The notes under the pieces: generated by a model
What the model saw: only the letters and a program-made list of their open reading frames with translations
What the model was told of the DNA's origin: nothing
Database searches by the model: none
DNA from: Verrucomicrobiota bacterium
GTDB lineage: Bacteria; Verrucomicrobiota; Verrucomicrobiia; Verrucomicrobiales; DEV007
Assembly (NCBI GenBank): GCA_018970725.1
Contig: JAGWVU010000022.1
Span: forward strand, 1 to 64,000
Reading direction: 5' to 3'
Length of the DNA: 64,000 nucleotides
Made by a program: the position numbers and the translations under genes
Shown here: in pieces, positions 1 to 64,000 of the stretch
Numbering within the stretch: position 1 is the stretch's first letter
How the letters are laid out: each line of letters starts with the position of its first letter

Positions 1-2
1 CG

Positions 3-3000
3 ACTTCACTCAACGACGTTTACGCCATCGCCGACAAGGTCCTCGACAGCGTCGACCAGTCCTCCTACGGCCGGGTGATCCTGAAGTCCGGCAACGTCTA
101 CATCACGCCCAATAGCTTCGTGAGTCCCGCGACCCAAGCGGACGTCAACACCGCCATCAACGCCAAGTTGGCCGCCGGAGATACCGTCAACGTCCAACCC
201 GGCGTTTACGTCAACTCCCCCACCATCACCAGCAATGGCGGCGGCGCGTCCGGCAGCGTGAGCATCCCGGAGAACACCACCGCCGTCACCACCGTGACCG
301 CCACCGGCACTGCGGTCGCCGTCGTCCCGTTCACCTTCAGTCTCACCGGCGGCGCGGACCAGGCCCGGTTCACCATCAATTCCTCCACCGGCGTTCTGAC
401 CTTCGCTTCCGCTCCCGACTTCGAAGCCCCGTCCGACGCCGGCGCCAACAATGTTTATGAAGTCATCGTGACCGCGACCGCCAGCGGAGTCGGCAGCCTC
501 ACCGATTCCCAGACCCTCAATGTCACCGTCACCAATGTGGACGTTCCAACCATCGCGTCGCCGACGGCTACAGCCGTCACGCCGACCTTCGTGACCTTGG
601 GCGGGAACGTCACTGACGACGGCGGGACCTCGGCCAACGGCGGGGCCTCGATCACCGGAAGAGGCGTGGTCTACGCCCTGACCAGCGTGAACTCAAATCC
701 CGAACTCGGGGGAAGCGGCGTCAGCCAATTGACCGCCGCGGGGACCACCGGCCTCTTGAGCATCCGGTTCGGCGGCTTGGCCGAGGAGTTGGCTTACAGC
801 TTCAAGGTTTACGCGACCAACAGCGAGGGGACCGCTTACTCCTCCACCGGCACCTTCACCACGCAGAGCACCAACGCCAAGCTGGGCAACCTGGTGCTGG
901 GCAGCGGCTCGCTGAATCCCACCTTCTCCAGCACCACAACCGCCTACAGCGCCGAAGTGCGAAACAAGGTCACCACGTTGACCGTTACCCCCACGGCGGC
1001 TCAGGCGAATGCCACCATCCAGGTTCGCAAGTCCGCCACCGGCTTCAGTTATGCCCCGGTAACCAGCGGCACCGCCAGTAGCGCACTTCCCATCGGCGTC
1101 GGGAGCAACACCATCGACATTCTGGTCACCGCCCAGGACGGGGTGACCACGGAACTTTACAAAGTCACCGTGACGCGTCCCGCTCCGGTTCTCGTCGTGA
1201 CCGCCCCGATCAACGGGGCCGTGAGCACGATTCTCCCATTTCTCGCCTATGGAACGGCTGCGGACGCGGACAACCTCGACAAGGTCGAGCTGACCCTGAA
1301 CGGAGGTTCACTCGGCGCGGCGACCCTCGGCACACCGGCGGGCGATGTGACCCCCTGGTCTCTCGAGATCAATCCCGCCGCCGGTAGCAACACGCTCGAG
1401 GTGAAGGCTTTCGACCAACAGGGCAATTCCACCACGGTCACGAAGACCTTCGATTTCACCCCGCGCTACACCCTCACGATCAATCGCACCGTTCCCGCGG
1501 GAATGGAGTCGACCCGCGACTCGGTCGGCATCGTGATCCTGTCCGGCGGATCCGGGTTTTCCAACTTGGTGCCGGCAACCGCCCATGCGGAGCCGCGGAC
1601 TTCTTCGGTCGTGCCCGCCACCGTGGTGACCCTGACAGCGTCCGCCCGGCCCGGTTATGTCTTCAGTGATTGGACTTTGCCAACTTTGTCACCGCCCGCT
1701 TCCGCCACTGCACTGGGCAACGTCGCCACCCTGACCATGCCCTCCGCTGACGCCTCCATCACCGCAAACTTCGTTAGCAACGCGGTATTCTCGGGACCGA
1801 CTGGGAGCGGCAACACCTTCCAAGGTCTCATTCTGCCCGACGGGCCTGCCACCGCAACCGGGAACGACACCGTGGGTGCCTTGGATGGAACGCTGTCCAC
1901 CACCGGCGAGTTCTCCGGCCGGCTGCGGATGGGAGGTTCCTCCTACGGCTTCACCGCCTACTTCTTCGGGAACGGTTCGGCCACCTTCCGCGTGGCCGGT
2001 GTGCCGAGTTCCTCGATCACCCTCGGCGGGCGAACCCTGACCCTCAGCTACGACACGACATCCAAGGACGCCATCACCGTCACGGTTACCGACGGCCTCA
2101 AAACCAGCGCTGGAGTGGCCCGGCGGGCCATCTACAGCGCGACCAACCTCGTGGGGAGCACCTTCCTCAACACCAAATTCCCGGCCACCGGAACGAACGT
2201 CCCAGCGTCCAACAATCGCGGCACCTACACCGTCGCCTTCACCCCCCCGAGTGCGCCCAGTACGAATTATCCACAGGGTAACGGCTACGTCACGGTGACC
2301 CTGACCAACACGGGTGATGTCTCCGGGACCGCCACTCTCGCGGACGGCACGACCTTTCTGTTCAGCTCGGATTTGGTCAGTGGCAACCAATGCCCCGTTT
2401 TCGCCCAACTCGTCACGCCGGGCCAGGCGGCCTCCAATCTGGGTGGAGCCTTCCTCGGAACGTTGGTCTTTGACCCCGCGCAAACCGACACCGACGTCGC
2501 GGGATCCGATCTTCTTTGGATCCGGCCATCCGTCACGGGGTTGTCCCCTGTCACCGGTGGCGCCGCCGCTGCCGCTCTCTACACGAGCGGTTGGCCCTCG
2601 GGAATCTCCGTCAATGCCATCGGCGCTCTCTATGACAACACCAAGGACCTCCAGGAGGGGATCGACAGAGATGGTCCCAGCACCGATGTCGATGGAGCCC
2701 CCTTGGCCTATGAAGACGGCAAACTCGTCTTCTCCGGAGGCAAGCTGAACCCGGCCCCCATCACCCTGACCAACTTCATTGTGTCCGGCAATACCGTCAC
2801 CAAGATCCCGCTGACCGATCCGGCCTTCACCCTGGGGGCCTCAACGGCGACCGGTTCCTTCACGGGAACGTTCCGGGCCGGTTGGGGCTCAGGCTCCACA
2901 TCCACCCCGAACTACAGGGGCATCCTCCTGCAGAAAGGCAGCAACAAGGGCGGCTACGGCTTTTTCATCAGCAACCGGTCGGGTGATGTCGATCCCGAGT

Positions 3001-4844
3001 CCGGCGGTGTGCGCCTCACCCTGGAGCCGCTTACCGGAGCCAAGGCACCGGTCACATCGACTTTGGCGGGCGGGTCCAACCTCAGCACCACCTGGCCCTA
3101 CATCTTGACAGGGAGCGCCGGCAATGCCCGCGGGGTCAAGGCCGTGGAAGTCGCACTTAACGGCGGAACAGCTCAATTGGCAACGCTCGGCGCCGCCAGC
3201 AGCTCCGGCTCAAGACCCTACAGCATCGCGATCAACCCGGTTTCAGGCTCCAACACCGCGGAGATCACAGTGGTTGACTTGCGCGGCAACCGGTCTTCCA
3301 CGACCGTAACTTTCAACTTCACCCGCCGGTTCCCCGTGGCGATCACCCGCACCGCCCCGGTGTCGTTGGATTCGGCCGGCTCGGTCAGCCTGACCACGGC
3401 ACCCACCGGGCGGGCTTCCGCCCTGACTCCTTCCACCGCCAACGCCCCGACCCGCACCTCGGATGTGGAAGTGGGCGCGCAGGTGACCCTCACCGCCGCT
3501 CCGAGACCCGGTTACGCCTTCGTCGGATGGACCGGTCTGCCCTCACCCGGCTCCACCGTCACCGGAAACGTGGCCAGTTTCATCATGCCATCGGGTTCCC
3601 TGAACATCACGGCGGCTTTCGATGACGTCGACAACCTGTTCCCTGGTCCCACCGGATCCGGCAACGCCTTCTTTGGCCTGATCCGGCCGCAGGGCGCCAC
3701 TCCGGCCGGCAACTCCACGGTCGGCTTCCTCAACGTCACCCTCAACAACTCCAACGGGACCTTCTCCGGTTCGGTGCGGATCAATGGCGGCAGCGCGGCG
3801 ATCCCTGCCAACTCCACCTTCTTCGGAAATGGGGATGCGACCTTCCTCTCCGGCACCACCCGCAGAAACACGTTTCAATTCAGCGTTGGGGGCGTCAGCT
3901 ACACGCTGGGCCTCAGCCTGAACACCAGCGGAGCCAGCGACGTGATCACCGCCACCCTGACCACCCCATCCAGCACCAGCAGCGGTGAGGCCAAGCGGGC
4001 GAAATACAGCACCGGCAGCACCTACCATCCCAGCAACCGCACCTTCACGGTGGCCCTTCCGAGCAAGACCCAGCCCGGGTCGTCCCCCCCGGCGGCCTCG
4101 ACCTATCCTCAGGGAGATGGCTTCGCCACCCTGACCGTCACACCCGCCGGCGGGGTCACTCTCACCGGCACCTTGGCGGACGACAGCGCCTTCAGCGCCT
4201 CCACCGTGCTCGTCGCCACCTCAACGCCTGGCGCGACCGCCGAAGTTCCCTTCCTCGCCCAGATCCTCACTCCGGGGTCAACCACGGCGCAGGGCTCAAG
4301 CTTGAGCGGAACCCTTGTGATCGACACCACTCTGACCGACAGTGATCTCACCGGCACCAACCTGCTCTGGATCCGGCCATCAGTCACCGAAGGTTCGTCG
4401 ACCGCCACCAAGCTCTATACCGCGGGCTGGCCCACGGGAATCGTGATCGACGCCCTCGGGGCCATTTACACCAACACCACGTCCGTCCAATCCAGCCTTG
4501 GAGCCGGGGCGAACAACCCAACCCTGGGGAACGCAACCCTGGCCTTCGCGGATGGCAAATTGGTGAGCCCGGTCACGGTCACCAACTTCAATATTGTCAG
4601 CAGTAGCGTCGCCCGGATTCCCACCACCACCACAACGTTCAGCTTGTCCGTCTCGGCCGCCACCGGCAGCTTCTCCGGAATCTTCACTCCGAATTGGACT
4701 CAAGCCTCCTCAACCAAGCCCACCTTCAAGGGGATCATCCTGCAAAAAGGTGCCAACCGGGGCGGATTCGGGTTCTTCATTAGCAATCGCACCAGCGACA
4801 ACGATCCGGAGAGCGGCGGCGTGAGCCTCACCAAGCGCCCCTGA
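3..4844 (+). CDS. Giant secreted Ig-like/cadherin-like and InlB-repeat protein (5' end outside window)
   Basis: The reading frame is open from the first complete codon at base 3, so the start and any signal peptide lie upstream; the first in-window GTG (75) is probably internal. About 1613 residues are visible. In order I see a cadherin-like stretch (bases ~240-540), a fibronectin-like module (~540-870), a cadherin-like beta-sandwich module ending in LYKVTVTRP (~880-1190), then two tandem ~1.8 kb units (about 1190-3033 and 3034-4844). Each unit has an Ig-like part, an InlB-type B-repeat with a GYVFSDW or GYAFVGW core, and a C-terminal module opening with GPTGSGN and ending in GFFISNR-SGD/TSD-xDPESGGV. 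Composition is rich in Thr, Ser, Gly and Ala with almost no Cys, typical of exported adhesin-like or polymer-binding proteins. No catalytic motif was recognised, and function is unknown beyond likely surface or extracellular location. Confidence 0.8.
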   Translation, partial: TSLNDVYAIADKVLDSVDQSSYGRVILKSGNVYITPNSFVSPATQADVNTAINAKLAAGDTVNVQPGVYVNSPTITSNGGGASGSVSIPENTTAVTTVTATGTAVAVVPFTFSLTGGADQARFTINSSTGVLTFASAPDFEAPSDAGANNVYEVIVTATASGVGSLTDSQTLNVTVTNVDVPTIASPTATAVTPTFVTLGGNVTDDGGTSANGGASITGRGVVYALTSVNSNPELGGSGVSQLTAAGTTGLLSIRFGGLAEELAYSFKVYATNSEGTAYSSTGTFTTQSTNAKLGNLVLGSGSLNPTFSSTTTAYSAEVRNKVTTLTVTPTAAQANATIQVRKSATGFSYAPVTSGTASSALPIGVGSNTIDILVTAQDGVTTELYKVTVTRPAPVLVVTAPINGAVSTILPFLAYGTAADADNLDKVELTLNGGSLGAATLGTPAGDVTPWSLEINPAAGSNTLEVKAFDQQGNSTTVTKTFDFTPRYTLTINRTVPAGMESTRDSVGIVILSGGSGFSNLVPATAHAEPRTSSVVPATVVTLTASARPGYVFSDWTLPTLSPPASATALGNVATLTMPSADASITANFVSNAVFSGPTGSGNTFQGLILPDGPATATGNDTVGALDGTLSTTGEFSGRLRMGGSSYGFTAYFFGNGSATFRVAGVPSSSITLGGRTLTLSYDTTSKDAITVTVTDGLKTSAGVARRAIYSATNLVGSTFLNTKFPATGTNVPASNNRGTYTVAFTPPSAPSTNYPQGNGYVTVTLTNTGDVSGTATLADGTTFLFSSDLVSGNQCPVFAQLVTPGQAASNLGGAFLGTLVFDPAQTDTDVAGSDLLWIRPSVTGLSPVTGGAAAAALYTSGWPSGISVNAIGALYDNTKDLQEGIDRDGPSTDVDGAPLAYEDGKLVFSGGKLNPAPITLTNFIVSGNTVTKIPLTDPAFTLGASTATGSFTGTFRAGWGSGSTSTPNYRGILLQKGSNKGGYGFFISNRSGDVDPESGGVRLTLEPLTGAKAPVTSTLAGGSNLSTTWPYILTGSAGNARGVKAVEVALNGGTAQLATLGAASSSGSRPYSIAINPVSGSNTAEITVVDLRGNRSSTTVTFNFTRRFPVAITRTAPVSLDSAGSVSLTTAPTGRASALTPSTANAPTRTSDVEVGAQVTLTAAPRPGYAFVGWTGLPSPGSTVTGNVASFIMPSGSLNITAAFDDVDNLFPGPTGSGNAFFGLIRPQGATPAGNSTVGFLNVTLNNSNGTFSGSVRINGGSAAIPANSTFFGNGDATFLSGTTRRNTFQFSVGGVSYTLGLSLNTSGASDVITATLTTPSSTSSGEAKRAKYSTGSTYHPSNRTFTVALPSKTQPGSSPPAASTYPQGDGFATLTVTPAGGVTLTGTLADDSAFSASTVLVATSTPGATAEVPFLAQILTPGSTTAQGSSLSGTLVIDTTLTDSDLTGTNLLWIRPSVTEGSSTATKLYTAGWPTGIVIDALGAIYTNTTSVQSSLGAGANNPTLGNATLAFADGKLVSPVTVTNFNIVSSSVARIPTTTTTFSLSVSAATGSFSGIFTPNWTQASSTKPTFKGIILQKGANRGGFGFFISNRTSDNDPESGGVSLTKRP

Positions 4845-4856
4845 TCGCGAACCATC

Positions 4857-4896
4857 CTCCGGCCACCGCAGGGAAAATCCTGCCGGTGGCCCGGAG
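4857..4896 (+). terminator. Probable terminator hairpin after the giant secreted protein
   Basis: Just 12 bases after the stop at 4844, the arm at 4857-4872 (CTCCGGCCACCGCAGG) pairs with 4879-4896 (CCTGCCGGTGGCCCGGAG), with two single-base bulges and a six-base GAAAAT loop. There is no U tract, so it may work as a 3'-stabilising stem or with Rho. Confidence 0.5.
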
Positions 4897-5368
4897 ATCC
4901 ACCCGGATCATCGTTGCTTCACCAAGGCCGAACGGTCCGGGACAGGATCGCCCGGGGCGAAACTCCCGGTTCCTCCCCCAAAGATCCGAACCATCCCGCT
5001 GGGGAGCGGCTCAGAGATTACTTAACAAGACCTGACTGTTTCGAAGGTCTGTGCCAGCGTGCGCCCTGCCTCAAGGTTTTCAGTGGGACGAGGACGACAT
5101 GCGGCGGATCAAGACTCTTGCCTCGCGCCTTTGCGAAAAGGATCGGCGGGCCTACGCCGCCAGTTGGGCCGGGGCGGCGTGACGTTCATCGCCAATCTCT
5201 TCGGGTGGAGTCCCGAGACGATCAAAAAATTGGCCGGCGGGAAAGCTGCCAAGGATCCGCTGCGGAGGTGGCGTGGAGCCGGGCAGTCCAGTGCGCCCTG
5301 CAGAGCTTCGCGGCCTCGTCCGGAACTCCTTCCACAGGGATTGCGGCAGCAACTGCCCCCGGAAGGCC
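4897..5368. other. Gene-poor stretch with a repeat fragment
   Basis: No intact gene is supported here. Bases 4934-4961 (GGTCCGGGACAGGATCGCCCGGGGCGAA) closely match 39638-39666 and more loosely 39999-40027, so they belong to a dispersed repeat family. The second half contains a decayed transposase fragment, listed separately. Open frames across the stretch have the Arg/Pro-rich composition of non-coding GC-rich DNA. Confidence 0.5.
5078..5260 (+). pseudogene. Remnant of an ISAzo13-like transposase N-terminus, frameshifted
   Basis: One frame reads FQWDEDDMRRIKTL...LCEKDRRAYAA up to about 5161 and then stops at 5180. The +1-shifted frame continues from 5161 with LGRGGVTFIANLFGWSPETIKK. Joined, they resemble the N-terminal part of ISAzo13/Rhodopirellula-type transposases, where a conserved xxRRxxAA-x-EAxxLGxGGI-x-TG/FG-S--TI-KG pattern precedes the DDE domain. 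About four residues are missing at the junction and nothing of the DDE catalytic domain follows, so this is a broken fragment. The family call is from memory of the pattern, not a search. Confidence 0.45.
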
Positions 5369-6727
5369 TCAATAGTCTAACGCTTTCTCCTCCGATTGTG
5401 AACCTTTGATCCTTTCGTTTCCGGGGCCGGGCAGGCCTTGGTCCTTGGTCTCGGGGAGGAAGAGGAGCAGGAGAAGGCCGAGGAGAAAAAGGGTGCCGAG
5501 AAGAGCGACGGCGTCGCGCAGGTCGAGGACCTGTTTGAGACGGCCGGAGAGGAGGAGAACGGGAGCGGCGGCGAGGCGCCCGGCATTGAAACAGAAACTG
5601 GCTCCGGTGGCGCGGAGGTGATCGGGAAAGAGTTCCGGGAAGTAGATGGCATAACCGGCGTGACTGGCATAGGTGCAAAATCCGAAGAGGGGAAGAAGCA
5701 GGAGCATGGCGCCATAACCTTGCGGCAGATAACAGACCGCCGGGACCATGAGCAAGGCGAGGAGATGGAAGAACATGAAGGTGCGGCGGCGGCCGAATCT
5801 GGCGCAAACCGGACCAAACGCGAGTTGCCCCAAGCCCGCGCCAACCACCTGGATGATCCCGAAGGCGAACATCGCCTTTTGACCGGCCTCGACCGGGGAC
5901 ACGCCCTGGCGGAGGAGCAATTCACGGGTCAAATCCTGGGAAGCCACGCAAACACCCCAGAACGTGCCGAGTCCGACGGCGGCGAGGGCCATGCCGAGCA
6001 GGGCGCGGCGGCGCCAGACGCTGTGGCCGAAGAGATCGAGGAAGTTTCCCATCCTGACGCCGGAAGACTTGGCCTCCGCCCAACGTCCGGGCTCGCGGAT
6101 GGAGGCACGGACCCAAAGGGTGAGGAGGGCGGGCACGATGCCGGCTAGGTAGGCGAGGCGCCACTCGGAGGCGGCCCACATGCCGACCAGGGCGGCGAGC
6201 CAGGTGCCGAGCACCCCGGTGGCATGGAAGATGCCGCCGGCATGGGTGCGGGAATGTGAGGGAAACACTTCGGCCACGAGGGCGGCGGCCACCGCCCACT
6301 CGCCTCCAACGCCCATGGCCACGAGAAAACGGAGGACGCCGACCTGCCAGAGATCCGTGGCGAGGTAGGTGAGGCCGGAGAAGACCGAATAAAAGAGGAT
6401 GGTGAGGATCATGACGGGTTGCCGTCCGAACCGATCCCCGAGCGAGCCGAAGAGCAGACCGCCCAGCGTGCCGCCGGCGAGGAAGATGGCGAGGAAGCGA
6501 TCTCCCCAGAGTTTGACCTGTGGATCGTCCGGGCTCACCCCGAGCAGATCGGCCAGCATGGCTCCGCGGGTGATGTTGAAGAGCTGCCCCTCGAACGCAT
6601 CGAAGACCCAGCCGAGCGAGGCCACCACCAGCACCAACCACTGGCCGGCGGTCACCCCCTCATACCATTTGGGATGGGCGGAAGACTTGTCCAATTCGTA
6701 ATCAGGTGAGGGATTTTTTCTCGCCAT
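5369..6727 (-). CDS. MFS transporter, sugar/metabolite porter type
   Basis: A 452-residue protein with about twelve hydrophobic segments. The loop between helices 2 and 3 carries GDRFGRQPVM, the classic MFS G-D-x-x-GR motif. A PETKDQG near the C-terminus resembles the PETKG motif of sugar porters, and the matching second-half loop is ARFGRRRT. The frame extends upstream of ATG 6727, but that part is Pro/Ser-rich and overlaps the preceding dehydrogenase, so I place the start at [11 protein letters not shown]. This start overlaps the 3' end of the dehydrogenase by 26 bases, which suggests translational coupling. It is the last gene of a three-gene minus-strand operon and presumably imports the substrate used by the two oxidoreductases. 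The substrate cannot be read from sequence. Confidence 0.85.
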   Translation of the reverse strand: MARKNPSPDYELDKSSAHPKWYEGVTAGQWLVLVVASLGWVFDAFEGQLFNITRGAMLADLLGVSPDDPQVKLWGDRFLAIFLAGGTLGGLLFGSLGDRFGRQPVMILTILFYSVFSGLTYLATDLWQVGVLRFLVAMGVGGEWAVAAALVAEVFPSHSRTHAGGIFHATGVLGTWLAALVGMWAASEWRLAYLAGIVPALLTLWVRASIREPGRWAEAKSSGVRMGNFLDLFGHSVWRRRALLGMALAAVGLGTFWGVCVASQDLTRELLLRQGVSPVEAGQKAMFAFGIIQVVGAGLGQLAFGPVCARFGRRRTFMFFHLLALLMVPAVCYLPQGYGAMLLLLPLFGFCTYASHAGYAIYFPELFPDHLRATGASFCFNAGRLAAAPVLLLSGRLKQVLDLRDAVALLGTLFLLGLLLLLFLPETKDQGLPGPGNERIKGSQSEEKALDY

Positions 6728-7736
6728 GAAGCGCGGATTCCGCCGCGAGGAGACACATTCTGACGGCCCACCAACCATCGTGGGCGGTGGCGTGGAGCGG
6801 AGAACCGGTGCGGATGGCCCGGGCGACGCACTCGATTTCCCGCACCAATTCGAAGACCTCGCCGGCGGGACCGCCGCAATCGATCTCCCTGACGGTGGTG
6901 CCATCGTGGTGTTTGAGGGAGAAGGTGGGGGTGAAGGTGCGGTCCATGGCTCCACTCCATGAAGCCCATAGCGAGCCCGAGCTGCCGGTGACCTTGGCCA
7001 CCTGATGATGTTCGAAAGCGGCGAGGGTCTGGCTGATCACGGCATAACCGCCGCCGGGAAAATCGAGGAGGGCGCTGAAATTGTCCGCGAGCCCGGGTTG
7101 ATCGGGATTCCGGGCCTTGGCCCGGGCGGTGACCGCGACCGGTTCACCGAGACCGCCGAGATACCAGCGGGCGAGGTCAAAGAAGTGGATCGGTTCCTCG
7201 AGAATCCAGTTTCCCACGCGATCGAGGTCATAACGCCAGCCGCCCGAGCCGGGCCGGTAAGGTTTGCGCCAGAGTTCGATGAGACAGTAATGCGGTTCGC
7301 CGATGGCGCCTTCGGCGATCATTTTTTGGACCCGGCCCCAGAGGTTGGAGAGCCGGAGTTCAAAGCCGAGGGCGAGGAGGCGGCCGGTCGATTCCGCGGC
7401 TCGGAGGATGGACTGGCAGTCGTCGAGGGTGGCGGCCATCGGCTTTTCGAGGAGCACGGCCTTGCCGGCCTGGAGGGCGGCCACGGTGATCTCCCGGTGC
7501 AGGTGGGTGGGCACGGCGATGCTAACCGCCTCAATATCCTCACGCCGCAGCAGTTCCTGGAAATCGGCGAGGACCGGGACGCCGGGGTGAGCCGAGCGGG
7601 CGGCGGCCTGGGACTCCGGCGAGCGGGCGCTGATGGCGGCGAGTTCCGCGCCGGAGGCCTCGGTGATGGCCCGGGCGTGGTGGCTGCCCCAGGCTCCGAA
7701 GCCGATGAGTCCAAAACGAACGGTGGAATCCTTCAT
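6702..7736 (-). CDS. Gfo/Idh/MocA family NAD(P)-dependent oxidoreductase
   Basis: This 344-residue protein has an N-terminal Rossmann fold with [14 protein letters not shown] (residues ~9-22) and the diagnostic EKP at residues 97-99, where the Lys acts in catalysis. The C-terminal substrate domain contains [16 protein letters not shown], in the place where the family has its D/E-x3-H catalytic motif. Such enzymes usually oxidise or reduce hydroxyl groups of sugars, inositols or derivatives. The start ATG overlaps the stop of the upstream flavin monooxygenase as ATGA (4 bases), and its 3' end overlaps the MFS start, so the three genes form one tightly coupled operon. Substrate is not predictable; the family assignment is secure. 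Confidence 0.9.
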
Positions 7737-8908
7737 GAGCGGGTGGCGGTGGTGAGCGGGGTGACCGGATGGTCGACCCGTCGCCCTTGGACTTCATTGA
7801 GGCGGCAGGTATCGAGCCGTGGCAGGACATAACGGGCGAAGAGATCGCACTCCCCGAGATGCGGATACCCGCTGAAAATAAATGCGCGGATTCCCATGTC
7901 CATATAGCAGCGCAATTTGGCGAGGATCTGGTCCGGATCACCGACCAAGGCGCTGCCGCAACCGGATCGGGCCAGGCCGATGCCTGACCAGACATGAGGC
8001 TCGATGAAGAGATCCTGATCGGCCCGGGCTCGGAGTTCATCCTGACGCAAGACGCCGGCGCTCTGGCTATCCTGGGAACGGTTTTTGATTTCGCGCCCCT
8101 TGTCGGGATCAAGCTTGGAGATCAGGCGTTTGGCGGCGGCGCGGGCTTCCGACTCGGTCTCACGAACGATCACATGGATGCGAAGCCCGAAATCGATGAG
8201 GCGACCGTAAGCCGCAGCCGCGGACGCCACTTCGTGCATGGTCTCCGCCAATTTTTCCGCGGTCTCCGGCCACATGAGAAAGACGTCGCAATGCCTGGCG
8301 CACAAATTCCTCGCGAGCGGGGAGATGCCGCCGAAATAAAGCAAGGGTCCGCCGTTTTGTTGGTAGGGACGAGCAGGCTCGGTGGTGGGCAAGGAAAAAT
8401 TGTAAAACCTGCCGCGCCACTCAAGCGGCCCCTCGCTGCTCCACAAAGCCTGGAGGATACGGATGACCTCGCTGCTTCGCTCATAACGATCCTCATTGCT
8501 CTCGCGCAAGCCGGGCAGGTCCGAGGAAATGATGTTGAGGCAGAGCCGGCCGCCGGCGATGTGGTCGACGGTGGCGATGGCGCGTGCTAGCATGGGGGGC
8601 CAGACTTCGCCCATCCGCAAGGCGACCAGTTGGTTGATCTGTTGGACCTGGGGCGCCATGGCGGCGGCGAACCCGAGGGCATCCTGACCGGCGATCCAGC
8701 CTGACGGGAGCAGAATGTTCTGGAAACCGTGGGCATCCGCCTGGCGCACGATGGCGGCGCAATGCTCGTAGCTGCTGCGCAGGGCACCGTCGGGCACGCC
8801 GAGGAACTCGTAGTCATCCCCACAGAGCGCCGAAAACCAGGCGACCTCGACTTTGGGCTCGGGAGAGCGGATCGGTGGAGCGGAGAGAGTCATCGGAATG
8901 GGGCGCAT
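7733..8908 (-). CDS. LLM-class flavin-dependent monooxygenase (SsuD-like)
   Basis: A 391-residue TIM-barrel luciferase-like monooxygenase closest in style to alkanesulfonate monooxygenase SsuD. It has [29 protein letters not shown] and [26 protein letters not shown] in the order seen in SsuD-type enzymes, and a C-terminal [10 protein letters not shown]...[13 protein letters not shown]. It would use FMNH2 and O2 to cleave C-S or similar bonds. ATG 8908 is preferred because GAGG lies about seven bases upstream; ATG 8893 is an alternative, and the frame extending to 9001 is not needed. It heads the operon with the dehydrogenase and MFS transporter. No flavin reductase gene is in the window. SsuD itself is not certain, since dibenzothiophene- or nitrilotriacetate-type monooxygenases are related. 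Confidence 0.87.
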
Positions 8909-8999
8909 CTTGACCTCGTCTTCACGGCCGGGACAACGGTTTTTTTCGCGCAAGAGTTCGTTCCGCCCCCACGTGGAGGCAGGGGAAACCCGGGAATTC

Positions 9000-11549
9000 A
9001 TGGGGCGCGTCGGACAGATGATCGGTCTGCTGGTTTGGGTCGTTGGGCGGTTGGACGCCGCCGCGGCGGTCGACTACGTCCGCGAGGTCAAGCCGGTGTT
9101 GCGGGAGCGCTGCCTGGCCTGTCACGGGGCACTCAAGCAGGGGGGCGGTTTGCGTCTCGACACCGCGGCGCGGCTCGCCTCGGGGGGGAAGCAGGGACCG
9201 GTGGTGGTGGCGGGTCGTCCGGAGGAGAGCCGGTTGTTGGAGCGCCTCACCTCAACGGATCCGGAGGAACGAATGCCGCGCGACGCCCCTCCCCTGACCC
9301 CGGAGCAGATCGAGGCCATCCGGGAGTGGATTGCCGGCGGGATGCGGGCCCCGTCGGATGAGCGGGAGGAGGCGGATCCGCGGGAGCATTGGGCCTTCCG
9401 CCGGATTGAGCGGCCGAAAAGCGTGGGCGCGGCCGGGGAAAACGGGATCGACGCCTGGCTCGGGGCGAAGCAGGCGAAGCTCCGGCTGCAGGCACAACCC
9501 GAAGCGGAGCGGGGCCTGCTGTTGCGGCGGTTGTATCTGGATTTGATCGGTCTGCCACCGACGGCCGGGCAGTTGGAAGACCCGCGGCCCTACCCGCAAA
9601 TCGTCGAGGAATTGCTCCAGAGCCCCCATCACGGGGAACGATGGGCGCGGCACTGGATGGACGTCTGGCGTTATACGGACTGGTATGGTCTGGGCACGCA
9701 ATTGCGCAACAGCCAGAAGCATTTGTGGCATTGGCGGGACTGGATCGTGGGATCACTGGCCGCGGACAAAGGCTACGACCGGATGATTCAGGAAATGCTG
9801 GCCGGAGACGAACTGGCGCCGGGCGACCCGGAAGCGATCCGGGCGACGGGATATCTGGCGAGAAACTACTATCTTTTCAACCGGACCACCTGGTTGGACG
9901 ACACCATCGAACATACCGGCAAGGCCTTCCTCGGCCTGACCCTGAACTGCGCGAAATGCCATGACCACAAGTATGATCCGATCTCCATGGTCGATTATTA
10001 CAACCTGCGCGCCATCTTCGAGCCGCATCAGGTGCGCCTGGATCCGGTCCCGGGCGTGACCGATTTTGAAAAGGATGGAATCCCCCGGGCGTTCGACAAC
10101 CATCCCGAGGCCCCGACTTATCTCCACCTCCGCGGAGACCCGGCCAATCCGGACAAGAGCGTGCCCATCGCTCCCGCCGTGCCCGCGATTTTCGCTGCAT
10201 TCGCTCCGCCCATCGTGCCGGTGGCGCTGCCACCCGGGGAATGGGCGCCGGCTTCCCGGGAACATGTGCCAAGGGACCGCATCGCTGCCGCCCGGGCCAA
10301 GATGGCAGAGGCCCTGCGCGAATGGGAGGCGGCCGCTTCCGCCAACCGAACGGATCCGGCGAAACCGATGGCCTGGCTGGAGGCCCGGGTTGCGAGCGCC
10401 CGGGCGGAGCTGGCGCATCTCGAAGCGGTCATTGCGGCGGACCGCGCGGCGCTGGACGCTCCCGACCCCGCTTTGGCGAAAACGGCGGCGCGCAAGGAAA
10501 GGGAGATGCGCCATGCCCAGGCCAAGCTGGAGGTCCTGACCCAAGAGAAGGCGGGAGACGCGAGGAAACTCGGGGCCGCCCGGACGGCGCTGGCCGCCTG
10601 CGAGAAGAAGCTGCAGGCGGACGACGCCGTCTACACGCCGTTGCGCGGCTCGAAAAAGGCCTTGGAAACGCCGGAGCACAACGACCACAGCTACCCGGCC
10701 ACCTATCCGTCCACCAGCACCGGGCGACGCCTCATGCTGGCCCGTTGGATCACCTCACGCGACAATCCGTTGACGGCGCGGGTCGCGGTCAATCAGGTTT
10801 GGATGCGCCACTTCGGGGAGCCCTTGGTGGAGACGGTCTTCGATTTCGGGCGTCAGGCGGCCCGGCCGGAACATCAGGACCTGCTGGACTGGCTGGCGGT
10901 GGAGTTCATCGAATCTGGGTGGAGTTTCCGGCACTTGCACCGGCTCATCGTGAACTCGGCGGCCTACCGGCGCTCCTCCGCCAGCGCCGGGGCCGACGCC
11001 GGGACGGTGGCGCAGGATCCGGCCAACCGGTTCTACTGGCGGGCCTTTCCGCGGCGCATGGAATCCCAGGTGGTGCGCGACAGCCTGCTCGGTCTGGCCG
11101 GCGAGCTGGACCCGAAAGTCGGGGGACCGGCGCTTCCTCTCAAGGAACCATCCCGGCGCCGGAGCCTTTACTTCGTGCATTCGCGGGACGAGGAGGACCG
11201 GTTGCTCTCGATCTTCGACAACGCGGACATCCTCCAATGTTATCGCCGGAGCGAGAGCATCGTGCCGCAACATGCGCTGGCCATGGCCAACAGCGCGCTC
11301 TCCCTGGACATGGCGGAGAGAATCGCGTTGCTATGGCCCGGATCGAGCCGGACGACCTTCGTCCGGGACGCGTTCCGGCTTCTCCTCGGCAGGGACCCGG
11401 ACGAAGAGGAGCGCGCCGCCTGCGAGGCGTTCACGGAGGAACTCGCCGCCCTCGACACGGTGCGCCGCGCCCCGTCCCCGGAAACGAGGATCCGCGCACG
11501 GTTGGTGCATGCGGTCCTCAATCATAACGATTTCATCACCATCCGCTGA
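9000..11549 (+). CDS. DUF1549/DUF1553 (planctomycete-type cytochrome c) secreted protein
   Basis: An 849-residue protein. I start it at ATG 9000, which gives a hydrophobic signal peptide (GLLVWVVG, then DAAAA); the frame upstream to 8853 lacks such features. C38-x2-C41-H42 is the single haem-binding motif of the PSCyt1 domain. The DUF1549 domain follows and carries a second [11 protein letters not shown] motif near residue 316. A Lys/Ala/Glu-rich, probably coiled-coil linker spans ~430-520, and the DUF1553 domain lies towards the end ([35 protein letters not shown]). These domains occur in Planctomycetota and Verrucomicrobiota, almost always paired with DUF1501 proteins as here, and are thought to take part in oxidative polysaccharide degradation; the actual reaction is unproven. 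The gap to the next gene is 6 bases. It is divergent from the monooxygenase operon with 91 bases between starts. Confidence 0.9.
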
Positions 11550-11555
11550 CGGCCC

Positions 11556-12992
11556 ATGGATCCGGACTCTCACGCTTTCCTGACACGCCGCCATCTCTTG
11601 CACCGCGCCGGATGGGGATTTGGCGGGCTGGCGCTCGGATCGATGTTGCTTCGGGAGAGCCGGGGGGCGGCGGTGCCCGGAGGAAACCCCACGTTCGCCC
11701 CCAAAGCGAAGAGCGTGATCTGGCTCTTCATGCGGGGCGGGGTGAGCCACCTGGAAAGTTTCGATCCGAAACCCGCGCTCAACCTTTACGGGGGAAAATC
11801 GATCTCCGAGACGCCCCACGCGTCCGTGCTGGACCCGGAGAAACGGAAGAAGGTGCGGGTGGTGGTGGTGAACGACGCCAACGGTCAGCAGCGCCACAAG
11901 ATCTATCCCCTGCAGGTCGGGTTTCGCCAACATGGGGAGAGCGGGATCGCCGTCAGCGACTGGTTTCCGCACATCGGTTCCTGCATCGACGACATCGCGG
12001 TGATCCGTTCCATGTGGACGACGGACGACAACCATGGGGCGCAGGTCCAGTTTCATTCGGGTCGCCACATGTTGGATCCGCGGGTGCCGACGATCGGGGC
12101 TTGGGTAAACTACGGCCTGGGCACGCTGAACGAGAACCTCCCGCAATTCATCAACATTGGTCCGCGGTTTTTCGATACCCGGGACGGGCATTATCTGGGA
12201 CCGGCCTACGACGCGGTGAAGCTGAAGATCGACCCGAAGAATCCGCTCGACTACGCGTCGCCGGAGCGGGAATTCCCGGCGGAGGAACAGCGGCTCGGGT
12301 TCGCCCTGATGAATCGGCTGAACCGGTTGAACCGGGCGCACCATCCCGGCGACAGCGCCCTTGAAGCCCGCATCAAGAGTTATGAACTGGCCTACCGGAT
12401 GCAGACGGCGGTGCCGGGCGTCATCGATTTCAGCCGGGAGACGGAGGCGACCAAAGCGCTCTACGGGTTCGACCAAGCAGCGACCCGGCCGTTCGCCGAA
12501 CAGTTGCTGGCGGCGCGACGGTTCGTCGAGCAGGGCGTCCGCTTCATCCAGATCATGCATGGGGACGGTGCGGCCGGTGCCTGGGACAGCCATTCCAGGA
12601 TCAAATCGACCCACGCCCAACTCGCGATGCAGGTCGATCGCCCCATCTCCGGACTCCTCAAGGACCTGAAACGCCGCGGTTTGCTGGACGAGACCCTCGT
12701 GGTTTTCGGGACGGAATTCGGGCGCACCCCGGGTTCCCAGGGAGCCGACGGTCGCGATCATCATCCCTACGGTTTCAGCGTCTGGATGGCCGGGGGCGGC
12801 ATCAAGGGCGGGATCACCCACGGCAGCACCGATGAACTCGGCTTCCATGCGGTCGAGCATCCGCACTACGTGACCGACATCCACGCCACCCTGCTGCACC
12901 AGATGGGGTTGCACGCCCATCATCTGGAGGTCCCCGGCCACAAACGGCTCGAGCAGGACTTCGGCTCCGTGATCCATCCGATCATCGCCTGA
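11556..12992 (+). CDS. DUF1501 sulfatase-like protein with Tat signal
   Basis: This 478-residue protein starts with a twin-arginine leader (T10-R11-R12-H, then [13 protein letters not shown]), so it is exported folded. The body shows DUF1501 landmarks: [34 protein letters not shown], the E-F-G-R-T-P motif at about residues 387-392 and [21 protein letters not shown]. The family is related to the alkaline phosphatase/sulfatase superfamily, with the His/Asp residues likely to bind metal. It follows the DUF1549/1553 gene by six bases and is surely cotranscribed; this pair is a standard PVC-phylum unit. Substrate is unknown. It is convergent with the AraC-type regulator, 38 bases away. Confidence 0.92.
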
Positions 12993-13030
12993 ACCGCCTT
13001 TCCCGATGCGATCCGTTCCCGGATGCGGCC

Positions 13031-14206
13031 TCAGCGGCTCCGCCCTCCGGCTTGACGGCGCCAGGCGCCCGGCGTGCAGCCATGGCTGAGCTTGAAGGCC
13101 GCCTGGAGATAATGACTGTGGATGAACCCGGTCTGCGCGGCGATCCCCTCGATCGTCAGATCGGTTTCCCGGAGCAGTCGCTCGACCTCGCGAAAGCGGA
13201 CCCGGTTGATCTCCTCCTTCGGACTCCGCTGCAGCGCGGCCTTCATGCGCCGGTCCAGCGTGGTGCGGGAAACGTGCAGGCGCCGACAGAGGTCCGCCAC
13301 GCCCAGACCGTCGGCGGCTTCCTCCCGGATGATCCGCGCGGCGGTGGCGACGAGCGCGTCGTTGATCACGAATTCATCCGAGGAACGCCGGATCACGATG
13401 CCCTTGGGCGCGATCAAGACCGGCCGATCCGGCGCTTCCCCACCGCGCATGAGCCGATCCAGCAAGGCGGCCGCCGCATAACCGACACCTTCTCCATCGA
13501 ACTGCACGCTGGTCAAGGGGGGATTCGAGAACTGACAGAGCGTCTCCTCGTTCTCCGCGCCCACCACGGCCACTTCCTCCGGGACCGCAATGCCCGACCT
13601 CTGGCAAACGTCGAGCAACCGGACCCCGAGCTGGTCGTTGGCGGCGAAGATGGCCACTGGTTTGGGCAACCCGCCGAGCCAGGCCTTCAACTGACGCTGG
13701 CTGCCCTCCCAGTCGGCCGTATGCTCGGAAGAAGTCTCCGGAAGTTCGGAACAGGAACAGCCCGCCCCTTCCACCGCCCCGATGAAATTCCGCACCCTTT
13801 CCTCGAAGAACGGTTCCGAGCGGAGACTGTAGACCCCGAATGACCGGTAGCCCCTCTCGTGGAAATGCCGCGCCACGGCTTGACCGATGCGGGCGTTGTC
13901 CATCCCGATGAAGGGGCGGCGCCCCTGATCCCGGCTCGAACGAATCTCCACTGCGGGCAATCCGGTGGCGTCGATCAGTTCGGACATCTCCCGCGTGAAG
14001 GTGCGGGTGATGAGTCCATCCCCGTCCCAAGTCGAGAGCCAGGGAGGCGGCGCGGAGTCGAGCGAACGCAACTCGATGAACGTGGACCACGGCCCGTGGG
14101 CGGCGACGTAGCGGCTCACCCCGCCGAGGATCTCGCGGGCGTAGGTCCGGGTGGTTTCGATGAGCAGAGCCACCCTGGGGACGTTCTGAAGGAGGGGGCG
14201 GCTCAT
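13031..14206 (-). CDS. XylR-type regulator: LacI-like sensor domain plus AraC HTH
   Basis: A 391-residue regulator. The first ~280 residues are a periplasmic-binding-protein-like sensor opening with RVALLIETTRTYAREILGG and containing PVAIFAANDQLGVRLLD, as in the sugar-binding part of LacI and XylR. The last ~110 residues are an AraC/XylS double helix-turn-helix (LGVADLCRRLHVSRTTLDRRM, then TDLTIEGIAAQTGFIHSHYLQAAFK). This N-sensor/C-AraC order is that of E. coli XylR and is common in Verrucomicrobiota and Planctomycetota sugar loci. I choose ATG 14206 because XylR-like proteins begin close to this point; ATG 14272 is an alternative. It diverges from the DJ-1 gene and may control the neighbouring oxidoreductase and DUF1501 operons. 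Confidence 0.88.
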   Translation of the reverse strand: MSRPLLQNVPRVALLIETTRTYAREILGGVSRYVAAHGPWSTFIELRSLDSAPPPWLSTWDGDGLITRTFTREMSELIDATGLPAVEIRSSRDQGRRPFIGMDNARIGQAVARHFHERGYRSFGVYSLRSEPFFEERVRNFIGAVEGAGCSCSELPETSSEHTADWEGSQRQLKAWLGGLPKPVAIFAANDQLGVRLLDVCQRSGIAVPEEVAVVGAENEETLCQFSNPPLTSVQFDGEGVGYAAAALLDRLMRGGEAPDRPVLIAPKGIVIRRSSDEFVINDALVATAARIIREEAADGLGVADLCRRLHVSRTTLDRRMKAALQRSPKEEINRVRFREVERLLRETDLTIEGIAAQTGFIHSHYLQAAFKLSHGCTPGAWRRQAGGRSR

Positions 14207-14298
14207 GCGGCGGCCATTTTGATGAAAAATCTTACTTTTGGTGCGACAAAGCTGCATTGGCGTCAAGTTCAAACGCCGCTAGGATTTAGGATTGCATC

Positions 14299-14865
14299 AT
14301 GACCGAACCGAAAGTTCTCATTGTCGTGGGTGACGCCACCGAAACCGTGGATACCCTCTACCCCTTCTACCGAATCATCGAGGCCGGTTTTCAACCGGTG
14401 GTGGCCGCCCCGGAGAAGCGCAAATACCAGATGGTGTTGCACGAGGTCAAACCCGGTTGGACGATCACCAAGGAATGGGAGGGATATACGATCGATGCGG
14501 ACATCGCCTTCAAGGACATCCGGCCGGAGGAGTATGCCTCGATCTTCTTCAGCGGCGGCCGGGCCCCTGAATATATCCGTGAGGATGAAGATCTTCTCCG
14601 CATCACCCGCTGGTTTTGGGAACATCAAAAGCCGATGGCCAGCGTTTGTCACGGGGTTGAAATCCCGGCCCGGGCGGGGATCGTCAACGGGTTGCGAATG
14701 GCGACGGTGGCGAAGTGCAAGTTTGACTTGGAGATTTGCGGTGGCATCTATGTGAACGAGCCCTGCGTGATCGACCGGCACATGGTCAGCGGCCGGACGT
14801 ATCATGATAGCGGGCATTTCGTGGGACCTTGGATCCGGATGATTGAGGAATCCCTCAAGGCCTGA
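14299..14865 (+). CDS. DJ-1/PfpI family protein (class I amidotransferase-like fold)
   Basis: This 188-residue protein has the DJ-1/PfpI fold: VLIVVGDATE with the conserved acidic residue E15, then SIFFSGGRAPEY, and the nucleophile elbow ASVCHG with C117 followed by H118. Members act as glyoxalases/deglycases, peptidases or stress chaperones, and these cannot be told apart here. The Cys-His-Glu set is intact, so catalysis is likely. It is divergent from the XylR-like regulator, with about 90 bases between the preferred starts, so it may be a direct target. A single-gene unit is likely, as 153 bases separate it from the next gene. Confidence 0.87.
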   Translation: MTEPKVLIVVGDATETVDTLYPFYRIIEAGFQPVVAAPEKRKYQMVLHEVKPGWTITKEWEGYTIDADIAFKDIRPEEYASIFFSGGRAPEYIREDEDLLRITRWFWEHQKPMASVCHGVEIPARAGIVNGLRMATVAKCKFDLEICGGIYVNEPCVIDRHMVSGRTYHDSGHFVGPWIRMIEESLKA

Positions 14866-15018
14866 GCCCGGATTCCTCTCATGAACACACTATGTTGGCG
14901 CGGCAGCCCGGCGGGTTAACGGCGTTGGACAATCCTCACGCGGCCATCCTTCACCTTTTTGGCGTGGCTTGACTATCCTCAGTTCTTCTAACAACGGGCT
15001 CGAAAGCCTCCTCACCTC

Positions 15019-16827
15019 ATGCCTGTCATCACACCGGACACCTTACAGGATTCTTACGATGTCGTCATCGTCGGCTCGGGGGCGGGCGGAGGACAGACCG
15101 CTTACACCCTCACCATGGAAGGAGTGAAAGTGCTTCTTCTGGAGGCCGGGCGCTCTTTCGATGTGCAAAGCGAGGCGGCGATGTTGCAGTGGCCGAGCCA
15201 GGCGCCCCTCCGGGGAGAGCGCACGCCTGACAAACAATACGGTTTCCACGACTGTTCCATTCACAGCGGTTGGGAAATCCCGGGCGAACCCTATACCAAC
15301 GCAAACGCCGATCCGGGCAGCCAATTCAAGTGGTGGCGCCAGCGCATGATGGGCGGACGGACCAACCACTGGGGCCGGATTTCCCTGCGCAACGGCCCTT
15401 TCGATTTCAAACCGCACACCCGCTGGGGCCTCGGGTTCGACTGGCCCATCGGTTATGACGACCTCGCCCCCTATTATGACAAGGTGGAGATGCTCATCGG
15501 TGTGTTCGGCACCAGCGAGGGAATCGAAAACTCACCGGATTCCCCGCCGGGCGTCCTGCTGCCCGCCCCGAAACTCCGGGTGGGAGAGTTGTATGCGAGG
15601 AAACATGGCGCCAGGGCGGGCGCGCGGATCGTCTCCATTCATCGGGCGGTCCTGACCCAGCCACAGGACGCGGAAGGCATTCCGCAAAAACTGCACCCCG
15701 GCAATGCGAAGGCCCAGAGGATTCTCCGTGAGTCCATGGCGACACGGGCCCCTTGTTTCTGGGCCACCGATTGCCACCGCGGCTGCGCCATCCGGGCCAA
15801 TTACGACTCCCAAACGGTGCACCTCCGCCCCGCCCTGCAAACCGGAAACCTCGACATCCTGCCGAATGCCATGGTGCGCGAGGTGACGGTCGGCAAGGAC
15901 GGAAAAGCCACCGGGGTGACGTTCATTGACAAAACCACCGGACGCGAGGGGCATGCCAGGGGACGCGCCGTGGTGCTGGCGGCCAGCGCCATGGAATCGG
16001 TCCGCCTGTTGCTCAACTCCACCTCCAATCTCTTTCCGCAGGGCCTCGCAAACTCCAGCGGGAAGGTTGGGAAATATATCACGGATTCCGTATCCAGCAG
16101 CTTGGGTGCCCACATCCCCGCCTTTGAGGGGATGCCGGTGCACAATGAGGACGGAGCCGGCCCGCATGCCTATGTGCCGTGGACGCGCCACGCCCAAAAC
16201 CGGAAGGGCGCGTTCGGTTTCCCCGGCGGTTACCACCTCGAATTCACCACCGGCCGCCAGATGCCCTCGCTCCAGGTGGTGAGCGGCATCGATTCCCGTG
16301 CCGGCAGCGCGACCGTATTGTTCGGCAGGAAGCTCCGTGAAGAAGCCCGCCGCTTTTATGGCGCGCAACTCGGCTTCGGGGCCCAGGGCACCATGCTGCC
16401 AAACGACGATTGTTACACTGAGTTGGATCCCGTGCTCAAGGACCAGTGGGGCATCCCCGTCCTGCGGTTCCATTGGAAATGGTCTGACTTCGAACTGAAC
16501 CAAGTGCGCCACCAGCAGGCTCACATCCGTGAACTGCTCGAGGCGCTCGGCGGCAAGGTGTCCGGCAAGGCGGATCCCGATCCGCGCGACGCCATCCGCC
16601 AAGGCGGCACCGTGATCCACGAGGTCGGTGGGGCCATCATGGGGCATGACCCGGCCAGCTCGGTCTCCAACCCTTGGAGCCAGGCCTGGGACGTGAAGAA
16701 TCTCTTCTTCGCCGATGGCGCTCCATTTGCCAGCACCGCCGACAAAAACCCGACGCTCACCATCATGGCCCTCGCCTGGCGCATGGCCGATCACCTCCTT
16801 TCCGAACTCAAACACCAGAACCTCTGA
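15019..16827 (+). CDS. GMC family oxidoreductase (gluconate 2-dehydrogenase-type flavoprotein)
   Basis: A 602-residue FAD enzyme. YDVVIVGSGAGGGQ (G19-x-G21-x2-G24) is the dinucleotide-binding motif, MMGGRTNHWGRISLR is the second GMC signature, and the C-terminal KNLFFADGAPFASTADKNPTLTIMA is the typical FAD/active-site segment preceded by VIHEVGGAIMGHD, which supplies the catalytic His. The size and the partner gene match the membrane gluconate/2-keto-gluconate dehydrogenase type rather than soluble choline oxidases. The stop overlaps the start of the next gene by one base (TGATG), and that gene encodes a gluconate-dehydrogenase subunit-3-like protein. No cytochrome c subunit gene follows in the window. 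No signal peptide is seen; the protein may hitchhike through Tat with its partner. Confidence 0.9.
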   Translation: MPVITPDTLQDSYDVVIVGSGAGGGQTAYTLTMEGVKVLLLEAGRSFDVQSEAAMLQWPSQAPLRGERTPDKQYGFHDCSIHSGWEIPGEPYTNANADPGSQFKWWRQRMMGGRTNHWGRISLRNGPFDFKPHTRWGLGFDWPIGYDDLAPYYDKVEMLIGVFGTSEGIENSPDSPPGVLLPAPKLRVGELYARKHGARAGARIVSIHRAVLTQPQDAEGIPQKLHPGNAKAQRILRESMATRAPCFWATDCHRGCAIRANYDSQTVHLRPALQTGNLDILPNAMVREVTVGKDGKATGVTFIDKTTGREGHARGRAVVLAASAMESVRLLLNSTSNLFPQGLANSSGKVGKYITDSVSSSLGAHIPAFEGMPVHNEDGAGPHAYVPWTRHAQNRKGAFGFPGGYHLEFTTGRQMPSLQVVSGIDSRAGSATVLFGRKLREEARRFYGAQLGFGAQGTMLPNDDCYTELDPVLKDQWGIPVLRFHWKWSDFELNQVRHQQAHIRELLEALGGKVSGKADPDPRDAIRQGGTVIHEVGGAIMGHDPASSVSNPWSQAWDVKNLFFADGAPFASTADKNPTLTIMALAWRMADHLLSELKHQNL

Positions 16828-17465
16828 TGGCCAAGCCCGACCCGCTTCCCCGCATCAGCCGCCGCGCCTCCCTCCAATGGATGCTCGGGGCCACCGCCGC
16901 CTTGGCCACACCGGAGGCCTCCCTTCACGCGGCCCCGCCTCCCACCGCCAAGGGCTATGGGCCCGACCCCAGCATGGTCACGCTCTACAAACCCGGAGAT
17001 GTCTGGCCGCTCACCCTGAGCGAACCCCAGCGCCGCACGACCCGCGCACTGTGCGATCTCATCCTGCCCGCGGACGAAACCTCTCCGGCCGCCTCCGCAC
17101 TGGGAGTGCCGGACTTCATCGATGAGTGGATCAGCTCCCCTTACCCGGCCCAAGCCGCCGACCGCCCCCTGCTTCTTGAGGGACTGGCCTGGCTCGACGA
17201 GGATGCGGTCCGCCGCTGCGGAAAACCCTTCGCGGATCTGACCGCCGGACAGCAGGAAGCCATCGCCAACGATTTGGCCACGCTCCCCCCCGCGCCCGAA
17301 CACAAGAGAGCGGCCGCCTTTTTCAAGCGCTTCCGCGACCTGACCGCGGGCGGTTACTACACCACGCCCGAGGGGTCCCGAACCCTCGGTTATGTCGGCA
17401 ACCTCCCGCTCGCCAGCTTCGAAGGTCCCCCGCCCGAAGCCCTGCGGCACGTTGGTCTGATTTGA
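16827..17465 (+). CDS. Gluconate 2-dehydrogenase subunit 3-like protein, Tat-exported
   Basis: The 212-residue product begins with a twin-arginine signal (ISRRASLQWMLGATAALA) and has the subunit-3 landmarks LTLSEPQRRTTRALCDLILPADETSPAASALGVPDFID and FKRFRDLTAGGYYTTPEG near the end. In known three-subunit sugar dehydrogenases this small subunit is needed for export and assembly of the flavoprotein through the Tat pathway. The ATG overlaps the stop of the GMC gene by one base, so coupled translation is expected. The frame runs further upstream to 16674, but that portion lies inside the GMC gene and has no family features. Confidence 0.88.
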   Translation: MAKPDPLPRISRRASLQWMLGATAALATPEASLHAAPPPTAKGYGPDPSMVTLYKPGDVWPLTLSEPQRRTTRALCDLILPADETSPAASALGVPDFIDEWISSPYPAQAADRPLLLEGLAWLDEDAVRRCGKPFADLTAGQQEAIANDLATLPPAPEHKRAAAFFKRFRDLTAGGYYTTPEGSRTLGYVGNLPLASFEGPPPEALRHVGLI

Positions 17466-17491
17466 ATCTGGCACTTCCTCCCTGCGATGTG

Positions 17492-17511
17492 GAAACCGGC
17501 CTTCCGGTTTC
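17492..17511. terminator. Bidirectional hairpin between convergent genes
   Basis: GAAACCGG (17492-17499), loop CCTT, CCGGTTTC (17504-17511): a perfect 8-bp stem. It sits 27 bases after the subunit-3 stop and touches the stop codon of the minus-strand gene (17510-17512). There is no U tract. Confidence 0.55.
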
Positions 17512-18031
17512 AGCTCCCTCCGAGCTTCCCTTCCATCCACCGCATCCATTGGTTCAGCACACCGGATTGCACCATGAGGAATAGGAAGAAGAACAGGTGC
17601 AGAACGATGAAAAGCTGAGGCATCCGGCGCTCGAAAGAACCATGCTTCAGCCCCTCGCATTCCTTGTACTCATCCAAATAAGGTCGCACCACCAAGTGCT
17701 TCTCGATTTCGTGAATGATCTTGTACTTCGCGTCAAGACGCTTAGATTGGGAAGCCAGAACGCACAACCAAACGTGCGCCAGAATCATGCCACTCAGCGG
17801 AAGTCCCAGCAGAAGCAAATACTCTTGGGGACCGGCTTTGAATCCCTCTCCATACAACACAAATCCGGCCGCCCCGAAGATCGCGGTATTGATCCCCGCG
17901 TAGAAACGATTAGCCTCGGCACGACGATCAACCAACCGCTCAGTACAATTGGCATAGTTCGCGAGCTGACGCTCGAGAATCTCGAGGTTGGGCTCCGCTT
18001 CCCGAGTGCATTTGCGGACATCGTCTTCCAT
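17510..18031 (-). CDS. Small membrane protein, RipA-like
   Basis: A 173-residue protein with three likely membrane segments (FYAGINTAIFGAAGFVLY, YLLLLGLPLSGMILAHVWLCVLA, LFIVLHLFFFLFLMVQSGVL). The layout N-R-F-x3-I-N-T-A, then SKRLDAKYKIIHEIEKHLVVRPYLDEYK, resembles the RipA-family octameric membrane proteins, a poorly characterised group. An N-terminal amphipathic stretch with repeated Glu/Arg probably forms a helix. ATG 18031 is preferred; a TTG at 18061 would add ten residues and would begin only six bases after the DUF4112 gene. It is the last gene of a probable rho-DUF4112-membrane protein transcript. Function is unknown. Confidence 0.7.
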   Translation of the reverse strand: MEDDVRKCTREAEPNLEILERQLANYANCTERLVDRRAEANRFYAGINTAIFGAAGFVLYGEGFKAGPQEYLLLLGLPLSGMILAHVWLCVLASQSKRLDAKYKIIHEIEKHLVVRPYLDEYKECEGLKHGSFERRMPQLFIVLHLFFFLFLMVQSGVLNQWMRWMEGKLGGS

Positions 18032-18067
18032 GAGGATTTCCGGAGTAACCGATGCTCCCAACTGACG

Positions 18068-18655
18068 TCAAGGAAGTTTTAACGGCGGCAGCCAGCCTCC
18101 GGAGTGTTCTGCGAGGAACTTGAGCAACAAAACCCAAAGCATCATGTTCACGAGCAGGGCCCCCGCGACAAAGATTCCCAAAAACATCACCACGGGCACG
18201 ACCCGCCACCAGCTGGCCGGTTCGCCACGATCGACCGCCTGACGCAAATACCCGTTGATGATGTCCCGATTGCGCGAATTGCTCCGGAAGAAGACCGAGA
18301 AAATGTTGCCCACCACGGGCACGGAGCCGAACCCGGCGTTCAAAAGGATATTCCCCGCGATGGCAACCATCGCACCGAAGGGAAGGCCACGGCGCAGGGC
18401 TTCGACCAAGGCGACGACGGAGACGCTGTTCGTCACGGCATCCCCAACGGGAACTCCGACGGCCGAAAAGGCACCGAGCAGCGGGTCCAGGCCGATTTTG
18501 ACGTCGGTGCCGGGGATGGGAATGACCTCGTCCATGATCCAAGCCACGAGGCCGGCTGCCTTCGCCTTGGTCTTTTCCTCCTGAGCCGGAGGATCCCCCG
18601 AAGGAGCGACCAAAACGCCGGGCCGGGGCGATGGCTCTGGAGCGGCGGAGGGCAT
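18068..18655 (-). CDS. DUF4112 membrane protein
   Basis: This 195-residue protein shows the DUF4112 core: IMDEVIPIPGTDVKIGLDPLLGAFSAVGVPVGDA, then GNILLNAGFGSVPVVGNIFSVFFRSNSRN. A final membrane helix (VVPVVMFLGIFVAGALLVNMMLWVLLLKFL) follows. The first ~35 residues are Pro/Ala-rich and probably disordered. ATG 18655 lies eight bases after the rho stop codon, so the two genes are almost certainly cotranscribed. The frame continues upstream inside rho, where it is a shadow. Role is unknown; DUF4112 proteins are small bacterial integral membrane proteins. Confidence 0.8.
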   Translation of the reverse strand: MPSAAPEPSPRPGVLVAPSGDPPAQEEKTKAKAAGLVAWIMDEVIPIPGTDVKIGLDPLLGAFSAVGVPVGDAVTNSVSVVALVEALRRGLPFGAMVAIAGNILLNAGFGSVPVVGNIFSVFFRSNSRNRDIINGYLRQAVDRGEPASWWRVVPVVMFLGIFVAGALLVNMMLWVLLLKFLAEHSGGWLPPLKLP

Positions 18656-18663
18656 CGCTGCGC

Positions 18664-20286
18664 TCAGGCGGCGCCCGCCTTGAGCTCGATGAGCATCTGG
18701 GCGTTGCTCGGAAAGCGTTCCATCAGGGACAGGAGCCGTTCCATCGCTTCGACGGGTTTGTGCCCCGCAAGTCCCCGGCGGATCACATGGATTTTCTCCA
18801 GTTGATGCGGGGGAAGGAGCAATTCCTCCCGCCGGGTGCCGGACGCGTGGATGTTGACCGCGGGCCAGACGTATTGCTCGGCGATCTTGCGATCGAGGAC
18901 GAGTTCCATGTTCCCGGTTCCCTTGAACTCTTGGAAAATGGCGTCGTCCATCCGGCTGTTGGTTTCGATCAACGCCGTGCCAATGATGGTAAGGGAGCCC
19001 CCTTCCCGGGTATTCCGGGCGGCGGCAAAGAGCCGGCGGGGGATCTCCAGCGCCCCCACCGCCAAACCGCCGGAAGCGGTCCCGCGATTTCCGCCTCCCC
19101 GGATCGCGTTGTTGAAGGCACGCGCCATCCGGGTGATGGAATCCAGGAGCAGGAAAACGTGTTGCCCGGTCTCGACGAGGCGTTTGCAACGTTCGATGGC
19201 CAACTGGGCGATCCGGGTGTGGTTCTTCACATCCTGGTCGTTGCTGCTGGCCAGAACGTTGGCGTAAGGCAGGGCCCGCCGCAATTCCGTGACTTCCTCC
19301 GGCCGTTCATCGACCAACAGGATGAAGATCTTCACGGACTCGTGATTTTGGTGCACCGCCTCCGCGAGGTGCTGCAGAAGCGTGGTTTTGCCGGTGCGCG
19401 GCGGGGCCACGATAAGCCCCCGCTGTCCCCGGCCGATGGGCGCGATGAGATCGATCACCCTCGTAGTGTAACGATCCCGGCGCGTCTCCATGACGAGGCG
19501 TTTGTCCGGGTTGATGGCGGTCAATTCTTCGAAATAGGGCAGGTCGCGGCATTCCTCGGGGTTCTTGCCGCAAATCTCCAACACCTCGGTGAGCTGCGGT
19601 CCGCGGTGGCCCTGACGCGCCGCGCATTTGAGCCACATCCCGTCCCGCAACCCGTAAGCGCGGACCACCTCGGGCGTCACGAAGACGTCGCTGGGCGCCT
19701 GTTGGAAGTCGCTGTCCGCCTGACGGAGAAAGCCGAAACCCTTGCTCGAAATTTCCAGCATGCCCTCTCCCTCGACCACCGGTCCGGTGAGAACTTCGGG
19801 GCGACGCTCGGACTCCCGGTCGCGCTCATCCCGTGATTCGCGGGGCTCCCGTGGTTCGCGGGGCTCCCGTGGTTCCCGCGGCTCGCGATCTCCTTCGCCG
19901 CGGTGCCGGTCCCGGCGGCGTTTGCCCTTGCGACGTCGGAACCCAGACTCGCGGTCCCGCGGACGATCGTCCTGGGAACGATCCCGGGGCGGTTGTTCCT
20001 GAGGCCGTTGGGCGGCACCTTCCCGGGGTGGTTCCACTGGCGGCGCTTCGGGAGGCGGAGGGGCGGCGGGACCGGCGGCCGGGGAAGCGTCGGCCGGCTC
20101 CGTCGGGCCGGAGGCCCGCTGGCGTCCCTGGCCCCGGGGTCTTCTGGTGCGCTTGATCCCCTCCTTCGAAGCGGGGGATTCAGCGTCGCTGCCAGAAGCG
20201 GTCTCGGAACGCGGCTTCTTGGGAGCCTCCCTGGAGAGGTCGGTGTTGGGGAAGAGCGGCAGTTCCGCCGCGTGCGAGTCATTCAT
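18664..20286 (-). CDS. rho: Transcription termination factor Rho with long disordered N-terminal extension
   Basis: A 540-residue Rho. The conserved core begins around residue 150 with the RNA-binding cold-shock-like domain (GMLEISSKGFGFLRQ), followed by the ATPase: Walker A APPRTGKTTLLQ, IFILLVDERPEEVTE, Walker B LLLDSITRMARAFN, the Q-loop/GGGNRGTASGGL region and ALIETNSRMDDAIFQEFKGTGNMEL. The first ~145 residues are a low-complexity Arg/Glu/Pro/Ala-rich insertion with a run of EPR triplets (about 19825-19885). Such extensions occur in Rho of several phyla and can bind RNA or drive condensation. ATG 20286 is chosen; a GTG at 20382 would add 32 residues with no recognisable content. DUF4112 follows after eight bases. 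Confidence 0.93.
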   Translation of the reverse strand: MNDSHAAELPLFPNTDLSREAPKKPRSETASGSDAESPASKEGIKRTRRPRGQGRQRASGPTEPADASPAAGPAAPPPPEAPPVEPPREGAAQRPQEQPPRDRSQDDRPRDRESGFRRRKGKRRRDRHRGEGDREPREPREPREPREPRESRDERDRESERRPEVLTGPVVEGEGMLEISSKGFGFLRQADSDFQQAPSDVFVTPEVVRAYGLRDGMWLKCAARQGHRGPQLTEVLEICGKNPEECRDLPYFEELTAINPDKRLVMETRRDRYTTRVIDLIAPIGRGQRGLIVAPPRTGKTTLLQHLAEAVHQNHESVKIFILLVDERPEEVTELRRALPYANVLASSNDQDVKNHTRIAQLAIERCKRLVETGQHVFLLLDSITRMARAFNNAIRGGGNRGTASGGLAVGALEIPRRLFAAARNTREGGSLTIIGTALIETNSRMDDAIFQEFKGTGNMELVLDRKIAEQYVWPAVNIHASGTRREELLLPPHQLEKIHVIRRGLAGHKPVEAMERLLSLMERFPSNAQMLIELKAGAA

Positions 20287-20684
20287 GTCGCTGAAGGAAA
20301 ATGATTCCCGGAGAGGTCTGATGATGAATCGGGAAAATCCCCTGACCACCGCGGAGTCCGAATTCAGGACTGACCCCGTCACTCCGCGATCCGGCCGTCA
20401 AAAGGTCAACAATTGCTGCCGTTGTTAGCCACGGAAAGTGGAGGCATGCACTACTCCACCGTGTCAGAGGAACAAACCCAAAGTAGACAACGCTCTCACC
20501 GCAACGCAAGCGGTTTTCCGATCCAACCCGCAATTTTGCCCGCCGCGCCCTCTCCGCCCAACTCCGTCCCGTCCCGCTTCGCAAGCATTCGGGTCTTTTT
20601 CCTTGATCCCCCGGCATTCACGGTTCTAAATGCCAACCCCGCGAGTTCCCCTGCCGACCTCGCGCGACCCGTTTACACAGCACC
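20287..20684. other. Divergent intergenic region between rho and the small basic protein gene
   Basis: No gene is supported in this 398-base stretch. It must hold the rho leader and the opposing promoter. Two short inverted repeats are visible: AGTCC-GAATTCA-GGACT (20356-20372), on the rho side, and GGCATT-N10-AATGCC (20613-20634), on the other side. No convincing promoter pair was found, and an Arg/Pro-rich plus-strand frame crossing it has no protein-like features. Confidence 0.4.
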
Positions 20685-21044
20685 ATGGGACAGCAATACA
20701 ACAAGGTCATCAAAAGACGCCGCCGCAAGGAATACCTCAAGCGCGTCAGAGATCGCGAGAAGACGAACCAGGCCGTCGCCAAAAAGGCCCCCGCCGCCAA
20801 AACGGCAGCCTCCGAGGAGAGCGATGCCGAGTTGAAGAAGGCTTCCGCCAAGAAGGCACCGGTCGCCAAGAAAGTTCCCGCCGCCAAAAAGACCGCCACG
20901 GCGAAGAAAACGCCCGCCACGAAGAAGGCCAAGCCCGATGCGGAAGCCGAGGTTGCGGAAAGCCAATCCGTCGAAACGATCGCTCCCGAATCTTCCGAAG
21001 CGCCTGCGGAACCTTCCGGGGAGTCGCCGGCCGAGGAAGCCTGA
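20685..21044 (+). CDS. Small basic protein with Lys/Ala-rich histone-H1-like tail
   Basis: The 119-residue product starts MGQQYNKVIKRRRRKEYLKR, a compact basic N-terminus that I associate with small conserved Verrucomicrobiota proteins. It continues with PAAKK/APAKK-type repeats (KKAPVAKKVPAAKKTATAKK) up to about residue 85 and ends in an acidic Glu/Ser/Pro tail. The repeat region resembles bacterial histone-H1-like proteins (HctB/Hc1-like, AlgP-like), so DNA or RNA binding is likely. The length of the repeats probably varies between strains. A YacP-like nuclease gene follows after 21 bases, so the two may be cotranscribed. Confidence 0.7.
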   Translation: MGQQYNKVIKRRRRKEYLKRVRDREKTNQAVAKKAPAAKTAASEESDAELKKASAKKAPVAKKVPAAKKTATAKKTPATKKAKPDAEAEVAESQSVETIAPESSEAPAEPSGESPAEEA

Positions 21045-21065
21045 TTCCGTCCCCTGCCGCCCGTC

Positions 21066-21506
21066 ATGCCTGCCAGTTCCGTCCCGGTCCTGCTGGTGGA
21101 CGGGCACAACGTGATCTTCGCCTGGCAGGATCTCCGGCAGACCCACCAGCGCTCTCCCTCCCAGGCCAGACAGGAATTCTGCCGCCTGCTCACGACTTAT
21201 CAGGACGTCAGCGGCACCCGGGTGGTCGTGGTCTTTGACAGCGGTCCCTCCTCTTCCAACCCGGAGCCTGAACCGGAAGCGCCCGGGGTTCAGGTTCTCT
21301 ATGCCCCGGCCCAAGGCTCCGCCGACGCCGTCCTGGCCCGTCTCGCCTCGCGTTACGCCGGACAATACGCCATCACGGTGGCGAGCGACGACCTCGCGGT
21401 GCAGCACTCCGTCGCCGCCGCGGACGGTTGTTGGATTTCCACCGCCGCCCTCCGTTGCCAGGTGGAGAACGCCATCGGTGATTTCCGCCGCAAATGGACC
21501 CGATGA
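21066..21506 (+). CDS. YacP-like NYN-domain ribonuclease
   Basis: This 146-residue protein fits the NYN/PIN-like nuclease YacP (Rae1) family: LLVDGHNVIFAW near the N-terminus supplies the first metal-binding Asp, TRVVVVFDSGPSS follows, then SADAVLARLASRYAG and ITVASDDLAVQHSVAA carry the remaining acidic residues. Bacillus Rae1 cuts mRNA on the ribosome; whether this protein does the same is inference. ATG 21066 lies 21 bases after the small basic protein gene. Length is close to the family norm of ~170 but slightly short. Confidence 0.83.
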   Translation: MPASSVPVLLVDGHNVIFAWQDLRQTHQRSPSQARQEFCRLLTTYQDVSGTRVVVVFDSGPSSSNPEPEPEAPGVQVLYAPAQGSADAVLARLASRYAGQYAITVASDDLAVQHSVAAADGCWISTAALRCQVENAIGDFRRKWTR

Positions 21507-21617
21507 GGGCATCCCGCTGATTTCCTTGGTCCCGGCCCTGTTTTTCTTTCCATGACCACGTAGAATGGATCGCATGTCCCGGCCACTGCGGCACTTTTCC
21601 GGCAACCCGATCCTTTG

Positions 21618-22817
21618 ATGAAACCCGTGGTGGAGCACCGCACGCGCAGTCGTCACGAATTGGAGCAATTCGAGTGCGGGGCCCTTGCGCCCTACGCCCA
21701 GCGCTCCCGGGATTCCGCCGGCCGGGTTCATCCGGAACCGGCGCACCCCTACCGCACCGATTATCACCGGGACCGGGCCCGGATCGTTCACTCCCGCGCC
21801 TTCCGGCGGCTGGAATACAAGACCCAGGTGTTTCTCAACGAGACCGGAGATCACCTGCGGACCCGGCTGACGCACACCATCGAGGTTGCCTCCGTCAGTC
21901 GTTCCCTCGCCTGCGCCCTGGGAGTCAACGAGGATCTCGCGGAGGTCATCGCCCTCGCCCATGATCTCGGTCATGCACCCTACGGTCACAGCGGGGAGAG
22001 CAAGCTGGACGAGCTGATGCGCCCTCACGGCGGCTTCGAGCACAACCTGCAAAGCCTGCGGGTCGTCGAGAAGCTCGAGATCAAATACCCGGCGTTTCCC
22101 GGGCTGAACCTGACGCACGAGGTGCTCGAAGGGTTGCGGAAACATCACCGGGGATTCGATCGCCCTGCTTACGGAGAGCACCCGGCGGAACGATTCCCCC
22201 GCCCTTCGCTGGAAGCGCAGCTGGCCAACATCGCCGACGAAATCACCTACCACGGGCATGACCTCGATGATGGGTTCGATCACGGTCTTGTGGAGGTGGA
22301 TCAGCTGAAGGACCTCGTGGTTTGGAGGCGCTGCGCCGAGCAAGTGCGCCATCAGTTTCCCGCCCTCGCCCTGCACCCGAGGAAATTCGTGACCTACACC
22401 ATCCGCGCCCTGATCGATTTTCAGGTGGCCGATGTGGTCCGGGAGACCTTGCGGCGGCTCAACGAGGCGGGAGTGACCCATGCCGACGACGTCAGGCGCC
22501 ATTCCCAGCCCATGGTTTCCTACAGCCCGGAGCTGAAGCAGGGCAACGCCCAACTGCGCGCGTTCCTCTTTGACCACGTCTACCGGCACCCATCGATCGC
22601 CGAAGTCAACCGCAGGGGGTGCGAGATGATTGAAACCGTGTTTCACGCGTATCTCCATGATCCGCTCCTGATGCAGGACTTTCTGGAAACCCACGGAACC
22701 GGACAGTCCCTCGAACGAACCGTTTGTGATTACGTGGCCGGGATGACGGATCGTTTCCTCCGCCAGGAATACACCCGTCTCACCGGGAAGCCGGGGAAGG
22801 GCTGGGCGGCCAGGTGA
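21618..22817 (+). CDS. dgt: Deoxyguanosinetriphosphate triphosphohydrolase-like HD protein
   Basis: A 399-residue dNTPase of the dGTPase-like (long, bacterial type 2) family. It has RDRARIVHSRAFRRLEYKTQVF, then RTRLTHTIEVASVSRSLA supplying the first His, and the HD pair H115-D116 in ALAHDLGHAPYGHSGE. NIADEITYHGHDLDDG supplies the last Asp region. These enzymes hydrolyse dNTPs to deoxynucleoside plus triphosphate. ATG 21618 directly follows a TTG that could also be used. The 3' end overlaps the convergent PAP2 gene by 38 bases. Confidence 0.9.
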   Translation: MKPVVEHRTRSRHELEQFECGALAPYAQRSRDSAGRVHPEPAHPYRTDYHRDRARIVHSRAFRRLEYKTQVFLNETGDHLRTRLTHTIEVASVSRSLACALGVNEDLAEVIALAHDLGHAPYGHSGESKLDELMRPHGGFEHNLQSLRVVEKLEIKYPAFPGLNLTHEVLEGLRKHHRGFDRPAYGEHPAERFPRPSLEAQLANIADEITYHGHDLDDGFDHGLVEVDQLKDLVVWRRCAEQVRHQFPALALHPRKFVTYTIRALIDFQVADVVRETLRRLNEAGVTHADDVRRHSQPMVSYSPELKQGNAQLRAFLFDHVYRHPSIAEVNRRGCEMIETVFHAYLHDPLLMQDFLETHGTGQSLERTVCDYVAGMTDRFLRQEYTRLTGKPGKGWAAR

Positions 22818-24078
22818 ACTCCGGGCTTTCCCCCGGGCCCAGCTCGCCATGCCGGGAACCGTCCCGCCACCGGCAGACCGCGCCCGGCCCGAGCGTGAGC
22901 TTCCATCGCTGCCCGCCGGGCAACCCCTGGAAATCGACGTCGGCCACGCCGGAGCAGACCCGCAGGCGGACCTCGCCGGGACAGGCGGGCACCACGACCT
23001 CGGTCCGCTGGTCGAGCTCGCTGAACCAACCGCTCATCCGCTGCTTGAACTGGAAATAGAGGGTTCCCCCCGGTTCGACCCGGTATGTCCAATGCGACTT
23101 CACGGCGCTTCCCGGCAAGCCGTGCCCTTGGCCCCGTGCCACGATGCTCCCCGGTTGCGCCGGGGCGCTGCCAAGCCGGATGCGGTGCCGGGTCCCCTCG
23201 AGAACGAGGGAAAGCTCCAACGGAGAACCGGGGCGACCTCGCAATTCATGGCGTTCCTCCCGCCGGTAGGGCGTGGCGAGCAAGATCCCGGCCACCAGAA
23301 TCAGGGCCGCCACGGCTCCCGCCACGCGCCACGGTCCCCCGCGCAACCCAGCGGGAAGGGAACCAGTCCACTCGAGCCGCCGGTCCAGACCGAGGGCGTA
23401 GTAGAGGCCCAGCGAAACGAGCCAGCAGATTCCCGCTCCCCAAAGAACATCGCTGGCAAAATGCCCGCCCTGCAGAATCCGGGCCACCCCCAACAGAATT
23501 CCGAGGCCCCAAGCGAGCGAGAAAACGCCCCGTGACATCCGGCGCCGGCCCAGACGCCAAAGCAGGATGCCCGGCGCAAAGAAGTAAAAACCCATCGTGC
23601 AATGGCCACAGGGAAAACTTTTGCCGGGGCTGGATGGATCCCGGACCCAGACCGTTTCCGCCGGATACTCCCCCCCAAAGTTCCGCACATCGCGCGGCCT
23701 GGGACGCCCCCAGTGATCCTTGAGCACCAGATTCACCAGAATTCCGGGTCCCACCGCCATGCAGAGCACCAGATAGGCCGCCGCCTTGCTCCATGGGGCC
23801 GGCCGGCCGCCCCGCCATCCTCTTGCCAAGGCCACAAGAGAGGCCAGCGTCACGAGCAGCGCCGGAATCGTCCCGAAATGGTAGAGCCCCTTCCAGAGCG
23901 GTTTTTCCCCGAGACTCCATCCTGCCCCGCCCTGCCACGCCGCGCCTTGGATTGCCAGATCGAGCGGGGTCACCCAAAACGGCAGGGTCGCCAGCAGCAA
24001 CAAGGCGAGCGAACCTCCGAAATGCAGGCCAATTCTCACTTGACGCTTGTGGGTTGCCCGCGGAATCACTGGGCCCAC
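22780..24078 (-). CDS. PAP2 superfamily phosphatase with extra C-terminal domain
   Basis: A membrane phosphatase of 432 residues. The PAP2 motifs are present: KDHWGRPRPRD (K-x6-RP), KSFPCGHCTMGFY in place of the usual PSGH, and ARILQGGHFASDVLWG (R-x5-H-x3-D). Six or so membrane helices occupy the first ~265 residues, placing the active site at the outer face, as in LpxE-type lipid A phosphatases and undecaprenyl-diphosphate phosphatases. The last ~150 residues form a beta-rich, soluble extension (ELSLVLEGTRHRIRLGSA..., VVVPACPGEVRLRVCSG) with no recognised family. The replacement of Ser by Cys in the PSGH motif is unusual. The start is a GTG at 24078. Substrate unknown. Confidence 0.83.
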   Translation of the reverse strand: MGPVIPRATHKRQVRIGLHFGGSLALLLLATLPFWVTPLDLAIQGAAWQGGAGWSLGEKPLWKGLYHFGTIPALLVTLASLVALARGWRGGRPAPWSKAAAYLVLCMAVGPGILVNLVLKDHWGRPRPRDVRNFGGEYPAETVWVRDPSSPGKSFPCGHCTMGFYFFAPGILLWRLGRRRMSRGVFSLAWGLGILLGVARILQGGHFASDVLWGAGICWLVSLGLYYALGLDRRLEWTGSLPAGLRGGPWRVAGAVAALILVAGILLATPYRREERHELRGRPGSPLELSLVLEGTRHRIRLGSAPAQPGSIVARGQGHGLPGSAVKSHWTYRVEPGGTLYFQFKQRMSGWFSELDQRTEVVVPACPGEVRLRVCSGVADVDFQGLPGGQRWKLTLGPGAVCRWRDGSRHGELGPGESPEFTWPPSPSPASR

Positions 24079-24143
24079 TACACTCTCTCCCGATCCGCCG
24101 CAAGCGCGCGGCCACGGGACTCCGCCGAACGTATCCCTACAAG

Positions 24144-25358
<1,215 letters not shown>

Positions 25359-25368
25359 TTCCTCCCCC

Positions 25369-25812
25369 ATGGACGAATACCTCGAGCAACTCTATCAGGA
25401 AATCATCCTCGATCACAGCAAGCGGCCCCGCCACGAACGGGAGCTGGACCCTTGCACCGGACGGGCCGAGGGTTACAACCCGTTGTGCGGGGACAAGGTG
25501 ACCGTTTTCGTCCGCGAGGAGGAGGGCAAAATCGCCGAGGCGAGCTTCCTCGGGGAAGGCTGTGCCATCTCACGCGCTTCCGCTTCCATCATGACCACCC
25601 TCCTCGCCGGTCTCACCGCGGAACAGGCCCACGCCAAGGCTCGCGAGATTTATGAAATGCTGACCAAGGCGGAGGAGCCCCGCATCGATCTCGCGGAAAA
25701 CGGTGAGATCGCCGCCCTGGCCGGCGTCCGCAAATTCCCCGCCCGGATCAAGTGCGCCACGTTGGCTTGGCACGCTCTCGAAGACGCCCTGCACGGCACT
25801 GAAGCCCCCTGA
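25369..25812 (+). CDS. sufU: SUF system sulfur-transfer/scaffold protein SufU
   Basis: This 147-residue IscU-like protein has the zinc/sulfur-ligand set C40 with D42 (NPLCGDKV), C65 (GEGCAISRASAS) and C129 (IKCATLAW). The insertion between the second and third Cys, larger than in IscU, marks SufU. It accepts persulfide sulfur from SufS. ATG 25369 is ten bases after the sufS stop. It is convergent with recQ, five bases apart. Confidence 0.93.
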   Translation: MDEYLEQLYQEIILDHSKRPRHERELDPCTGRAEGYNPLCGDKVTVFVREEEGKIAEASFLGEGCAISRASASIMTTLLAGLTAEQAHAKAREIYEMLTKAEEPRIDLAENGEIAALAGVRKFPARIKCATLAWHALEDALHGTEAP

Positions 25813-25817
25813 GGAGC

Positions 25818-27743
25818 TCAGACCAGCATCGTATCCAACTGCTCGAGCACCCGGGGGAACCGAAGATGTTCCAGAGCGCCAAAGGCGTCGTGGTTCCAGA
25901 GGCGCGCGCGGCTCGCCGCCGGACTGCCCAATCCGCAGAGAAAGCGGGCCAGCTGACGCGGTTGGCGCAGCGCGGGATGCTTCTCCGCCATGACGCCGCG
26001 GATGATTTCGAGGTCGGCCGGTCCCAGACTGCTTTCCGGCGCGGCTGGCAGGGCACGGTTCTCCCTCTCCCCGAGGCAATTGGAACATGACCCGCAGTCC
26101 GCCCCCGGGTCATCCCCGAAATGCCGGGACAGCTCCCTGGCCAGACAGAGCGGGGACTCGCAGTAGGCGATCACCTGATCCATCCGCCTGAGTTCGGCCT
26201 GCTCACGCTCTTCGAAACACCGGGTCAACCGTTCCGCCAAAGCGCCGGCCTTCGGAGGATCCGGCGCGAGCCGATACCCTTGCCGCACCCCCGAAGGTTC
26301 CAGCACCACCTCCCCAAGCGCCTCCAAATTCTGCAGCGCCTCCCGGAGCCGTTCTTCCTCCACCCCGAGGGATTCACTCATCGCCACGATGTCCATGGTG
26401 ATCCACTTCCGGCCCGTCTTGCCCGCCGCGAACATCCGTTCCAACAGATGCCGTTCGTCCGGCTCGAACCCCGCCAACATCCGGGCCAGCGGTCGTTCCG
26501 GACGAACCCGATAAGCCGCGTGGAACGATCCTCCGGGGATCAGGACGCCTTCCAGTTCCAGTTGCGTCAGCGCCGTGGCGATGACCAGGGGCCGGATGTC
26601 GGTGGTCACCGACAAGTCATGGCGCGAGACGGAAAACCGTTCCCCCTGCAACAAAAGATGCTCGACCAGCGCCCGCACCGCCCGGGGCGAGGGAGTGTCG
26701 CCGTAAACGAAGTTTTCCAAGACAACGCGATCGTCCGCGCAAGCCAGAATCTCGCAGGAAGCGGCTGCTCCGTCCCGGCCCGCCCGTCCACTTTCCTGGA
26801 GATAGGCCTCGAGGGATTTCGGGAGGTTGAAATGGTAGATGGCCCGCACGTCGGATTTGTCGATGCCCATCCCGAAGGCAATGGTAGCCACCATGACCGG
26901 CACCCGGCCCTCCATGAAAGCCTGCTGCACTTCGGACCGGCAATCGTCCGGCAACCCGGCGTGATAGGCCCTGGCCGAAAGTCCGGCGGAACGCAACTTG
27001 CCCGCGAGTGCTTCCGCCGTCTGTTGCTGCGTGACGTAGATGATCGTCGATCCCGGAGCGGCGGCGGATTGGCGGAGCCGGTCCACGAGCAGTCCCTCCC
27101 GCGCCGCGGCCGGACAGGGGGTCACGGCGAAGCGGAGGTTCGGACGGTGAAACCCGGTTTGCACGTGATCGCTCCCGAGGATGCCGAAGCGGTCCCGGAT
27201 TTCCGCCGAAACCTCCGGAGTGGCGGTCGCGGTCAGGGCGAGCACGCGCTCCACGCCGAGTTCACGGGCCACCGTTCCCAGCTTCAGGTAATCCGGCCGG
27301 AAATTGTGGCCCCATGAGGAAATGCAGTGCGCCTCGTCGATCGCCAGCAAGGAGATGCGCACCCGGCGCAGCCGCTCCCAGGCCGCCCCGTTGGCGAACC
27401 GCTCCGGAGCCATGTAAAGGATCCTCAGATCCCCGGATTCGATCCGGTCGAAAAGGGAGCGGACCTCGTCGGCAGCGAGACTGGAGTCCAACCGCGCGGC
27501 GGGGATCCCCCGCGCCTCCAGGGCCTCGACCTGGTCCTTCATCAGCGCGATCAGCGGGGAAACCACCACGGTGAGCCCTTCCAGCAGGAGGGCGGGCAAC
27601 TGGTAACAGAGGGATTTCCCTCCTCCGGTGGGGAACACCGCCAGGGCGGAGCGGCCCTCCAGCAGGATCTCGACGATCCGGCGCTGGCCCGGCCGGAAGG
27701 CATCGTGCCCGAATCTCTCCCGCAAGTGCTTGTCAATCTCCAT
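25818..27743 (-). CDS. recQ: ATP-dependent DNA helicase RecQ
   Basis: A 641-residue RecQ. Motif I FPTGGGKSLCYQLPAL (GGGKS at 40-44), motif II D136-E-A-H139 in LLAIDEAHCISSWGHNFRPDY, TATATP, and motif VI-type YLQESGRAGRDG are all intact. The zinc-binding subdomain with C-x-LARELSRHFGD--DCGSCSNC follows around residues 530-560, as in canonical RecQ. No full HRDC domain is obvious at the C-terminus; the end (DLEIIRGVMAEKHPALRQPRQLARFLCG) is a short alternative. It unwinds DNA 3'-5' in recombination and repair. It stands alone on the minus strand. Confidence 0.95.
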   Translation of the reverse strand: MEIDKHLRERFGHDAFRPGQRRIVEILLEGRSALAVFPTGGGKSLCYQLPALLLEGLTVVVSPLIALMKDQVEALEARGIPAARLDSSLAADEVRSLFDRIESGDLRILYMAPERFANGAAWERLRRVRISLLAIDEAHCISSWGHNFRPDYLKLGTVARELGVERVLALTATATPEVSAEIRDRFGILGSDHVQTGFHRPNLRFAVTPCPAAAREGLLVDRLRQSAAAPGSTIIYVTQQQTAEALAGKLRSAGLSARAYHAGLPDDCRSEVQQAFMEGRVPVMVATIAFGMGIDKSDVRAIYHFNLPKSLEAYLQESGRAGRDGAAASCEILACADDRVVLENFVYGDTPSPRAVRALVEHLLLQGERFSVSRHDLSVTTDIRPLVIATALTQLELEGVLIPGGSFHAAYRVRPERPLARMLAGFEPDERHLLERMFAAGKTGRKWITMDIVAMSESLGVEEERLREALQNLEALGEVVLEPSGVRQGYRLAPDPPKAGALAERLTRCFEEREQAELRRMDQVIAYCESPLCLARELSRHFGDDPGADCGSCSNCLGERENRALPAAPESSLGPADLEIIRGVMAEKHPALRQPRQLARFLCGLGSPAASRARLWNHDAFGALEHLRFPRVLEQLDTMLV

Positions 27744-27781
27744 GGAATTGGCTACGGATACACCCCGGATCCCGTCCTGCC

Positions 27782-28960
27782 ATGACTTCGTTTCCCCTTC
27801 CCTCCGCCCTCGCCCCTGCCCTTGTTCTCACCGCCCTCCTCATCGCGGGCGCGGCGGCACAATCTCCCGGTGCGTCCCGCATCTGGACAAGCAGCGACGG
27901 CAAAAAGCTCGAGGCCGTGCTCGTGGATGCCGATGCCAACACGGTGGCCCTCAAAACAGCGTCGGGGCTGTTCAAGCTGCCCGTCTCGCGGCTCAGCGCG
28001 GAGGACCAGGCCTTTCTGAAGGCTTGGCGCGGTCAGGCTCCGCAGAAACTGGTCCCGTGGCCGGACAAGGTGGAAGTGGCCGGAGACCTCGCGATCGAGG
28101 AGAAGGAAAACGAAGGGGAGTTCAGCTACTTCAGCCCGCACTTTGAATTCCGTTCCCCGACGCGGCTCTCCAACAGCGTGGTCCGGGAATTCGCCCGGAT
28201 GTTTGAGGCCACCTATGAGGGCGTCAAGGCGCTGCCGGTCGGGTTCAATCCAATGCCGCCGCAGGAGGGCGGCCATTTCCTGACCAAACTTTTCGCCACC
28301 CGTGAGGCCTATCTCGCGGCGGGCGGTCTGCCGGGGAGCGGCGGCATGTTCAGTTCCGTCAGCCGGGGACGCGAGTTCGTCTCCGGCTCCATCAGCGTTC
28401 CGCTGACCAGTCTGGGGGTTGAGCAAGTGGGCAACCGGTTCATCATCGATCCCGGCAAGGACAGCGGGACCCTCGTTCATGAGATCACCCATCAGGTGGC
28501 GGTGATGTGGGGCATCTACGGCGCCCCCATCTGGTTCTCGGAGGGAATCGCCGAATACATGCAGTCCGCCCCCTACAGCAAGGGGACCATGCGCTTCAGC
28601 AACATGACCGGAAATGTCGAAAAGGCGGTGATGCAAAACCAACCCGTCAACCAGTTCCAGATGCTCCCGGTGGAAAAATTGATGACGATTTCCCGCGAGG
28701 AATGGGCTTCCTCCCTTCAGGACGGGGGCGCCGCCAGAAACTACCATTCCGCCAACGTCCTCATGACTTACTTCCTCCATCTGGACGGCTCCGGAACCGG
28801 CGAATCCGTGGGTGCTTACCTCCGGGATCTCCAGGCCGGCACCGACCCCCGCCAAGCCGCCGCCACCCACCTCCTCCGCGAACGCGATTTTCCCGCGCTG
28901 GCCGCCGATGTCAGGGAAAAGTGGCGCCAGAGCGGCTTCCGCATCGAATTCGTTCCCTGA
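27782..28960 (+). CDS. Secreted SHD1/DUF1570 protein, zincin-like
   Basis: The 392-residue product has a signal peptide (ALAPALVLTALLIAGAAAQ). An SHD1-like module follows (RIWTSSDGKKLEAVLVDAD...LPVSRLSAEDQAFL), a small beta-barrel common in secreted proteins of Verrucomicrobiota and Planctomycetota. The rest matches the DUF1570/peptidase-MA-like pattern with H233-E-I-T-H237 in LVHEITHQVAVMWG and WFSEGIAEYM about 18 residues later, the H-E-x2-H plus E set of metalloproteases. Proteolysis is plausible but unproven. The same SHD1 module occurs in the PQQ-propeller protein near 49 kb. It is divergent from recQ with 38 bases between the starts. Confidence 0.85.
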   Translation: MTSFPLPSALAPALVLTALLIAGAAAQSPGASRIWTSSDGKKLEAVLVDADANTVALKTASGLFKLPVSRLSAEDQAFLKAWRGQAPQKLVPWPDKVEVAGDLAIEEKENEGEFSYFSPHFEFRSPTRLSNSVVREFARMFEATYEGVKALPVGFNPMPPQEGGHFLTKLFATREAYLAAGGLPGSGGMFSSVSRGREFVSGSISVPLTSLGVEQVGNRFIIDPGKDSGTLVHEITHQVAVMWGIYGAPIWFSEGIAEYMQSAPYSKGTMRFSNMTGNVEKAVMQNQPVNQFQMLPVEKLMTISREEWASSLQDGGAARNYHSANVLMTYFLHLDGSGTGESVGAYLRDLQAGTDPRQAAATHLLRERDFPALAADVREKWRQSGFRIEFVP

Positions 28961-28976
28961 CCTCCGCCGCAGAGCC

Positions 28977-30092
28977 TCATCCCTCCCGGCAAACCCGCGC
29001 CACCCGGGAGGTCAGGCCGGTGAGGATCTCCCAGGAAATCGTCCCCGCCCAGTCCGCGACCTCGGAGGCCAGAATCCGTTCGCCCCCTTCCCGGCCGATC
29101 AACGTCACCACGTCTCCCGGCTCCGGACGCACCGGAAGATCCGAAACATCGACCATGATCTGATCCATCGTCACCCGGCCCAGAACCGGGCATCGCCGTC
29201 CCTGCAGGAGCACCTGCGCGCCCCGGTTGGAAACCTGCCTCGGGTAACCGTCCGCATACCCGATCCCCACCGTGGCGACCAAGGTCGGGCGGTTCGTGAC
29301 ATGGGTTCCCCCGTAGCTGACCCCGTGCCCGGCCGGCAGCAGCCTCACCAACGTCAACCGGGATCGCAAACTCAAGACCGGCTCCAACTCCCCTTGATGC
29401 GCCCCGGTCGGACAGAGCCCGTAGAGCATCAACCCCGGTCGCACCAAGCTTGCGAAGGGTTGATCTTCCATATACTCCAGAATGCCCGCGCTGTTCGACA
29501 AGTGCACCGCGCCCGCAGCCGGCGGCAGGCCCTCGAGAACCCCGCGCAGTCCGGCGATCTGGTGCCGGGTGAATCCGGCGTCCTCGTCCGCCGAGGGGAA
29601 GTGCGTGCAAACCCCTTCCAGGCGGAGGTTCGGCATCGCGGAAACCGCCAACCCCAGGGCCCGCGCCTCTTCCGGCAGGCAGCCCATCCGCCCCATGCCG
29701 GTGTCCACGCAGAGATGCGCCCTGACCGGAAAGCCGAGGGCGTTGAGCGCTTCCGCCTCCGCCAGCGTCGAAATGGCCACCACGAGACGGGGCGAAGCGA
29801 GCGAATCCCGTTCCTGCGGCAGAACGGGACCGAGGAGGAAGATATCGCCCGGGGCCTGTCCGGCCACCACCCGGGCTTCGCCGGGATTGGCCACCCCGAA
29901 ACTGGAAACGAGACCGGACAGGGCCCCGGCGACGTTGGCGAGGCCATGGCCGTAGGCGTCCGCCTTCACCACCGCCATGATCTCACGCCCTGGACCGATG
30001 GCCCGACGGACCACGCCGAGATTCCGGCGGAGGGCCGCGAGGTCGATCTCCGCCCAAGTGCGCAATGAAGGGATCGGGTTGGTTTCTGGCAA
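28977..30092 (-). CDS. alr: Alanine racemase
   Basis: A ~371-residue fold-type III PLP racemase making D-Ala for peptidoglycan. The PLP lysine is in AVVKADAYGHG, substrate and PLP contacts include TGMGRMGC, HLSNSAGI and RPGLMLYG, and the catalytic Tyr region is GIGYADGYPR followed by GRVTMDQIMVD. No ATG is available at the N-terminus. The first in-frame TTG (30134) lies inside a terminator hairpin, so I prefer TTG 30092 (PETNPIPSLRTW), with TTG 30065 as an alternative. It is convergent with the DUF1570 gene. Confidence 0.92.
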   Translation of the reverse strand: MPETNPIPSLRTWAEIDLAALRRNLGVVRRAIGPGREIMAVVKADAYGHGLANVAGALSGLVSSFGVANPGEARVVAGQAPGDIFLLGPVLPQERDSLASPRLVVAISTLAEAEALNALGFPVRAHLCVDTGMGRMGCLPEEARALGLAVSAMPNLRLEGVCTHFPSADEDAGFTRHQIAGLRGVLEGLPPAAGAVHLSNSAGILEYMEDQPFASLVRPGLMLYGLCPTGAHQGELEPVLSLRSRLTLVRLLPAGHGVSYGGTHVTNRPTLVATVGIGYADGYPRQVSNRGAQVLLQGRRCPVLGRVTMDQIMVDVSDLPVRPEPGDVVTLIGREGGERILASEVADWAGTISWEILTGLTSRVARVCREG

Positions 30093-30157
30093 AATGAAAA
30101 GACGGGATGGTTCGGACCGGGCGGCCGAAGTCAAAACCGCCCGGAGCGACCATCCCG
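30091..30157 (-). terminator. Intrinsic terminator upstream of alr
   Basis: Read on the minus strand, CGGGATGGT (30157-30149) pairs with ACCATCCCG (30111-30103), and an inner CCGGGCGG (30144-30137) pairs with CCGCCCGG (30124-30117), around a 12-base loop. The T-rich run TCTTTTCATTTT follows (30102-30091). It would end transcription of the small basic protein gene at 30238-30384 before alr. Confidence 0.7.
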
Positions 30158-30237
30158 CCGGAGGCGACGCTCGTCAAACCCGGGGAATCCCGGGGTGAAC
30201 GATCCCCGCCCGATCGACGCAAGTCCCTGACCGGGAC

Positions 30238-30384
30238 TTACTTCTTCTTCGCAGCAGGCTTGGCGGCGGCGGCCGGTTTGGCTTCCGCAGCCTCGGTTTT
30301 TGCCTTGGCCTTGGCCGGAGCCCCGGCTTTGGCTTGCTTCTGGGTTTTCGCCTTTTGGTTCGCTTTGGGAGATTTATCGCCCAT
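30238..30384 (-). CDS. Very small Lys/Ala-rich basic protein (MGDKSPK type)
   Basis: A 48-residue protein beginning MGDKSPKANQKAKTQKQ and ending in an Ala/Lys-rich tail with final KKK. I recall near-identical N-termini in tiny proteins of many Verrucomicrobiota and other bacteria, with no known role. The composition suggests nucleic acid or ribosome binding. ATG 30384 is chosen over an upstream start at 30432 because MGDKSPK is the family start. A good intrinsic terminator lies 80 bases downstream, so it is monocistronic, which argues that it is a real expressed gene. Confidence 0.7.
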   Translation of the reverse strand: MGDKSPKANQKAKTQKQAKAGAPAKAKAKTEAAEAKPAAAAKPAAKKK

Positions 30385-30537
30385 GGTGTTGTCTTTCTTG
30401 TGGATTTGTCGGTCTGGGATTTCCCAAACCAATCCGCATGTTGTCAGGAACCGGTGGACCTGTAAATACGAAAGTCATCGCGGAATCCCATGCGGTTCCC
30501 CCCTTGCGCCGGGGCCGCCCGTCTCTATTCTGGGGCC

Positions 30538-31413
30538 ATGGATTCCCCTTTCACCGACCTCCGCCAGCGCCTGAACGGGTTCGCCCCGGTTGAAGCCGTG
30601 GAGTGGTTGGACCGCTTCCTCACCGCGCAGGAGGCGTCTTTTGCCCCCCGCCCGTTTTACTATGCGTTCAGCGGCGCCTCCCGCCGTTTTCCCAAAACCC
30701 CGGTGCCGGACGACTCCCTTCATCTCCCCTCCGCCCCGGATTTCGGCCCCCGCAGCTGGACGATGGATCAAGCGGCCCGCACCGTCCTGCTTCTCTCCCT
30801 GGTGGAACGCCATCCCGACGCCTTTCTCCCGACTTTCCACGCCCTGCTCGATACCGCGGACATGCGGGAGTCGGTGGCGCTCTTCGCCGCCCTGCCCCTG
30901 TTCCCGGCAGACCGGGCCGCCGCGCTGGTGCCCGCGGCGCGGGAAGGGCTCCGCACCAACATCGTCGATGTCTTCGATGCCATCGCCTTGCACAATCCCT
31001 TCCCGGCGGCGCACTTCGATGAAGAAGGTTGGAACCAGATGATTCTCAAGGCCATCTTCATCCGCCGCCCCCTTCACCGGATCCGGGGCCTCGACCGGCG
31101 CGCCAATCCGGCCTTGGCCCAATCCCTCGTGGATCTCGCCCATGAGCGCTGGTCCGCCAACCGGCCGGTGACGCCGGAACTCTGGCGCTCCTGCCAACAT
31201 CAGAACCTGCCGTCTCTCGCCGCGGACGTCGCCCGGGTTCTCGCAAACCCCGAACCGGGCCAACGCGAAGCCGCCGCCCTCCTCATCGCCGCCGCTCCCG
31301 ACGGTCCGCTGGCCCCGTTGCGCCCCGCCGTATCCGACCTCCTGCCCCGGATCGAAAGCGGGCTTTTGTCGTGGGATTCCCTCGGTCAATCCTTGGAATC
31401 CGGCGGAAACTGA
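30538..31413 (+). CDS. EboA-family protein
   Basis: The 291-residue product fits the EboA family: GLRTNIVDVFDAIALHNPFPAAHFDEEGWNQMILKAIFI, HRIRGLDRRANPALAQ and AHERWSANRPVTPELW are its most recognisable stretches. EboA belongs to the ebo gene set (eboA-F) seen next to varied secondary-metabolite and quinone-type pathways and thought to help move precursors to the periplasm in cyanobacteria. None of the other ebo genes are in this window. ATG 30538 is preferred to an in-frame ATG at 30490. The 3' end overlaps menE (convergent) by 28 bases. Confidence 0.75.
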   Translation: MDSPFTDLRQRLNGFAPVEAVEWLDRFLTAQEASFAPRPFYYAFSGASRRFPKTPVPDDSLHLPSAPDFGPRSWTMDQAARTVLLLSLVERHPDAFLPTFHALLDTADMRESVALFAALPLFPADRAAALVPAAREGLRTNIVDVFDAIALHNPFPAAHFDEEGWNQMILKAIFIRRPLHRIRGLDRRANPALAQSLVDLAHERWSANRPVTPELWRSCQHQNLPSLAADVARVLANPEPGQREAAALLIAAAPDGPLAPLRPAVSDLLPRIESGLLSWDSLGQSLESGGN

Positions 31414-32504
31414 GGCAGCCGCTTGCCCATCGGCCCCCGGCGCAAGCGCTCCACGGTCCGCACCTCCCCGATTCGTTCGAAACCGGCCACCCGCTCGTTG
31501 AATTCCGCGGCCAAGGCCTCTCCCTCCGCCCGGGAGCGCTCCGTGACCAAAACGAGCCGCCAGCCCGCCCGCGGATCTTCCACCGCTTCCAAGACGCTCC
31601 CGCCCCCCGGCGCCAGCTCCGCCAGCCGCAGATCCAAGCGGTCCAGCTCCACCAGTTCCCCCAGAATCTTGACCACCCGCCCGGCCCTCCCGCGGACCCG
31701 GAGCCGCCCCGACCCATCGATTTCACCGAGGTCTCCCGTGGAAAACCAGCCGTCCGCGTCCCGGGCCTCCCGCCATCTCCAGCCGCACCCGTCCCCCGCG
31801 AACTCGAGATAACCTTCCAGCAACGGCTCCCCTTTGAGCCGGATCCGGTCCTCCTCCAGCCGGACGTGCCAACCGGGAATCACCGTCAACCAACCCGCGG
31901 GATCCCCGGGGGAAAGCTGGGTGGCCACCTGGGCCGCGGTTTCCGTCATGCCATAACTCTCCCGGACCGGCCACCCCAGACCCACCGCGTCCGCCCGCAA
32001 CCCCGGCTCAAGACGCGCGCCGCCGATCACCACCATCCGCAAAGCCGCCGGGGCCGGAATCCCCCGGAGCACCAGATCGTGCAGTTGCGTCGGCACCAGC
32101 GACGTCACGGTCGCCCTGGAACGCCGCGACACCTCCGCAAAGCGTTCGGGATCCCAGCGCCCCTCCAGGACTTCCAAGCCGCCCCCGGCCAGACGGGCCC
32201 GGGCCACCAAACCGACTCCCCCCACATGAAACAGGGGCAAGGCCAACAACCAGCGGTCCTCCCGCCCGCACTCCAGGTGGCGGTTGGCCCAGACCGCCGC
32301 CGTCAAAACCGCCGCCTTGGACAGGCAAACCACCTTGGGCCGGGCACTCGAGCCGGAGGTCGCAAAGAGAATCCGCCCCCGAAACCGGGGATCCGCCGCA
32401 AGGAACGCCTCAAGGCCCGGACCGGGATGGGGCGCCCCCGGGTTGAGCCGGAGATCCGGCACCGGATCCTCCCAATAGGCGTCGTTCAGACGAGCGGCTT
32501 CCAT
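31386..32504 (-). CDS. menE: AMP-dependent acyl-CoA synthetase, probable o-succinylbenzoate-CoA ligase MenE
   Basis: A short (372-residue) ANL-superfamily ligase. The ATP-binding loop is FATSGSSARPKVV, the acyl/AMP motif is ESYGMTETAAQV, and DGWFSTGDLGEIDGSGRLRVRGRAGRVVKILGE supplies the adenylate-binding Asp and hinge. A final Lys is in GPMGKRLPQF. The N-terminal part is much shorter than in typical ligases, as in compact MenE versions. Its ATG overlaps the menC 3' end by 19 bases, so the two act in sequence in menaquinone synthesis. Assignment rests on this context, since ANL substrates are hard to read from sequence. Confidence 0.8.
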   Translation of the reverse strand: MEAARLNDAYWEDPVPDLRLNPGAPHPGPGLEAFLAADPRFRGRILFATSGSSARPKVVCLSKAAVLTAAVWANRHLECGREDRWLLALPLFHVGGVGLVARARLAGGGLEVLEGRWDPERFAEVSRRSRATVTSLVPTQLHDLVLRGIPAPAALRMVVIGGARLEPGLRADAVGLGWPVRESYGMTETAAQVATQLSPGDPAGWLTVIPGWHVRLEEDRIRLKGEPLLEGYLEFAGDGCGWRWREARDADGWFSTGDLGEIDGSGRLRVRGRAGRVVKILGELVELDRLDLRLAELAPGGGSVLEAVEDPRAGWRLVLVTERSRAEGEALAAEFNERVAGFERIGEVRTVERLRRGPMGKRLPQFPPDSKD

Positions 32505-33388
32505 GGCAACGACTCCAACAGATCATCCCAACCGAGCCCGGTCCCCGGAGGTGGCTGCAAGCGGGGACGGGGCGGTCCGAGCCCCTCGAGGAACGGGTCC
32601 CCGTTGGCCGCGAAGAGATGATGGGTCACCAACCCGCAAAGCAGCACCCGCTCCGGCCGCTCCTCCGCTTCCCGCGCCGCGCACCAGGCGGCATACAACT
32701 GCCCCAGCGGATGTTCCATGCTTGAGGTGAACACCAGGCTCCCGGCTCCCTTCCAATCCTCCTGCAAGGCGGGCTTGATCACCCGGATCCGCTCCTCCGG
32801 CGCCGTCCCCATCCACCGGTCCAAGGCCAACCGGCAGCCGCTCCGCCGCTCCACCTCGCACCATGCCGCTTCCTCGTAAGGAAAGGGATCCTCGACGAAT
32901 TCGATCCGCTCCCACCAAGGCTCCAGCGCCTGCCAGAACCGGAAGAAGCCCGCCGCATCCCCCAGCACCCCGTTGCAATCCAACCGGATCCGGATCCCCC
33001 CCGGGATCCCCCCCAAGCGTTCCCGCAGGCTCTCCAGATCCCTCCCACCCTTGATCTTTACCGCGCGAAAGCCCTCCGGCACCCCGCCCGACGGGCCGAA
33101 GGTGAAATGACTCTCCGGAACCACCAATCCGGTCCAGAGGGAACGCCCCGCCCGGCGCGCCGCCCCATCCTCCCGACAACAGGCCAGGGTTCTCCGCCCC
33201 AACGGTCCCGCCCCGCCACGCCGCAACTCTTCCAGCTCCTCTTCCAGCGTCGCATCCCCCAGTTCCGGCCAGGGATGCAGACAACCGTGGCCGCCCTCCA
33301 CCCGGAGCAGTGCCCCGCGGAATTCCCTCCGCGCCACCAGCGGATTCAGCTCTCCCGCCGCGCGCAAACGATATGCAAAGATCTCCAT
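32486..33388 (-). CDS. menC: o-Succinylbenzoate synthase
   Basis: A 300-residue enolase-superfamily enzyme. The catalytic Lys pair is in FRAVKIKGG, metal ligands follow in IRLDCNG (Asp), FVEDPFPYE (Glu) and LALDRW (Asp), and the second catalytic Lys is in IRVIKPALQ. This order and spacing match MenC, which dehydrates SHCHC to o-succinylbenzoate. I start at ATG 33388 (MEIFAYRLR); the longer frame upstream has no family content. menE follows with a short overlap. Other men genes are not in the window. Confidence 0.85.
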   Translation of the reverse strand: MEIFAYRLRAAGELNPLVARREFRGALLRVEGGHGCLHPWPELGDATLEEELEELRRGGAGPLGRRTLACCREDGAARRAGRSLWTGLVVPESHFTFGPSGGVPEGFRAVKIKGGRDLESLRERLGGIPGGIRIRLDCNGVLGDAAGFFRFWQALEPWWERIEFVEDPFPYEEAAWCEVERRSGCRLALDRWMGTAPEERIRVIKPALQEDWKGAGSLVFTSSMEHPLGQLYAAWCAAREAEERPERVLLCGLVTHHLFAANGDPFLEGLGPPRPRLQPPPGTGLGWDDLLESLPWKPLV

Positions 33389-33541
33389 CCGCCACCCGCA
33401 CCATCTCCGTGAACCCGGCGGCGTCGACCGATTTTCCCCGGAACGCGCCGGGAAATTCCGCTTCGGCTTGACGCCCTGCCCGGAAGCGTTTCCATAGGCT
33501 TGTGGGGATCTCCGTTTCCCCTTTCCTCCCCCCTCCAGACC

Positions 33542-33946
33542 ATGGCTTCTCCCAACGACCCTCCCTCCCCGGCCGCCGCCCGTTTGGACGCGATCGCCCG
33601 CGAACTGCAAGACCTGGGCGCCAGCCTTTCCCCGGAATCCGCCGGGCTCGGTCCCGAACACGTCCGCTACATCACGGACACCAGCCAAAAGATGACCGCC
33701 GCCTTTGAAGAGTTCCGGTCCCATCCGGAGGGCTGGGCGACACTGCAGTCACGCGGCGTCCGCCATGACCTGCGCAACCACATCGGCATCATCCGCGGCT
33801 TCTGCGACCTCATTCTCCTGGATCTCGACTCCGCAAGACCAGAGGAGGAACAAGGGCTCAACCGGATGATTCAACTCTGCGAGGAATTCACCGCCACCCT
33901 CGAAACGCTCAACCCGGAGCCTTCCGGGGACCAGTGGCCCCACTGA
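33542..33946 (+). CDS. Orphan H-box (histidine phosphotransfer-like) protein
   Basis: This 134-residue protein carries a single clear motif, GVRHDLRNHIGIIRGFCDLIL, like the phosphoacceptor helix of Spo0B/HisKA-type sensor kinases, with H75 as the candidate phospho-site. Two long helices flank it (ARLDAIARELQDLG; EEQGLNRMIQLCEEFTATLETL). There is no sensor, no HATPase domain and no receiver domain. It could be a phosphotransfer or kinase-adaptor protein. ATG 33542 is chosen over an ATG at 33500, which adds 14 untypical residues. It is about 1.1 kb from a large hybrid kinase, its possible partner. Function is inferred from the motif only. Confidence 0.65.
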   Translation: MASPNDPPSPAAARLDAIARELQDLGASLSPESAGLGPEHVRYITDTSQKMTAAFEEFRSHPEGWATLQSRGVRHDLRNHIGIIRGFCDLILLDLDSARPEEEQGLNRMIQLCEEFTATLETLNPEPSGDQWPH

Positions 33947-33967
33947 ACGGCCTACCCAACGGACCAT

Positions 33968-34288
<321 letters not shown>

Positions 34289-34319
34289 GATAAAACACCT
34301 TCGGTTCTCAAGATGTTGG

Positions 34320-34724
34320 CTAATAGGCCAGCCGGACCTGATCGGCGTCGTAAACCACCCGCAGGTGTTTCACGGCGTATTCAATTTCCTTGTCGCTCAT
34401 CTGGCCGGTGCTGAAGATCTGGCCGCTGAACGATCCCTGGGTCACCTCCACGCCTTCCCGTAACAACATCACGGTGGCCTCGGCCCCTCCGAGAGAATCC
34501 GGAAGCACATGCTCCTCTCCCGCGGCAGCCAGGGAGGAAGAAATCATGGCGATGGTCTGCGCGTTGCGCTTCGCCGCAGATTGGGCCGCGCCTTCGCGCA
34601 CGCCGTTGATCGCCGGCATCCCGATCGTCACCATGATCCCGGTGACCGCCACCATCACCAGGATTTCCTCCAAGGAAAAGCTGGCGAGAGACCGTTCCCG
34701 TAGCGCACGCCCCCATGAATCCAC
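34320..34724 (-). CDS. Type IV/II pseudopilin-like protein
   Basis: The sequence LASFSLEEILVMVAVTGIMVTIGMPAING is a prepilin N-methylation segment: F at +1, Glu at +5, then a ~20-residue hydrophobic helix. The residue before the cleavage site is Ser instead of the usual Gly. A GTG at 34724 gives a 15-residue basic leader, so I prefer it; an ATG (34868) and TTG (34880) upstream give an Arg-rich extension that looks non-coding. The mature part (~119 residues) is helical then beta, like minor pseudopilins, and ends at HLRVVYDADQVRLAY. It would be inserted by a type II secretion or type IV pilus machine encoded elsewhere. The poly-Asp gene follows, and the hybrid kinase lies in the opposite direction across an AT-rich promoter region. 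Confidence 0.75.
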   Translation of the reverse strand: MDSWGRALRERSLASFSLEEILVMVAVTGIMVTIGMPAINGVREGAAQSAAKRNAQTIAMISSSLAAAGEEHVLPDSLGGAEATVMLLREGVEVTQGSFSGQIFSTGQMSDKEIEYAVKHLRVVYDADQVRLAY

Positions 34725-34868
34725 CGGGGACCGGCGGGAGATCTTGGAGAGATCGGCGGAAGAAGGGACGTTCACGGCGGACTCAGCGTGGAGCGGGAGG
34801 CATTTCGAGTCCCAAAGGCCCCGGGTGCCGGAACGCCGGAATGGAGCTGTTTGGTGGCCAGGATGCAT

Positions 34869-35000
34869 CGGGTTACTCAAAAAAAGTTAATAATTTAATG
34901 AGTTTTATTGCATTACTGTATTTCATGTATATAAATACCACAACTTTATTTTCATCCTTTTCCGTAATCACCATACTTTAGAACCCTTAGGTCGTATTTC
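34869..35000. promoter_or_regulatory. AT-rich divergent promoter island
   Basis: About 120 bases of very AT-rich DNA in an otherwise GC-rich window, between the pseudopilin and sensor-kinase genes. On the plus strand TATAAA (34930-34935) follows TTGCAT (34908-34913) by 16 bases, a weak sigma-70-like pair. The AT-rich stretch may also bind nucleoid proteins or a regulator. Confidence 0.45.
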
Positions 35001-35022
35001 GCTTCGCTTCCCAGTCCCTTCC

Positions 35023-38000
35023 ATGTTTCGCCAAAGGTCCGCCGCCTTTTCAATCCCCGCCCGGGTCCTCCTCGTGGCCTCCGCCGTGGCCGCGTCTCTG
35101 GCGGAGCCTCTTGCCGGGGCGGAAGGAGAGCCGCCGCGCATCGCCTTCACCCATCTCACTGCCCGGCAGGGGCTGGCGCAAGGGCCGCTGGTGCGGATCC
35201 TGCAGGACCGCCAGGGCCGCATTGTCTTTGCCCAGCGCTACGGTCTGGCCCGCTTCGACGGCTTTGCGGTGCGCCCGGTTCTGGATGTAAGGCAGATCTG
35301 GCCGGACGCCTCGCATCGGTCGATCCGGGCCTTCGCCGAGACCGCGGACGGGAACGGCTACTGGATCGGGACGGACGCGGGCCTGGTGCTGCATTCCCTC
35401 TCCTCCGGACCCTCGGTCGTTTTCCGGCATGATCCGGCCCGGCCCCTCTCGATTCCTTCGGGAGCGGTCACCGCCCTGTTGCAGGAGGGAGCGGACTCCC
35501 TGTGGATCGGGATGGAATCGGGACTGTGCCGGCTCGAGGTGCGTTCCGGGACCTTGTCCCAAGTCCGGGTGGATCCGCTGAACCGGGAGATCATTCAGGA
35601 TCTGGCCCATGCGCCCGGCTCCATGGCCACGCTCTGGGTCGGCACCCGGGGCAGCGGGCTCTTCGGCCTTCTGCCGGACGGGCGGTGGCAGGATGCCTGG
35701 CGGCGCCATGCCGACGTGACCTCCATCTGCCCGGGCACCGATCCCGGAACCGGGGAGAAACTGCTTTGGGTGGGCACCCGTGGAGAGGGTCTCTTCCGTT
35801 GTGACGGGACCGGTCGTGCCGTCCGCCAATATCTGCCCCGCAACAGCACCGGCATGCCCGGCCGTGATGTTCTGTCCTTGGATGCGGACAGCGGAAACCT
35901 TCTCTGGGTGGGGACCCCGGCGGGGATTTCCCGGTTCGACCCGGGGAGCGAGACCTGGTTCACCTACGGGCACGACGGCGATTCCGGGGAGAGTCCGGGC
36001 CGCGGCATGGTGACCACGATTTTCGAAGACCGGCGCAAGACGCTCTGGATTGGGACGGACGAGGGGGAAGTGAGCCACCACCGGCTCGATCTCTTCCGGT
36101 TCCCCCACCACCGGGCGGCCGAGCGGGGTTCGTGCGCCCTGAGCAACGACGCGGTCCATGGAATGAGTGAGGGAAGCGGCGGGCAGGTCTGGCTCGCCAC
36201 GGAGAACGGGTTGAATCGTTTCGATCCCCGGGCGGAAGTCTTCGAGTCCTGGACGCATCGTCCCGGGGAGCCGGGGAGCCTCCCGGACGCCCACCTCCTC
36301 TGCGTGCACGAGGACCGTGAGGGAAGGGTCTGGGTGGGGACGCGCGGGGCCGGTCTGGCCCGGATGGACTTTGGTGAAGGCAAATTCAAACGGTTTGTCC
36401 AAGACGCCCGCACAACGGGCAGCCTCCCGGGGGACACGGTCGCCGCCTTCCTCGAAGACCGGAGGGGCACGCTCTGGATCAGTTTGGACGGGGTCGGTCT
36501 GGTGCGGTTCGATGAGGAGGGCCAGCGCTTCATCCCGGTGGACGGGCCGGAAAACGGGCCGCGCTTCGTCAACCAATTGGCCGAGGATCCCGCAGGACGG
36601 ATTTGGGCGGGTTGCTCGAGCGGTCTTTGGCGGTTGGACCCGTTGGAAAACCGTCTGATTCATTATCTGGATCTTCCGGGCGCCCGGCAGAAACTTCCGC
36701 AGGAACACGTCACGGCCCTCGCCGTCAGTCCGGAGGGAACGCTTTGGGTCGGAACCCTGGGAGGCGGCCTGACGCTTCATGATGCGGAATCCGGCACCAT
36801 GACGCCGTTCCACGAAGCCATGCCGGGCCGCACGGCGCACGAGATCCACGCCATTCTCGTAGACAACCCGGGCAACGTCTGGCTCTCCACCCGGGATGGA
36901 CTGGCCATCCTCCAACCCAAGGACAAACTTTTCCGCCAGCTCTCCCTCCGGGACGGGGTCCAAGCCACCCGTTTCCACTCCGGAGCCGCCCTCAAACTTT
37001 ACGACGGCACCCTCCTCTTCGGGGGGCCGGACGGGTTTGACCGGATCGATCCGCGGCGCCTCCCGGGCTTCCCCGAACCGGCGCGCCCGTTGCTCACCGG
37101 GTTGGAACTCGAGGAAGAAATGGTGACCCCTTCTCCGGAGGGCATTCTGCCCAGGCCATTGCCGGCGATGGGCAACCTTCCCCTGCGGATGCCCTTCGAC
37201 CGCAAAATGCGCCTCGGCCTGCACTTCGGCACGCTGGACTACGCCAGCCTGGATCAGTATCAGTTCGAATACCGGATGACCGGGTTCGATGAATCCTGGC
37301 AAAAAGCCCGGGAAGATCGCATCGCCCTCTACCGGAGCCTCGCCCCGGGCCAGTACTCCTTCAACGTGCGCGCTTCAAGGGACAGCCAGCACTGGCAGGA
37401 ACTTTCCTACCCCCTCCGGATCCGGATCGATCCTCCCTGGCACCGCACCAAATGGGCGGTCACCACTTTCATCCTGCTCATCCTCGCCGCGATCTACACG
37501 ACCGCCTACGTCTACTTCCGGATCCGCGAAACCCGGGAACGGATCCAACGGGAACATCTGGAAAACGAAAGGAACCGGGCCGAGGCGGCCTTGGCCCGCC
37601 AGGTGCAGCACGCCATGTTGCTCGAGCGGACCAGTGCGGAATTCCGCCGCAGCCTCGACAGCACCCACGTCTTCCAGTCCGCCCTCCGCCGCCTCGGAGA
37701 GCACTTCAAGATCCGGCGTTGCTTCCTCGCCGCCTTGAGCGACGGCCAGGACGATCTCGAGATCCTCGCCCAGTTCGAATCACCGGACCTCGCCCCGCTT
37801 CACTTCGAAAAACTCTCCCGGAAACATCCGGTCGTGAGCCGGATTCTCGCGTTCGAGGGGGCCGTCGATCTCCTCCCGAACCGCAACCCGGCGCGCCCTT
37901 CCGGCGTCGTCTCCCCGCCGCCTCAGGAGGAGATGCCCTGCCTCTGGGGCATCCGCACCGCGTATCTGGAGAAATGCAACGGCATCATCGTTCTCGACCG

Positions 38001-39312
38001 GGACCAATCGACCGGCGCCTGGACCCGGGAGGAACTGAGTCTCCTCGATTCCCTCGCCGCCCAGTTGGGCATCGCCGTCGCTCAGTTCCTTCTCAGCCAG
38101 AAAGAAGCGAGGCAGGCTCTTGAACTCCAGGAGGCGAGGGTCGCCGCGGACGTCGCCAACCAAGCGAAGAGCGATTTCCTCGCCAAGATGACCCACGAAC
38201 TGCGGACCCCGCTCAATTCCATCATCGGCTTCTCCGAGGTCATGAAAACGGAACCGGGCCTGAACGAATCCCACCTCAAACACCTCAACATCATCACCAG
38301 CAGCGGGGAACACCTCCTCGGCGTCATCAACGATATCCTCGAGGTCTCCAAGATCGAGGAGGGCAAAGCCGAACTGGTTCCCGTGCCTTTCGACCTGAAA
38401 GAACTGCTCCAATCCGTCCATGCCATCATGTCGACGGCCTCGGACAAAAAGGGCATCAAACTCGAACTGCAACTGGAGGGCGATCTCCCGCAACAGGTCG
38501 AAACGGACAAACAAAAGCTGCGCCAGATCCTGATCAATCTGTTGAGCAACGCCATCAAGTTCACCTCCCGCGGCTCCGTGACCTTGCACGTCACCGCCCG
38601 GCCGGGCCTCCTCAACATCCGGGTCACCGATACCGGCGAGGGAATCGCCGATGACGAATTGCAAAAGCTTTTCGGTCGCTTCGTCCAAACCCAGAGCGGC
38701 AGGAATTCCCTCCAAGGCAGCGGGCTGGGCCTCTCCATCGTCCAAGGCTTCACCCAGCTTTTCGGAGGAACCATCAAGGTCAGCAGCCAGGTCGGCGTCG
38801 GCACCACGTTCGCCTTGGAACTCCCCATCAAGGCCCTCGCCAATTCCCCCATCATCACCTTCGCCCGCCCAGCCTCCCGGGAAGTCGTGGGTCTGGCCCA
38901 AGGTCATCGCCCCGTCCGCATCCTTGTCGTGGAGGACAACGAGATGAACCGCCTCCTCATGCGCAAATTCCTCGTCAAAGCCGACTTCGAGATGGCCGAG
39001 GCGGAAAATGGAAAGGTCGCGGTCGATACCTGGCAGGAATTCCAGCCGGATCTCATCTTCATGGACGAAAGCATGCCCGTGATGTGCGGGCTGGACGCGA
39101 CCCGGGCCATCGCCACCATGGCAGGCGACGCGATGCCCCCCATCGTTTCCCTGACCGCCTTTGCCCTGGAAGACCAGCGCCGGGCCGCCCTCGAGGCCGG
39201 ATGCGTCGACTTCCTCGCGAAACCTTTCAAGCGCGAGGAGTTGTTCGAGGTGATCCACAAGCATTGCGAGGTGACCTACACCTACAAGGACCAGATCCCA
39301 CAGGCAGCCTGA
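35023..39312 (+). CDS. Hybrid two-component sensor kinase with periplasmic propellers (Reg_prop/Y_Y_Y type)
   Basis: A 1429-residue protein. After a signal anchor ([18 protein letters not shown]), residues ~50-700 hold two-component-regulator propeller repeats with LWVGT/LWIGT cores. A Y_Y_Y domain follows ([15 protein letters not shown]), then a membrane helix (~810-832), a GAF-like domain (~880-1020), a HisKA helix with the phospho-His in [16 protein letters not shown] (His ~1058), an HATPase ([31 protein letters not shown]) and a receiver domain ([12 protein letters not shown]; phospho-Asp D1348 in FMDESMPVM; Lys in FLAKPF). There is no DNA-binding output domain, so the signal must go to a separate phosphotransfer or response regulator. 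Such kinases usually sense polysaccharide fragments. It lies between two pilin-type genes. Confidence 0.92.
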
Positions 39313-39408
39313 CCGCCTCCCGCACGCAGGACCTCACAGCCGGGACGGCTGTGTCCCGGCTCCGGGAGGCTCTCTCCATCATCTGCGGTGCCGAGGTCCG
39401 CCCGGGCC

Positions 39409-39600
39409 GAAGCCCTAGGTTTGGGGCACGGATGAGTCACGGATAAAACGGATGGCACGGAGAGGGACCCAAAGCAGAGCATGTCTCTTCCCATCCGTGT
39501 CATCCCGCCCCTCCGTGTTTCATCCGTGCCCCAAAAAGCCCTCTTCCACGTCATCCGCCGACGCGATCCTCCAGGGGACAAGAGAACCTTCATCCCGCTT
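39409..39600. repeat. Direct repeat unit B, copy 1
   Basis: A 192-base unit, ~95% identical by eye to 39664-39857. It begins GAAGCCCTAGGTTTGGGGCACGG and ends near CATCCCGCTT, with inverted-repeat arms around the middle. Confidence 0.85.
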
Positions 39601-39663
39601 GACCGTTAGGTGATCAAAGCACCAATTCAGGCCCAAAGGGTCGGGACAGGATCAGCCCGGGGC

Positions 39664-39857
39664 GAAGCCCTAGGTTTGGGGGCACGGATGAATCACGGAT
39701 AAAACGGATGGCACGGAGAGGGACCCAAAGCAGAGCATGTCTCTTCCCATCCGTGTCATCCTACCCCTCCGTGTTTCATCCGTGCCCCAAAAAGCCCTCT
39801 TCCGCGTCATCCGCCGACGCGATCCTCCAGGGGACAAGAGAACCCATCATCCCGCTT
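39664..39857. repeat. Direct repeat unit B, copy 2
   Basis: Second copy of the ~193-base unit at 39409-39600. Differences include one extra G (GGGGGCACGG), a changed base in the CACGGATGAATCACGG part and TACC for CGCC near CCCCTCCGTG. Confidence 0.85.
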
Positions 39858-40188
39858 CACGGCGCACTTCTCCCGCGGCACGGTGGCAGGCGGGAGGAGG
39901 ATCGCTTTGCAGGCGGGACGCACGCAGGACCTCACAGCCGGGACGGCTGTGTCCCGGCTGGGAGGCTCTCTCCATCATCTGCGGCGCCGAGGTCCGCCCG
40001 GGACGGCACAAGATAGCCCGGGGCGAAGGGAGCTTGACGCGACCGCAGCCCCGGGGACCCGGACCACAAGAGCCCCGCCCTGAAAGATGCGGGACAAAGG
40101 TGTGATCCGCCAATGGGCTGCGCGTGATTTTCAGTCCGGACTTCAGCCCCCCTCCTGACAAATAGCGCCAGAAAACAAAAAGGAGCGT

Positions 40189-40216
40189 TTGACACAGCTT
40201 TGCCAAGGCTTATATT
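40189..40216 (+). promoter_or_regulatory. Sigma-70-like promoter of the giant prepilin gene
   Basis: TTGACA (40189-40194), a 16-base spacer, then TATATT (40211-40216). It lies at the edge of an AT-rich stretch, 34 bases before ATG 40250. This is the best promoter match in the window. There is no clear Shine-Dalgarno before the ATG. Confidence 0.65.
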
Positions 40217-40249
40217 TTTTGTAATTATCGTATTTTTTACCCCTTCTTG

Positions 40250-43200
40250 ATGCGTCCCCTCCACCAAAGCCGCGCGTTTTCGCTGCTGGAAATCCTGATC
40301 ACCGTCACGATCATCGGACTTCTTGCCGCCGTGGCTCTCTTCCGGCATCAGAATTCCTTCGAGGACGTCCGCGTCGCGAAGCTGGAGTCGGACATCGCCA
40401 CGATCAATTCCGCGATCAAGACTTACGGGGCCAACGGAGGGTCCATGGCGGGCATTTATGCGCCCCAGGACGTTCTCGACAAAATGAAGACCTCGCTGTC
40501 GGCCAGCGACGAAGCGAGCATGGTCGGCATCGGTGGTTCCATGATCGACCCGCGACTCGCCGTGATCCTTTCCGATGCCCTGCCGGACGGCGCCCCCCGG
40601 GCGATCTGGAATTCGGTGGCCACGCGCTTCGACCTCGCCACGACGGGAACCGGGGTCAGTCAATTCATCCTCGATGCCGCGAAGGGCCGGGCGTCGTATG
40701 GGACGGAGACGCGGGAAAAGGCCACCTTCTCCTACAACACGAACAACGGATGGGTCTGGAACTACAATGACACGGCCCCTCTCCCCCGGCCGAAACCGTC
40801 CCTGGTCTCGGTCAGCGGCCTGACCGGAGGCGGCACCAGTCCGGGGGATACCTCAACGACTCCCTGGAGCGACCCGGTGATCTCGAATTTGCTGCCGCCC
40901 ACCTTCGCTCTCGACGGAGGGAGTTACCGCCCTTCCCGGTTCCCCTTGGAGGTGCAGCTTAACAACCCCAATCCGTCCACCTCGAGCCAGATTCTGGTGT
41001 CGGTCGGTGGATCGGACTTTGTGCGCTACACCGCCCCTTTGAGACTGGCGGCGGACACCACGGTGCTGGCGTTCGCCAGCGGGGATCCCTCGCTCTGGCT
41101 GCCCAGCGCCACCGTGGGCCAAACCTACCTCGTGGCCGCCCCGGAACAGCTCGGCACCCCCGTGATCAGCCCCTCGAGCCCGCAGTTCCAGTGGGATACC
41201 GCGGAAACGATCACCGTTTCGATCTCCAACCCGAACAGCAGCGAACACTCGTCGCTGCAATACAAGATCGATGACAGCAACTGGTCGACCTACTCCGGCT
41301 CCCTCACGCTTGATTTCAGTTCTAACTCGGACGGTGCGGTGGTCTCCGCCCGGGCGATTTCGTTGAGCGAGGACTACTCGGAAAGTCAGGTGAGCACCTC
41401 ATCGATCGCCCCGGCGCCGCCGCAACAAACGCTACTCGCCCCGGTGATCACCACCAGTGACCCGAGATACATCGTCGGAGCCGTGGAAACCATCACCGTG
41501 TCCATCTCAAACCCCAATGAGGGCGGTGCGGCGCTGGACTATCGTCTTGCTGGCGGCAGTTGGCAGGCCTACTCCGGCACCTTCAGCTTGCACCGGTCCA
41601 CCTATCCGCTGGGAGTCACCATCGAGGCCCGCTGCCGCGCGATCTCGCGGGCCTATCTCGACAGCGTGTCCTCCAGCGTCCGGCTTGAAACCTCCCCGAT
41701 TGATCTGCGTCCCCCCAACATCATCCCCACCGCCGCCAACTTCATTGTGGGAGCCGTGGAAACGGTCAACGTAACGGTGACCAACCCGAACCCCGCGGCC
41801 GCCGGTTCCCTCTTGGATTACAGAATCAACGGCGGTGCATGGGTGTCCTACACCTCCGCCCTGTCCTTCACCCGGACCGCCTACAGCTCCGGCCTGACCA
41901 TTGCGGCCCGCGCCCGGACCACTTCGGCCGCCTACCTCACCAGTCCGGACGCTTCGTTCCAGATCGGCGTCACCGGTGTCCCGCTGATCCCGCCCGGGAT
42001 CAGTCCAAGCGCCCCCAACTTCGTGGCGGAACGGGTGGAAACGGTGACCATCAACCTGACCAACCAGAATCCCGGCGTCACCACGGTGGTCTACCGTCTC
42101 AACGGAGGGGCGTGGCAAACCTATGCCGGAGCCTTCACGGTGACCCGTTCCGCCTATCCCTCCGGCGTGCAGGTGGAAGCCCGGGTCAACGGCACGACCA
42201 CCGCGGCCGCCACCAGTTCGATCTCCGCCCTGACCATCGGATTGGCTCCCCTGCCCTTGCGCCCCCCCGCGCTCCTCGCGGGAGCGGCCTCCTTCATCGC
42301 GGGCATCTCGGACGTCATCTCCGTTTCCGTCGCCGATTCCAATCCCCAGGGCGGCGCCACCGAATACCGCATCAACGGGGCGGCCTGGCAGGCCTACAGC
42401 GCGCCGTTCTCCGTCTCCCTTACGGATTTTCCTTCCGGGGTGATGCTCGAGGCCAGATCCCGGGCCATTTCACCGGCTTACGCGGACAGCACCAACGACC
42501 TGTTGATGATCGGTCTCACCCTGGCCCAACTGCGCCGTCCCATCATCACCACTTCTTCCGCCAGCTTGGTGGCCGGCACCACCGAAAGCATCTCCGTCTC
42601 CATCGCCAACCCGAACGCCGCCGCCGCGGGTCTGCTCGAATACCGGCTCGACGCCGGAGCCTGGCAGGCCTACGGGAGTGCTTTCGCCATCACCCGGTCC
42701 GCCTATCCCTCCGGCGTGACGATCGAGGCGCGGGTCAGCGCCCTGAGTTTCGCGCTCCTCGACAGTGATCTTGACACCGCGGTCATCAGCCTCACCCCGG
42801 CCCGGCTCACGGCTCCCACCGTGACCAGCAGTGCCCCGGCCTTCATCGCCGGATTCGTCGAAAGCGCCACGATCACCATCGGCGCCACGGATGCCTCCAG
42901 CGAAGTCCTGGATTACCGCCTCAACGGCCAGTCCTGGCAGACGTATTCCAGCCCCTTCCCGGTGACCCGGACAAGTTACCCCACCGGGGTCACGATCGAG
43001 GCCCGGAGCCGATCCTCCTCCCCGGCCTTGGACCCGAGCGAGATCGCCTCCACAACGGTTGCAATCAACCCGATCCAACTCCGGCTTCCGGCCATCACGC
43101 GAAGCGCCAACTTCTTCCAGACCGCGACCGATACCGTCACCATCACCCTGACCAATCCGAACCCGTCCGGCTCGCTGGTGGATTACCGTCTCAACAGCGG

Positions 43201-46200
43201 GGCCTGGCAAACCTACAGCACCCCGTTCACGGTCTCCCGGAGCAATTTCTCCGCCGGGGTCACCATCGAGGCCCGGGCCCGCTCCATTTCCGCCGCCTTC
43301 CTCAGCAGCGGCTTCATCTCGGCCACCGTGGGAATCGTTGCGAACCAGCTCCAGCCACCGTTCATCACGCCCAGCGCCCCGAATTTCGTGCCGGGCTACC
43401 AAGACTCGATTTCCGTCCAGCTCATCAATCCGAATGCTTCCGGGTCCGCTCTCGACTACCGCATCAACGGCGGCGACTGGCAGGCCTATTCCTCCGACCT
43501 CACCTTCACGCGGGCCAATTACCCCTCCGGATTGACGATTGAGGCTCGCGCCCGAGCCTTGACCGATGCCTTCCTCACCAGTGGGAACGCCATCCTCGCC
43601 CTCGGCGTCACCCCGGTCCAGCTCCGGGCTCCCTCCATTGCCAGCAGCGCTCCCGCCTTCAGTGCGGGCACCAGCGATACCGTGACGGTGACCTTGTCGA
43701 ACCCCAACGCCCAGGCCTCGGTTCTTGACTACCGGTTGAACGGCGGGTCCTGGCTGTCTTACGCCGCCGCCCTCCCGCTGACCCTGAGCGCCTATCCCAA
43801 CGGCGTCACCATCGAAGCCCGCTCGCGTTCGACCGATGCCGCGTTCGCCACCAGCACCCTGGCCTCGGCCTTCATCGGGGTGGCCCCCGTGCGGCTGAGA
43901 ACGCCCTCCATTTCCACCACCGCCTCCAACTTCCTCGCCGGGGCGAGCGAGAGTGTCACGGTGACGATCGACAATTCCAACACCGCCGGTTTTGTCCTCG
44001 AGTACCGTCTCGGCACCGGGGCCTGGCTCGCCTACACCGCCCCGTTCGTGGTCACGCAGCAGAGCTACCAGTCGGGCATCACGATCGAGTCGCGGGCCCG
44101 GGCCTTGACCGCCGCCTACCTCGACAGCAACATCGCCTTCGCCGCGATCGGTCGCACCCAGGTCCTGCTCCGCCGCCCCTCCATTGTCCCCAGCAGCGCC
44201 ACCTTCCTTCCCGGAACGACCGATTCCGTGACGATCACCATCACCAACCCCAACCCGACCGGTTCCGTGGTGGACTACCGGATCAACAATGGAGCCTGGT
44301 TGGTCTACTCCGCGCCGTTCACCGTGACGCGCACCTCCTTCCCAAACGGAGTGCCCATCGAGGCCCGTGCCCGCGCCCTCTCGAGCGCCTACGCCACCAG
44401 CGAGTCCTCAACCTACACGGTGGGTCTGACCCCGATCCAGCTGCTGCCCCCCACCATCCGTCCCAGTGCGTCCGACTTCATCCCCGGCTCGGTGGACACC
44501 CTGACCGTGACCCTTGTCAATCCCAATCCGACCGGCTCGGTCACCCACTACCGCATCAACGGAGGCGGGTGGGCCACCTACACCACGCCCTTCGTGGTGA
44601 GGCGCGCCAGTTATCCCACCGGCCTTTCGGTGGAGACGCGGGCTTGGAACACTCAATCGGCCTTCGCCCCCAGCTACATTGTCACCGCCAACTTCGGCGT
44701 GGCCGTGGTCCAGCTGCTGCCCCCGATCATTACACCGAGCGCCCCCCGGTTCGTGGTCGGCATCACGGAGACCGTGACCATCAGCCTCACCAACCCGAAT
44801 CCCACCGGTTCCTCCCTTCAATACCGGCTCAGCAGCGGGGCCTGGGTGAACTACACGGGGCCGTTCAAAGTCACCCGCAGCTTTTACCCACAGGGTGTCA
44901 CCGTGGAGTCCCGGGCCCTTGCGGCCACCGCGGCCTACCTGACCAGCAACAATGCGCTCACCTCGATCGGGCTGACCACACTGACCCTGCAGACCCCCAC
45001 CCTCACGCCCAGCGCCCGCAACTTCCGGATCGGATCGGTCGAGAGTATCACGGTCACCATCACCAACCCCAATCCGCAAGGCGTCTCCAGCCTGCAATAC
45101 CGGATCAACAGCGGAGGCTGGCTGGCCTACACCGGCGCCGTCACCTTCACCCGGGCGGCCTATCCCTCCGGCCTCTCCGTCAGCGCCCGGGCCGTCGCCG
45201 CCACCTCCACCTCCGGCTACGGAACCAGTCTCACCGGGGTCACCACCATCGGCCTGACCCAAGTCCAGTTGCTCCCCCCTTACCTAACCAAGAGCATTCC
45301 TAACTTCATCGCCGGCTCCGGGGAAACCGTCACCATCACCCTGAGCAATCCGAACGGCGCCGGATCCGCCCTCCAATACCGGCTCGCCGGGGGCGGTTGG
45401 ACAACCTACACCGTCCCATTCAGCCTCACCCGGTCCCGTTATCCCAAGGGCGTCCTCGTCGAGGCCCAGGCCAGGGCAACCGTCGTCGCCTACCGGAGCA
45501 GCACCATCGCCTCCAGCAACGTCGGCATCGGCACGGTGCAGTTGCAGATTCCCGTGATCACCGCCGCGGCTCCGAATTTCATGGCCGGCACCACAGAGGC
45601 GATCACCGTCACCGTGAGCAATCCGAACCCCTCCGGGTCCTCCATCCTGCAATACCGGCTCAACGGCAGCGCCTGGCGGAATTATGCCGGGGCCTTCTCC
45701 GTCAACCGGTCCACCTACCCGACCGGGTTGACCATCGAAGCCCAGGCCCTCACCTCCTCCACCGTCTACGTCACCAGCGCCGCCGCTTCCACGAACATCG
45801 GCCTCACCACCGTCCGGCTCGCCGCCCCCACCATCACCCGGAGCGCAGGCAACTTCATGGCGGGCACGGTCGAAACCATCTCCATCAGGTTGACCAACCC
45901 GAACCCCACGGGCACCTCTGTGACCGAATACCGCCTCAACGGGGGATCCTGGCTCACCTACACGGCCGCCTTCAATCTCACCCGGTCCGCCTATCCCTCC
46001 GGCGTCACGGTCGATGCCCGGGCCCGGAGCAGCTCGGTCGCCTACACCGACAGCACCACGGCCACGTCCACCATCGGCGTCACCCTGATCCAGCTGCAGA
46101 CCCCGATGCTCCGCCGGAGTTCGCCGAACTTCATCCCGACCCAGATGGAATCGATCACCGTGACCATCCTCAACCCGAACGCCTCGACCGTTTCGGCCTT

Positions 46201-46840
46201 GGATTACCGGATCAACGACGGTTCCTGGGTGGCCTACTCCGCCCCGTTCCCCCTGACCCGTGCGACCTATCCCAACGGTTGCTCGATCCAGGCCCGGGCC
46301 CGCAGCATCTCTCCGGGGCATAGCGACAGCTCCACCACTTCGGGATCGATCGGTCTCAAGCTGAACGCCACCAAGACCACGGTGACCTTCACTTCGATGG
46401 CCTCGACCGCCGGTTACCTCAACGAGGCCTACATCTACGTAGATGGAGATGCCTACTACCTCGGCAATAGCGACATGGGCGCGGGCTTCGCGGTCAACAT
46501 CGATGTCTATCTGGAACCGGGCGTCACCAACGTCTTCGATCTCAGCATCGACACCTACATGCGCAGCGGCGGGCGGTTCGTCTCCGGAGCCTTGCGAGGG
46601 CTCGACACCCGCACGGGCTCCCTCTTCAGCCTGATTTCCAATGACGCCTCCTTCCGCGGCCAAACGACGAACTCGGCCAAGATCAAGGACCTCAGTTACC
46701 AGAGCAATCTCAACATGATCGTCGGGTATGAGGACTTGATCATCGCGAAGCAGAATCCGGACTGGGACTACGATGACTTCATGTTCCGGCTCACGTCGAA
46801 CCAAGCCTTCAACTTCACGTTCGGCGGGTACGCCCGCTGA
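40250..46840 (+). CDS. Giant prepilin-type protein with 18 chitobiase-like repeats and DUF4114-like C-terminus
   Basis: The 2196-residue protein begins MRPLHQSRAFSLLEILITVT, with a 9-residue basic leader, cleavage expected before F10, and Glu at +5 followed by a hydrophobic helix: a class III/type IV prepilin N-terminus, though with Ala instead of Gly at -1. A pseudopilin-like region follows to about 200 (KLESDIATINSAIKTYGANGG; MIDPRLAVILSDALPD). Two divergent and then 18 well-conserved repeats of ~91 residues fill ~218-2038; the consensus is P-x-I-x-S-A-x-F-x-G...NPNP-GS--DYR-NGG-W--Y---F-VTRS-YP-GV-IEARARA, resembling the C-terminal chitobiase/beta-hexosaminidase domain. The last ~155 residues (LNEAYIYVDGD...EDLIIAKQNPDWDYDDFMFRL) look like DUF4114. 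Assembly would need a secretion machine encoded elsewhere. Role is unknown; a fibre or carbohydrate-binding adhesin is my inference. Confidence 0.88.
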   Translation: MRPLHQSRAFSLLEILITVTIIGLLAAVALFRHQNSFEDVRVAKLESDIATINSAIKTYGANGGSMAGIYAPQDVLDKMKTSLSASDEASMVGIGGSMIDPRLAVILSDALPDGAPRAIWNSVATRFDLATTGTGVSQFILDAAKGRASYGTETREKATFSYNTNNGWVWNYNDTAPLPRPKPSLVSVSGLTGGGTSPGDTSTTPWSDPVISNLLPPTFALDGGSYRPSRFPLEVQLNNPNPSTSSQILVSVGGSDFVRYTAPLRLAADTTVLAFASGDPSLWLPSATVGQTYLVAAPEQLGTPVISPSSPQFQWDTAETITVSISNPNSSEHSSLQYKIDDSNWSTYSGSLTLDFSSNSDGAVVSARAISLSEDYSESQVSTSSIAPAPPQQTLLAPVITTSDPRYIVGAVETITVSISNPNEGGAALDYRLAGGSWQAYSGTFSLHRSTYPLGVTIEARCRAISRAYLDSVSSSVRLETSPIDLRPPNIIPTAANFIVGAVETVNVTVTNPNPAAAGSLLDYRINGGAWVSYTSALSFTRTAYSSGLTIAARARTTSAAYLTSPDASFQIGVTGVPLIPPGISPSAPNFVAERVETVTINLTNQNPGVTTVVYRLNGGAWQTYAGAFTVTRSAYPSGVQVEARVNGTTTAAATSSISALTIGLAPLPLRPPALLAGAASFIAGISDVISVSVADSNPQGGATEYRINGAAWQAYSAPFSVSLTDFPSGVMLEARSRAISPAYADSTNDLLMIGLTLAQLRRPIITTSSASLVAGTTESISVSIANPNAAAAGLLEYRLDAGAWQAYGSAFAITRSAYPSGVTIEARVSALSFALLDSDLDTAVISLTPARLTAPTVTSSAPAFIAGFVESATITIGATDASSEVLDYRLNGQSWQTYSSPFPVTRTSYPTGVTIEARSRSSSPALDPSEIASTTVAINPIQLRLPAITRSANFFQTATDTVTITLTNPNPSGSLVDYRLNSGAWQTYSTPFTVSRSNFSAGVTIEARARSISAAFLSSGFISATVGIVANQLQPPFITPSAPNFVPGYQDSISVQLINPNASGSALDYRINGGDWQAYSSDLTFTRANYPSGLTIEARARALTDAFLTSGNAILALGVTPVQLRAPSIASSAPAFSAGTSDTVTVTLSNPNAQASVLDYRLNGGSWLSYAAALPLTLSAYPNGVTIEARSRSTDAAFATSTLASAFIGVAPVRLRTPSISTTASNFLAGASESVTVTIDNSNTAGFVLEYRLGTGAWLAYTAPFVVTQQSYQSGITIESRARALTAAYLDSNIAFAAIGRTQVLLRRPSIVPSSATFLPGTTDSVTITITNPNPTGSVVDYRINNGAWLVYSAPFTVTRTSFPNGVPIEARARALSSAYATSESSTYTVGLTPIQLLPPTIRPSASDFIPGSVDTLTVTLVNPNPTGSVTHYRINGGGWATYTTPFVVRRASYPTGLSVETRAWNTQSAFAPSYIVTANFGVAVVQLLPPIITPSAPRFVVGITETVTISLTNPNPTGSSLQYRLSSGAWVNYTGPFKVTRSFYPQGVTVESRALAATAAYLTSNNALTSIGLTTLTLQTPTLTPSARNFRIGSVESITVTITNPNPQGVSSLQYRINSGGWLAYTGAVTFTRAAYPSGLSVSARAVAATSTSGYGTSLTGVTTIGLTQVQLLPPYLTKSIPNFIAGSGETVTITLSNPNGAGSALQYRLAGGGWTTYTVPFSLTRSRYPKGVLVEAQARATVVAYRSSTIASSNVGIGTVQLQIPVITAAAPNFMAGTTEAITVTVSNPNPSGSSILQYRLNGSAWRNYAGAFSVNRSTYPTGLTIEAQALTSSTVYVTSAAASTNIGLTTVRLAAPTITRSAGNFMAGTVETISIRLTNPNPTGTSVTEYRLNGGSWLTYTAAFNLTRSAYPSGVTVDARARSSSVAYTDSTTATSTIGVTLIQLQTPMLRRSSPNFIPTQMESITVTILNPNASTVSALDYRINDGSWVAYSAPFPLTRATYPNGCSIQARARSISPGHSDSSTTSGSIGLKLNATKTTVTFTSMASTAGYLNEAYIYVDGDAYYLGNSDMGAGFAVNIDVYLEPGVTNVFDLSIDTYMRSGGRFVSGALRGLDTRTGSLFSLISNDASFRGQTTNSAKIKDLSYQSNLNMIVGYEDLIIAKQNPDWDYDDFMFRLTSNQAFNFTFGGYAR
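41441..46364 (+). repeat. 18 tandem ~273-bp coding repeats
   Basis: The in-frame tandem units encode the chitobiase-like domains of the giant prepilin protein. Units are easily aligned at protein level but diverged in DNA, so the array is old rather than freshly amplified. Confidence 0.85.
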
Positions 46841-46846
46841 GGGCTC

Positions 46847-46866
46847 CGGCGGCTAAGAATCCGCCG
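46847..46866. terminator. Hairpin between convergent genes
   Basis: CGGCGG (46847-46852), loop CTAAGAAT, CCGCCG (46861-46866), seven bases after the giant prepilin stop and overlapping the stop of the convergent phosphatase gene. There is no U tract. Confidence 0.4.
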
Positions 46867-47890
46867 TGAGGCCCCATTTCCGGGTGGCCCGCACCGCTTG
46901 TTCCGTCCGCTCGAATAACAAAAAGTGGTTCCCCGCCGCCGCAATCTCACGGCCGATGCGTTCCACATCGAGGAGCCGCAGCCTTAGGAACGGGGTCACG
47001 TTCCGGATCATCACGCCCACGACCCGGTCCGGATGGCGCAACGCGATCTCCCGGTAGATTTCCGGGTCCTTCTGCCCGCTGTCCCCGATGAGGAGAAACT
47101 TCTGCGCCGGAAAGGCCTGCATGAGTTGCTCGATCGATTCCAGTTTATGGCCGCGATGGTCCCGCAGCGTGAGCCGCCCCTGCTCGAATCCGTGATCCCG
47201 CAGGAACATCGGCCCGAGCGGGATCCCGTTGACGACGAGGAACTCCTCGAGGAAGTCGTAAAGATTCCACGGGCTGCTGGAGACGTAGAACAATGGATTC
47301 TCTTCCTCACCGGAGCATCCGATCCTGAGCTGGTGATACCATGCGTTCACCCCGGCGAAGGGCTTCCGCGTGTGGGCGTTTCCAAACATGGTCAGAGCCA
47401 TCATGCGCAACGCCTTGTTCGCCATCGTCAACAACACGGTGTCATCGATGTCGCTGACCACGACGAACCGGCTCCGCGCGCTGCGGCCGAAAATCCGGGC
47501 CTGCGTCACGAAAGGCTCCCGCATCGTGGTCTCGGCGGTGCGGATGACGACCTCCAGCGGGTCCTCGGGGCCACAGGGCAGGCATTCGAAAAAGAACCCC
47601 TCGTGGTCCGTGGTCACCTCCTTGCGGCGTCCCTCCCATTCCAACTCGAGCCGCGCGTGGGGGATCTCGGCACTGAGGAAACGCTTCAGCATGTTCCCGA
47701 AGTTGCGCATCCAGCCGTGATCACGGCACCCGCCCTCGATGTCCTTGCCCACCAGCACCCGGCCGCGGACGAAGACCTGGGACTCGTTGCGGAACCCCGG
47801 GTAGACCACGATTTGCAACCGGTTGATATGGTAGCGCCGCCGAAGCCTTGCCTTCAGCGAATCCACCAGATGCTCGATCGAGCCCAACAT
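46853..47890 (-). CDS. App1-domain (DUF2183) phosphatase-like protein
   Basis: A 345-residue protein with the App1/DUF2183 pattern: SRFVVVSDIDDTVLLT holds the HAD-type D-x-D-x-T nucleophile motif, then PLFYVSSSPWNLYDFLEEF and FLLIGDSGQKDPEIY (the acidic motif). The yeast App1 is a phosphatidate phosphatase, while bacterial versions have unknown substrates. An N-terminal beta-rich domain (~residues 20-140) precedes the HAD part. ATG 47890 is preferred because ATG 47950 would overlap the divergent gene start at 47949. Location is cytoplasmic by prediction. Confidence 0.82.
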   Translation of the reverse strand: MLGSIEHLVDSLKARLRRRYHINRLQIVVYPGFRNESQVFVRGRVLVGKDIEGGCRDHGWMRNFGNMLKRFLSAEIPHARLELEWEGRRKEVTTDHEGFFFECLPCGPEDPLEVVIRTAETTMREPFVTQARIFGRSARSRFVVVSDIDDTVLLTMANKALRMMALTMFGNAHTRKPFAGVNAWYHQLRIGCSGEEENPLFYVSSSPWNLYDFLEEFLVVNGIPLGPMFLRDHGFEQGRLTLRDHRGHKLESIEQLMQAFPAQKFLLIGDSGQKDPEIYREIALRHPDRVVGVMIRNVTPFLRLRLLDVERIGREIAAAGNHFLLFERTEQAVRATRKWGLTADS

Positions 47891-47948
47891 TCCCCAACCC
47901 TTGCCAGATCCGCCGCCGGATGCAACGATGGGTGCAGCGTCATTTCGC

Positions 47949-48392
47949 ATGTCCTCCCATGCCCGCCCGCATCCCGCCCTGTGCGCCCTGCTCCTTTTGG
48001 TCGCACCCGTCACCGTCCGGGCGCAGACCAAGCCGTCCGCCCTCGGGTCCTGGGAGTTCGATCAAGCCCGGCGGGAAGCCTTCGTCACCACCTTGAAGAC
48101 CGCGCAACGCGGCGAAAGCAAGCCGGGCATCGACCTCCAGATCGAATTGGCCACCGTCGAGCACACCGTGTTCACCTTCGGGAGCGATGACCGTGGTTCT
48201 TACCTGCTCCGGACCGACAAACGGACCGGGGACCGCGCGCGCAAGCCCATTGCGCTCCACCGGGACGGAGCGGACCTCCTCTTCACCGAAAGCGACTCCA
48301 GCACCGTCTGGCGACTGCAACCGATCGACGCCGGACGCATCCTGCTCATCGAGGAAGCCCGGCGGATCACCATCCCGCTGAAGCGGCGGTGA
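47949..48392 (+). CDS. Small secreted protein of unknown function
   Basis: The 147-residue product has a signal peptide (LCALLLLVAPVTVRAQ) and then a beta-rich domain with LQIELATVEHTVFTF and RIITIPLK-like ends, somewhat lipocalin-like. I do not recognise a family. It diverges from the App1 gene (58 bases between preferred starts), and a YlbF-like gene follows after 58 bases. The body contains many charged residues and no Cys. Confidence 0.6.
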   Translation: MSSHARPHPALCALLLLVAPVTVRAQTKPSALGSWEFDQARREAFVTTLKTAQRGESKPGIDLQIELATVEHTVFTFGSDDRGSYLLRTDKRTGDRARKPIALHRDGADLLFTESDSSTVWRLQPIDAGRILLIEEARRITIPLKRR

Positions 48393-48450
48393 AACGGCCT
48401 CGTTCGAGCCTGTGATTGCATTCCGCCCCGGGCTGGCGTAAGAAAGGAAG

Positions 48451-48867
48451 ATGGTTGCCCCGCTTGCCGAGACCGTCACCCTTGAGGACAAAGCCCTGGA
48501 ACTTTGCCGGTTCGTTCTGGACCAGCCGGAATTCCAGACATCCTGGAGCCGGATCGAGGCCTTTCTCGCCGATCCTTCCGCGCAGAGCGTCTACCGGGAA
48601 TGGCAGGAGGCAAGTCGTGAATTGGCGATGCGGGAACGCGAGGGATTGCCGCTTACGGATCACGACCTCATCGCCGTCGAAACCCGCAAGGACGCGGTTT
48701 TGGGAAATGACGTGGCGGTCGGTTTCGCGGAAAGCGAGGAAACCCTCAACGAAATTTTCGGCACCGTGACCCGACTGTTGCAAAAAACCTTGCAGTTGGG
48801 CCGTGTTCCCACCCGGGAGGATCTATCCGCGGACGGCTGCTGCGGTGGCGGTTGCGGCTGCCACTGA
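48451..48867 (+). CDS. YlbF/YmcA-family protein with Cys-rich C-terminal tail
   Basis: A 138-residue helical protein of the YlbF/YmcA type (LDQPEFQTSWSRIEAFLADPSAQSVYREWQEAS... NEIFGTVTRLLQKTL). It ends with CCGGGCGCH (C130, C131, C135, C137, H138), a likely metal or Fe-S binding site. In Bacillus, YmcA-YlbF-YaaT binds iron-sulfur clusters and acts with RNase Y on mRNA. Whether a partner is present is unknown. The start ATG is 58 bases downstream of the previous gene. The tail is what makes it notable. Confidence 0.75.
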   Translation: MVAPLAETVTLEDKALELCRFVLDQPEFQTSWSRIEAFLADPSAQSVYREWQEASRELAMREREGLPLTDHDLIAVETRKDAVLGNDVAVGFAESEETLNEIFGTVTRLLQKTLQLGRVPTREDLSADGCCGGGCGCH

Positions 48868-48919
48868 AGCCGCCCCCGGAGATTTTCCCGATACCCTGAC
48901 TTCCAAGCTTCGTTTTCCG

Positions 48920-50362
48920 ATGAAACCCATCTTCACCGCCTCTCTTCTCGCCCTGACACTGGCCCTGCCGGCCCCGGTCAAAGCCCGGACGTGGACCCAA
49001 TCGGCCACCAACCGCACGCTCGAAGCCGAACTGGTGAAGGTCACAGGCAACAAGGCCCTCCTCAAGCTCGCCTCCGGGCAAGTGGCCGAAGTGCCCATCC
49101 AAAGCTTGAGCGCGGACGACCAGGCCTTCCTCCTGACCCAGACCCATCGCGGCACAACGGGAGCAGGCGCCGCTTCCTGGCCCCAGTGGCGCGGCCCGAT
49201 GCAAAACGACATCTCCCCGGACCAGGGCCTGCTCAAGGAATGGCCCCAGGACGGCCCGAAGAAACTCTGGACGTTCGAGAACGCCGGCATGGGGTATTCG
49301 GGCTTCAGCATTGTCGATGGCACCCTTTTCACCCTGGGCACCCGCGGCCCCGACCTCCACGTGATGGCCATCAACACCAACGATGGCAAGGAAATCTGGT
49401 CGCGCAAAGCCGGGAACGACGAACAAAAAGGTTACAGCACGGGATGGGGTCATGGCCCCCGGAGCACCCCGACCTTCAGCGAGGGCAAACTTTACGTCCT
49501 CGGTCCCCAGGGCTCGCTCGACTGCCTTGACGCTGCCAAAGGAACCGTCCTTTGGTCCAAGGATCTCGTCAAAGATTTCGGCGGCAAGGCCGGCGGATGG
49601 GGATTCTCCGAGTCGCCGCTGGTGGATGGAAATCGCTTGGTCGTGGCCCCGGGCGGCCAGACCCCCATCGTGGCCCTCGACAAAAAAACCGGCGAGGTGA
49701 TCTGGAAATCGGCCATCGACGGCGCGGGCCCGGCCGAATACGCCACGGTCCTCGCGACCGAGTTGGATGGCGTGCGGCAGTATATCAAACTCTTCCAGAC
49801 CCTTCTCGTCGGAGTCAATGCGGAGACCGGAGCGGTCATCTGGCGTTCCCCGTGGACGCGGGGCAAAACCGCGGTGATCCCGACGCCCGTCATCGAGGGC
49901 AACCAGGTTTACATCACGTCCGGTTACGGTGCCGGTTCAAAGATGGTCGAGGTGAAGGGCGGCACCGCCACGGATCTCTGGGACAACACCGAGATGAAGA
50001 ATCACCACGGCGGGGTCATCAAAATTGGAGATCATCTCTACGGATTTTCCGATGGCGGAGGGCTCGTCTGCCAATCCTGGGCCACTGGCAGCATGGTGTG
50101 GAACGAGAAGAACCAATTCATCCAGAAAGGAGCCGTCCACTTCGCCGATGGGATGCTCTACTGCCTCAATGAGGCTGACGGCGTCGTCACCCTCGTCGAA
50201 GCTTCCCCCAAAGGCTACAGCGCCAAGGGCCAGTTTAAGCTCGATCCCCAGAGCCCCAACCGCCACCCGCAAGGGAAGGTCTGGACCCATCCGTTGGTCC
50301 TAAATGGCAAGCTCTTCTTGCGCGATCAGGAGTTCATCTCCTGCTTCGACGTCAAGGGTTGA
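48920..50362 (+). CDS. Secreted SHD1 plus PQQ-like beta-propeller protein
   Basis: A 480-residue protein starting at ATG 48920 with a signal peptide (ASLLALTLALPAPVKA). An SHD1-like module (RTLEAELVKVTGNKALLKLASGQVAEVPIQSLSADDQAFL) is followed by a propeller: WPQWRGPMQND, then repeated blades such as LYVLGPQGSLDCLDAAKGTVLWS and TPIVALDKKTGEVIWKSAIDG. No catalytic PQQ-enzyme residues were identified. These outer-membrane or periplasmic propellers are common in Verrucomicrobiota. It precedes the minus-strand exopolysaccharide cluster, and its stop is 21 bases from the O-antigen ligase stop. Confidence 0.85.
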   Translation: MKPIFTASLLALTLALPAPVKARTWTQSATNRTLEAELVKVTGNKALLKLASGQVAEVPIQSLSADDQAFLLTQTHRGTTGAGAASWPQWRGPMQNDISPDQGLLKEWPQDGPKKLWTFENAGMGYSGFSIVDGTLFTLGTRGPDLHVMAINTNDGKEIWSRKAGNDEQKGYSTGWGHGPRSTPTFSEGKLYVLGPQGSLDCLDAAKGTVLWSKDLVKDFGGKAGGWGFSESPLVDGNRLVVAPGGQTPIVALDKKTGEVIWKSAIDGAGPAEYATVLATELDGVRQYIKLFQTLLVGVNAETGAVIWRSPWTRGKTAVIPTPVIEGNQVYITSGYGAGSKMVEVKGGTATDLWDNTEMKNHHGGVIKIGDHLYGFSDGGGLVCQSWATGSMVWNEKNQFIQKGAVHFADGMLYCLNEADGVVTLVEASPKGYSAKGQFKLDPQSPNRHPQGKVWTHPLVLNGKLFLRDQEFISCFDVKG

Positions 50363-50383
50363 CGCTTTGAGAGACTGCTCTGA

Positions 50384-51703
50384 TCACGCCTGCCGCGCTT
50401 CTTCGGAAGAGCGGGAGCGCCATAGCATCGCAAGGTAGACCGCCGCGTAAGCGCGCAGCGAGCCACACTGCATGGGAAAATCGATCAGGGCGTGCACCCC
50501 CAGAATGGTCAAGGCGACGAGGGCCGCCCCGCTCGAAAGTTCTTCCGGTCTTCTCCACTGATCCCGGCAGCCCTTGAGAAAACCGCCGCCGACCATGGCG
50601 AACCAGAGCAGCGAGCCGGGAAGTCCCCACTCCACGGTGGTCTGGAGATAATCCTGGTGCGCATGGGAAAACAAACCCGGCATCCGGTTCCCCAGATGCC
50701 CGGTGAAAAACGGAAAGACAATGTGGAAGGTCCCTGCCCCGGTCCCCCACCACGGATAAACCCGGATGATCGAGAGCGCGACCTCGTAGAGAATCGGCCG
50801 CCCGCCCATTCCCATCTGGAGCACCTCATCCCACCGACGCGCCGATACCGCTGCCAAAGGAAACGCAAAGGTCACCACGCCTCCCAACAAAAGAAGCCCG
50901 ATGACCACCAAAACCAACGGGGGAACGCGCGCCTCCCGGGGCGGCATCCCCTTGCGCAAGACGATCAAGGCGAAAATCAACCCGGGCAGCGCCATGAGGT
51001 GGCCGAATTTGGAGATGTTCACGAACAGGGCCACAAACGTGAGGAGGAATCCGTTGATCCACACGGCCCGGGCCAACGGTTGGCAGCCATACATCGAGCG
51101 GATCACGAAAACGAGGGAGGCAGGCCAGCACAGGTTCAGGAATGCGGCCGCGTGGGCGTGATACACATAGGTGCCAAAAAACGTGTTGCAGGGGCTGTTG
51201 GTGAACGGGATCACCCCGACCCCCAGAAATTTCAAGGCAATGCCGAAGACGGAAAGGCTGATGCCGAACACTGAAATCGCGCCCAGGAGAAACCATCGCG
51301 CGGCACGATCTCTCGTCAGGTCGATCAAGCCGGCGAATCCGATCCCCAACGCTCCCCAGTGGATCAAGGCGACGATCGTCGTCCAGCGATCCATCGTTCC
51401 CGGCAGCCGGGGCCGGAAACCCTCCAGCAGCCTGATATCGCGCGTGACCGGATCGTAATCATGGCTCGGATTCAGCGTCTGAGCCACCCCGAGCCCGAGG
51501 AGCAGGAGCATCGCCACCAACGGGAACCAGGGTAGATGCAGTTTTTCTCCGGCGGAGAGACGCCTTCTGAAATGCAAGAGGGCCCCGAGAACCAAGCCCC
51601 CGTCGAGGATATACCAGGCAGGATCGGTCACACATCCGTGGGCAAAGGCGGAGTAGCCCAGAACCAACGCGAAACAGTAGACCGCGATCTGGCGTGGAAA
51701 CAT
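50384..51703 (-). CDS. O-antigen ligase/Wzy-family polymerase
   Basis: A 439-residue integral membrane protein with about ten to twelve helices. FSHAHQDYLQTTVEWGLPGSLLWF matches the Wzy_C motif (H-x-D/N-x-Y-L...E-x-G), and a periplasmic loop around YHAHAAAFLNLCW precedes it. Such proteins polymerise or ligate lipid-linked glycans outside the inner membrane. It is the last gene of the export half of the cluster, 55 bases after the BY-kinase. Confidence 0.82.
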   Translation of the reverse strand: MFPRQIAVYCFALVLGYSAFAHGCVTDPAWYILDGGLVLGALLHFRRRLSAGEKLHLPWFPLVAMLLLLGLGVAQTLNPSHDYDPVTRDIRLLEGFRPRLPGTMDRWTTIVALIHWGALGIGFAGLIDLTRDRAARWFLLGAISVFGISLSVFGIALKFLGVGVIPFTNSPCNTFFGTYVYHAHAAAFLNLCWPASLVFVIRSMYGCQPLARAVWINGFLLTFVALFVNISKFGHLMALPGLIFALIVLRKGMPPREARVPPLVLVVIGLLLLGGVVTFAFPLAAVSARRWDEVLQMGMGGRPILYEVALSIIRVYPWWGTGAGTFHIVFPFFTGHLGNRMPGLFSHAHQDYLQTTVEWGLPGSLLWFAMVGGGFLKGCRDQWRRPEELSSGAALVALTILGVHALIDFPMQCGSLRAYAAVYLAMLWRSRSSEEARQA

Positions 51704-51758
51704 GGCGCGGGGAGATGTTCAGAGCGCTGGCGCTTCCGGGCGGTCCCGGAACCTCGCT

Positions 51759-53957
51759 TCATCTGGAATCGCCACTGGCGTAGCCATCGATCGCTCCGCC
51801 TCCGTGATACCCGTAGTAATACCCGTAGGCGCCCCGTCCCGCGACCCGCGGGAGTTGGTTGGCCACGATGCCGACGGGTTCCGCATGATTGGCCCGCAGC
51901 GTCTTCATCGCCCGGAAAAGGGCCTTGCGCGGGGTTTTCCCCATCCGGTAAACCATGATCACGCTTTGCGCCCGCTTCGCGATGGGCAGGGTGTCGCTCA
52001 CCGGCACCAGCGGCGCGGTATCGAACACGACCCGGTCGAAATCCTTGGAGAGTTCCGCCAGAAATGCCGCCAGATGGCGGCCACCCAACAATTCGGCGGG
52101 GTTGGCCGACTTGCCACCACTGGGGATGAACCAGAGATTCTCCACTTCGGTTTGGTGAATCACCTCGGCCAGCGAGTTGGTCTTGGACAACAGGTTGGTG
52201 ACCCCCGGAGCGTCCCGGCTCAGATTGAAGGTCGAGTGGAGGACTCCCTTGCGCAAATCGGCATCGACCAAGACCGTGCGTTCCCCCTGCTGGGCGAAAC
52301 CGACGGCGAGGTTGGCGGAAATCCAGCTTTTCCCCTCGCCGGGCAGGGAACTGGTGATGACGAAGATGCGGCGTTCCTCGGAATCCCCGAGCAAGGTCAA
52401 TCCGGTCCGCAAGGTCCGGATCGCTTCCGCGGCGTGCGGGTCTTTCCGGGTGAGGAGCACCAACTCGCGTTTCACCCCGTCTCCTCTCAAGGTCGACGAG
52501 GGCACGGCGCCGATCACCGGCAGTCTGGCGTCCCGCTCCAATTCACCGACCGTCCGGATGCTGGGATCGAGGAAGCCGATCAGAAAGATGCAGGCGATGC
52601 CCAACAGGAAGCCACCGCCGGCGAAGCGTCCCACGACATCGTTCAAAGACGGCGCGATGGGAGCGCCGGGCAAGGTCGGGGGTTGGATGATGTCGAATTG
52701 TCTCGTGGCGATGCCCCGGGTGACGTCCGCCTCCTTGAGCTTGGTGTTGAGGTTCTCGAGAATCCCCTGCTCGGTCTCGAGCGCCTTGCTCAGAATGCTG
52801 GCCCGGGATGCGACCGTGCGGAGCTGCGCGGCGGTCAACGCCTCGCCTTCCAAGCCGGCCAGGGCGGCGGCGTTCTCCTGCCAAAACTTCTGCTCCTCGG
52901 CGGAGCCGCTGATCACTTGGGCGAGTTCTTCGGAAAATCTTTTCCGAAGCAGCGACAGGAGTTCCTTGGCTTCGATCAGATCGGGCCATTTGGGCAGGTA
53001 GCGTTTCTCCATCTCGATGATCGAGATCCGGGTGGTCTCGATCCGTTTGCTCAGATCGACGCATCCCTGGTAACGGGCCAGCGAACTCTCGACCTTGAAG
53101 ACCCCCTCCTGCAGCTCCCGGCATTTCTCGACGATGTAGTTGAGGGTGTTCTCCTCCGATCCGGCGATGCTTTCGGCGGTGAGCTTCTCATACTCGGTGA
53201 GCAGGGAGGCAAGAACGTCCCGGGCGACCTCCGGATTGGTGTGCGTGGCGAAAATATCCACCAAATTTGTGTTCTCGCGGACACTGACGCTGACCCAACC
53301 CGCCATCATGCCCGCCAAGGCTCCGGCGGAGACTTCCGGTTTTGCTCCGGCGGAGACTTCCGGTTTTGCTCCGGCGGAGACTTCCGGTTTTGCTCCGGCG
53401 GAGACTTCCGGTTTTGCTCCGGCCGCCGGCCCCGTCTTCTTCGCCAGAAACGGCTCCCACGGCAAAACATAGCGGCGGCTCAGCGGCAACACCTCCGGGC
53501 GATTGGCAAAGAGCGGGTTTGCCGCCACGTTCTGATAAATCCGGGGCATCCTCAGTTTCTCCAAGGTGGCCTGCAATTCGGCCGGCACTCCGAGGCGGAT
53601 CCGCTCCTCTTCCGCCACATCCGCCGCCTCCTGCTTGACCCGCGCGATTTGGATCGAGGTCCAGGATTGGTAGGTTTTCGGCGTGATTGTGAACAGGTAG
53701 AATCCGTAGAAGGTCCCGGTCACGGTCGTCAACACCGCGATCCAGGCGTAGCGCTTCAACCAGTTCAGGTAGTCTGCGAAAGTCTTGGACGCGATCGATG
53801 AGTTTTCACCGCCATCCATGCCGGCATACCCGCCTCCGTAGCCATAGTCGGATCCGCCTCCCATGGAAGAGGACGGCCCCGCCTGCAGATCGGCGTGGGG
53901 TTCCACCACGGACGCCTCACGCCGGGGTCGATTGGATGGAGGCTCGGGCGAGTGCAT
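51759..53957 (-). CDS. Polysaccharide co-polymerase with BY-kinase domain (Wzc/CapB type)
   Basis: A 732-residue Wzz-type protein. A Gly/Tyr-rich N-terminus (DYGYGGGYAGMDGG) precedes helix 1 (AWIAVLTTVTGTFYGFYLF); a periplasmic coiled-coil region and helix 2 (GGGFLLGIACIFLIGFLDPS) follow. The cytoplasmic BY-kinase has Walker A SSLPGEGKSWISANLA, Walker A' VLVDADLRKGVL and Walker B FDRVVFDTAPL, and a Tyr-rich tail (GAYGYYYGYHGG), the autophosphorylation cluster. The periplasmic segment contains four copies of AGAKPEVS. Together with Wza it controls chain length and export. ATG 53957 lies 2 bases after the Wza stop; a TTG at 53963 is an alternative. Confidence 0.92.
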   Translation of the reverse strand: MHSPEPPSNRPRREASVVEPHADLQAGPSSSMGGGSDYGYGGGYAGMDGGENSSIASKTFADYLNWLKRYAWIAVLTTVTGTFYGFYLFTITPKTYQSWTSIQIARVKQEAADVAEEERIRLGVPAELQATLEKLRMPRIYQNVAANPLFANRPEVLPLSRRYVLPWEPFLAKKTGPAAGAKPEVSAGAKPEVSAGAKPEVSAGAKPEVSAGALAGMMAGWVSVSVRENTNLVDIFATHTNPEVARDVLASLLTEYEKLTAESIAGSEENTLNYIVEKCRELQEGVFKVESSLARYQGCVDLSKRIETTRISIIEMEKRYLPKWPDLIEAKELLSLLRKRFSEELAQVISGSAEEQKFWQENAAALAGLEGEALTAAQLRTVASRASILSKALETEQGILENLNTKLKEADVTRGIATRQFDIIQPPTLPGAPIAPSLNDVVGRFAGGGFLLGIACIFLIGFLDPSIRTVGELERDARLPVIGAVPSSTLRGDGVKRELVLLTRKDPHAAEAIRTLRTGLTLLGDSEERRIFVITSSLPGEGKSWISANLAVGFAQQGERTVLVDADLRKGVLHSTFNLSRDAPGVTNLLSKTNSLAEVIHQTEVENLWFIPSGGKSANPAELLGGRHLAAFLAELSKDFDRVVFDTAPLVPVSDTLPIAKRAQSVIMVYRMGKTPRKALFRAMKTLRANHAEPVGIVANQLPRVAGRGAYGYYYGYHGGGAIDGYASGDSR
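53320..53415. repeat. Four perfect 24-bp tandem repeats inside the BY-kinase gene
   Basis: Four exact copies of GCTCCGGCGGAGACTTCCGG plus TTTT (24 bases each), followed by the first seven bases of a fifth. They encode the four AGAKPEVS units on the minus strand. In-frame copy changes would alter the linker length without disrupting the protein. Confidence 0.95.
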
Positions 53958-53959
53958 GA

Positions 53960-54829
53960 TCAAAAAATACTTTCCGGGACAAAAACGGTATCTCCGCCCT
54001 TGAGGACGGGCGAGGGGATTTCACCTTTCTGAATCCGATCGACGTTGATCACCGCCGGCGCTTCCCCCTCGCGGCGGATCGTCACCTTGGATCCCCGGGC
54101 GGTCGGGGTCATGCCGCCGGCCAAGGCGATGGCGGTCAACAAATCAAGGTCCCGACCGGCGGGCATTTCCATGGCCCCGGGCCGGGCCACCTGCCCCAGC
54201 ACGGTCACCAAAGGCCGCGCCGTCCCCAACGCGAGCACCGGGGGGACGATCACCGAGTCGTCCCGGCGCAACACGAAACCCTTGTCCCCCGGCATGGTCA
54301 CCCGCAGGGACTCAATGTCATCCCCGTTGCGCCGCTTGATCTCGATCGCCATCAGATTCGAGTTTTCCGTGGGCCCTCCGGCCACCAGCAAGGCCGTGCC
54401 CAACTCCACCCGCTCCTCGGCTTCAAAGGGGAAGCGCCCCGGAGAACGGACCTCCCCAAGCACGCTGATCTGGATCGCCCCCTTGCCCACCATGTCGATC
54501 GACACCTGAGCGTCCCTCACGTAGTCCTTTTCCAGGAGCGATTCAATCTCCTTGGAGACTTCTTCCGGGCTTCGTCCGCTCACCGAGATCTTGCCGAGCA
54601 GAGGGTAGTTGATGGTGCCTTGCTCGTTGACCTTGAATTCACCGGTCAATTCGGGTTCCCGGAAAACCATCACCGTGATGGCATCCCCGGGCCCGAGCTT
54701 GCGAGCCGCCGCGGTCGGTTTCTTGGCCGGCTCCTGGGCCCCTGCCCCGCCGGAGATCATTGCCGCCAGCGCACAAAGAAGAAGCGCCCCGGCTCCACGC
54801 GTTTTGAGTTTCCACGGTGTCATTCTCAT
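53960..54829 (-). CDS. Polysaccharide export protein (Wza/GumB family, SLBB)
   Basis: A 289-residue protein with a signal peptide (GALLLCALAAMISGGAGAQ). The poly_export domain begins at KLGPGDAITVMVFREPELTGEFKVNEQGTINYPLLGKI, with SLBB-like domains after it (ISVLGEVRSPGRFPF; VTVLGQVARPGAMEMPAGRDLDLLTAIALAGG). It forms the outer-membrane channel for capsule or exopolysaccharide with Wzc. The signal peptide lacks an obvious lipobox Cys, which is unusual for Wza (normally a lipoprotein). ATG 54829 or 54823 are equally good starts. The BY-kinase follows by 2 bases. Confidence 0.9.
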   Translation of the reverse strand: MRMTPWKLKTRGAGALLLCALAAMISGGAGAQEPAKKPTAAARKLGPGDAITVMVFREPELTGEFKVNEQGTINYPLLGKISVSGRSPEEVSKEIESLLEKDYVRDAQVSIDMVGKGAIQISVLGEVRSPGRFPFEAEERVELGTALLVAGGPTENSNLMAIEIKRRNGDDIESLRVTMPGDKGFVLRRDDSVIVPPVLALGTARPLVTVLGQVARPGAMEMPAGRDLDLLTAIALAGGMTPTARGSKVTIRREGEAPAVINVDRIQKGEIPSPVLKGGDTVFVPESIF

Positions 54830-55022
54830 TCCATCCAAGAGTCCTTCCGCAAGGCACCACGGCTTGACATTCCAATCGCCGCTCCCCAGCCCCGCTTCTG
54901 CCCACCGTTTGACGGCGGCCCTTACAATCGTCATCAGCGAAACGGATGGCAAACCCAAAAAAGCCTTCGTCGTGGCCGATTTTCCGGACATGGATCGCTT
55001 CCCTACAGCCCCCAGACCACAT

Positions 55023-55514
55023 TCAGGGCGCAAAACGGGAGATCTCCGGACCGGTCAAATTCGCCGGGTTACGAAGATTGAGGGCGTTCAGCACGCTTGG
55101 CTGCGGACTCTGGAAGGAATTGTAAACCCGCTGATAGTTTTGGGGCAAGGCGGGAATCGCCGTTTGCACAAAGTCAGGCATTTCCGTGGTCAGGGAAATG
55201 GAGTTGGTCGTGACCACCACCCCGGAAGTGAAGGAAAACTCCACCCGGTAATTCCCCAACGGTAGGCCCGGGAACGAATAGTTTCCGTCCGCGTCCGTCA
55301 TCACCTCCGCCTTGAGGACCCACTCCCCGTCTTCAAATGCGTAGAGTTTGACCGTCTGCCCCTCGGAACCGCCCTCCTCGTCAGTGCGCTCGGCATCCGC
55401 ATCCGAATCCTCGAAAACATTGCCGCTGATGGACGCGGCTTCGGCTTTCTGCACGCCCGGCGCAAGAACGAAGAGGAGACCGATCAGAGCAAGGAGAGAA
55501 ACGGACGGGTTCAT
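55023..55514 (-). CDS. Secreted SdrD-B-like domain protein
   Basis: The 163-residue product has a signal peptide (LLALIGLLFVLAPGVQKAEA) and a single SdrD B-like / carboxypeptidase-regulatory domain: ISGNVFEDSDADAERTDEEGG carries the Asp-rich Ca-binding-like loop, then VMTDADGNYSFPGLPLGNYRVEFSF. A short Asn/Pro-rich tail follows (PQNYQRVYNSFQSPQPSVLNALNLRNP). It lies in the exopolysaccharide operon between the beta-barrel and Wza genes and may act at the cell surface or with the exported glycan; exact role unknown. Confidence 0.75.
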   Translation of the reverse strand: MNPSVSLLALIGLLFVLAPGVQKAEAASISGNVFEDSDADAERTDEEGGSEGQTVKLYAFEDGEWVLKAEVMTDADGNYSFPGLPLGNYRVEFSFTSGVVVTTNSISLTTEMPDFVQTAIPALPQNYQRVYNSFQSPQPSVLNALNLRNPANLTGPEISRFAP

Positions 55515-55544
55515 GGCGCGATTTCCGGAAAATCCTGACAGATC

Positions 55545-57014
55545 CTAATAGGTCACCCCGAACCTGACTCCAGTGAAGTGGTCTTGGAACTGGTTCACCT
55601 GGTTGGTGGAGTCGTTGGTGGTGTAGTAATAGAAGGTGGTGATGTCCCCGTCCAAAAAGCGGGTCACCGGCACGGTCTTGGACAGGGAACTGCCGAAAAG
55701 CCAGTAATCGTCCGCCCGGGTGCTGACCAAGTTCTGGACCGTGGAGAAGTAGTCCGCGTGCTCGTAATTCCCCTCCAAACGAAGACGCAACTCCCACCAG
55801 GGAAGTCCATAAGTGAAGGAACTCCGCAACCCGGCCCGGTTGAAGTTTTCAAAGCCACTGACCACCGACGGGCTGAAGTCCTTGTAGACACTCATTTGCA
55901 GCGCTGTCTTGGGGGACGGACTCCACTTCGATCCCAACTCATACACGAAAGACCCGGTCGAACCGATCGAACCCACCCCGTCAAAATTGCGGAGGTCATA
56001 GCCTATCCGGGAAAAAACCTGAGTCTTCCGGCTGAAGGTGTAATTCGTGCGAATCGACGGCTGCACGTAGGTTTGATCGAAGTTGTTGGCCGTGTTGAAC
56101 TGTCCGGCCCGCAACCCGAGACCGAAATCCGTTTTCGGAGCGAACCCCGGGCGGTAAAACCAGGCGACATCGGTCAACAGCCCCTCGCTGTCGTTCAACC
56201 CGGTTCCTTGGGCGAAATCGCGGTTGTCGATGGTGTAGGATCCGGTGAGGTAGCCGTGCGCCAACTGCCTTTGACCCGAAAGCGTGATGTTGTAGTCCCG
56301 GCTCTGGGCCCGCCTTTGCTCCCGTTGCGTGTCCGAGTAATCCACGACGTTCCCCTGGTTGGCCCGGAACATCGAAGAGACCCTGACATTCGTCTTGGCT
56401 CCCCGCATTCCCACATAGGCGTTCAACATCGGTTCCGTATTGTTCCGACCGCCACTCGCCCGCCGCGTGTCATACTGGAAGACGCTCCCGAGGAGGTCCA
56501 CTCCATAGTAGAGGCCCAGAGCGGACTCATCCCCCACATCGAGACTGAGACCGACCGAAGCCCAACTCACCCAACCGCCCACCTCGTTGTCGGACTTCAA
56601 AAGCGTGTTGCTCGAATAGCCCATGCTCCCGTTCACCCAGACATCGAGACGAACCCGGTCGTTGACTTCATGAACCACTTCCGCCAGATCGAGACCGCCT
56701 GCATCCAACGAAGGGTCCTCAATCACGAGGCTATCCTCCGTCCGAAAGGCGCTCGGGTCCGCGGGGGCCACGTAACCGGGACGGGCGTCCCCGGCCCCAA
56801 CCACGGAAGGAAGCGCCTCAGCGGGTTTCAAAAGCTCGGGTGCGGTCGAGGGATTTTGTGCACAAGCCGCGCCGCTCCCCTCGATGAGCCTTCCGACAAA
56901 CTGCTTCGCGGACGACGGGGCCCCGGCTCTTGCGTTTCCGCCGGCCAGAATGACGGCAATGGCGAAAGACATTACCGCCGGCACGGCGACCGCTTTGGAA
57001 TGGAAAGACTTCAT
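55545..57014 (-). CDS. Outer-membrane beta-barrel protein of the exopolysaccharide locus
   Basis: A 489-residue protein with a signal peptide (AVPAVMSFAIAVILAGGNARA). About 110 residues of periplasmic linker precede a barrel of alternating amphipathic strands rich in Tyr, Gly and Asn (VWVNGSMGYSSNTLL, ALGLYYGVDLLGSVFQY, TNYTFSRKTQVFSRIGYDL) ending with an aromatic C-terminal residue (FGVTY), the outer-membrane barrel signal. Genes like this accompany exopolysaccharide clusters of PEP-CTERM/EpsL type and may be the outer porin. It is the first gene after an inverted-repeat operator and 31 bases from the SdrD-B gene. Confidence 0.8.
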   Translation of the reverse strand: MKSFHSKAVAVPAVMSFAIAVILAGGNARAGAPSSAKQFVGRLIEGSGAACAQNPSTAPELLKPAEALPSVVGAGDARPGYVAPADPSAFRTEDSLVIEDPSLDAGGLDLAEVVHEVNDRVRLDVWVNGSMGYSSNTLLKSDNEVGGWVSWASVGLSLDVGDESALGLYYGVDLLGSVFQYDTRRASGGRNNTEPMLNAYVGMRGAKTNVRVSSMFRANQGNVVDYSDTQREQRRAQSRDYNITLSGQRQLAHGYLTGSYTIDNRDFAQGTGLNDSEGLLTDVAWFYRPGFAPKTDFGLGLRAGQFNTANNFDQTYVQPSIRTNYTFSRKTQVFSRIGYDLRNFDGVGSIGSTGSFVYELGSKWSPSPKTALQMSVYKDFSPSVVSGFENFNRAGLRSSFTYGLPWWELRLRLEGNYEHADYFSTVQNLVSTRADDYWLFGSSLSKTVPVTRFLDGDITTFYYYTTNDSTNQVNQFQDHFTGVRFGVTY

Positions 57015-57046
57015 CGAAGAAAACGGATCGATTGATCAGGCCTTGA

Positions 57047-57076
57047 TTTTTAGAATATCTTAAGTTATTCTAAAAA
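57047..57076. promoter_or_regulatory. Perfect 11-bp inverted repeat upstream of the export operon
   Basis: TTTTTAGAATA (57047-57057), spacer TCTTAAGT, TATTCTAAAAA (57066-57076). It lies 33-62 bases upstream of the beta-barrel start on the minus strand and looks like an operator for a dimeric regulator, or a promoter element of the AT-rich leader. Confidence 0.6.
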
Positions 57077-57109
57077 TACCTTAGGCCAACCCCAGCATTG
57101 CGCTTGGAA

Positions 57110-57139
57110 GTCTCCGCGCAAAGCAAAAAAAGCGGAGAC
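57110..57139. other. Stem-loop in the operon leader
   Basis: GTCTCCGC (57110-57117) pairs perfectly with GCGGAGAC (57132-57139) across a 14-base loop containing seven As. A run of seven Ts follows at 57147-57153. This may be a plus-strand terminator or a leader structure; the direction is unclear because no plus-strand gene precedes it. Confidence 0.4.
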
Positions 57140-57158
57140 TCGATCGTTTTTTTCTAAA

Positions 57159-57185
57159 AGAACCCCTCGCCGGAGACCGGGTTCT
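57159..57185 (-). terminator. Terminator after the metallophosphoesterase gene
   Basis: Minus strand: AGAACCC, 13-base loop, GGGTTCT, followed by TTTAG. The hairpin lies 39 bases after the phosphoesterase stop (57225) and so separates the glycosyltransferase half from the export half of the cluster. Confidence 0.6.
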
Positions 57186-57224
57186 ACCGAACGCGCGCGG
57201 TCCCCTCCCGTTCCATTGCGCCCC

Positions 57225-57884
57225 TCACCCTTCTTCCAGCACGCCCCGCCGGATCTCCCCGGACTCCCGCGCCTGCCAGTAGACTCCGGCGGAGATATCC
57301 AGCGCCGTCAACCAGCCCCCGCCGTAAGCCCAGGTGTCGATGCACGTGAGGTGTCCGTTGCTTTTGGGGACGCCGTCCTTGTGGGCGGAGTGCCCGCAGA
57401 CGACGGTTTTTCCGGAGAGGTGCGGCGGAGCTGAAAAATCGACGCGTTTCCAGTAAAGGTCCGGGTCCGTCTGCTTTTCCATGGGAAGGGCCGGGTTTAC
57501 GGAGGCATGCACGAAGATGTGGGTATCGGTCTCCCACCAAGGGAGCGTGTTTTCGAGAAAAGCGCGGTGTTCCGGCGGGATCGCCTTGCCTCCTTGATAG
57601 GATTCCATGGTGGCCATGCCCCCCACTTCGAGCCAGGGTCTCAAGGCGAAGCGGTCCTTGAGGGCATCCATCATGATGATCTCATGATTGCCGCGCAGGC
57701 AAACCACCTGATGGCTCCGTCCCCAATCGAGGAGCCAATCAATGACTTCTCGCGAATTCGGGCCGCGGTCCACATGATCCCCCAAGGTGACGAGGACATC
57801 GTAATCCGTGAAAGGCACGGCTTGGGCCAAAGCCGTCAAAGCATGAAAACAACCGTGAATATCTCCTACCGCCAGAACGCGCAT
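57225..57884 (-). CDS. Metallophosphoesterase (serine/threonine phosphatase or ApaH-like)
   Basis: This 219-residue calcineurin-like phosphoesterase has all PPP motifs: GDIHGCF (D, H), GDHVDRGPNS (GD-x-VDRG), GNHEIIM (GNHE), FVHASVNPAL (His) and CGHSAHKDGV (GH). It matches bacterial PrpA/ApaH-like enzymes. ATG 57884 is supported by GGGAGGAAGG immediately upstream, one of the few good Shine-Dalgarno sites here. It may dephosphorylate the BY-kinase or a signalling nucleotide. It lies 20 bases after the EpsI-like gene and ends before a terminator. Confidence 0.88.
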   Translation of the reverse strand: MRVLAVGDIHGCFHALTALAQAVPFTDYDVLVTLGDHVDRGPNSREVIDWLLDWGRSHQVVCLRGNHEIIMMDALKDRFALRPWLEVGGMATMESYQGGKAIPPEHRAFLENTLPWWETDTHIFVHASVNPALPMEKQTDPDLYWKRVDFSAPPHLSGKTVVCGHSAHKDGVPKSNGHLTCIDTWAYGGGWLTALDISAGVYWQARESGEIRRGVLEEG

Positions 57885-57904
57885 CCTTCCTCCCTGGTCC
57901 ATCC

Positions 57905-58642
57905 TCAATTTATTCCCCGCGGTTCCACTCCCACCGTCCGGCTTTGGCGCAACCTTGAGGGAATGAGCCGGAATCCCTCCAATCCCTGACGCCGGAAACT
58001 TTCCCAAGCGGTGGCCGCGTCTGCCACCCCCGAAACTCCCGCGACGAAGATGCAGGCCGGCGGCGGCGGCATGGGTTGCAACGCCAGACGCACCCTGGAC
58101 TGACGGCTGAACTGGCCGTTGAATCCAAACCGGGAATGGATCCAGATGCCTTTGAAAACATGGGAAACTTCCCCGGTCGGAGAACGGGCCGTGAGCGATT
58201 GGATCCGCACCGGTTCTCCCGCCACCGTGAAGACCCGGTCCGGATGGACCTCGATCACTTCCCATCCCACCATCCCGAGACAATACTGGGGCGGGTGGGA
58301 AAGCAAGTCATAGGCGTAGGCTTGGTGACCGGCGTCGAAATCCAGATAGAGCACGTCCAGATCCCCCCCCTCCGCGCCACTCAAACGAAAATGCCGCCCG
58401 CGGTCGAACGAAAGCCCGGTCACTTGGGCGGCCGATACCGGCACTTCCCGCCAAACCAGCGGATCCCCCGGTGGCAGCCACCGGAGAACTTGCGGATAAG
58501 TCGAAACCAAGTCCCGCGAGGCCCGGGAACGGAACCACCAAAGCCCGCCCGCCTCGCCCACCACCACGGCAAGGCAGAGGGCCCAGAAGACCAGATTCCC
58601 CCCCCCCGGAAGAGCGCGCCCCGCTGTTTTCTTCTCCCGCAT
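57905..58642 (-). CDS. Single-pass membrane protein, EpsI (DUF3485)-like
   Basis: A 245-residue protein with one N-terminal membrane helix (NLVFWALCLAVVVGEAGGLWWF) and a periplasmic beta-rich domain. The stretch YLDFDAGHQAYAYDLLSHPPQYCLGMVGWEVIE resembles the EpsI signature HSP-x2-C-x-P-x-x-GW found in exosortase-associated EpsI proteins, but the match is loose. Exosortases and PEP-CTERM proteins were not found in the window. The stop of the FmdB-like gene overlaps its ATG by one base. Treat the family name as tentative. Confidence 0.5.
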   Translation of the reverse strand: MREKKTAGRALPGGGNLVFWALCLAVVVGEAGGLWWFRSRASRDLVSTYPQVLRWLPPGDPLVWREVPVSAAQVTGLSFDRGRHFRLSGAEGGDLDVLYLDFDAGHQAYAYDLLSHPPQYCLGMVGWEVIEVHPDRVFTVAGEPVRIQSLTARSPTGEVSHVFKGIWIHSRFGFNGQFSRQSRVRLALQPMPPPPACIFVAGVSGVADAATAWESFRRQGLEGFRLIPSRLRQSRTVGVEPRGIN

Positions 58643-59274
58643 CAAGCCTCCCCGGAATCCAGATAATCGCTCATCTCGTAGGTCCGGGGATCGCGTCTGG
58701 GCCCTTGGAGGCGCAACCGCGAGAGCCATCGGCTCCGGCCGCCCCGTCCCTCGTCCCCGCTCCCGATGTCTTCCTCGCCCCCCATGGACTCGTCCAAGGC
58801 GTCGCCAAACTGTTCCTCGAGTTTTTCCGGATCTTCACCGGCCTCAAGGCGCCGGGCCATTTCCTCCATGCCGGCATTCCAGCCCGTCCCCATGAGATCT
58901 CCCATCCGCCGCATGAGCCGGCCGAGTTGCCGCGGATCCGGATTCTCCTCGCTCAACCCGGCGAATTCCTTTTCCATCGCCGCCATCGCCTGCACCATCG
59001 CAGGATCCTCCGGCTCCGGCCCCCCGTCTTCCCCGCGCTCCCGGGCCAAGCCGGTGAAGGCAAAGCGCGACACCTTCTTTTCTAACCGGGCTCCGGGATG
59101 GGCCGGGTCGGGACAACGCGGGACCCGCCCCGCCCAGCGCGTTGAGCGGGCAAAGAACGTGTAGACCGTGTGGTTGTCGGGGCAGTAAAACTCGTAAAAG
59201 GGCACGGATGGGCTCGGAGAAGACGTTTGATAAGACTGGCTACAGTCCAAGGAAGCCGCCGAAAAATCAATCAT
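58642..59274 (-). CDS. FmdB-like putative zinc-ribbon protein
   Basis: The N-terminal part reads FYEFYCPDNHTVYTFFARS...RVPRCPDPAHP...RLEKKVSRFAFTG, a C-x4-H...C-P-D-x3-H pattern like the small FmdB-type zinc ribbon (MPxYEFxC) but with altered ligands. The rest (DDE-rich, GMEEMARRLEAGEDPEKLEEQFG and a basic end) is a charged helical domain. ATG 59274 overlaps the upstream glycosyltransferase stop by 8 bases; a GTG at 59205 (MPFYEFYC) fits the family start better and is a real alternative. Role in the exopolysaccharide operon is unknown. Confidence 0.6.
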   Translation of the reverse strand: MIDFSAASLDCSQSYQTSSPSPSVPFYEFYCPDNHTVYTFFARSTRWAGRVPRCPDPAHPGARLEKKVSRFAFTGLARERGEDGGPEPEDPAMVQAMAAMEKEFAGLSEENPDPRQLGRLMRRMGDLMGTGWNAGMEEMARRLEAGEDPEKLEEQFGDALDESMGGEEDIGSGDEGRGGRSRWLSRLRLQGPRRDPRTYEMSDYLDSGEA

Positions 59275-60481
59275 CTTGGAGGATGGAGGGAAAACCTGAC
59301 GCAGATCCTTCCGCCTCCACGCGTTCTCCGTTGCCGCCCCCCACCAGAAAACGGTGCATCCGCGGCGCCGCAAAATTCGCGGCATAGTAGGCGCGGAGGC
59401 CGGCTCCCACCGGTTCATCGTTCCCGCTCATCGCCCGCGCGCAGCCAATCTCGATCGCTTCCAGAAAAGCTCCCAGTTCCTTCTCGGGCACCATGCCCAG
59501 CCCTTCGGGAGGATGATTGAATCCAGCATCGCGCCCTCCCGCGGCCACCGTCGCCACCACCGGCGTTCCGTTGCGCAGGCACCCCAGAACGAATTGGTCA
59601 TCCATCCGGCAGCCGCCCTTGACCGGCAAGACCGCCAGATCCAACGCGCGCAGACGAACGGCCAGCTCGGCGGCTTGAGGGGAGCCCGCATCGAGAAAGG
59701 GCATCGGCATCTGACGCTCCCGGAACTTTCCCCCGTCCGGCCCGAGGTAAAGCAGCCGTGCCCCGGGCGAAAGCCTCAGCGTTTCTTTCAGGGCAGCTTG
59801 CAGAAAATCCCAAGCCGTGTCGGAAAACCGTCCCGCCACTCCAACCAGAAGCTCCTCGCTTTTCTCCGGAAGCCCGAGCCGGTTTCTCGCCTCCCGGCGA
59901 CTGAGCGTGCAGGAAGGAACCAGGGCCGGAACCGGCAGCACCTCAAACGGCCTCCGGAAGCGCTTGCCCAAACGCCGGGCCGCTCCCGGGGAAAAAGTGA
60001 TGCGCCGGTGACACCGCTCCGCCAACCGGGTGAGCAGTTGCCGGGTCGAGAGCACGTGGCCGGAAAAGAATTCCACGTCCCCTCCCGGCAACGACTTGTC
60101 ACTGGAAGCCAGGCCGAAAGACCACCCTTCCACCGCGGCGGTGACAGCCAGAGTCCCCGCCATTTGGAGAAAGGCGACCCGGTCCCGACCCCTGCCGGCC
60201 GTGGGATCGAAGTCGATCAGGATCGAGTCGGGACGAAGCGCCCTGATCGCGCCCAAGACAGCCGGAAATGAGCGGATCGGCTCGACCTCCCCATCCAAGG
60301 CCTGGTCCTGCCAAGCCAGGGGATCGGTCACGAAGGCCCGGAGGGGCGACCATCCGCCAACGGCTTCCTCATGCCCGGTGTCTTCCGGGGTCGGCAGCAA
60401 CAACGGGGTCAGACTGGAAGTGCGCTGCAAAAGCCCTGAACCCGACAGCGGTTGCGCATTGCTCAGGATCACCAAATTCAC
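59267..60481 (-). CDS. Glycosyltransferase-like protein
   Basis: A 404-residue protein with a GT-B-like layout: HRRITFSPGAARRLGKRF in mid-protein, GVAGRFSDTAWDFLQAALKETLRLSPGARLLYLGPDGG in the C-terminal domain, and LALDLAVLPVKGGCRMDDQFVLGCLRNGTPVVAT near the place of the usual E-x7-E sugar-nucleotide motif, though the Glu residues are not obvious. It may be a degenerate or unusual transferase. The GTG start at 60481 overlaps the stop of the next upstream gene by four bases (GTGA), and no ATG is available. Confidence 0.7.
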   Translation of the reverse strand: MNLVILSNAQPLSGSGLLQRTSSLTPLLLPTPEDTGHEEAVGGWSPLRAFVTDPLAWQDQALDGEVEPIRSFPAVLGAIRALRPDSILIDFDPTAGRGRDRVAFLQMAGTLAVTAAVEGWSFGLASSDKSLPGGDVEFFSGHVLSTRQLLTRLAERCHRRITFSPGAARRLGKRFRRPFEVLPVPALVPSCTLSRREARNRLGLPEKSEELLVGVAGRFSDTAWDFLQAALKETLRLSPGARLLYLGPDGGKFRERQMPMPFLDAGSPQAAELAVRLRALDLAVLPVKGGCRMDDQFVLGCLRNGTPVVATVAAGGRDAGFNHPPEGLGMVPEKELGAFLEAIEIGCARAMSGNDEPVGAGLRAYYAANFAAPRMHRFLVGGGNGERVEAEGSASGFPSILQDD

Positions 60482-61692
60482 GCCAGATCGTGAGGAGAGG
60501 AATAGCCACCGACCACCGTCCGCCTCAGGGCATGGGAGGAAACACCACCCCGGATGGCGCGACGGGCCGCCTTCTCGGTCGTCACGTCGGCCATGAGGCG
60601 CGCGGTTTGCCGATGGAACTCTTCCTCGGAGAAGCGTCGTGCGTTCCGGAGGATTCGGTCCGGGTCCCAAGCGATCTCTTCGCTACGGCGCACCGCCTCC
60701 ATGAGGGCTTCCGGTGCGGGGTCGTGAAAGAAACATCCGGTCTCCCCATCGACGACCGTTTCCAATGCGCCCCCCTTTCCGAAGGCCACCACCGGGCGCC
60801 CCGCCGCCTGCACCTCCACCGGGGCGATCCCGAAATCCTCCTCCCCGGGAAAAATGAGGGCCCGGCACCCCGCCACCCAATGATTGACTTCCTCGTCGGA
60901 GACGTTGCCGAGGAATTCCACGGTCGGCCCGGCCATCGCACGGAGGCGCGGACCGTCCGGCCCCTCTCCGATGATGACGAGACGCTTGCCCATCTTGGAA
61001 AACGCCAAAACCGCCCGGTCGATCGCCTTGTAACCAACCAACCTCGAGAGCACGAGATGATAATCCCCGGCCGGACGGGGGACCGTGGAGAAACGCTGCA
61101 GATCAACCGGAGGGTGAATGACTTGGGATTCCACCCGGTAATTGTTCCAAATCCGGCGCCTCACCGCCTGGGAGTTGGCCACCACCACATCAAACCGGGA
61201 CGTCGACTCCCGGTCCACTCCCCGCAGCGCCGGCACCATGGAACGAACCACGCCACGCCGCAGCTTGCTTTTGATCTCCGAACGTAGATACGTGTCACAT
61301 TCCCAGAGAAACCGGGTCGGGGAATGGCAATAAAGCACCGCGGCGGTCGAGGGACTGAAGCGCAGGCACTTGGCAAACGCGCTGGCGCTGACCCAAGCCG
61401 TCTCCGCATGGATCACGCCGAAACTGCGGAAAGCCTGCGGGTAAAAGGCGAAGTAAGCCTTGAAGCAAGTGGTGATCCGCGGAAGCCGCTGCATCCAGGA
61501 AACCCGGAGATTCGCCCCGACAAACTCCGGCAGCAGGGTCTCCTCCCGGACCGCACTAGTGTAAAGGGGCGCGTCCGGATCCTTTCTCAGCATCGACGCC
61601 ACCACCCGTTCCGCTCCGCCCATCTGGATCAGGTAGTCATGCGCCAGGACCAGCTTCGGAACCGGAAATTTCAATGGAGTCGGGGATTGCAT
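60478..61692 (-). CDS. GT4-family glycosyltransferase
   Basis: A 404-residue GT-B enzyme. The N-terminal domain has LVLAHDYLIQMGGAERVVASML; the C-terminal domain has YHLVLSRLVGYKAIDRAVLAFSKMGKRLVIIGEGPD, VEFLGNVSDEE and the E-x7-E motif in FPGEEDFGIAPVEVQAAGRPVVAFGKGGALETV. It would add a sugar from a nucleotide donor to the lipid-linked exopolysaccharide precursor. The next gene starts by a GTGA overlap. The 195 bases upstream are AT-rich with a short GGGAT-TTT-ATCCC hairpin and probably hold a promoter. Confidence 0.9.
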   Translation of the reverse strand: MQSPTPLKFPVPKLVLAHDYLIQMGGAERVVASMLRKDPDAPLYTSAVREETLLPEFVGANLRVSWMQRLPRITTCFKAYFAFYPQAFRSFGVIHAETAWVSASAFAKCLRFSPSTAAVLYCHSPTRFLWECDTYLRSEIKSKLRRGVVRSMVPALRGVDRESTSRFDVVVANSQAVRRRIWNNYRVESQVIHPPVDLQRFSTVPRPAGDYHLVLSRLVGYKAIDRAVLAFSKMGKRLVIIGEGPDGPRLRAMAGPTVEFLGNVSDEEVNHWVAGCRALIFPGEEDFGIAPVEVQAAGRPVVAFGKGGALETVVDGETGCFFHDPAPEALMEAVRRSEEIAWDPDRILRNARRFSEEEFHRQTARLMADVTTEKAARRAIRGGVSSHALRRTVVGGYSSPHDLA

Positions 61693-61887
61693 CTACTCAA
61701 GCCGAAGGGGTTGATCGGCCAATCGACAACCGTCTACCTCGTATCCCCTGGTGAACTCCAGCAGAAAATGCAACATTTTGCCCTATCTGACCAAAAAAGC
61801 TCAATCCCCCAAGGCCCCGATGCAGAATTTGCAAGAATTTATAATTTAAAGGGATTTTATCCCGGTTCGCTCTGGATTTTTTATTAC
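61693..61887. other. AT-rich gap within the glycosyltransferase cluster
   Basis: A 195-base stretch, AT-rich around 61825-61890, between two minus-strand glycosyltransferase genes. GGGAT-TTT-ATCCC (61851-61863) is a small perfect hairpin. It may hold a terminator for the VanZ-fused gene and a promoter for the next one; nothing else is seen. Confidence 0.4.
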
Positions 61888-63531
61888 TCATCTCTCCTCC
61901 GGGAGTCCGGATGCCACCGTGATCACTTCCTCCGTGCGTCGTCGCACCTCGACCAGCCCGAACCGTTCCCGGGCGGATTCCCGGCCCTGACGCGCCAGGA
62001 ATTCCCTTGTCGCCGGAGATTCCGCCAGAAAACGCATCGCTTCCGCCAGCGCCAGGGGATCGCCCGGGCTGACCAGTTTCCCGGTGATTCCGTCGTCGAC
62101 AATGTCGAGCACTCCGCCTCCACGCGTCGCGATCACCGGCACCCCGCAGAGCTGGGCCTCCACGATGACCCGCCCGAAGGGTTCCGGCTGGGTCGAGCAA
62201 TGCACCACCACATCCACGGCGTGCATCCAGGACACCACGTCCTCGCGGAATCCGGCGAAAAACACCCTGTCGCGAAGGTCCCCGGCCTCCGCGCGTTGCC
62301 CCAACGATTCCGCGTAAGCCCGGTCCTCCTTCGTGAAAAGCGCCTCCCCGACGATGACGCCCCGGGCGTCCGGAAGCATCGCGAGGGCCTCGAGGAATTC
62401 CATCTGCCCTTTCCAAGGGGCGAGTCGCCCGAAAACGCCGAACCTCACGCCCGGCATGGCTTGCGCCCCGGAGCACTCGGCGCGGCACCGCGCCACCCTT
62501 TCCGGAAGCGGTTTCTCGAAGCGCCCGGGATCAAACCCGTTCGGGATGATGGTCACCAGCCCCTTTCTCCCGCCCCCGGCCAGAAACGCGGCAGCCGTCG
62601 CCGAGGAATTCGCGATCACCGCCGAGGCCCCCAGATTCGCGGCCGCCACCAGCAATCCCCGGGTCCCCCGGCTGAAGTGCGCCGGGGAGAGAAGATCGTG
62701 AAGGTGATGCACCAAAGGACGCCCCGACCATCGCGCCGCGATGACTCCGACGAGGAGCGCCTTGGCCGTGTTGCTATACAGAAGGTCGGCATCCAGTTCC
62801 CGGATCCGATGAGCCAAGCGGCGCGCCAATCCGAACACCTCCGGTCCCGCGAGGGCCAGCTGAATCCATTGCGCCCGTTTCGTTTGGGACGCCGCCATGC
62901 CCCCAAGATGCTCCACCCGGCAAGCCACTCCGCGGGACTGCAACGCCTCCCGGAACGGCCCGTCCTCGAACAGAATCACCTCCACCTCGAGTTCCCTTCC
63001 CCCGGCCCCCGGCCCCTCACCCGGTGCCCCGGCCACGAGGTCCAACAACATGAGTTCCGCTCCTCCCAACTGCCCGGTCTGGTCAAGGAAACAGACCCGC
63101 AACGGACCTCCCCGGCGTTCCCCCGCCTGCCGGGCCCGGAACCATGCCGCCAGACATGCCCCCGTCGCGCTGCCCGCAAAAGCAGCCGTCAGATCCGCAA
63201 GGTCCGGACGCCGGCCGGGAATTCGAAATTGCGCCACCTCGATGCCCGCCGCCAGCAGAGTCCCCAGAACGACCGCCGCCAGCAGACGCATCCATGCTTT
63301 CCGGTCCCGGCCGGTCAGCCGGAAGATCACCATGCCCAACACGGCGAAAGCCCAAAAATTCAGCCACCAGTCATGCATGTCCAACCACTCCGCCCACTTG
63401 CCGGGCAACCAGGCGTTTCGTCCGCGGTCATCGATGGGAATCAAGGCATAGCAGAGCCCGGCCGCACAGACGGCAAGAAAGGGCCAAGCCGGAGAGACCT
63501 CGCGAGCTTTCCTGGAGCGGAGTATATTCAA
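61888..63531 (-). CDS. VanZ-like domain fused to a GT4 glycosyltransferase
   Basis: A 547-residue fusion. The first ~140 residues are a VanZ-like membrane domain: four likely helices with LNFWAFAVLGMVIF and the VanZ signature GIEVAQFRIPGRRPDLADL. The remaining ~400 residues are a GT4-type transferase: LRVCFLDQTGQLGGAELMLLDL, FGVFGRLAPWKGQMEFLEAL, and the E-x7-E region STQPEPFGRVIVEAQLCGVPVIAT. The TTG start at 63531 overlaps the stop of the next upstream gene as TTGA. The VanZ domain probably anchors or senses in the membrane. A fused arrangement is unusual. Confidence 0.85.
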   Translation of the reverse strand: MNILRSRKAREVSPAWPFLAVCAAGLCYALIPIDDRGRNAWLPGKWAEWLDMHDWWLNFWAFAVLGMVIFRLTGRDRKAWMRLLAAVVLGTLLAAGIEVAQFRIPGRRPDLADLTAAFAGSATGACLAAWFRARQAGERRGGPLRVCFLDQTGQLGGAELMLLDLVAGAPGEGPGAGGRELEVEVILFEDGPFREALQSRGVACRVEHLGGMAASQTKRAQWIQLALAGPEVFGLARRLAHRIRELDADLLYSNTAKALLVGVIAARWSGRPLVHHLHDLLSPAHFSRGTRGLLVAAANLGASAVIANSSATAAAFLAGGGRKGLVTIIPNGFDPGRFEKPLPERVARCRAECSGAQAMPGVRFGVFGRLAPWKGQMEFLEALAMLPDARGVIVGEALFTKEDRAYAESLGQRAEAGDLRDRVFFAGFREDVVSWMHAVDVVVHCSTQPEPFGRVIVEAQLCGVPVIATRGGGVLDIVDDGITGKLVSPGDPLALAEAMRFLAESPATREFLARQGRESARERFGLVEVRRRTEEVITVASGLPEER

Positions 63532-63998
63532 CCGTAGGCAAGCAGCAACCGCCGCGCCACCGTTTCCCATGCATGGGCCCGCCGCACATGATCCTCGCAG
63601 CCTGCGGCCCCGGGTAAAACAAGATCCCCGGCCATCACCGCCCCGATCCCTTGGACCAAGGCAGCAACCGAGCTTCCCCCCAGGACACACTCGGGCGCGA
63701 ACGGGGAAACCACCTCCGGCATCCCGCCCACCGGCGTCACCAGCACCGGTGTGCCCGCCGCCCAGGATTCCAGAATCACCAACCCGAACCCCTCCAACGC
63801 CACCGACGGCACCACCGTGAAATCGGCGGCCCGATACGCCAGGGGCAGTTCCGCGTCCGGAACGAATCCAAGGAGACGCACGTGATTCTCCAGCCCGAGC
63901 CGCGCCACCCGCGCCCGAAGTTCGTCCAGAATCGCCCCCCTCCCCCCGATCATCACCAGCAGTTCCGGATGCCTCCCAGCCAGCGCGGAAACCGCGTC
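63528..63998 (-). CDS. GT4-family glycosyltransferase, N-terminal part outside window
   Basis: The frame is open to the right edge, so the start lies beyond 64000. The visible ~156 residues are the C-terminal half of a GT4 enzyme: HPELLVMIGGRG, VRLLGFVPDAELPLAYRAADF, and the E-x7-E nucleotide-sugar motif in ALEGFGLVILESWAAGTPVLVTPVGGMPEVV. It overlaps the next gene's TTG by four bases. Confidence 0.9.
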   Translation of the reverse strand, partial: DAVSALAGRHPELLVMIGGRGAILDELRARVARLGLENHVRLLGFVPDAELPLAYRAADFTVVPSVALEGFGLVILESWAAGTPVLVTPVGGMPEVVSPFAPECVLGGSSVAALVQGIGAVMAGDLVLPGAAGCEDHVRRAHAWETVARRLLLAYG

Positions 63999-64000
63999 GA

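Follow-up and report, generated by a model that had tools for sequence, protein, structure and literature searches.

Can a single protein of 2,196 residues that opens with a prepilin leader and continues into a long repetitive arm be a genuine type IV pilin, and what would such a pilin present outside the cell? This question is raised by a gene in the 64,000-nucleotide stretch of DNA analysed here (the window), which comes from a Verrucomicrobiales bacterium. As the probable answer, we propose that the gene product is a type IV pilin of the modular kind, on which an adhesin of long reach is displayed.

The gene and its pilin head

The gene (40250..46840, plus strand) runs in a single uninterrupted frame from an ATG at 40250 to its stop codon, with a TTG at 40247 as an alternative start. 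A promoter-like element, TTGACA-16-TATATT (40189..40216, plus strand), lies 33 bases 5' of the ATG and matches the consensus at 11 of 12 positions, where shuffled sequences lead one to expect 0.1 sites. TTGAC/TATA-like elements are similarly placed 5' of both orthologues and of a paralogue in the same genome (L011). The gene adjoins those for a hybrid sensor kinase and an APP1-type phosphatase; its neighbours are not pilus genes, and it is an orphan outside any pilus operon. Because the upstream hybrid sensor kinase, which is present in the window, is shared by only one of two congeners (present in L047, absent in L048), we left it out of the pilin system. The two congeneric metagenome-assembled genomes (MAGs) carry collinear orthologues (L018/L047 and L019/L048); identities are 72% and 57%, and dN/dS is ~0.22.

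The protein starts with the leader MRPLHQSRA (40250..40276, plus strand), for which cleavage is predicted after Ala9, followed by FSLLE. The junction SRA/FSLLE thus combines an Ala at the leader end, the start of a hydrophobic stretch and a Glu at +5. The class III signal motif (IPR012902) is recognized by both of its models, PF07963 (27.8 bits in the genome scan; 21.3 bits on the whole protein at a cut-off of 21.2) and TIGR02532 (19.1 bits at a cut-off of 16.3), in agreement with the leader and N-methylation helix proposed in the initial annotation. Helix alpha-1 (residues 10–61; 40277..40432, plus strand) holds the hydrophobic N-methylation segment with the Glu at +5 and is modelled as a helix over residues 12–61. 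No other part of the protein approaches the hydrophobicity of this N-terminal segment: hydropathy peaks at 2.6 here and does not exceed 1.8 elsewhere, where the highest values fall inside the repeats. The hydropathy scan revealed no C-terminal anchor.

The globular part of the pilin (residues 62–175; 40433..40774, plus strand) ends in a conserved WVWxY motif. In an AlphaFold model of moderate confidence, alpha-1 is followed by further helices and by four strands between residues 103 and 141, and six residues (N53, G64, D100, F127, W168 and W170) are invariant in 32 head sequences. When the family head profile was compared with the PDB, type IV pilins, geopilin and GspG were the only matches with E < 0.01. 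The region that had been described as pseudopilin-like is a pilin module, as judged from the model and from family-wide conservation. A Pro/Ser/Thr/Gly-rich linker, predicted to be disordered, follows (residues 176–204; 40775..40861, plus strand), and pLDDT is ~30 across residues 158–210 of the structure model.

It had been doubted that prepilin peptidase would process a leader with Ala rather than Gly at −1. Prepilin leaders may end in Gly or Ala (PMC10191384); an older review allows only Gly outside archaea (PMC4471445). Among 52 members of the family described below, the −1 residue is Ala in 26, Gly in 25 and Thr in one, and Ala also occupies this position in ordinary prepilins encoded by the genome, ruling out Ala at −1 as an obstacle to processing.

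An Ig-like shaft and a DUF4114-like tail

Directly behind the pilin module lies a first, degenerate Ig-like domain that is conserved across the family (residues 205–295; 40862..41134, plus strand). It is followed by 19 regular Ig-like repeats of the OmpL47 type (residues 296–2035; 41135..46354, plus strand) of 90–93 residues each (~91 residues), in which the anchor motif YRxNGGxWxxY recurs from residue 338 to residue 1986. The arm therefore comprises 20 domains and not the 18 repeats counted initially. Mean pairwise identity of the regular repeats is 42% (range 23–55%). Because no tandem array was detectable at the DNA level across the repeat region, collapse of repeats during assembly is unlikely. 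The NCBIfam model NF047446 (OmpL47-type) matches the array with 170.7 bits summed over nine stretches, against a cut-off of 40. The name of this family implies a beta-barrel, whereas the repeats model as a string of Ig-like sandwiches (pLDDT mostly > 85), and the family as such, unlike the giant pilin, has no pilin head. Foldseek matches of the repeat region are Ig/Fn3 strings and the shafts of giant adhesins, including SiiE of Salmonella and the grappling hook protein GhpA of Aureispira. Both are likewise strings of Ig-like domains but lack a pilin head, and their sequence identity to the giant pilin is 11–14%. SiiE and GhpA are exported by other routes.

The repeats had initially been called chitobiase-like. 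This label fits in a loose sense, in that 4 of 45 relatives match PF13290 (and 5 of 45 Fn3_assoc), but the array itself matches NF047446 and no chitobiase model: neither PF13290 nor PF03174 exceeded its cut-off on the whole protein or on three stretches of the array, which rules out the repeats as chitobiase domains. A comparison of the repeat profile with PDB sequences gave no match.

The C-terminal tail (residues 2036–2196, ~160 residues; 46355..46837, plus strand) carries a conserved acidic motif, GxED...DxDYxD. DUF4114 (PF13448) scores 19.2–23.9 bits over model positions 30–85 of 85 and does not reach its cut-off of 27. Thus, of the DUF4114-like end described initially, the relationship stands and membership does not; judged by its sequence, the tail is related to DUF4114 yet distinct from it. 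Searches of PDB sequences with the tail gave nothing credible, and no solved relative was found. Structure prediction, proposed at the outset for both regions, was informative for the repeats but not for the tail, whose model reached a pLDDT of 34 from an alignment of only three sequences. The OmpL47-type repeats and the DUF4114-like tail are both extra domains not specific to type IV pilus biology.

Because one relative (L058) joins the same head to a DUF4114-like tail with zero repeats, the arm is most readily taken for a shaft whose length can be adjusted, with binding assigned to the tail. Identity to the orthologue is highest in the tail (87%, vs 70% in the repeats). With the example of L058, this lower conservation and the Ig-like models and Ig/Fn3 matches, the repeats look like a spacer, and carbohydrate binding by the repeats, which had been thought probable, is not supported. 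The putative binding of a ligand by the tail draws on analogy with relatives that have a von Willebrand factor A-type (vWA) tail.

A family of pilin heads with exchanged tails

We collected 52 family members with a complete pilin module, and the suggested search for other prepilin-headed repeat proteins thus proved productive. Nearly all of them belong to Verrucomicrobiales, and they have 0–21 Ig-like domains. The giant pilin is the long extreme of this family and not unique. The head is conserved over ~170 residues, i.e. the whole pilin module, Glu is at +5 in 48 of 52 members, and no Pfam or NCBIfam model covers the head. A limited literature search found no description of prepilin-headed repeat proteins of Verrucomicrobiota, which does not imply that none has been published; the family is apparently undescribed.

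The tails differ widely. Choice-of-anchor K tails are the most frequent (25/45), followed by vWA tails (7/45), all seven of which have an intact DxSxS motif, and DUF5122 propellers (4/45); DUF4114-like tails occur in five of the 52 members. On the head tree, the tail label changes 14 times, the minimum possible being four. The heads nearest to that of the giant pilin are those of two paralogues from its own genome, L011 with a vWA tail and L010 with no separate tail (support 99/91).

The arrangement resembles that of PilB of Streptococcus sanguinis (Raynaud et al. 2021, PMC8179133), in which a class III signal and a pilin module carry a foreign module via a linker. In PilB, this module is a vWA module and a proven adhesin (PMC8179133), and the seven vWA-tailed family members share this tail type. 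Unlike PilB and its kind, the present family has a pilin module family of its own, a shaft of variable length between pilin and tail, and other tails (choice-of-anchor K, DUF4114-like). The most extreme modular pilin in the survey of that study has 860 residues with 12 copies of one motif (PMC8179133); the giant pilin, with 2,196 residues and 20 Ig-like domains, is far longer. PilC/PilY1 tip adhesins are similarly large, displayed on pili and equipped with exchangeable modules (PMC8179133, PMC10191384), but they are not pilins: their beta-propeller docks on minor pilins, whereas the head of the giant pilin is covalently joined to its arm.

Export, competing explanations and reach

The genome encodes the parts of machines that could assemble such a pilin, of which it has several: a prepilin peptidase with both domains, six ATPase matches of PilB/GspE size, among them the extension ATPase, five of PilT size, a platform protein and five secretins. 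We consider a modular pilin displaying an adhesin the most plausible explanation for what was observed, namely the gene, its conserved modules, a family in which tails are swapped and shaft length varies, and these machine parts. This retains the central proposal of the initial annotation, i.e. a prepilin-headed giant whose repetitive arm is a plausible adhesin on a type IV pilus or type II secretion-type machine. From here we infer processing, incorporation into a filament, exposure and adhesion. Specifically, the pilin module would enter the inner membrane, prepilin peptidase would cut after Ala9, and the cleaved protein would be built into a type IV filament as a minor subunit to which the flexible linker, the 20-domain shaft and the C-terminal binding domain are fused. 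The filament machine would export the shaft, which would measure ~80 nm if each domain spans ~4 nm, through the secretin; we know of no precedent for the passage of so long a folded shaft through a pilus secretin. The shaft would keep the tail far from the filament, the target of the tail may be a cell, a polymer or a surface, and retraction of the PilT type could exert force on the shaft.

A less likely alternative is that the pilin head serves only to sort and anchor the protein, which would be an envelope stalk attached through its N-terminal helix to the inner membrane or a short pseudopilus and would never enter a long pilus. The commonest tail, choice-of-anchor K, has an NCBIfam name that denotes co-occurrence with alternative surface anchors; a THxN PEP-CTERM model recognizes four members, and a model for exosortase-dependent surface proteins recognizes one; the orphan position of the gene fits this explanation as well, as do the up to 282 loose prepilin candidates in some genomes of the phylum, far above the needs of filaments. 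Yet a bare anchor would need neither a conserved module of ~170 residues nor the widespread Glu at +5, and PilT-type ATPases are present in the genome. It is improbable that the protein is a variant type II secretion pseudopilin that displays or extrudes the cargo at its own C-terminus, the arm being released to the medium. GspD-like N0 models recognize two of the secretins and the head scores weakly with GspG (TIGR01710; 22.7 bits on the whole protein, residues 8–60), but this score falls short of the cut-off of 88.85 bits for major pseudopilins and covers model positions 1–53 of 134, and the family alignment has no conserved cleavage site between head and arm. We give very little weight to the possibility that the protein is an ordinary one, secreted by Sec or residing in the inner membrane, with a leader that resembles that of a prepilin by chance: the margin of PF07963 on the whole protein is slim, but leader, Glu at +5 and pilin region are common to the relatives, and a possible AxA signal peptidase I site (AVA) in the window is not kept in the congener L019/L048. 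Finally, the feared frameshift or assembly error near 40.85 kb, which would have fused a small prepilin gene with one for a repeat protein, is virtually eliminated by the collinear orthologues in two other MAGs, by purifying selection that is uniform across the head–repeat junction and by the other family members, whose domains follow one another in the same order.

Returning to the modular pilin, we tentatively extend the proposal to the family, which may serve as a docking platform: with one pilin module, 0 to ~20 Ig-like domains and interchangeable tails, cells would determine how far their pili reach and which ligand they bind, and the gene in the window would be the long extreme, with a shaft of ~80 nm that passes through the secretin and on which retraction pulls.

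The modular pilins known so far are small, with one or a few modules grafted on. The family described here joins a common pilin head to a shaft of anywhere from zero to twenty domains and to a varied set of tails. Two questions can thereby be put to the test: how much folded material can pass through a type IV filament machine and its secretin, and does the length of the shaft determine how far a pilus adhesin reaches? Three sister genes in this genome, with related heads and different tails, provide a natural experiment. The exchanged tails and the variable shaft suggest long-reaching adhesins on type IV pili.

A single open frame shared by congeneric genomes

The prepilin-headed giant repeat protein proposed in the initial annotation is real, and its frame (40250-46840, + strand) is open across 2,196 codons. 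Specifically, the encoded protein comprises an N-terminal prepilin leader (MRPLHQSRA), directly followed by a hydrophobic helix starting with FSLLE, a globular stretch with WVWNYND at its end (residue 174), a linker, a degenerate repeat and then 19 regular ones (90-93 residues each), and a C-terminal tail of ~160 residues. The prepilin motif passed both PF07963 and TIGR02532, and the repeats summed to 170.7 bits with the OmpL47-type model NF047446 of NCBIfam. Because the repeats are pairwise only 23-55% identical and no array was found at the DNA level in the repeat region, this is an old array, unlikely to collapse in assembly. Elsewhere in the genome, a 2,195-codon open frame contains an OmpL47-type match of 34 bits (L015, G000:C87:144716-144835); no prepilin match was found in this frame.

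The whole protein is also present in two genomes of the same genus. The orthologue in G002 (locus L047, QQNE01000008.1; 2,238 codons) is 72% identical and aligns collinearly (dN 0.19, dS 0.86), with identities of 77% in the pilin module, 70% in the repeats and 87% in the tail. The orthologue in G001 (locus L048, CAMCXS010000037.1) is 57% identical and is cut by the contig end, and the missing C-terminus is matched on a different contig. A frameshift or assembly artefact is ruled out by these two congeneric orthologues, the collinearity with L047 and the head-repeat junction, which in this comparison is as constrained as the remainder of the protein.

A near-consensus promoter lies 33 bases 5' of the ATG, and similar promoter-like elements precede both orthologues and one paralogue. 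The intergenic region (39321-40005) contains two 188-nt copies (at 39401 and 39657; 93% identical), each enclosing a 42-43-nt imperfect inverted repeat, and a second direct-repeat pair flanks them. Because the gap in the congener spans only ~100 bases at this place, the repeats are probably a dispersed element that was inserted here. Directly 5' of the giant gene lies a hybrid sensor kinase gene (35023-39312, +; Reg_prop propeller, Y_Y_Y, GAF, HisKA, HATPase and receiver domains), which is possibly a regulator. Its orthologue (72%) lies ~97 bases 5' of the giant's orthologue in L047 and is absent from this position in L048.

The pilin head, its leader and the Ig-like repeats

The head is a pilin module and more than a leader. 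Six positions (N53, G64, D100, F127, W168 and W170) are invariant across 32 aligned heads, and a search of all PDB sequences with the profile of these heads returned only type IV pilins and GspG at E < 0.01, geopilin, PilE1 and PilA being among the pilins. No model in Pfam or NCBIfam covers the whole module. When residues 1-480 were modelled with AlphaFold from 8 sequences (mean pLDDT 75.8), the head had a long helix (12-61), two short helices and four strands (103-141), while residues 158-210 are disordered; the mutual orientation of the parts is unreliable (pTM 0.39). Past residue 210, the modelled repeats, whose fold the initial annotation had left to structure prediction, form Ig-like domains with pLDDT mostly > 85. 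Foldseek matches of the repeat region were strings of Ig/Fn3 domains at 8-16% identity, among them SiiE and GhpA, the grappling-hook protein of Aureispira.

The earlier reservation that Ala at -1 makes processing doubtful is dropped. Among 52 proteins sharing the pilin module, this residue is Ala in 26, Gly in 25 and Thr in one; two further prepilins of the same genome, one in a cluster of five (L084) and one isolated (L004), also have Ala; and leaders end in Gly or Ala according to a 2023 review of type 4 filaments (PMC10191384) and to PMC3244431, while an older review gives Gly, archaea excepted (PMC4471445). Glu is present at +5 in 48 of the 52.

A family with exchangeable tails

Among 96 genomes (that of the window and 95 relatives), 62 had matches. 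The proposed search for similar prepilin-headed repeat proteins, done with profiles, was fruitful, giving 52 proteins with the complete pilin module (listed as 53 rows, since the fragment L013 belongs to the gene of L010) and 0-21 Ig-like domains by profile count. They span 369-2,838 residues, some being cut at contig ends. The complete module was found in three families of the order (f1, f3, f4) and in a single further family of the class (G563). In the rest of the phylum, the matches listed were confined to approximately the initial 60-85 positions, as with prepilins generally. Several genomes of the phylum outside the class (G293, G296, G298, G310, G604 and others) have 200-280 loose prepilin-head candidates each, most other genomes having roughly 10-60; prepilin heads may be a mass sorting signal in the former.

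Among 45 members, curated models identified 25 choice-of-anchor K tails, seven vWA tails, all with DxSxS intact, and four DUF5122/delta-60 propeller tails, and our own profiles detected DUF4114-like tails in five of the 52. Mainly because one relative of 429 residues (L058) has a head, a proline-rich linker and a DUF4114-like tail without any repeat, we assign the role of a shaft to the repeats and that of the working end to the tail. A longer relative (L117:292-8805, +; 2,838 codons) has the pilin module, and DUF5122 beta-propeller repeats replace the Ig-like domains in it.

On a maximum-likelihood tree of the 52 heads, five tail labels changed 14 times (minimum possible 4; shuffled mean 24), a figure that is approximate because "other" is a mixed label under which most propeller tails fall, support is weak at many forks and L033 is on a very long branch. 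DUF4114-like tails changed three times, two of these forced by the starred branches. The giant's head clusters with those of its own-genome paralogues L011 (667 aa, vWA tail) and L010 (604 aa, Ig-like only) with support of 99/91, giving three related heads with differing ends in one genome. At L053 (JAHEJT010000019.1, 7893-16538), four members lie in a row and carry two or more kinds of tail, suggesting local duplication and tail exchange.

A probable modular pilin and its possible machine

The giant protein agrees with the published definition of modular pilins in its testable parts and is classed there. It is larger than the extreme case of the 2021 survey (Raynaud et al., PMC8179133), which has 860 residues and 12 copies of one motif, and also differs in that its shaft is variable and no model describes the pilin family to which it belongs. 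The literature search found nothing on the protein or its family, and single members may stand in the supplementary data of that survey.

The genome (4.9 Mb, 96.5% complete) encodes a single prepilin peptidase, in which both the N-terminal and the catalytic domain are present, eleven T2SSE-type ATPase matches (six of PilB/GspE size and five approximately of PilT size), a T2SSF platform protein next to two ATPases, and five secretins; seventeen prepilins were found. In the peptidase (L071:1363-2757, -), the N-terminal domain (92-175) is separated from the matched GxGD part (381-419) by a long insert, longer than is usual in PilD.

The strongest rival explanation gives the head no role beyond anchoring the protein in the envelope. 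In the most likely model, that of a filament subunit, the leader would direct the protein to Sec, the peptidase would cut after Ala9, and alpha-1 would pack in a type IV filament with the giant protein as a minor subunit. The linker would take the shaft away from the filament, and because an Ig-like domain is ~4 nm long, twenty domains would reach ~80 nm. Contact with the target would be made by the conserved tail, whose acidic GxED...DxDYxD motif is a possible calcium site, and a PilT-type ATPase could afterwards exert a pull through retraction.
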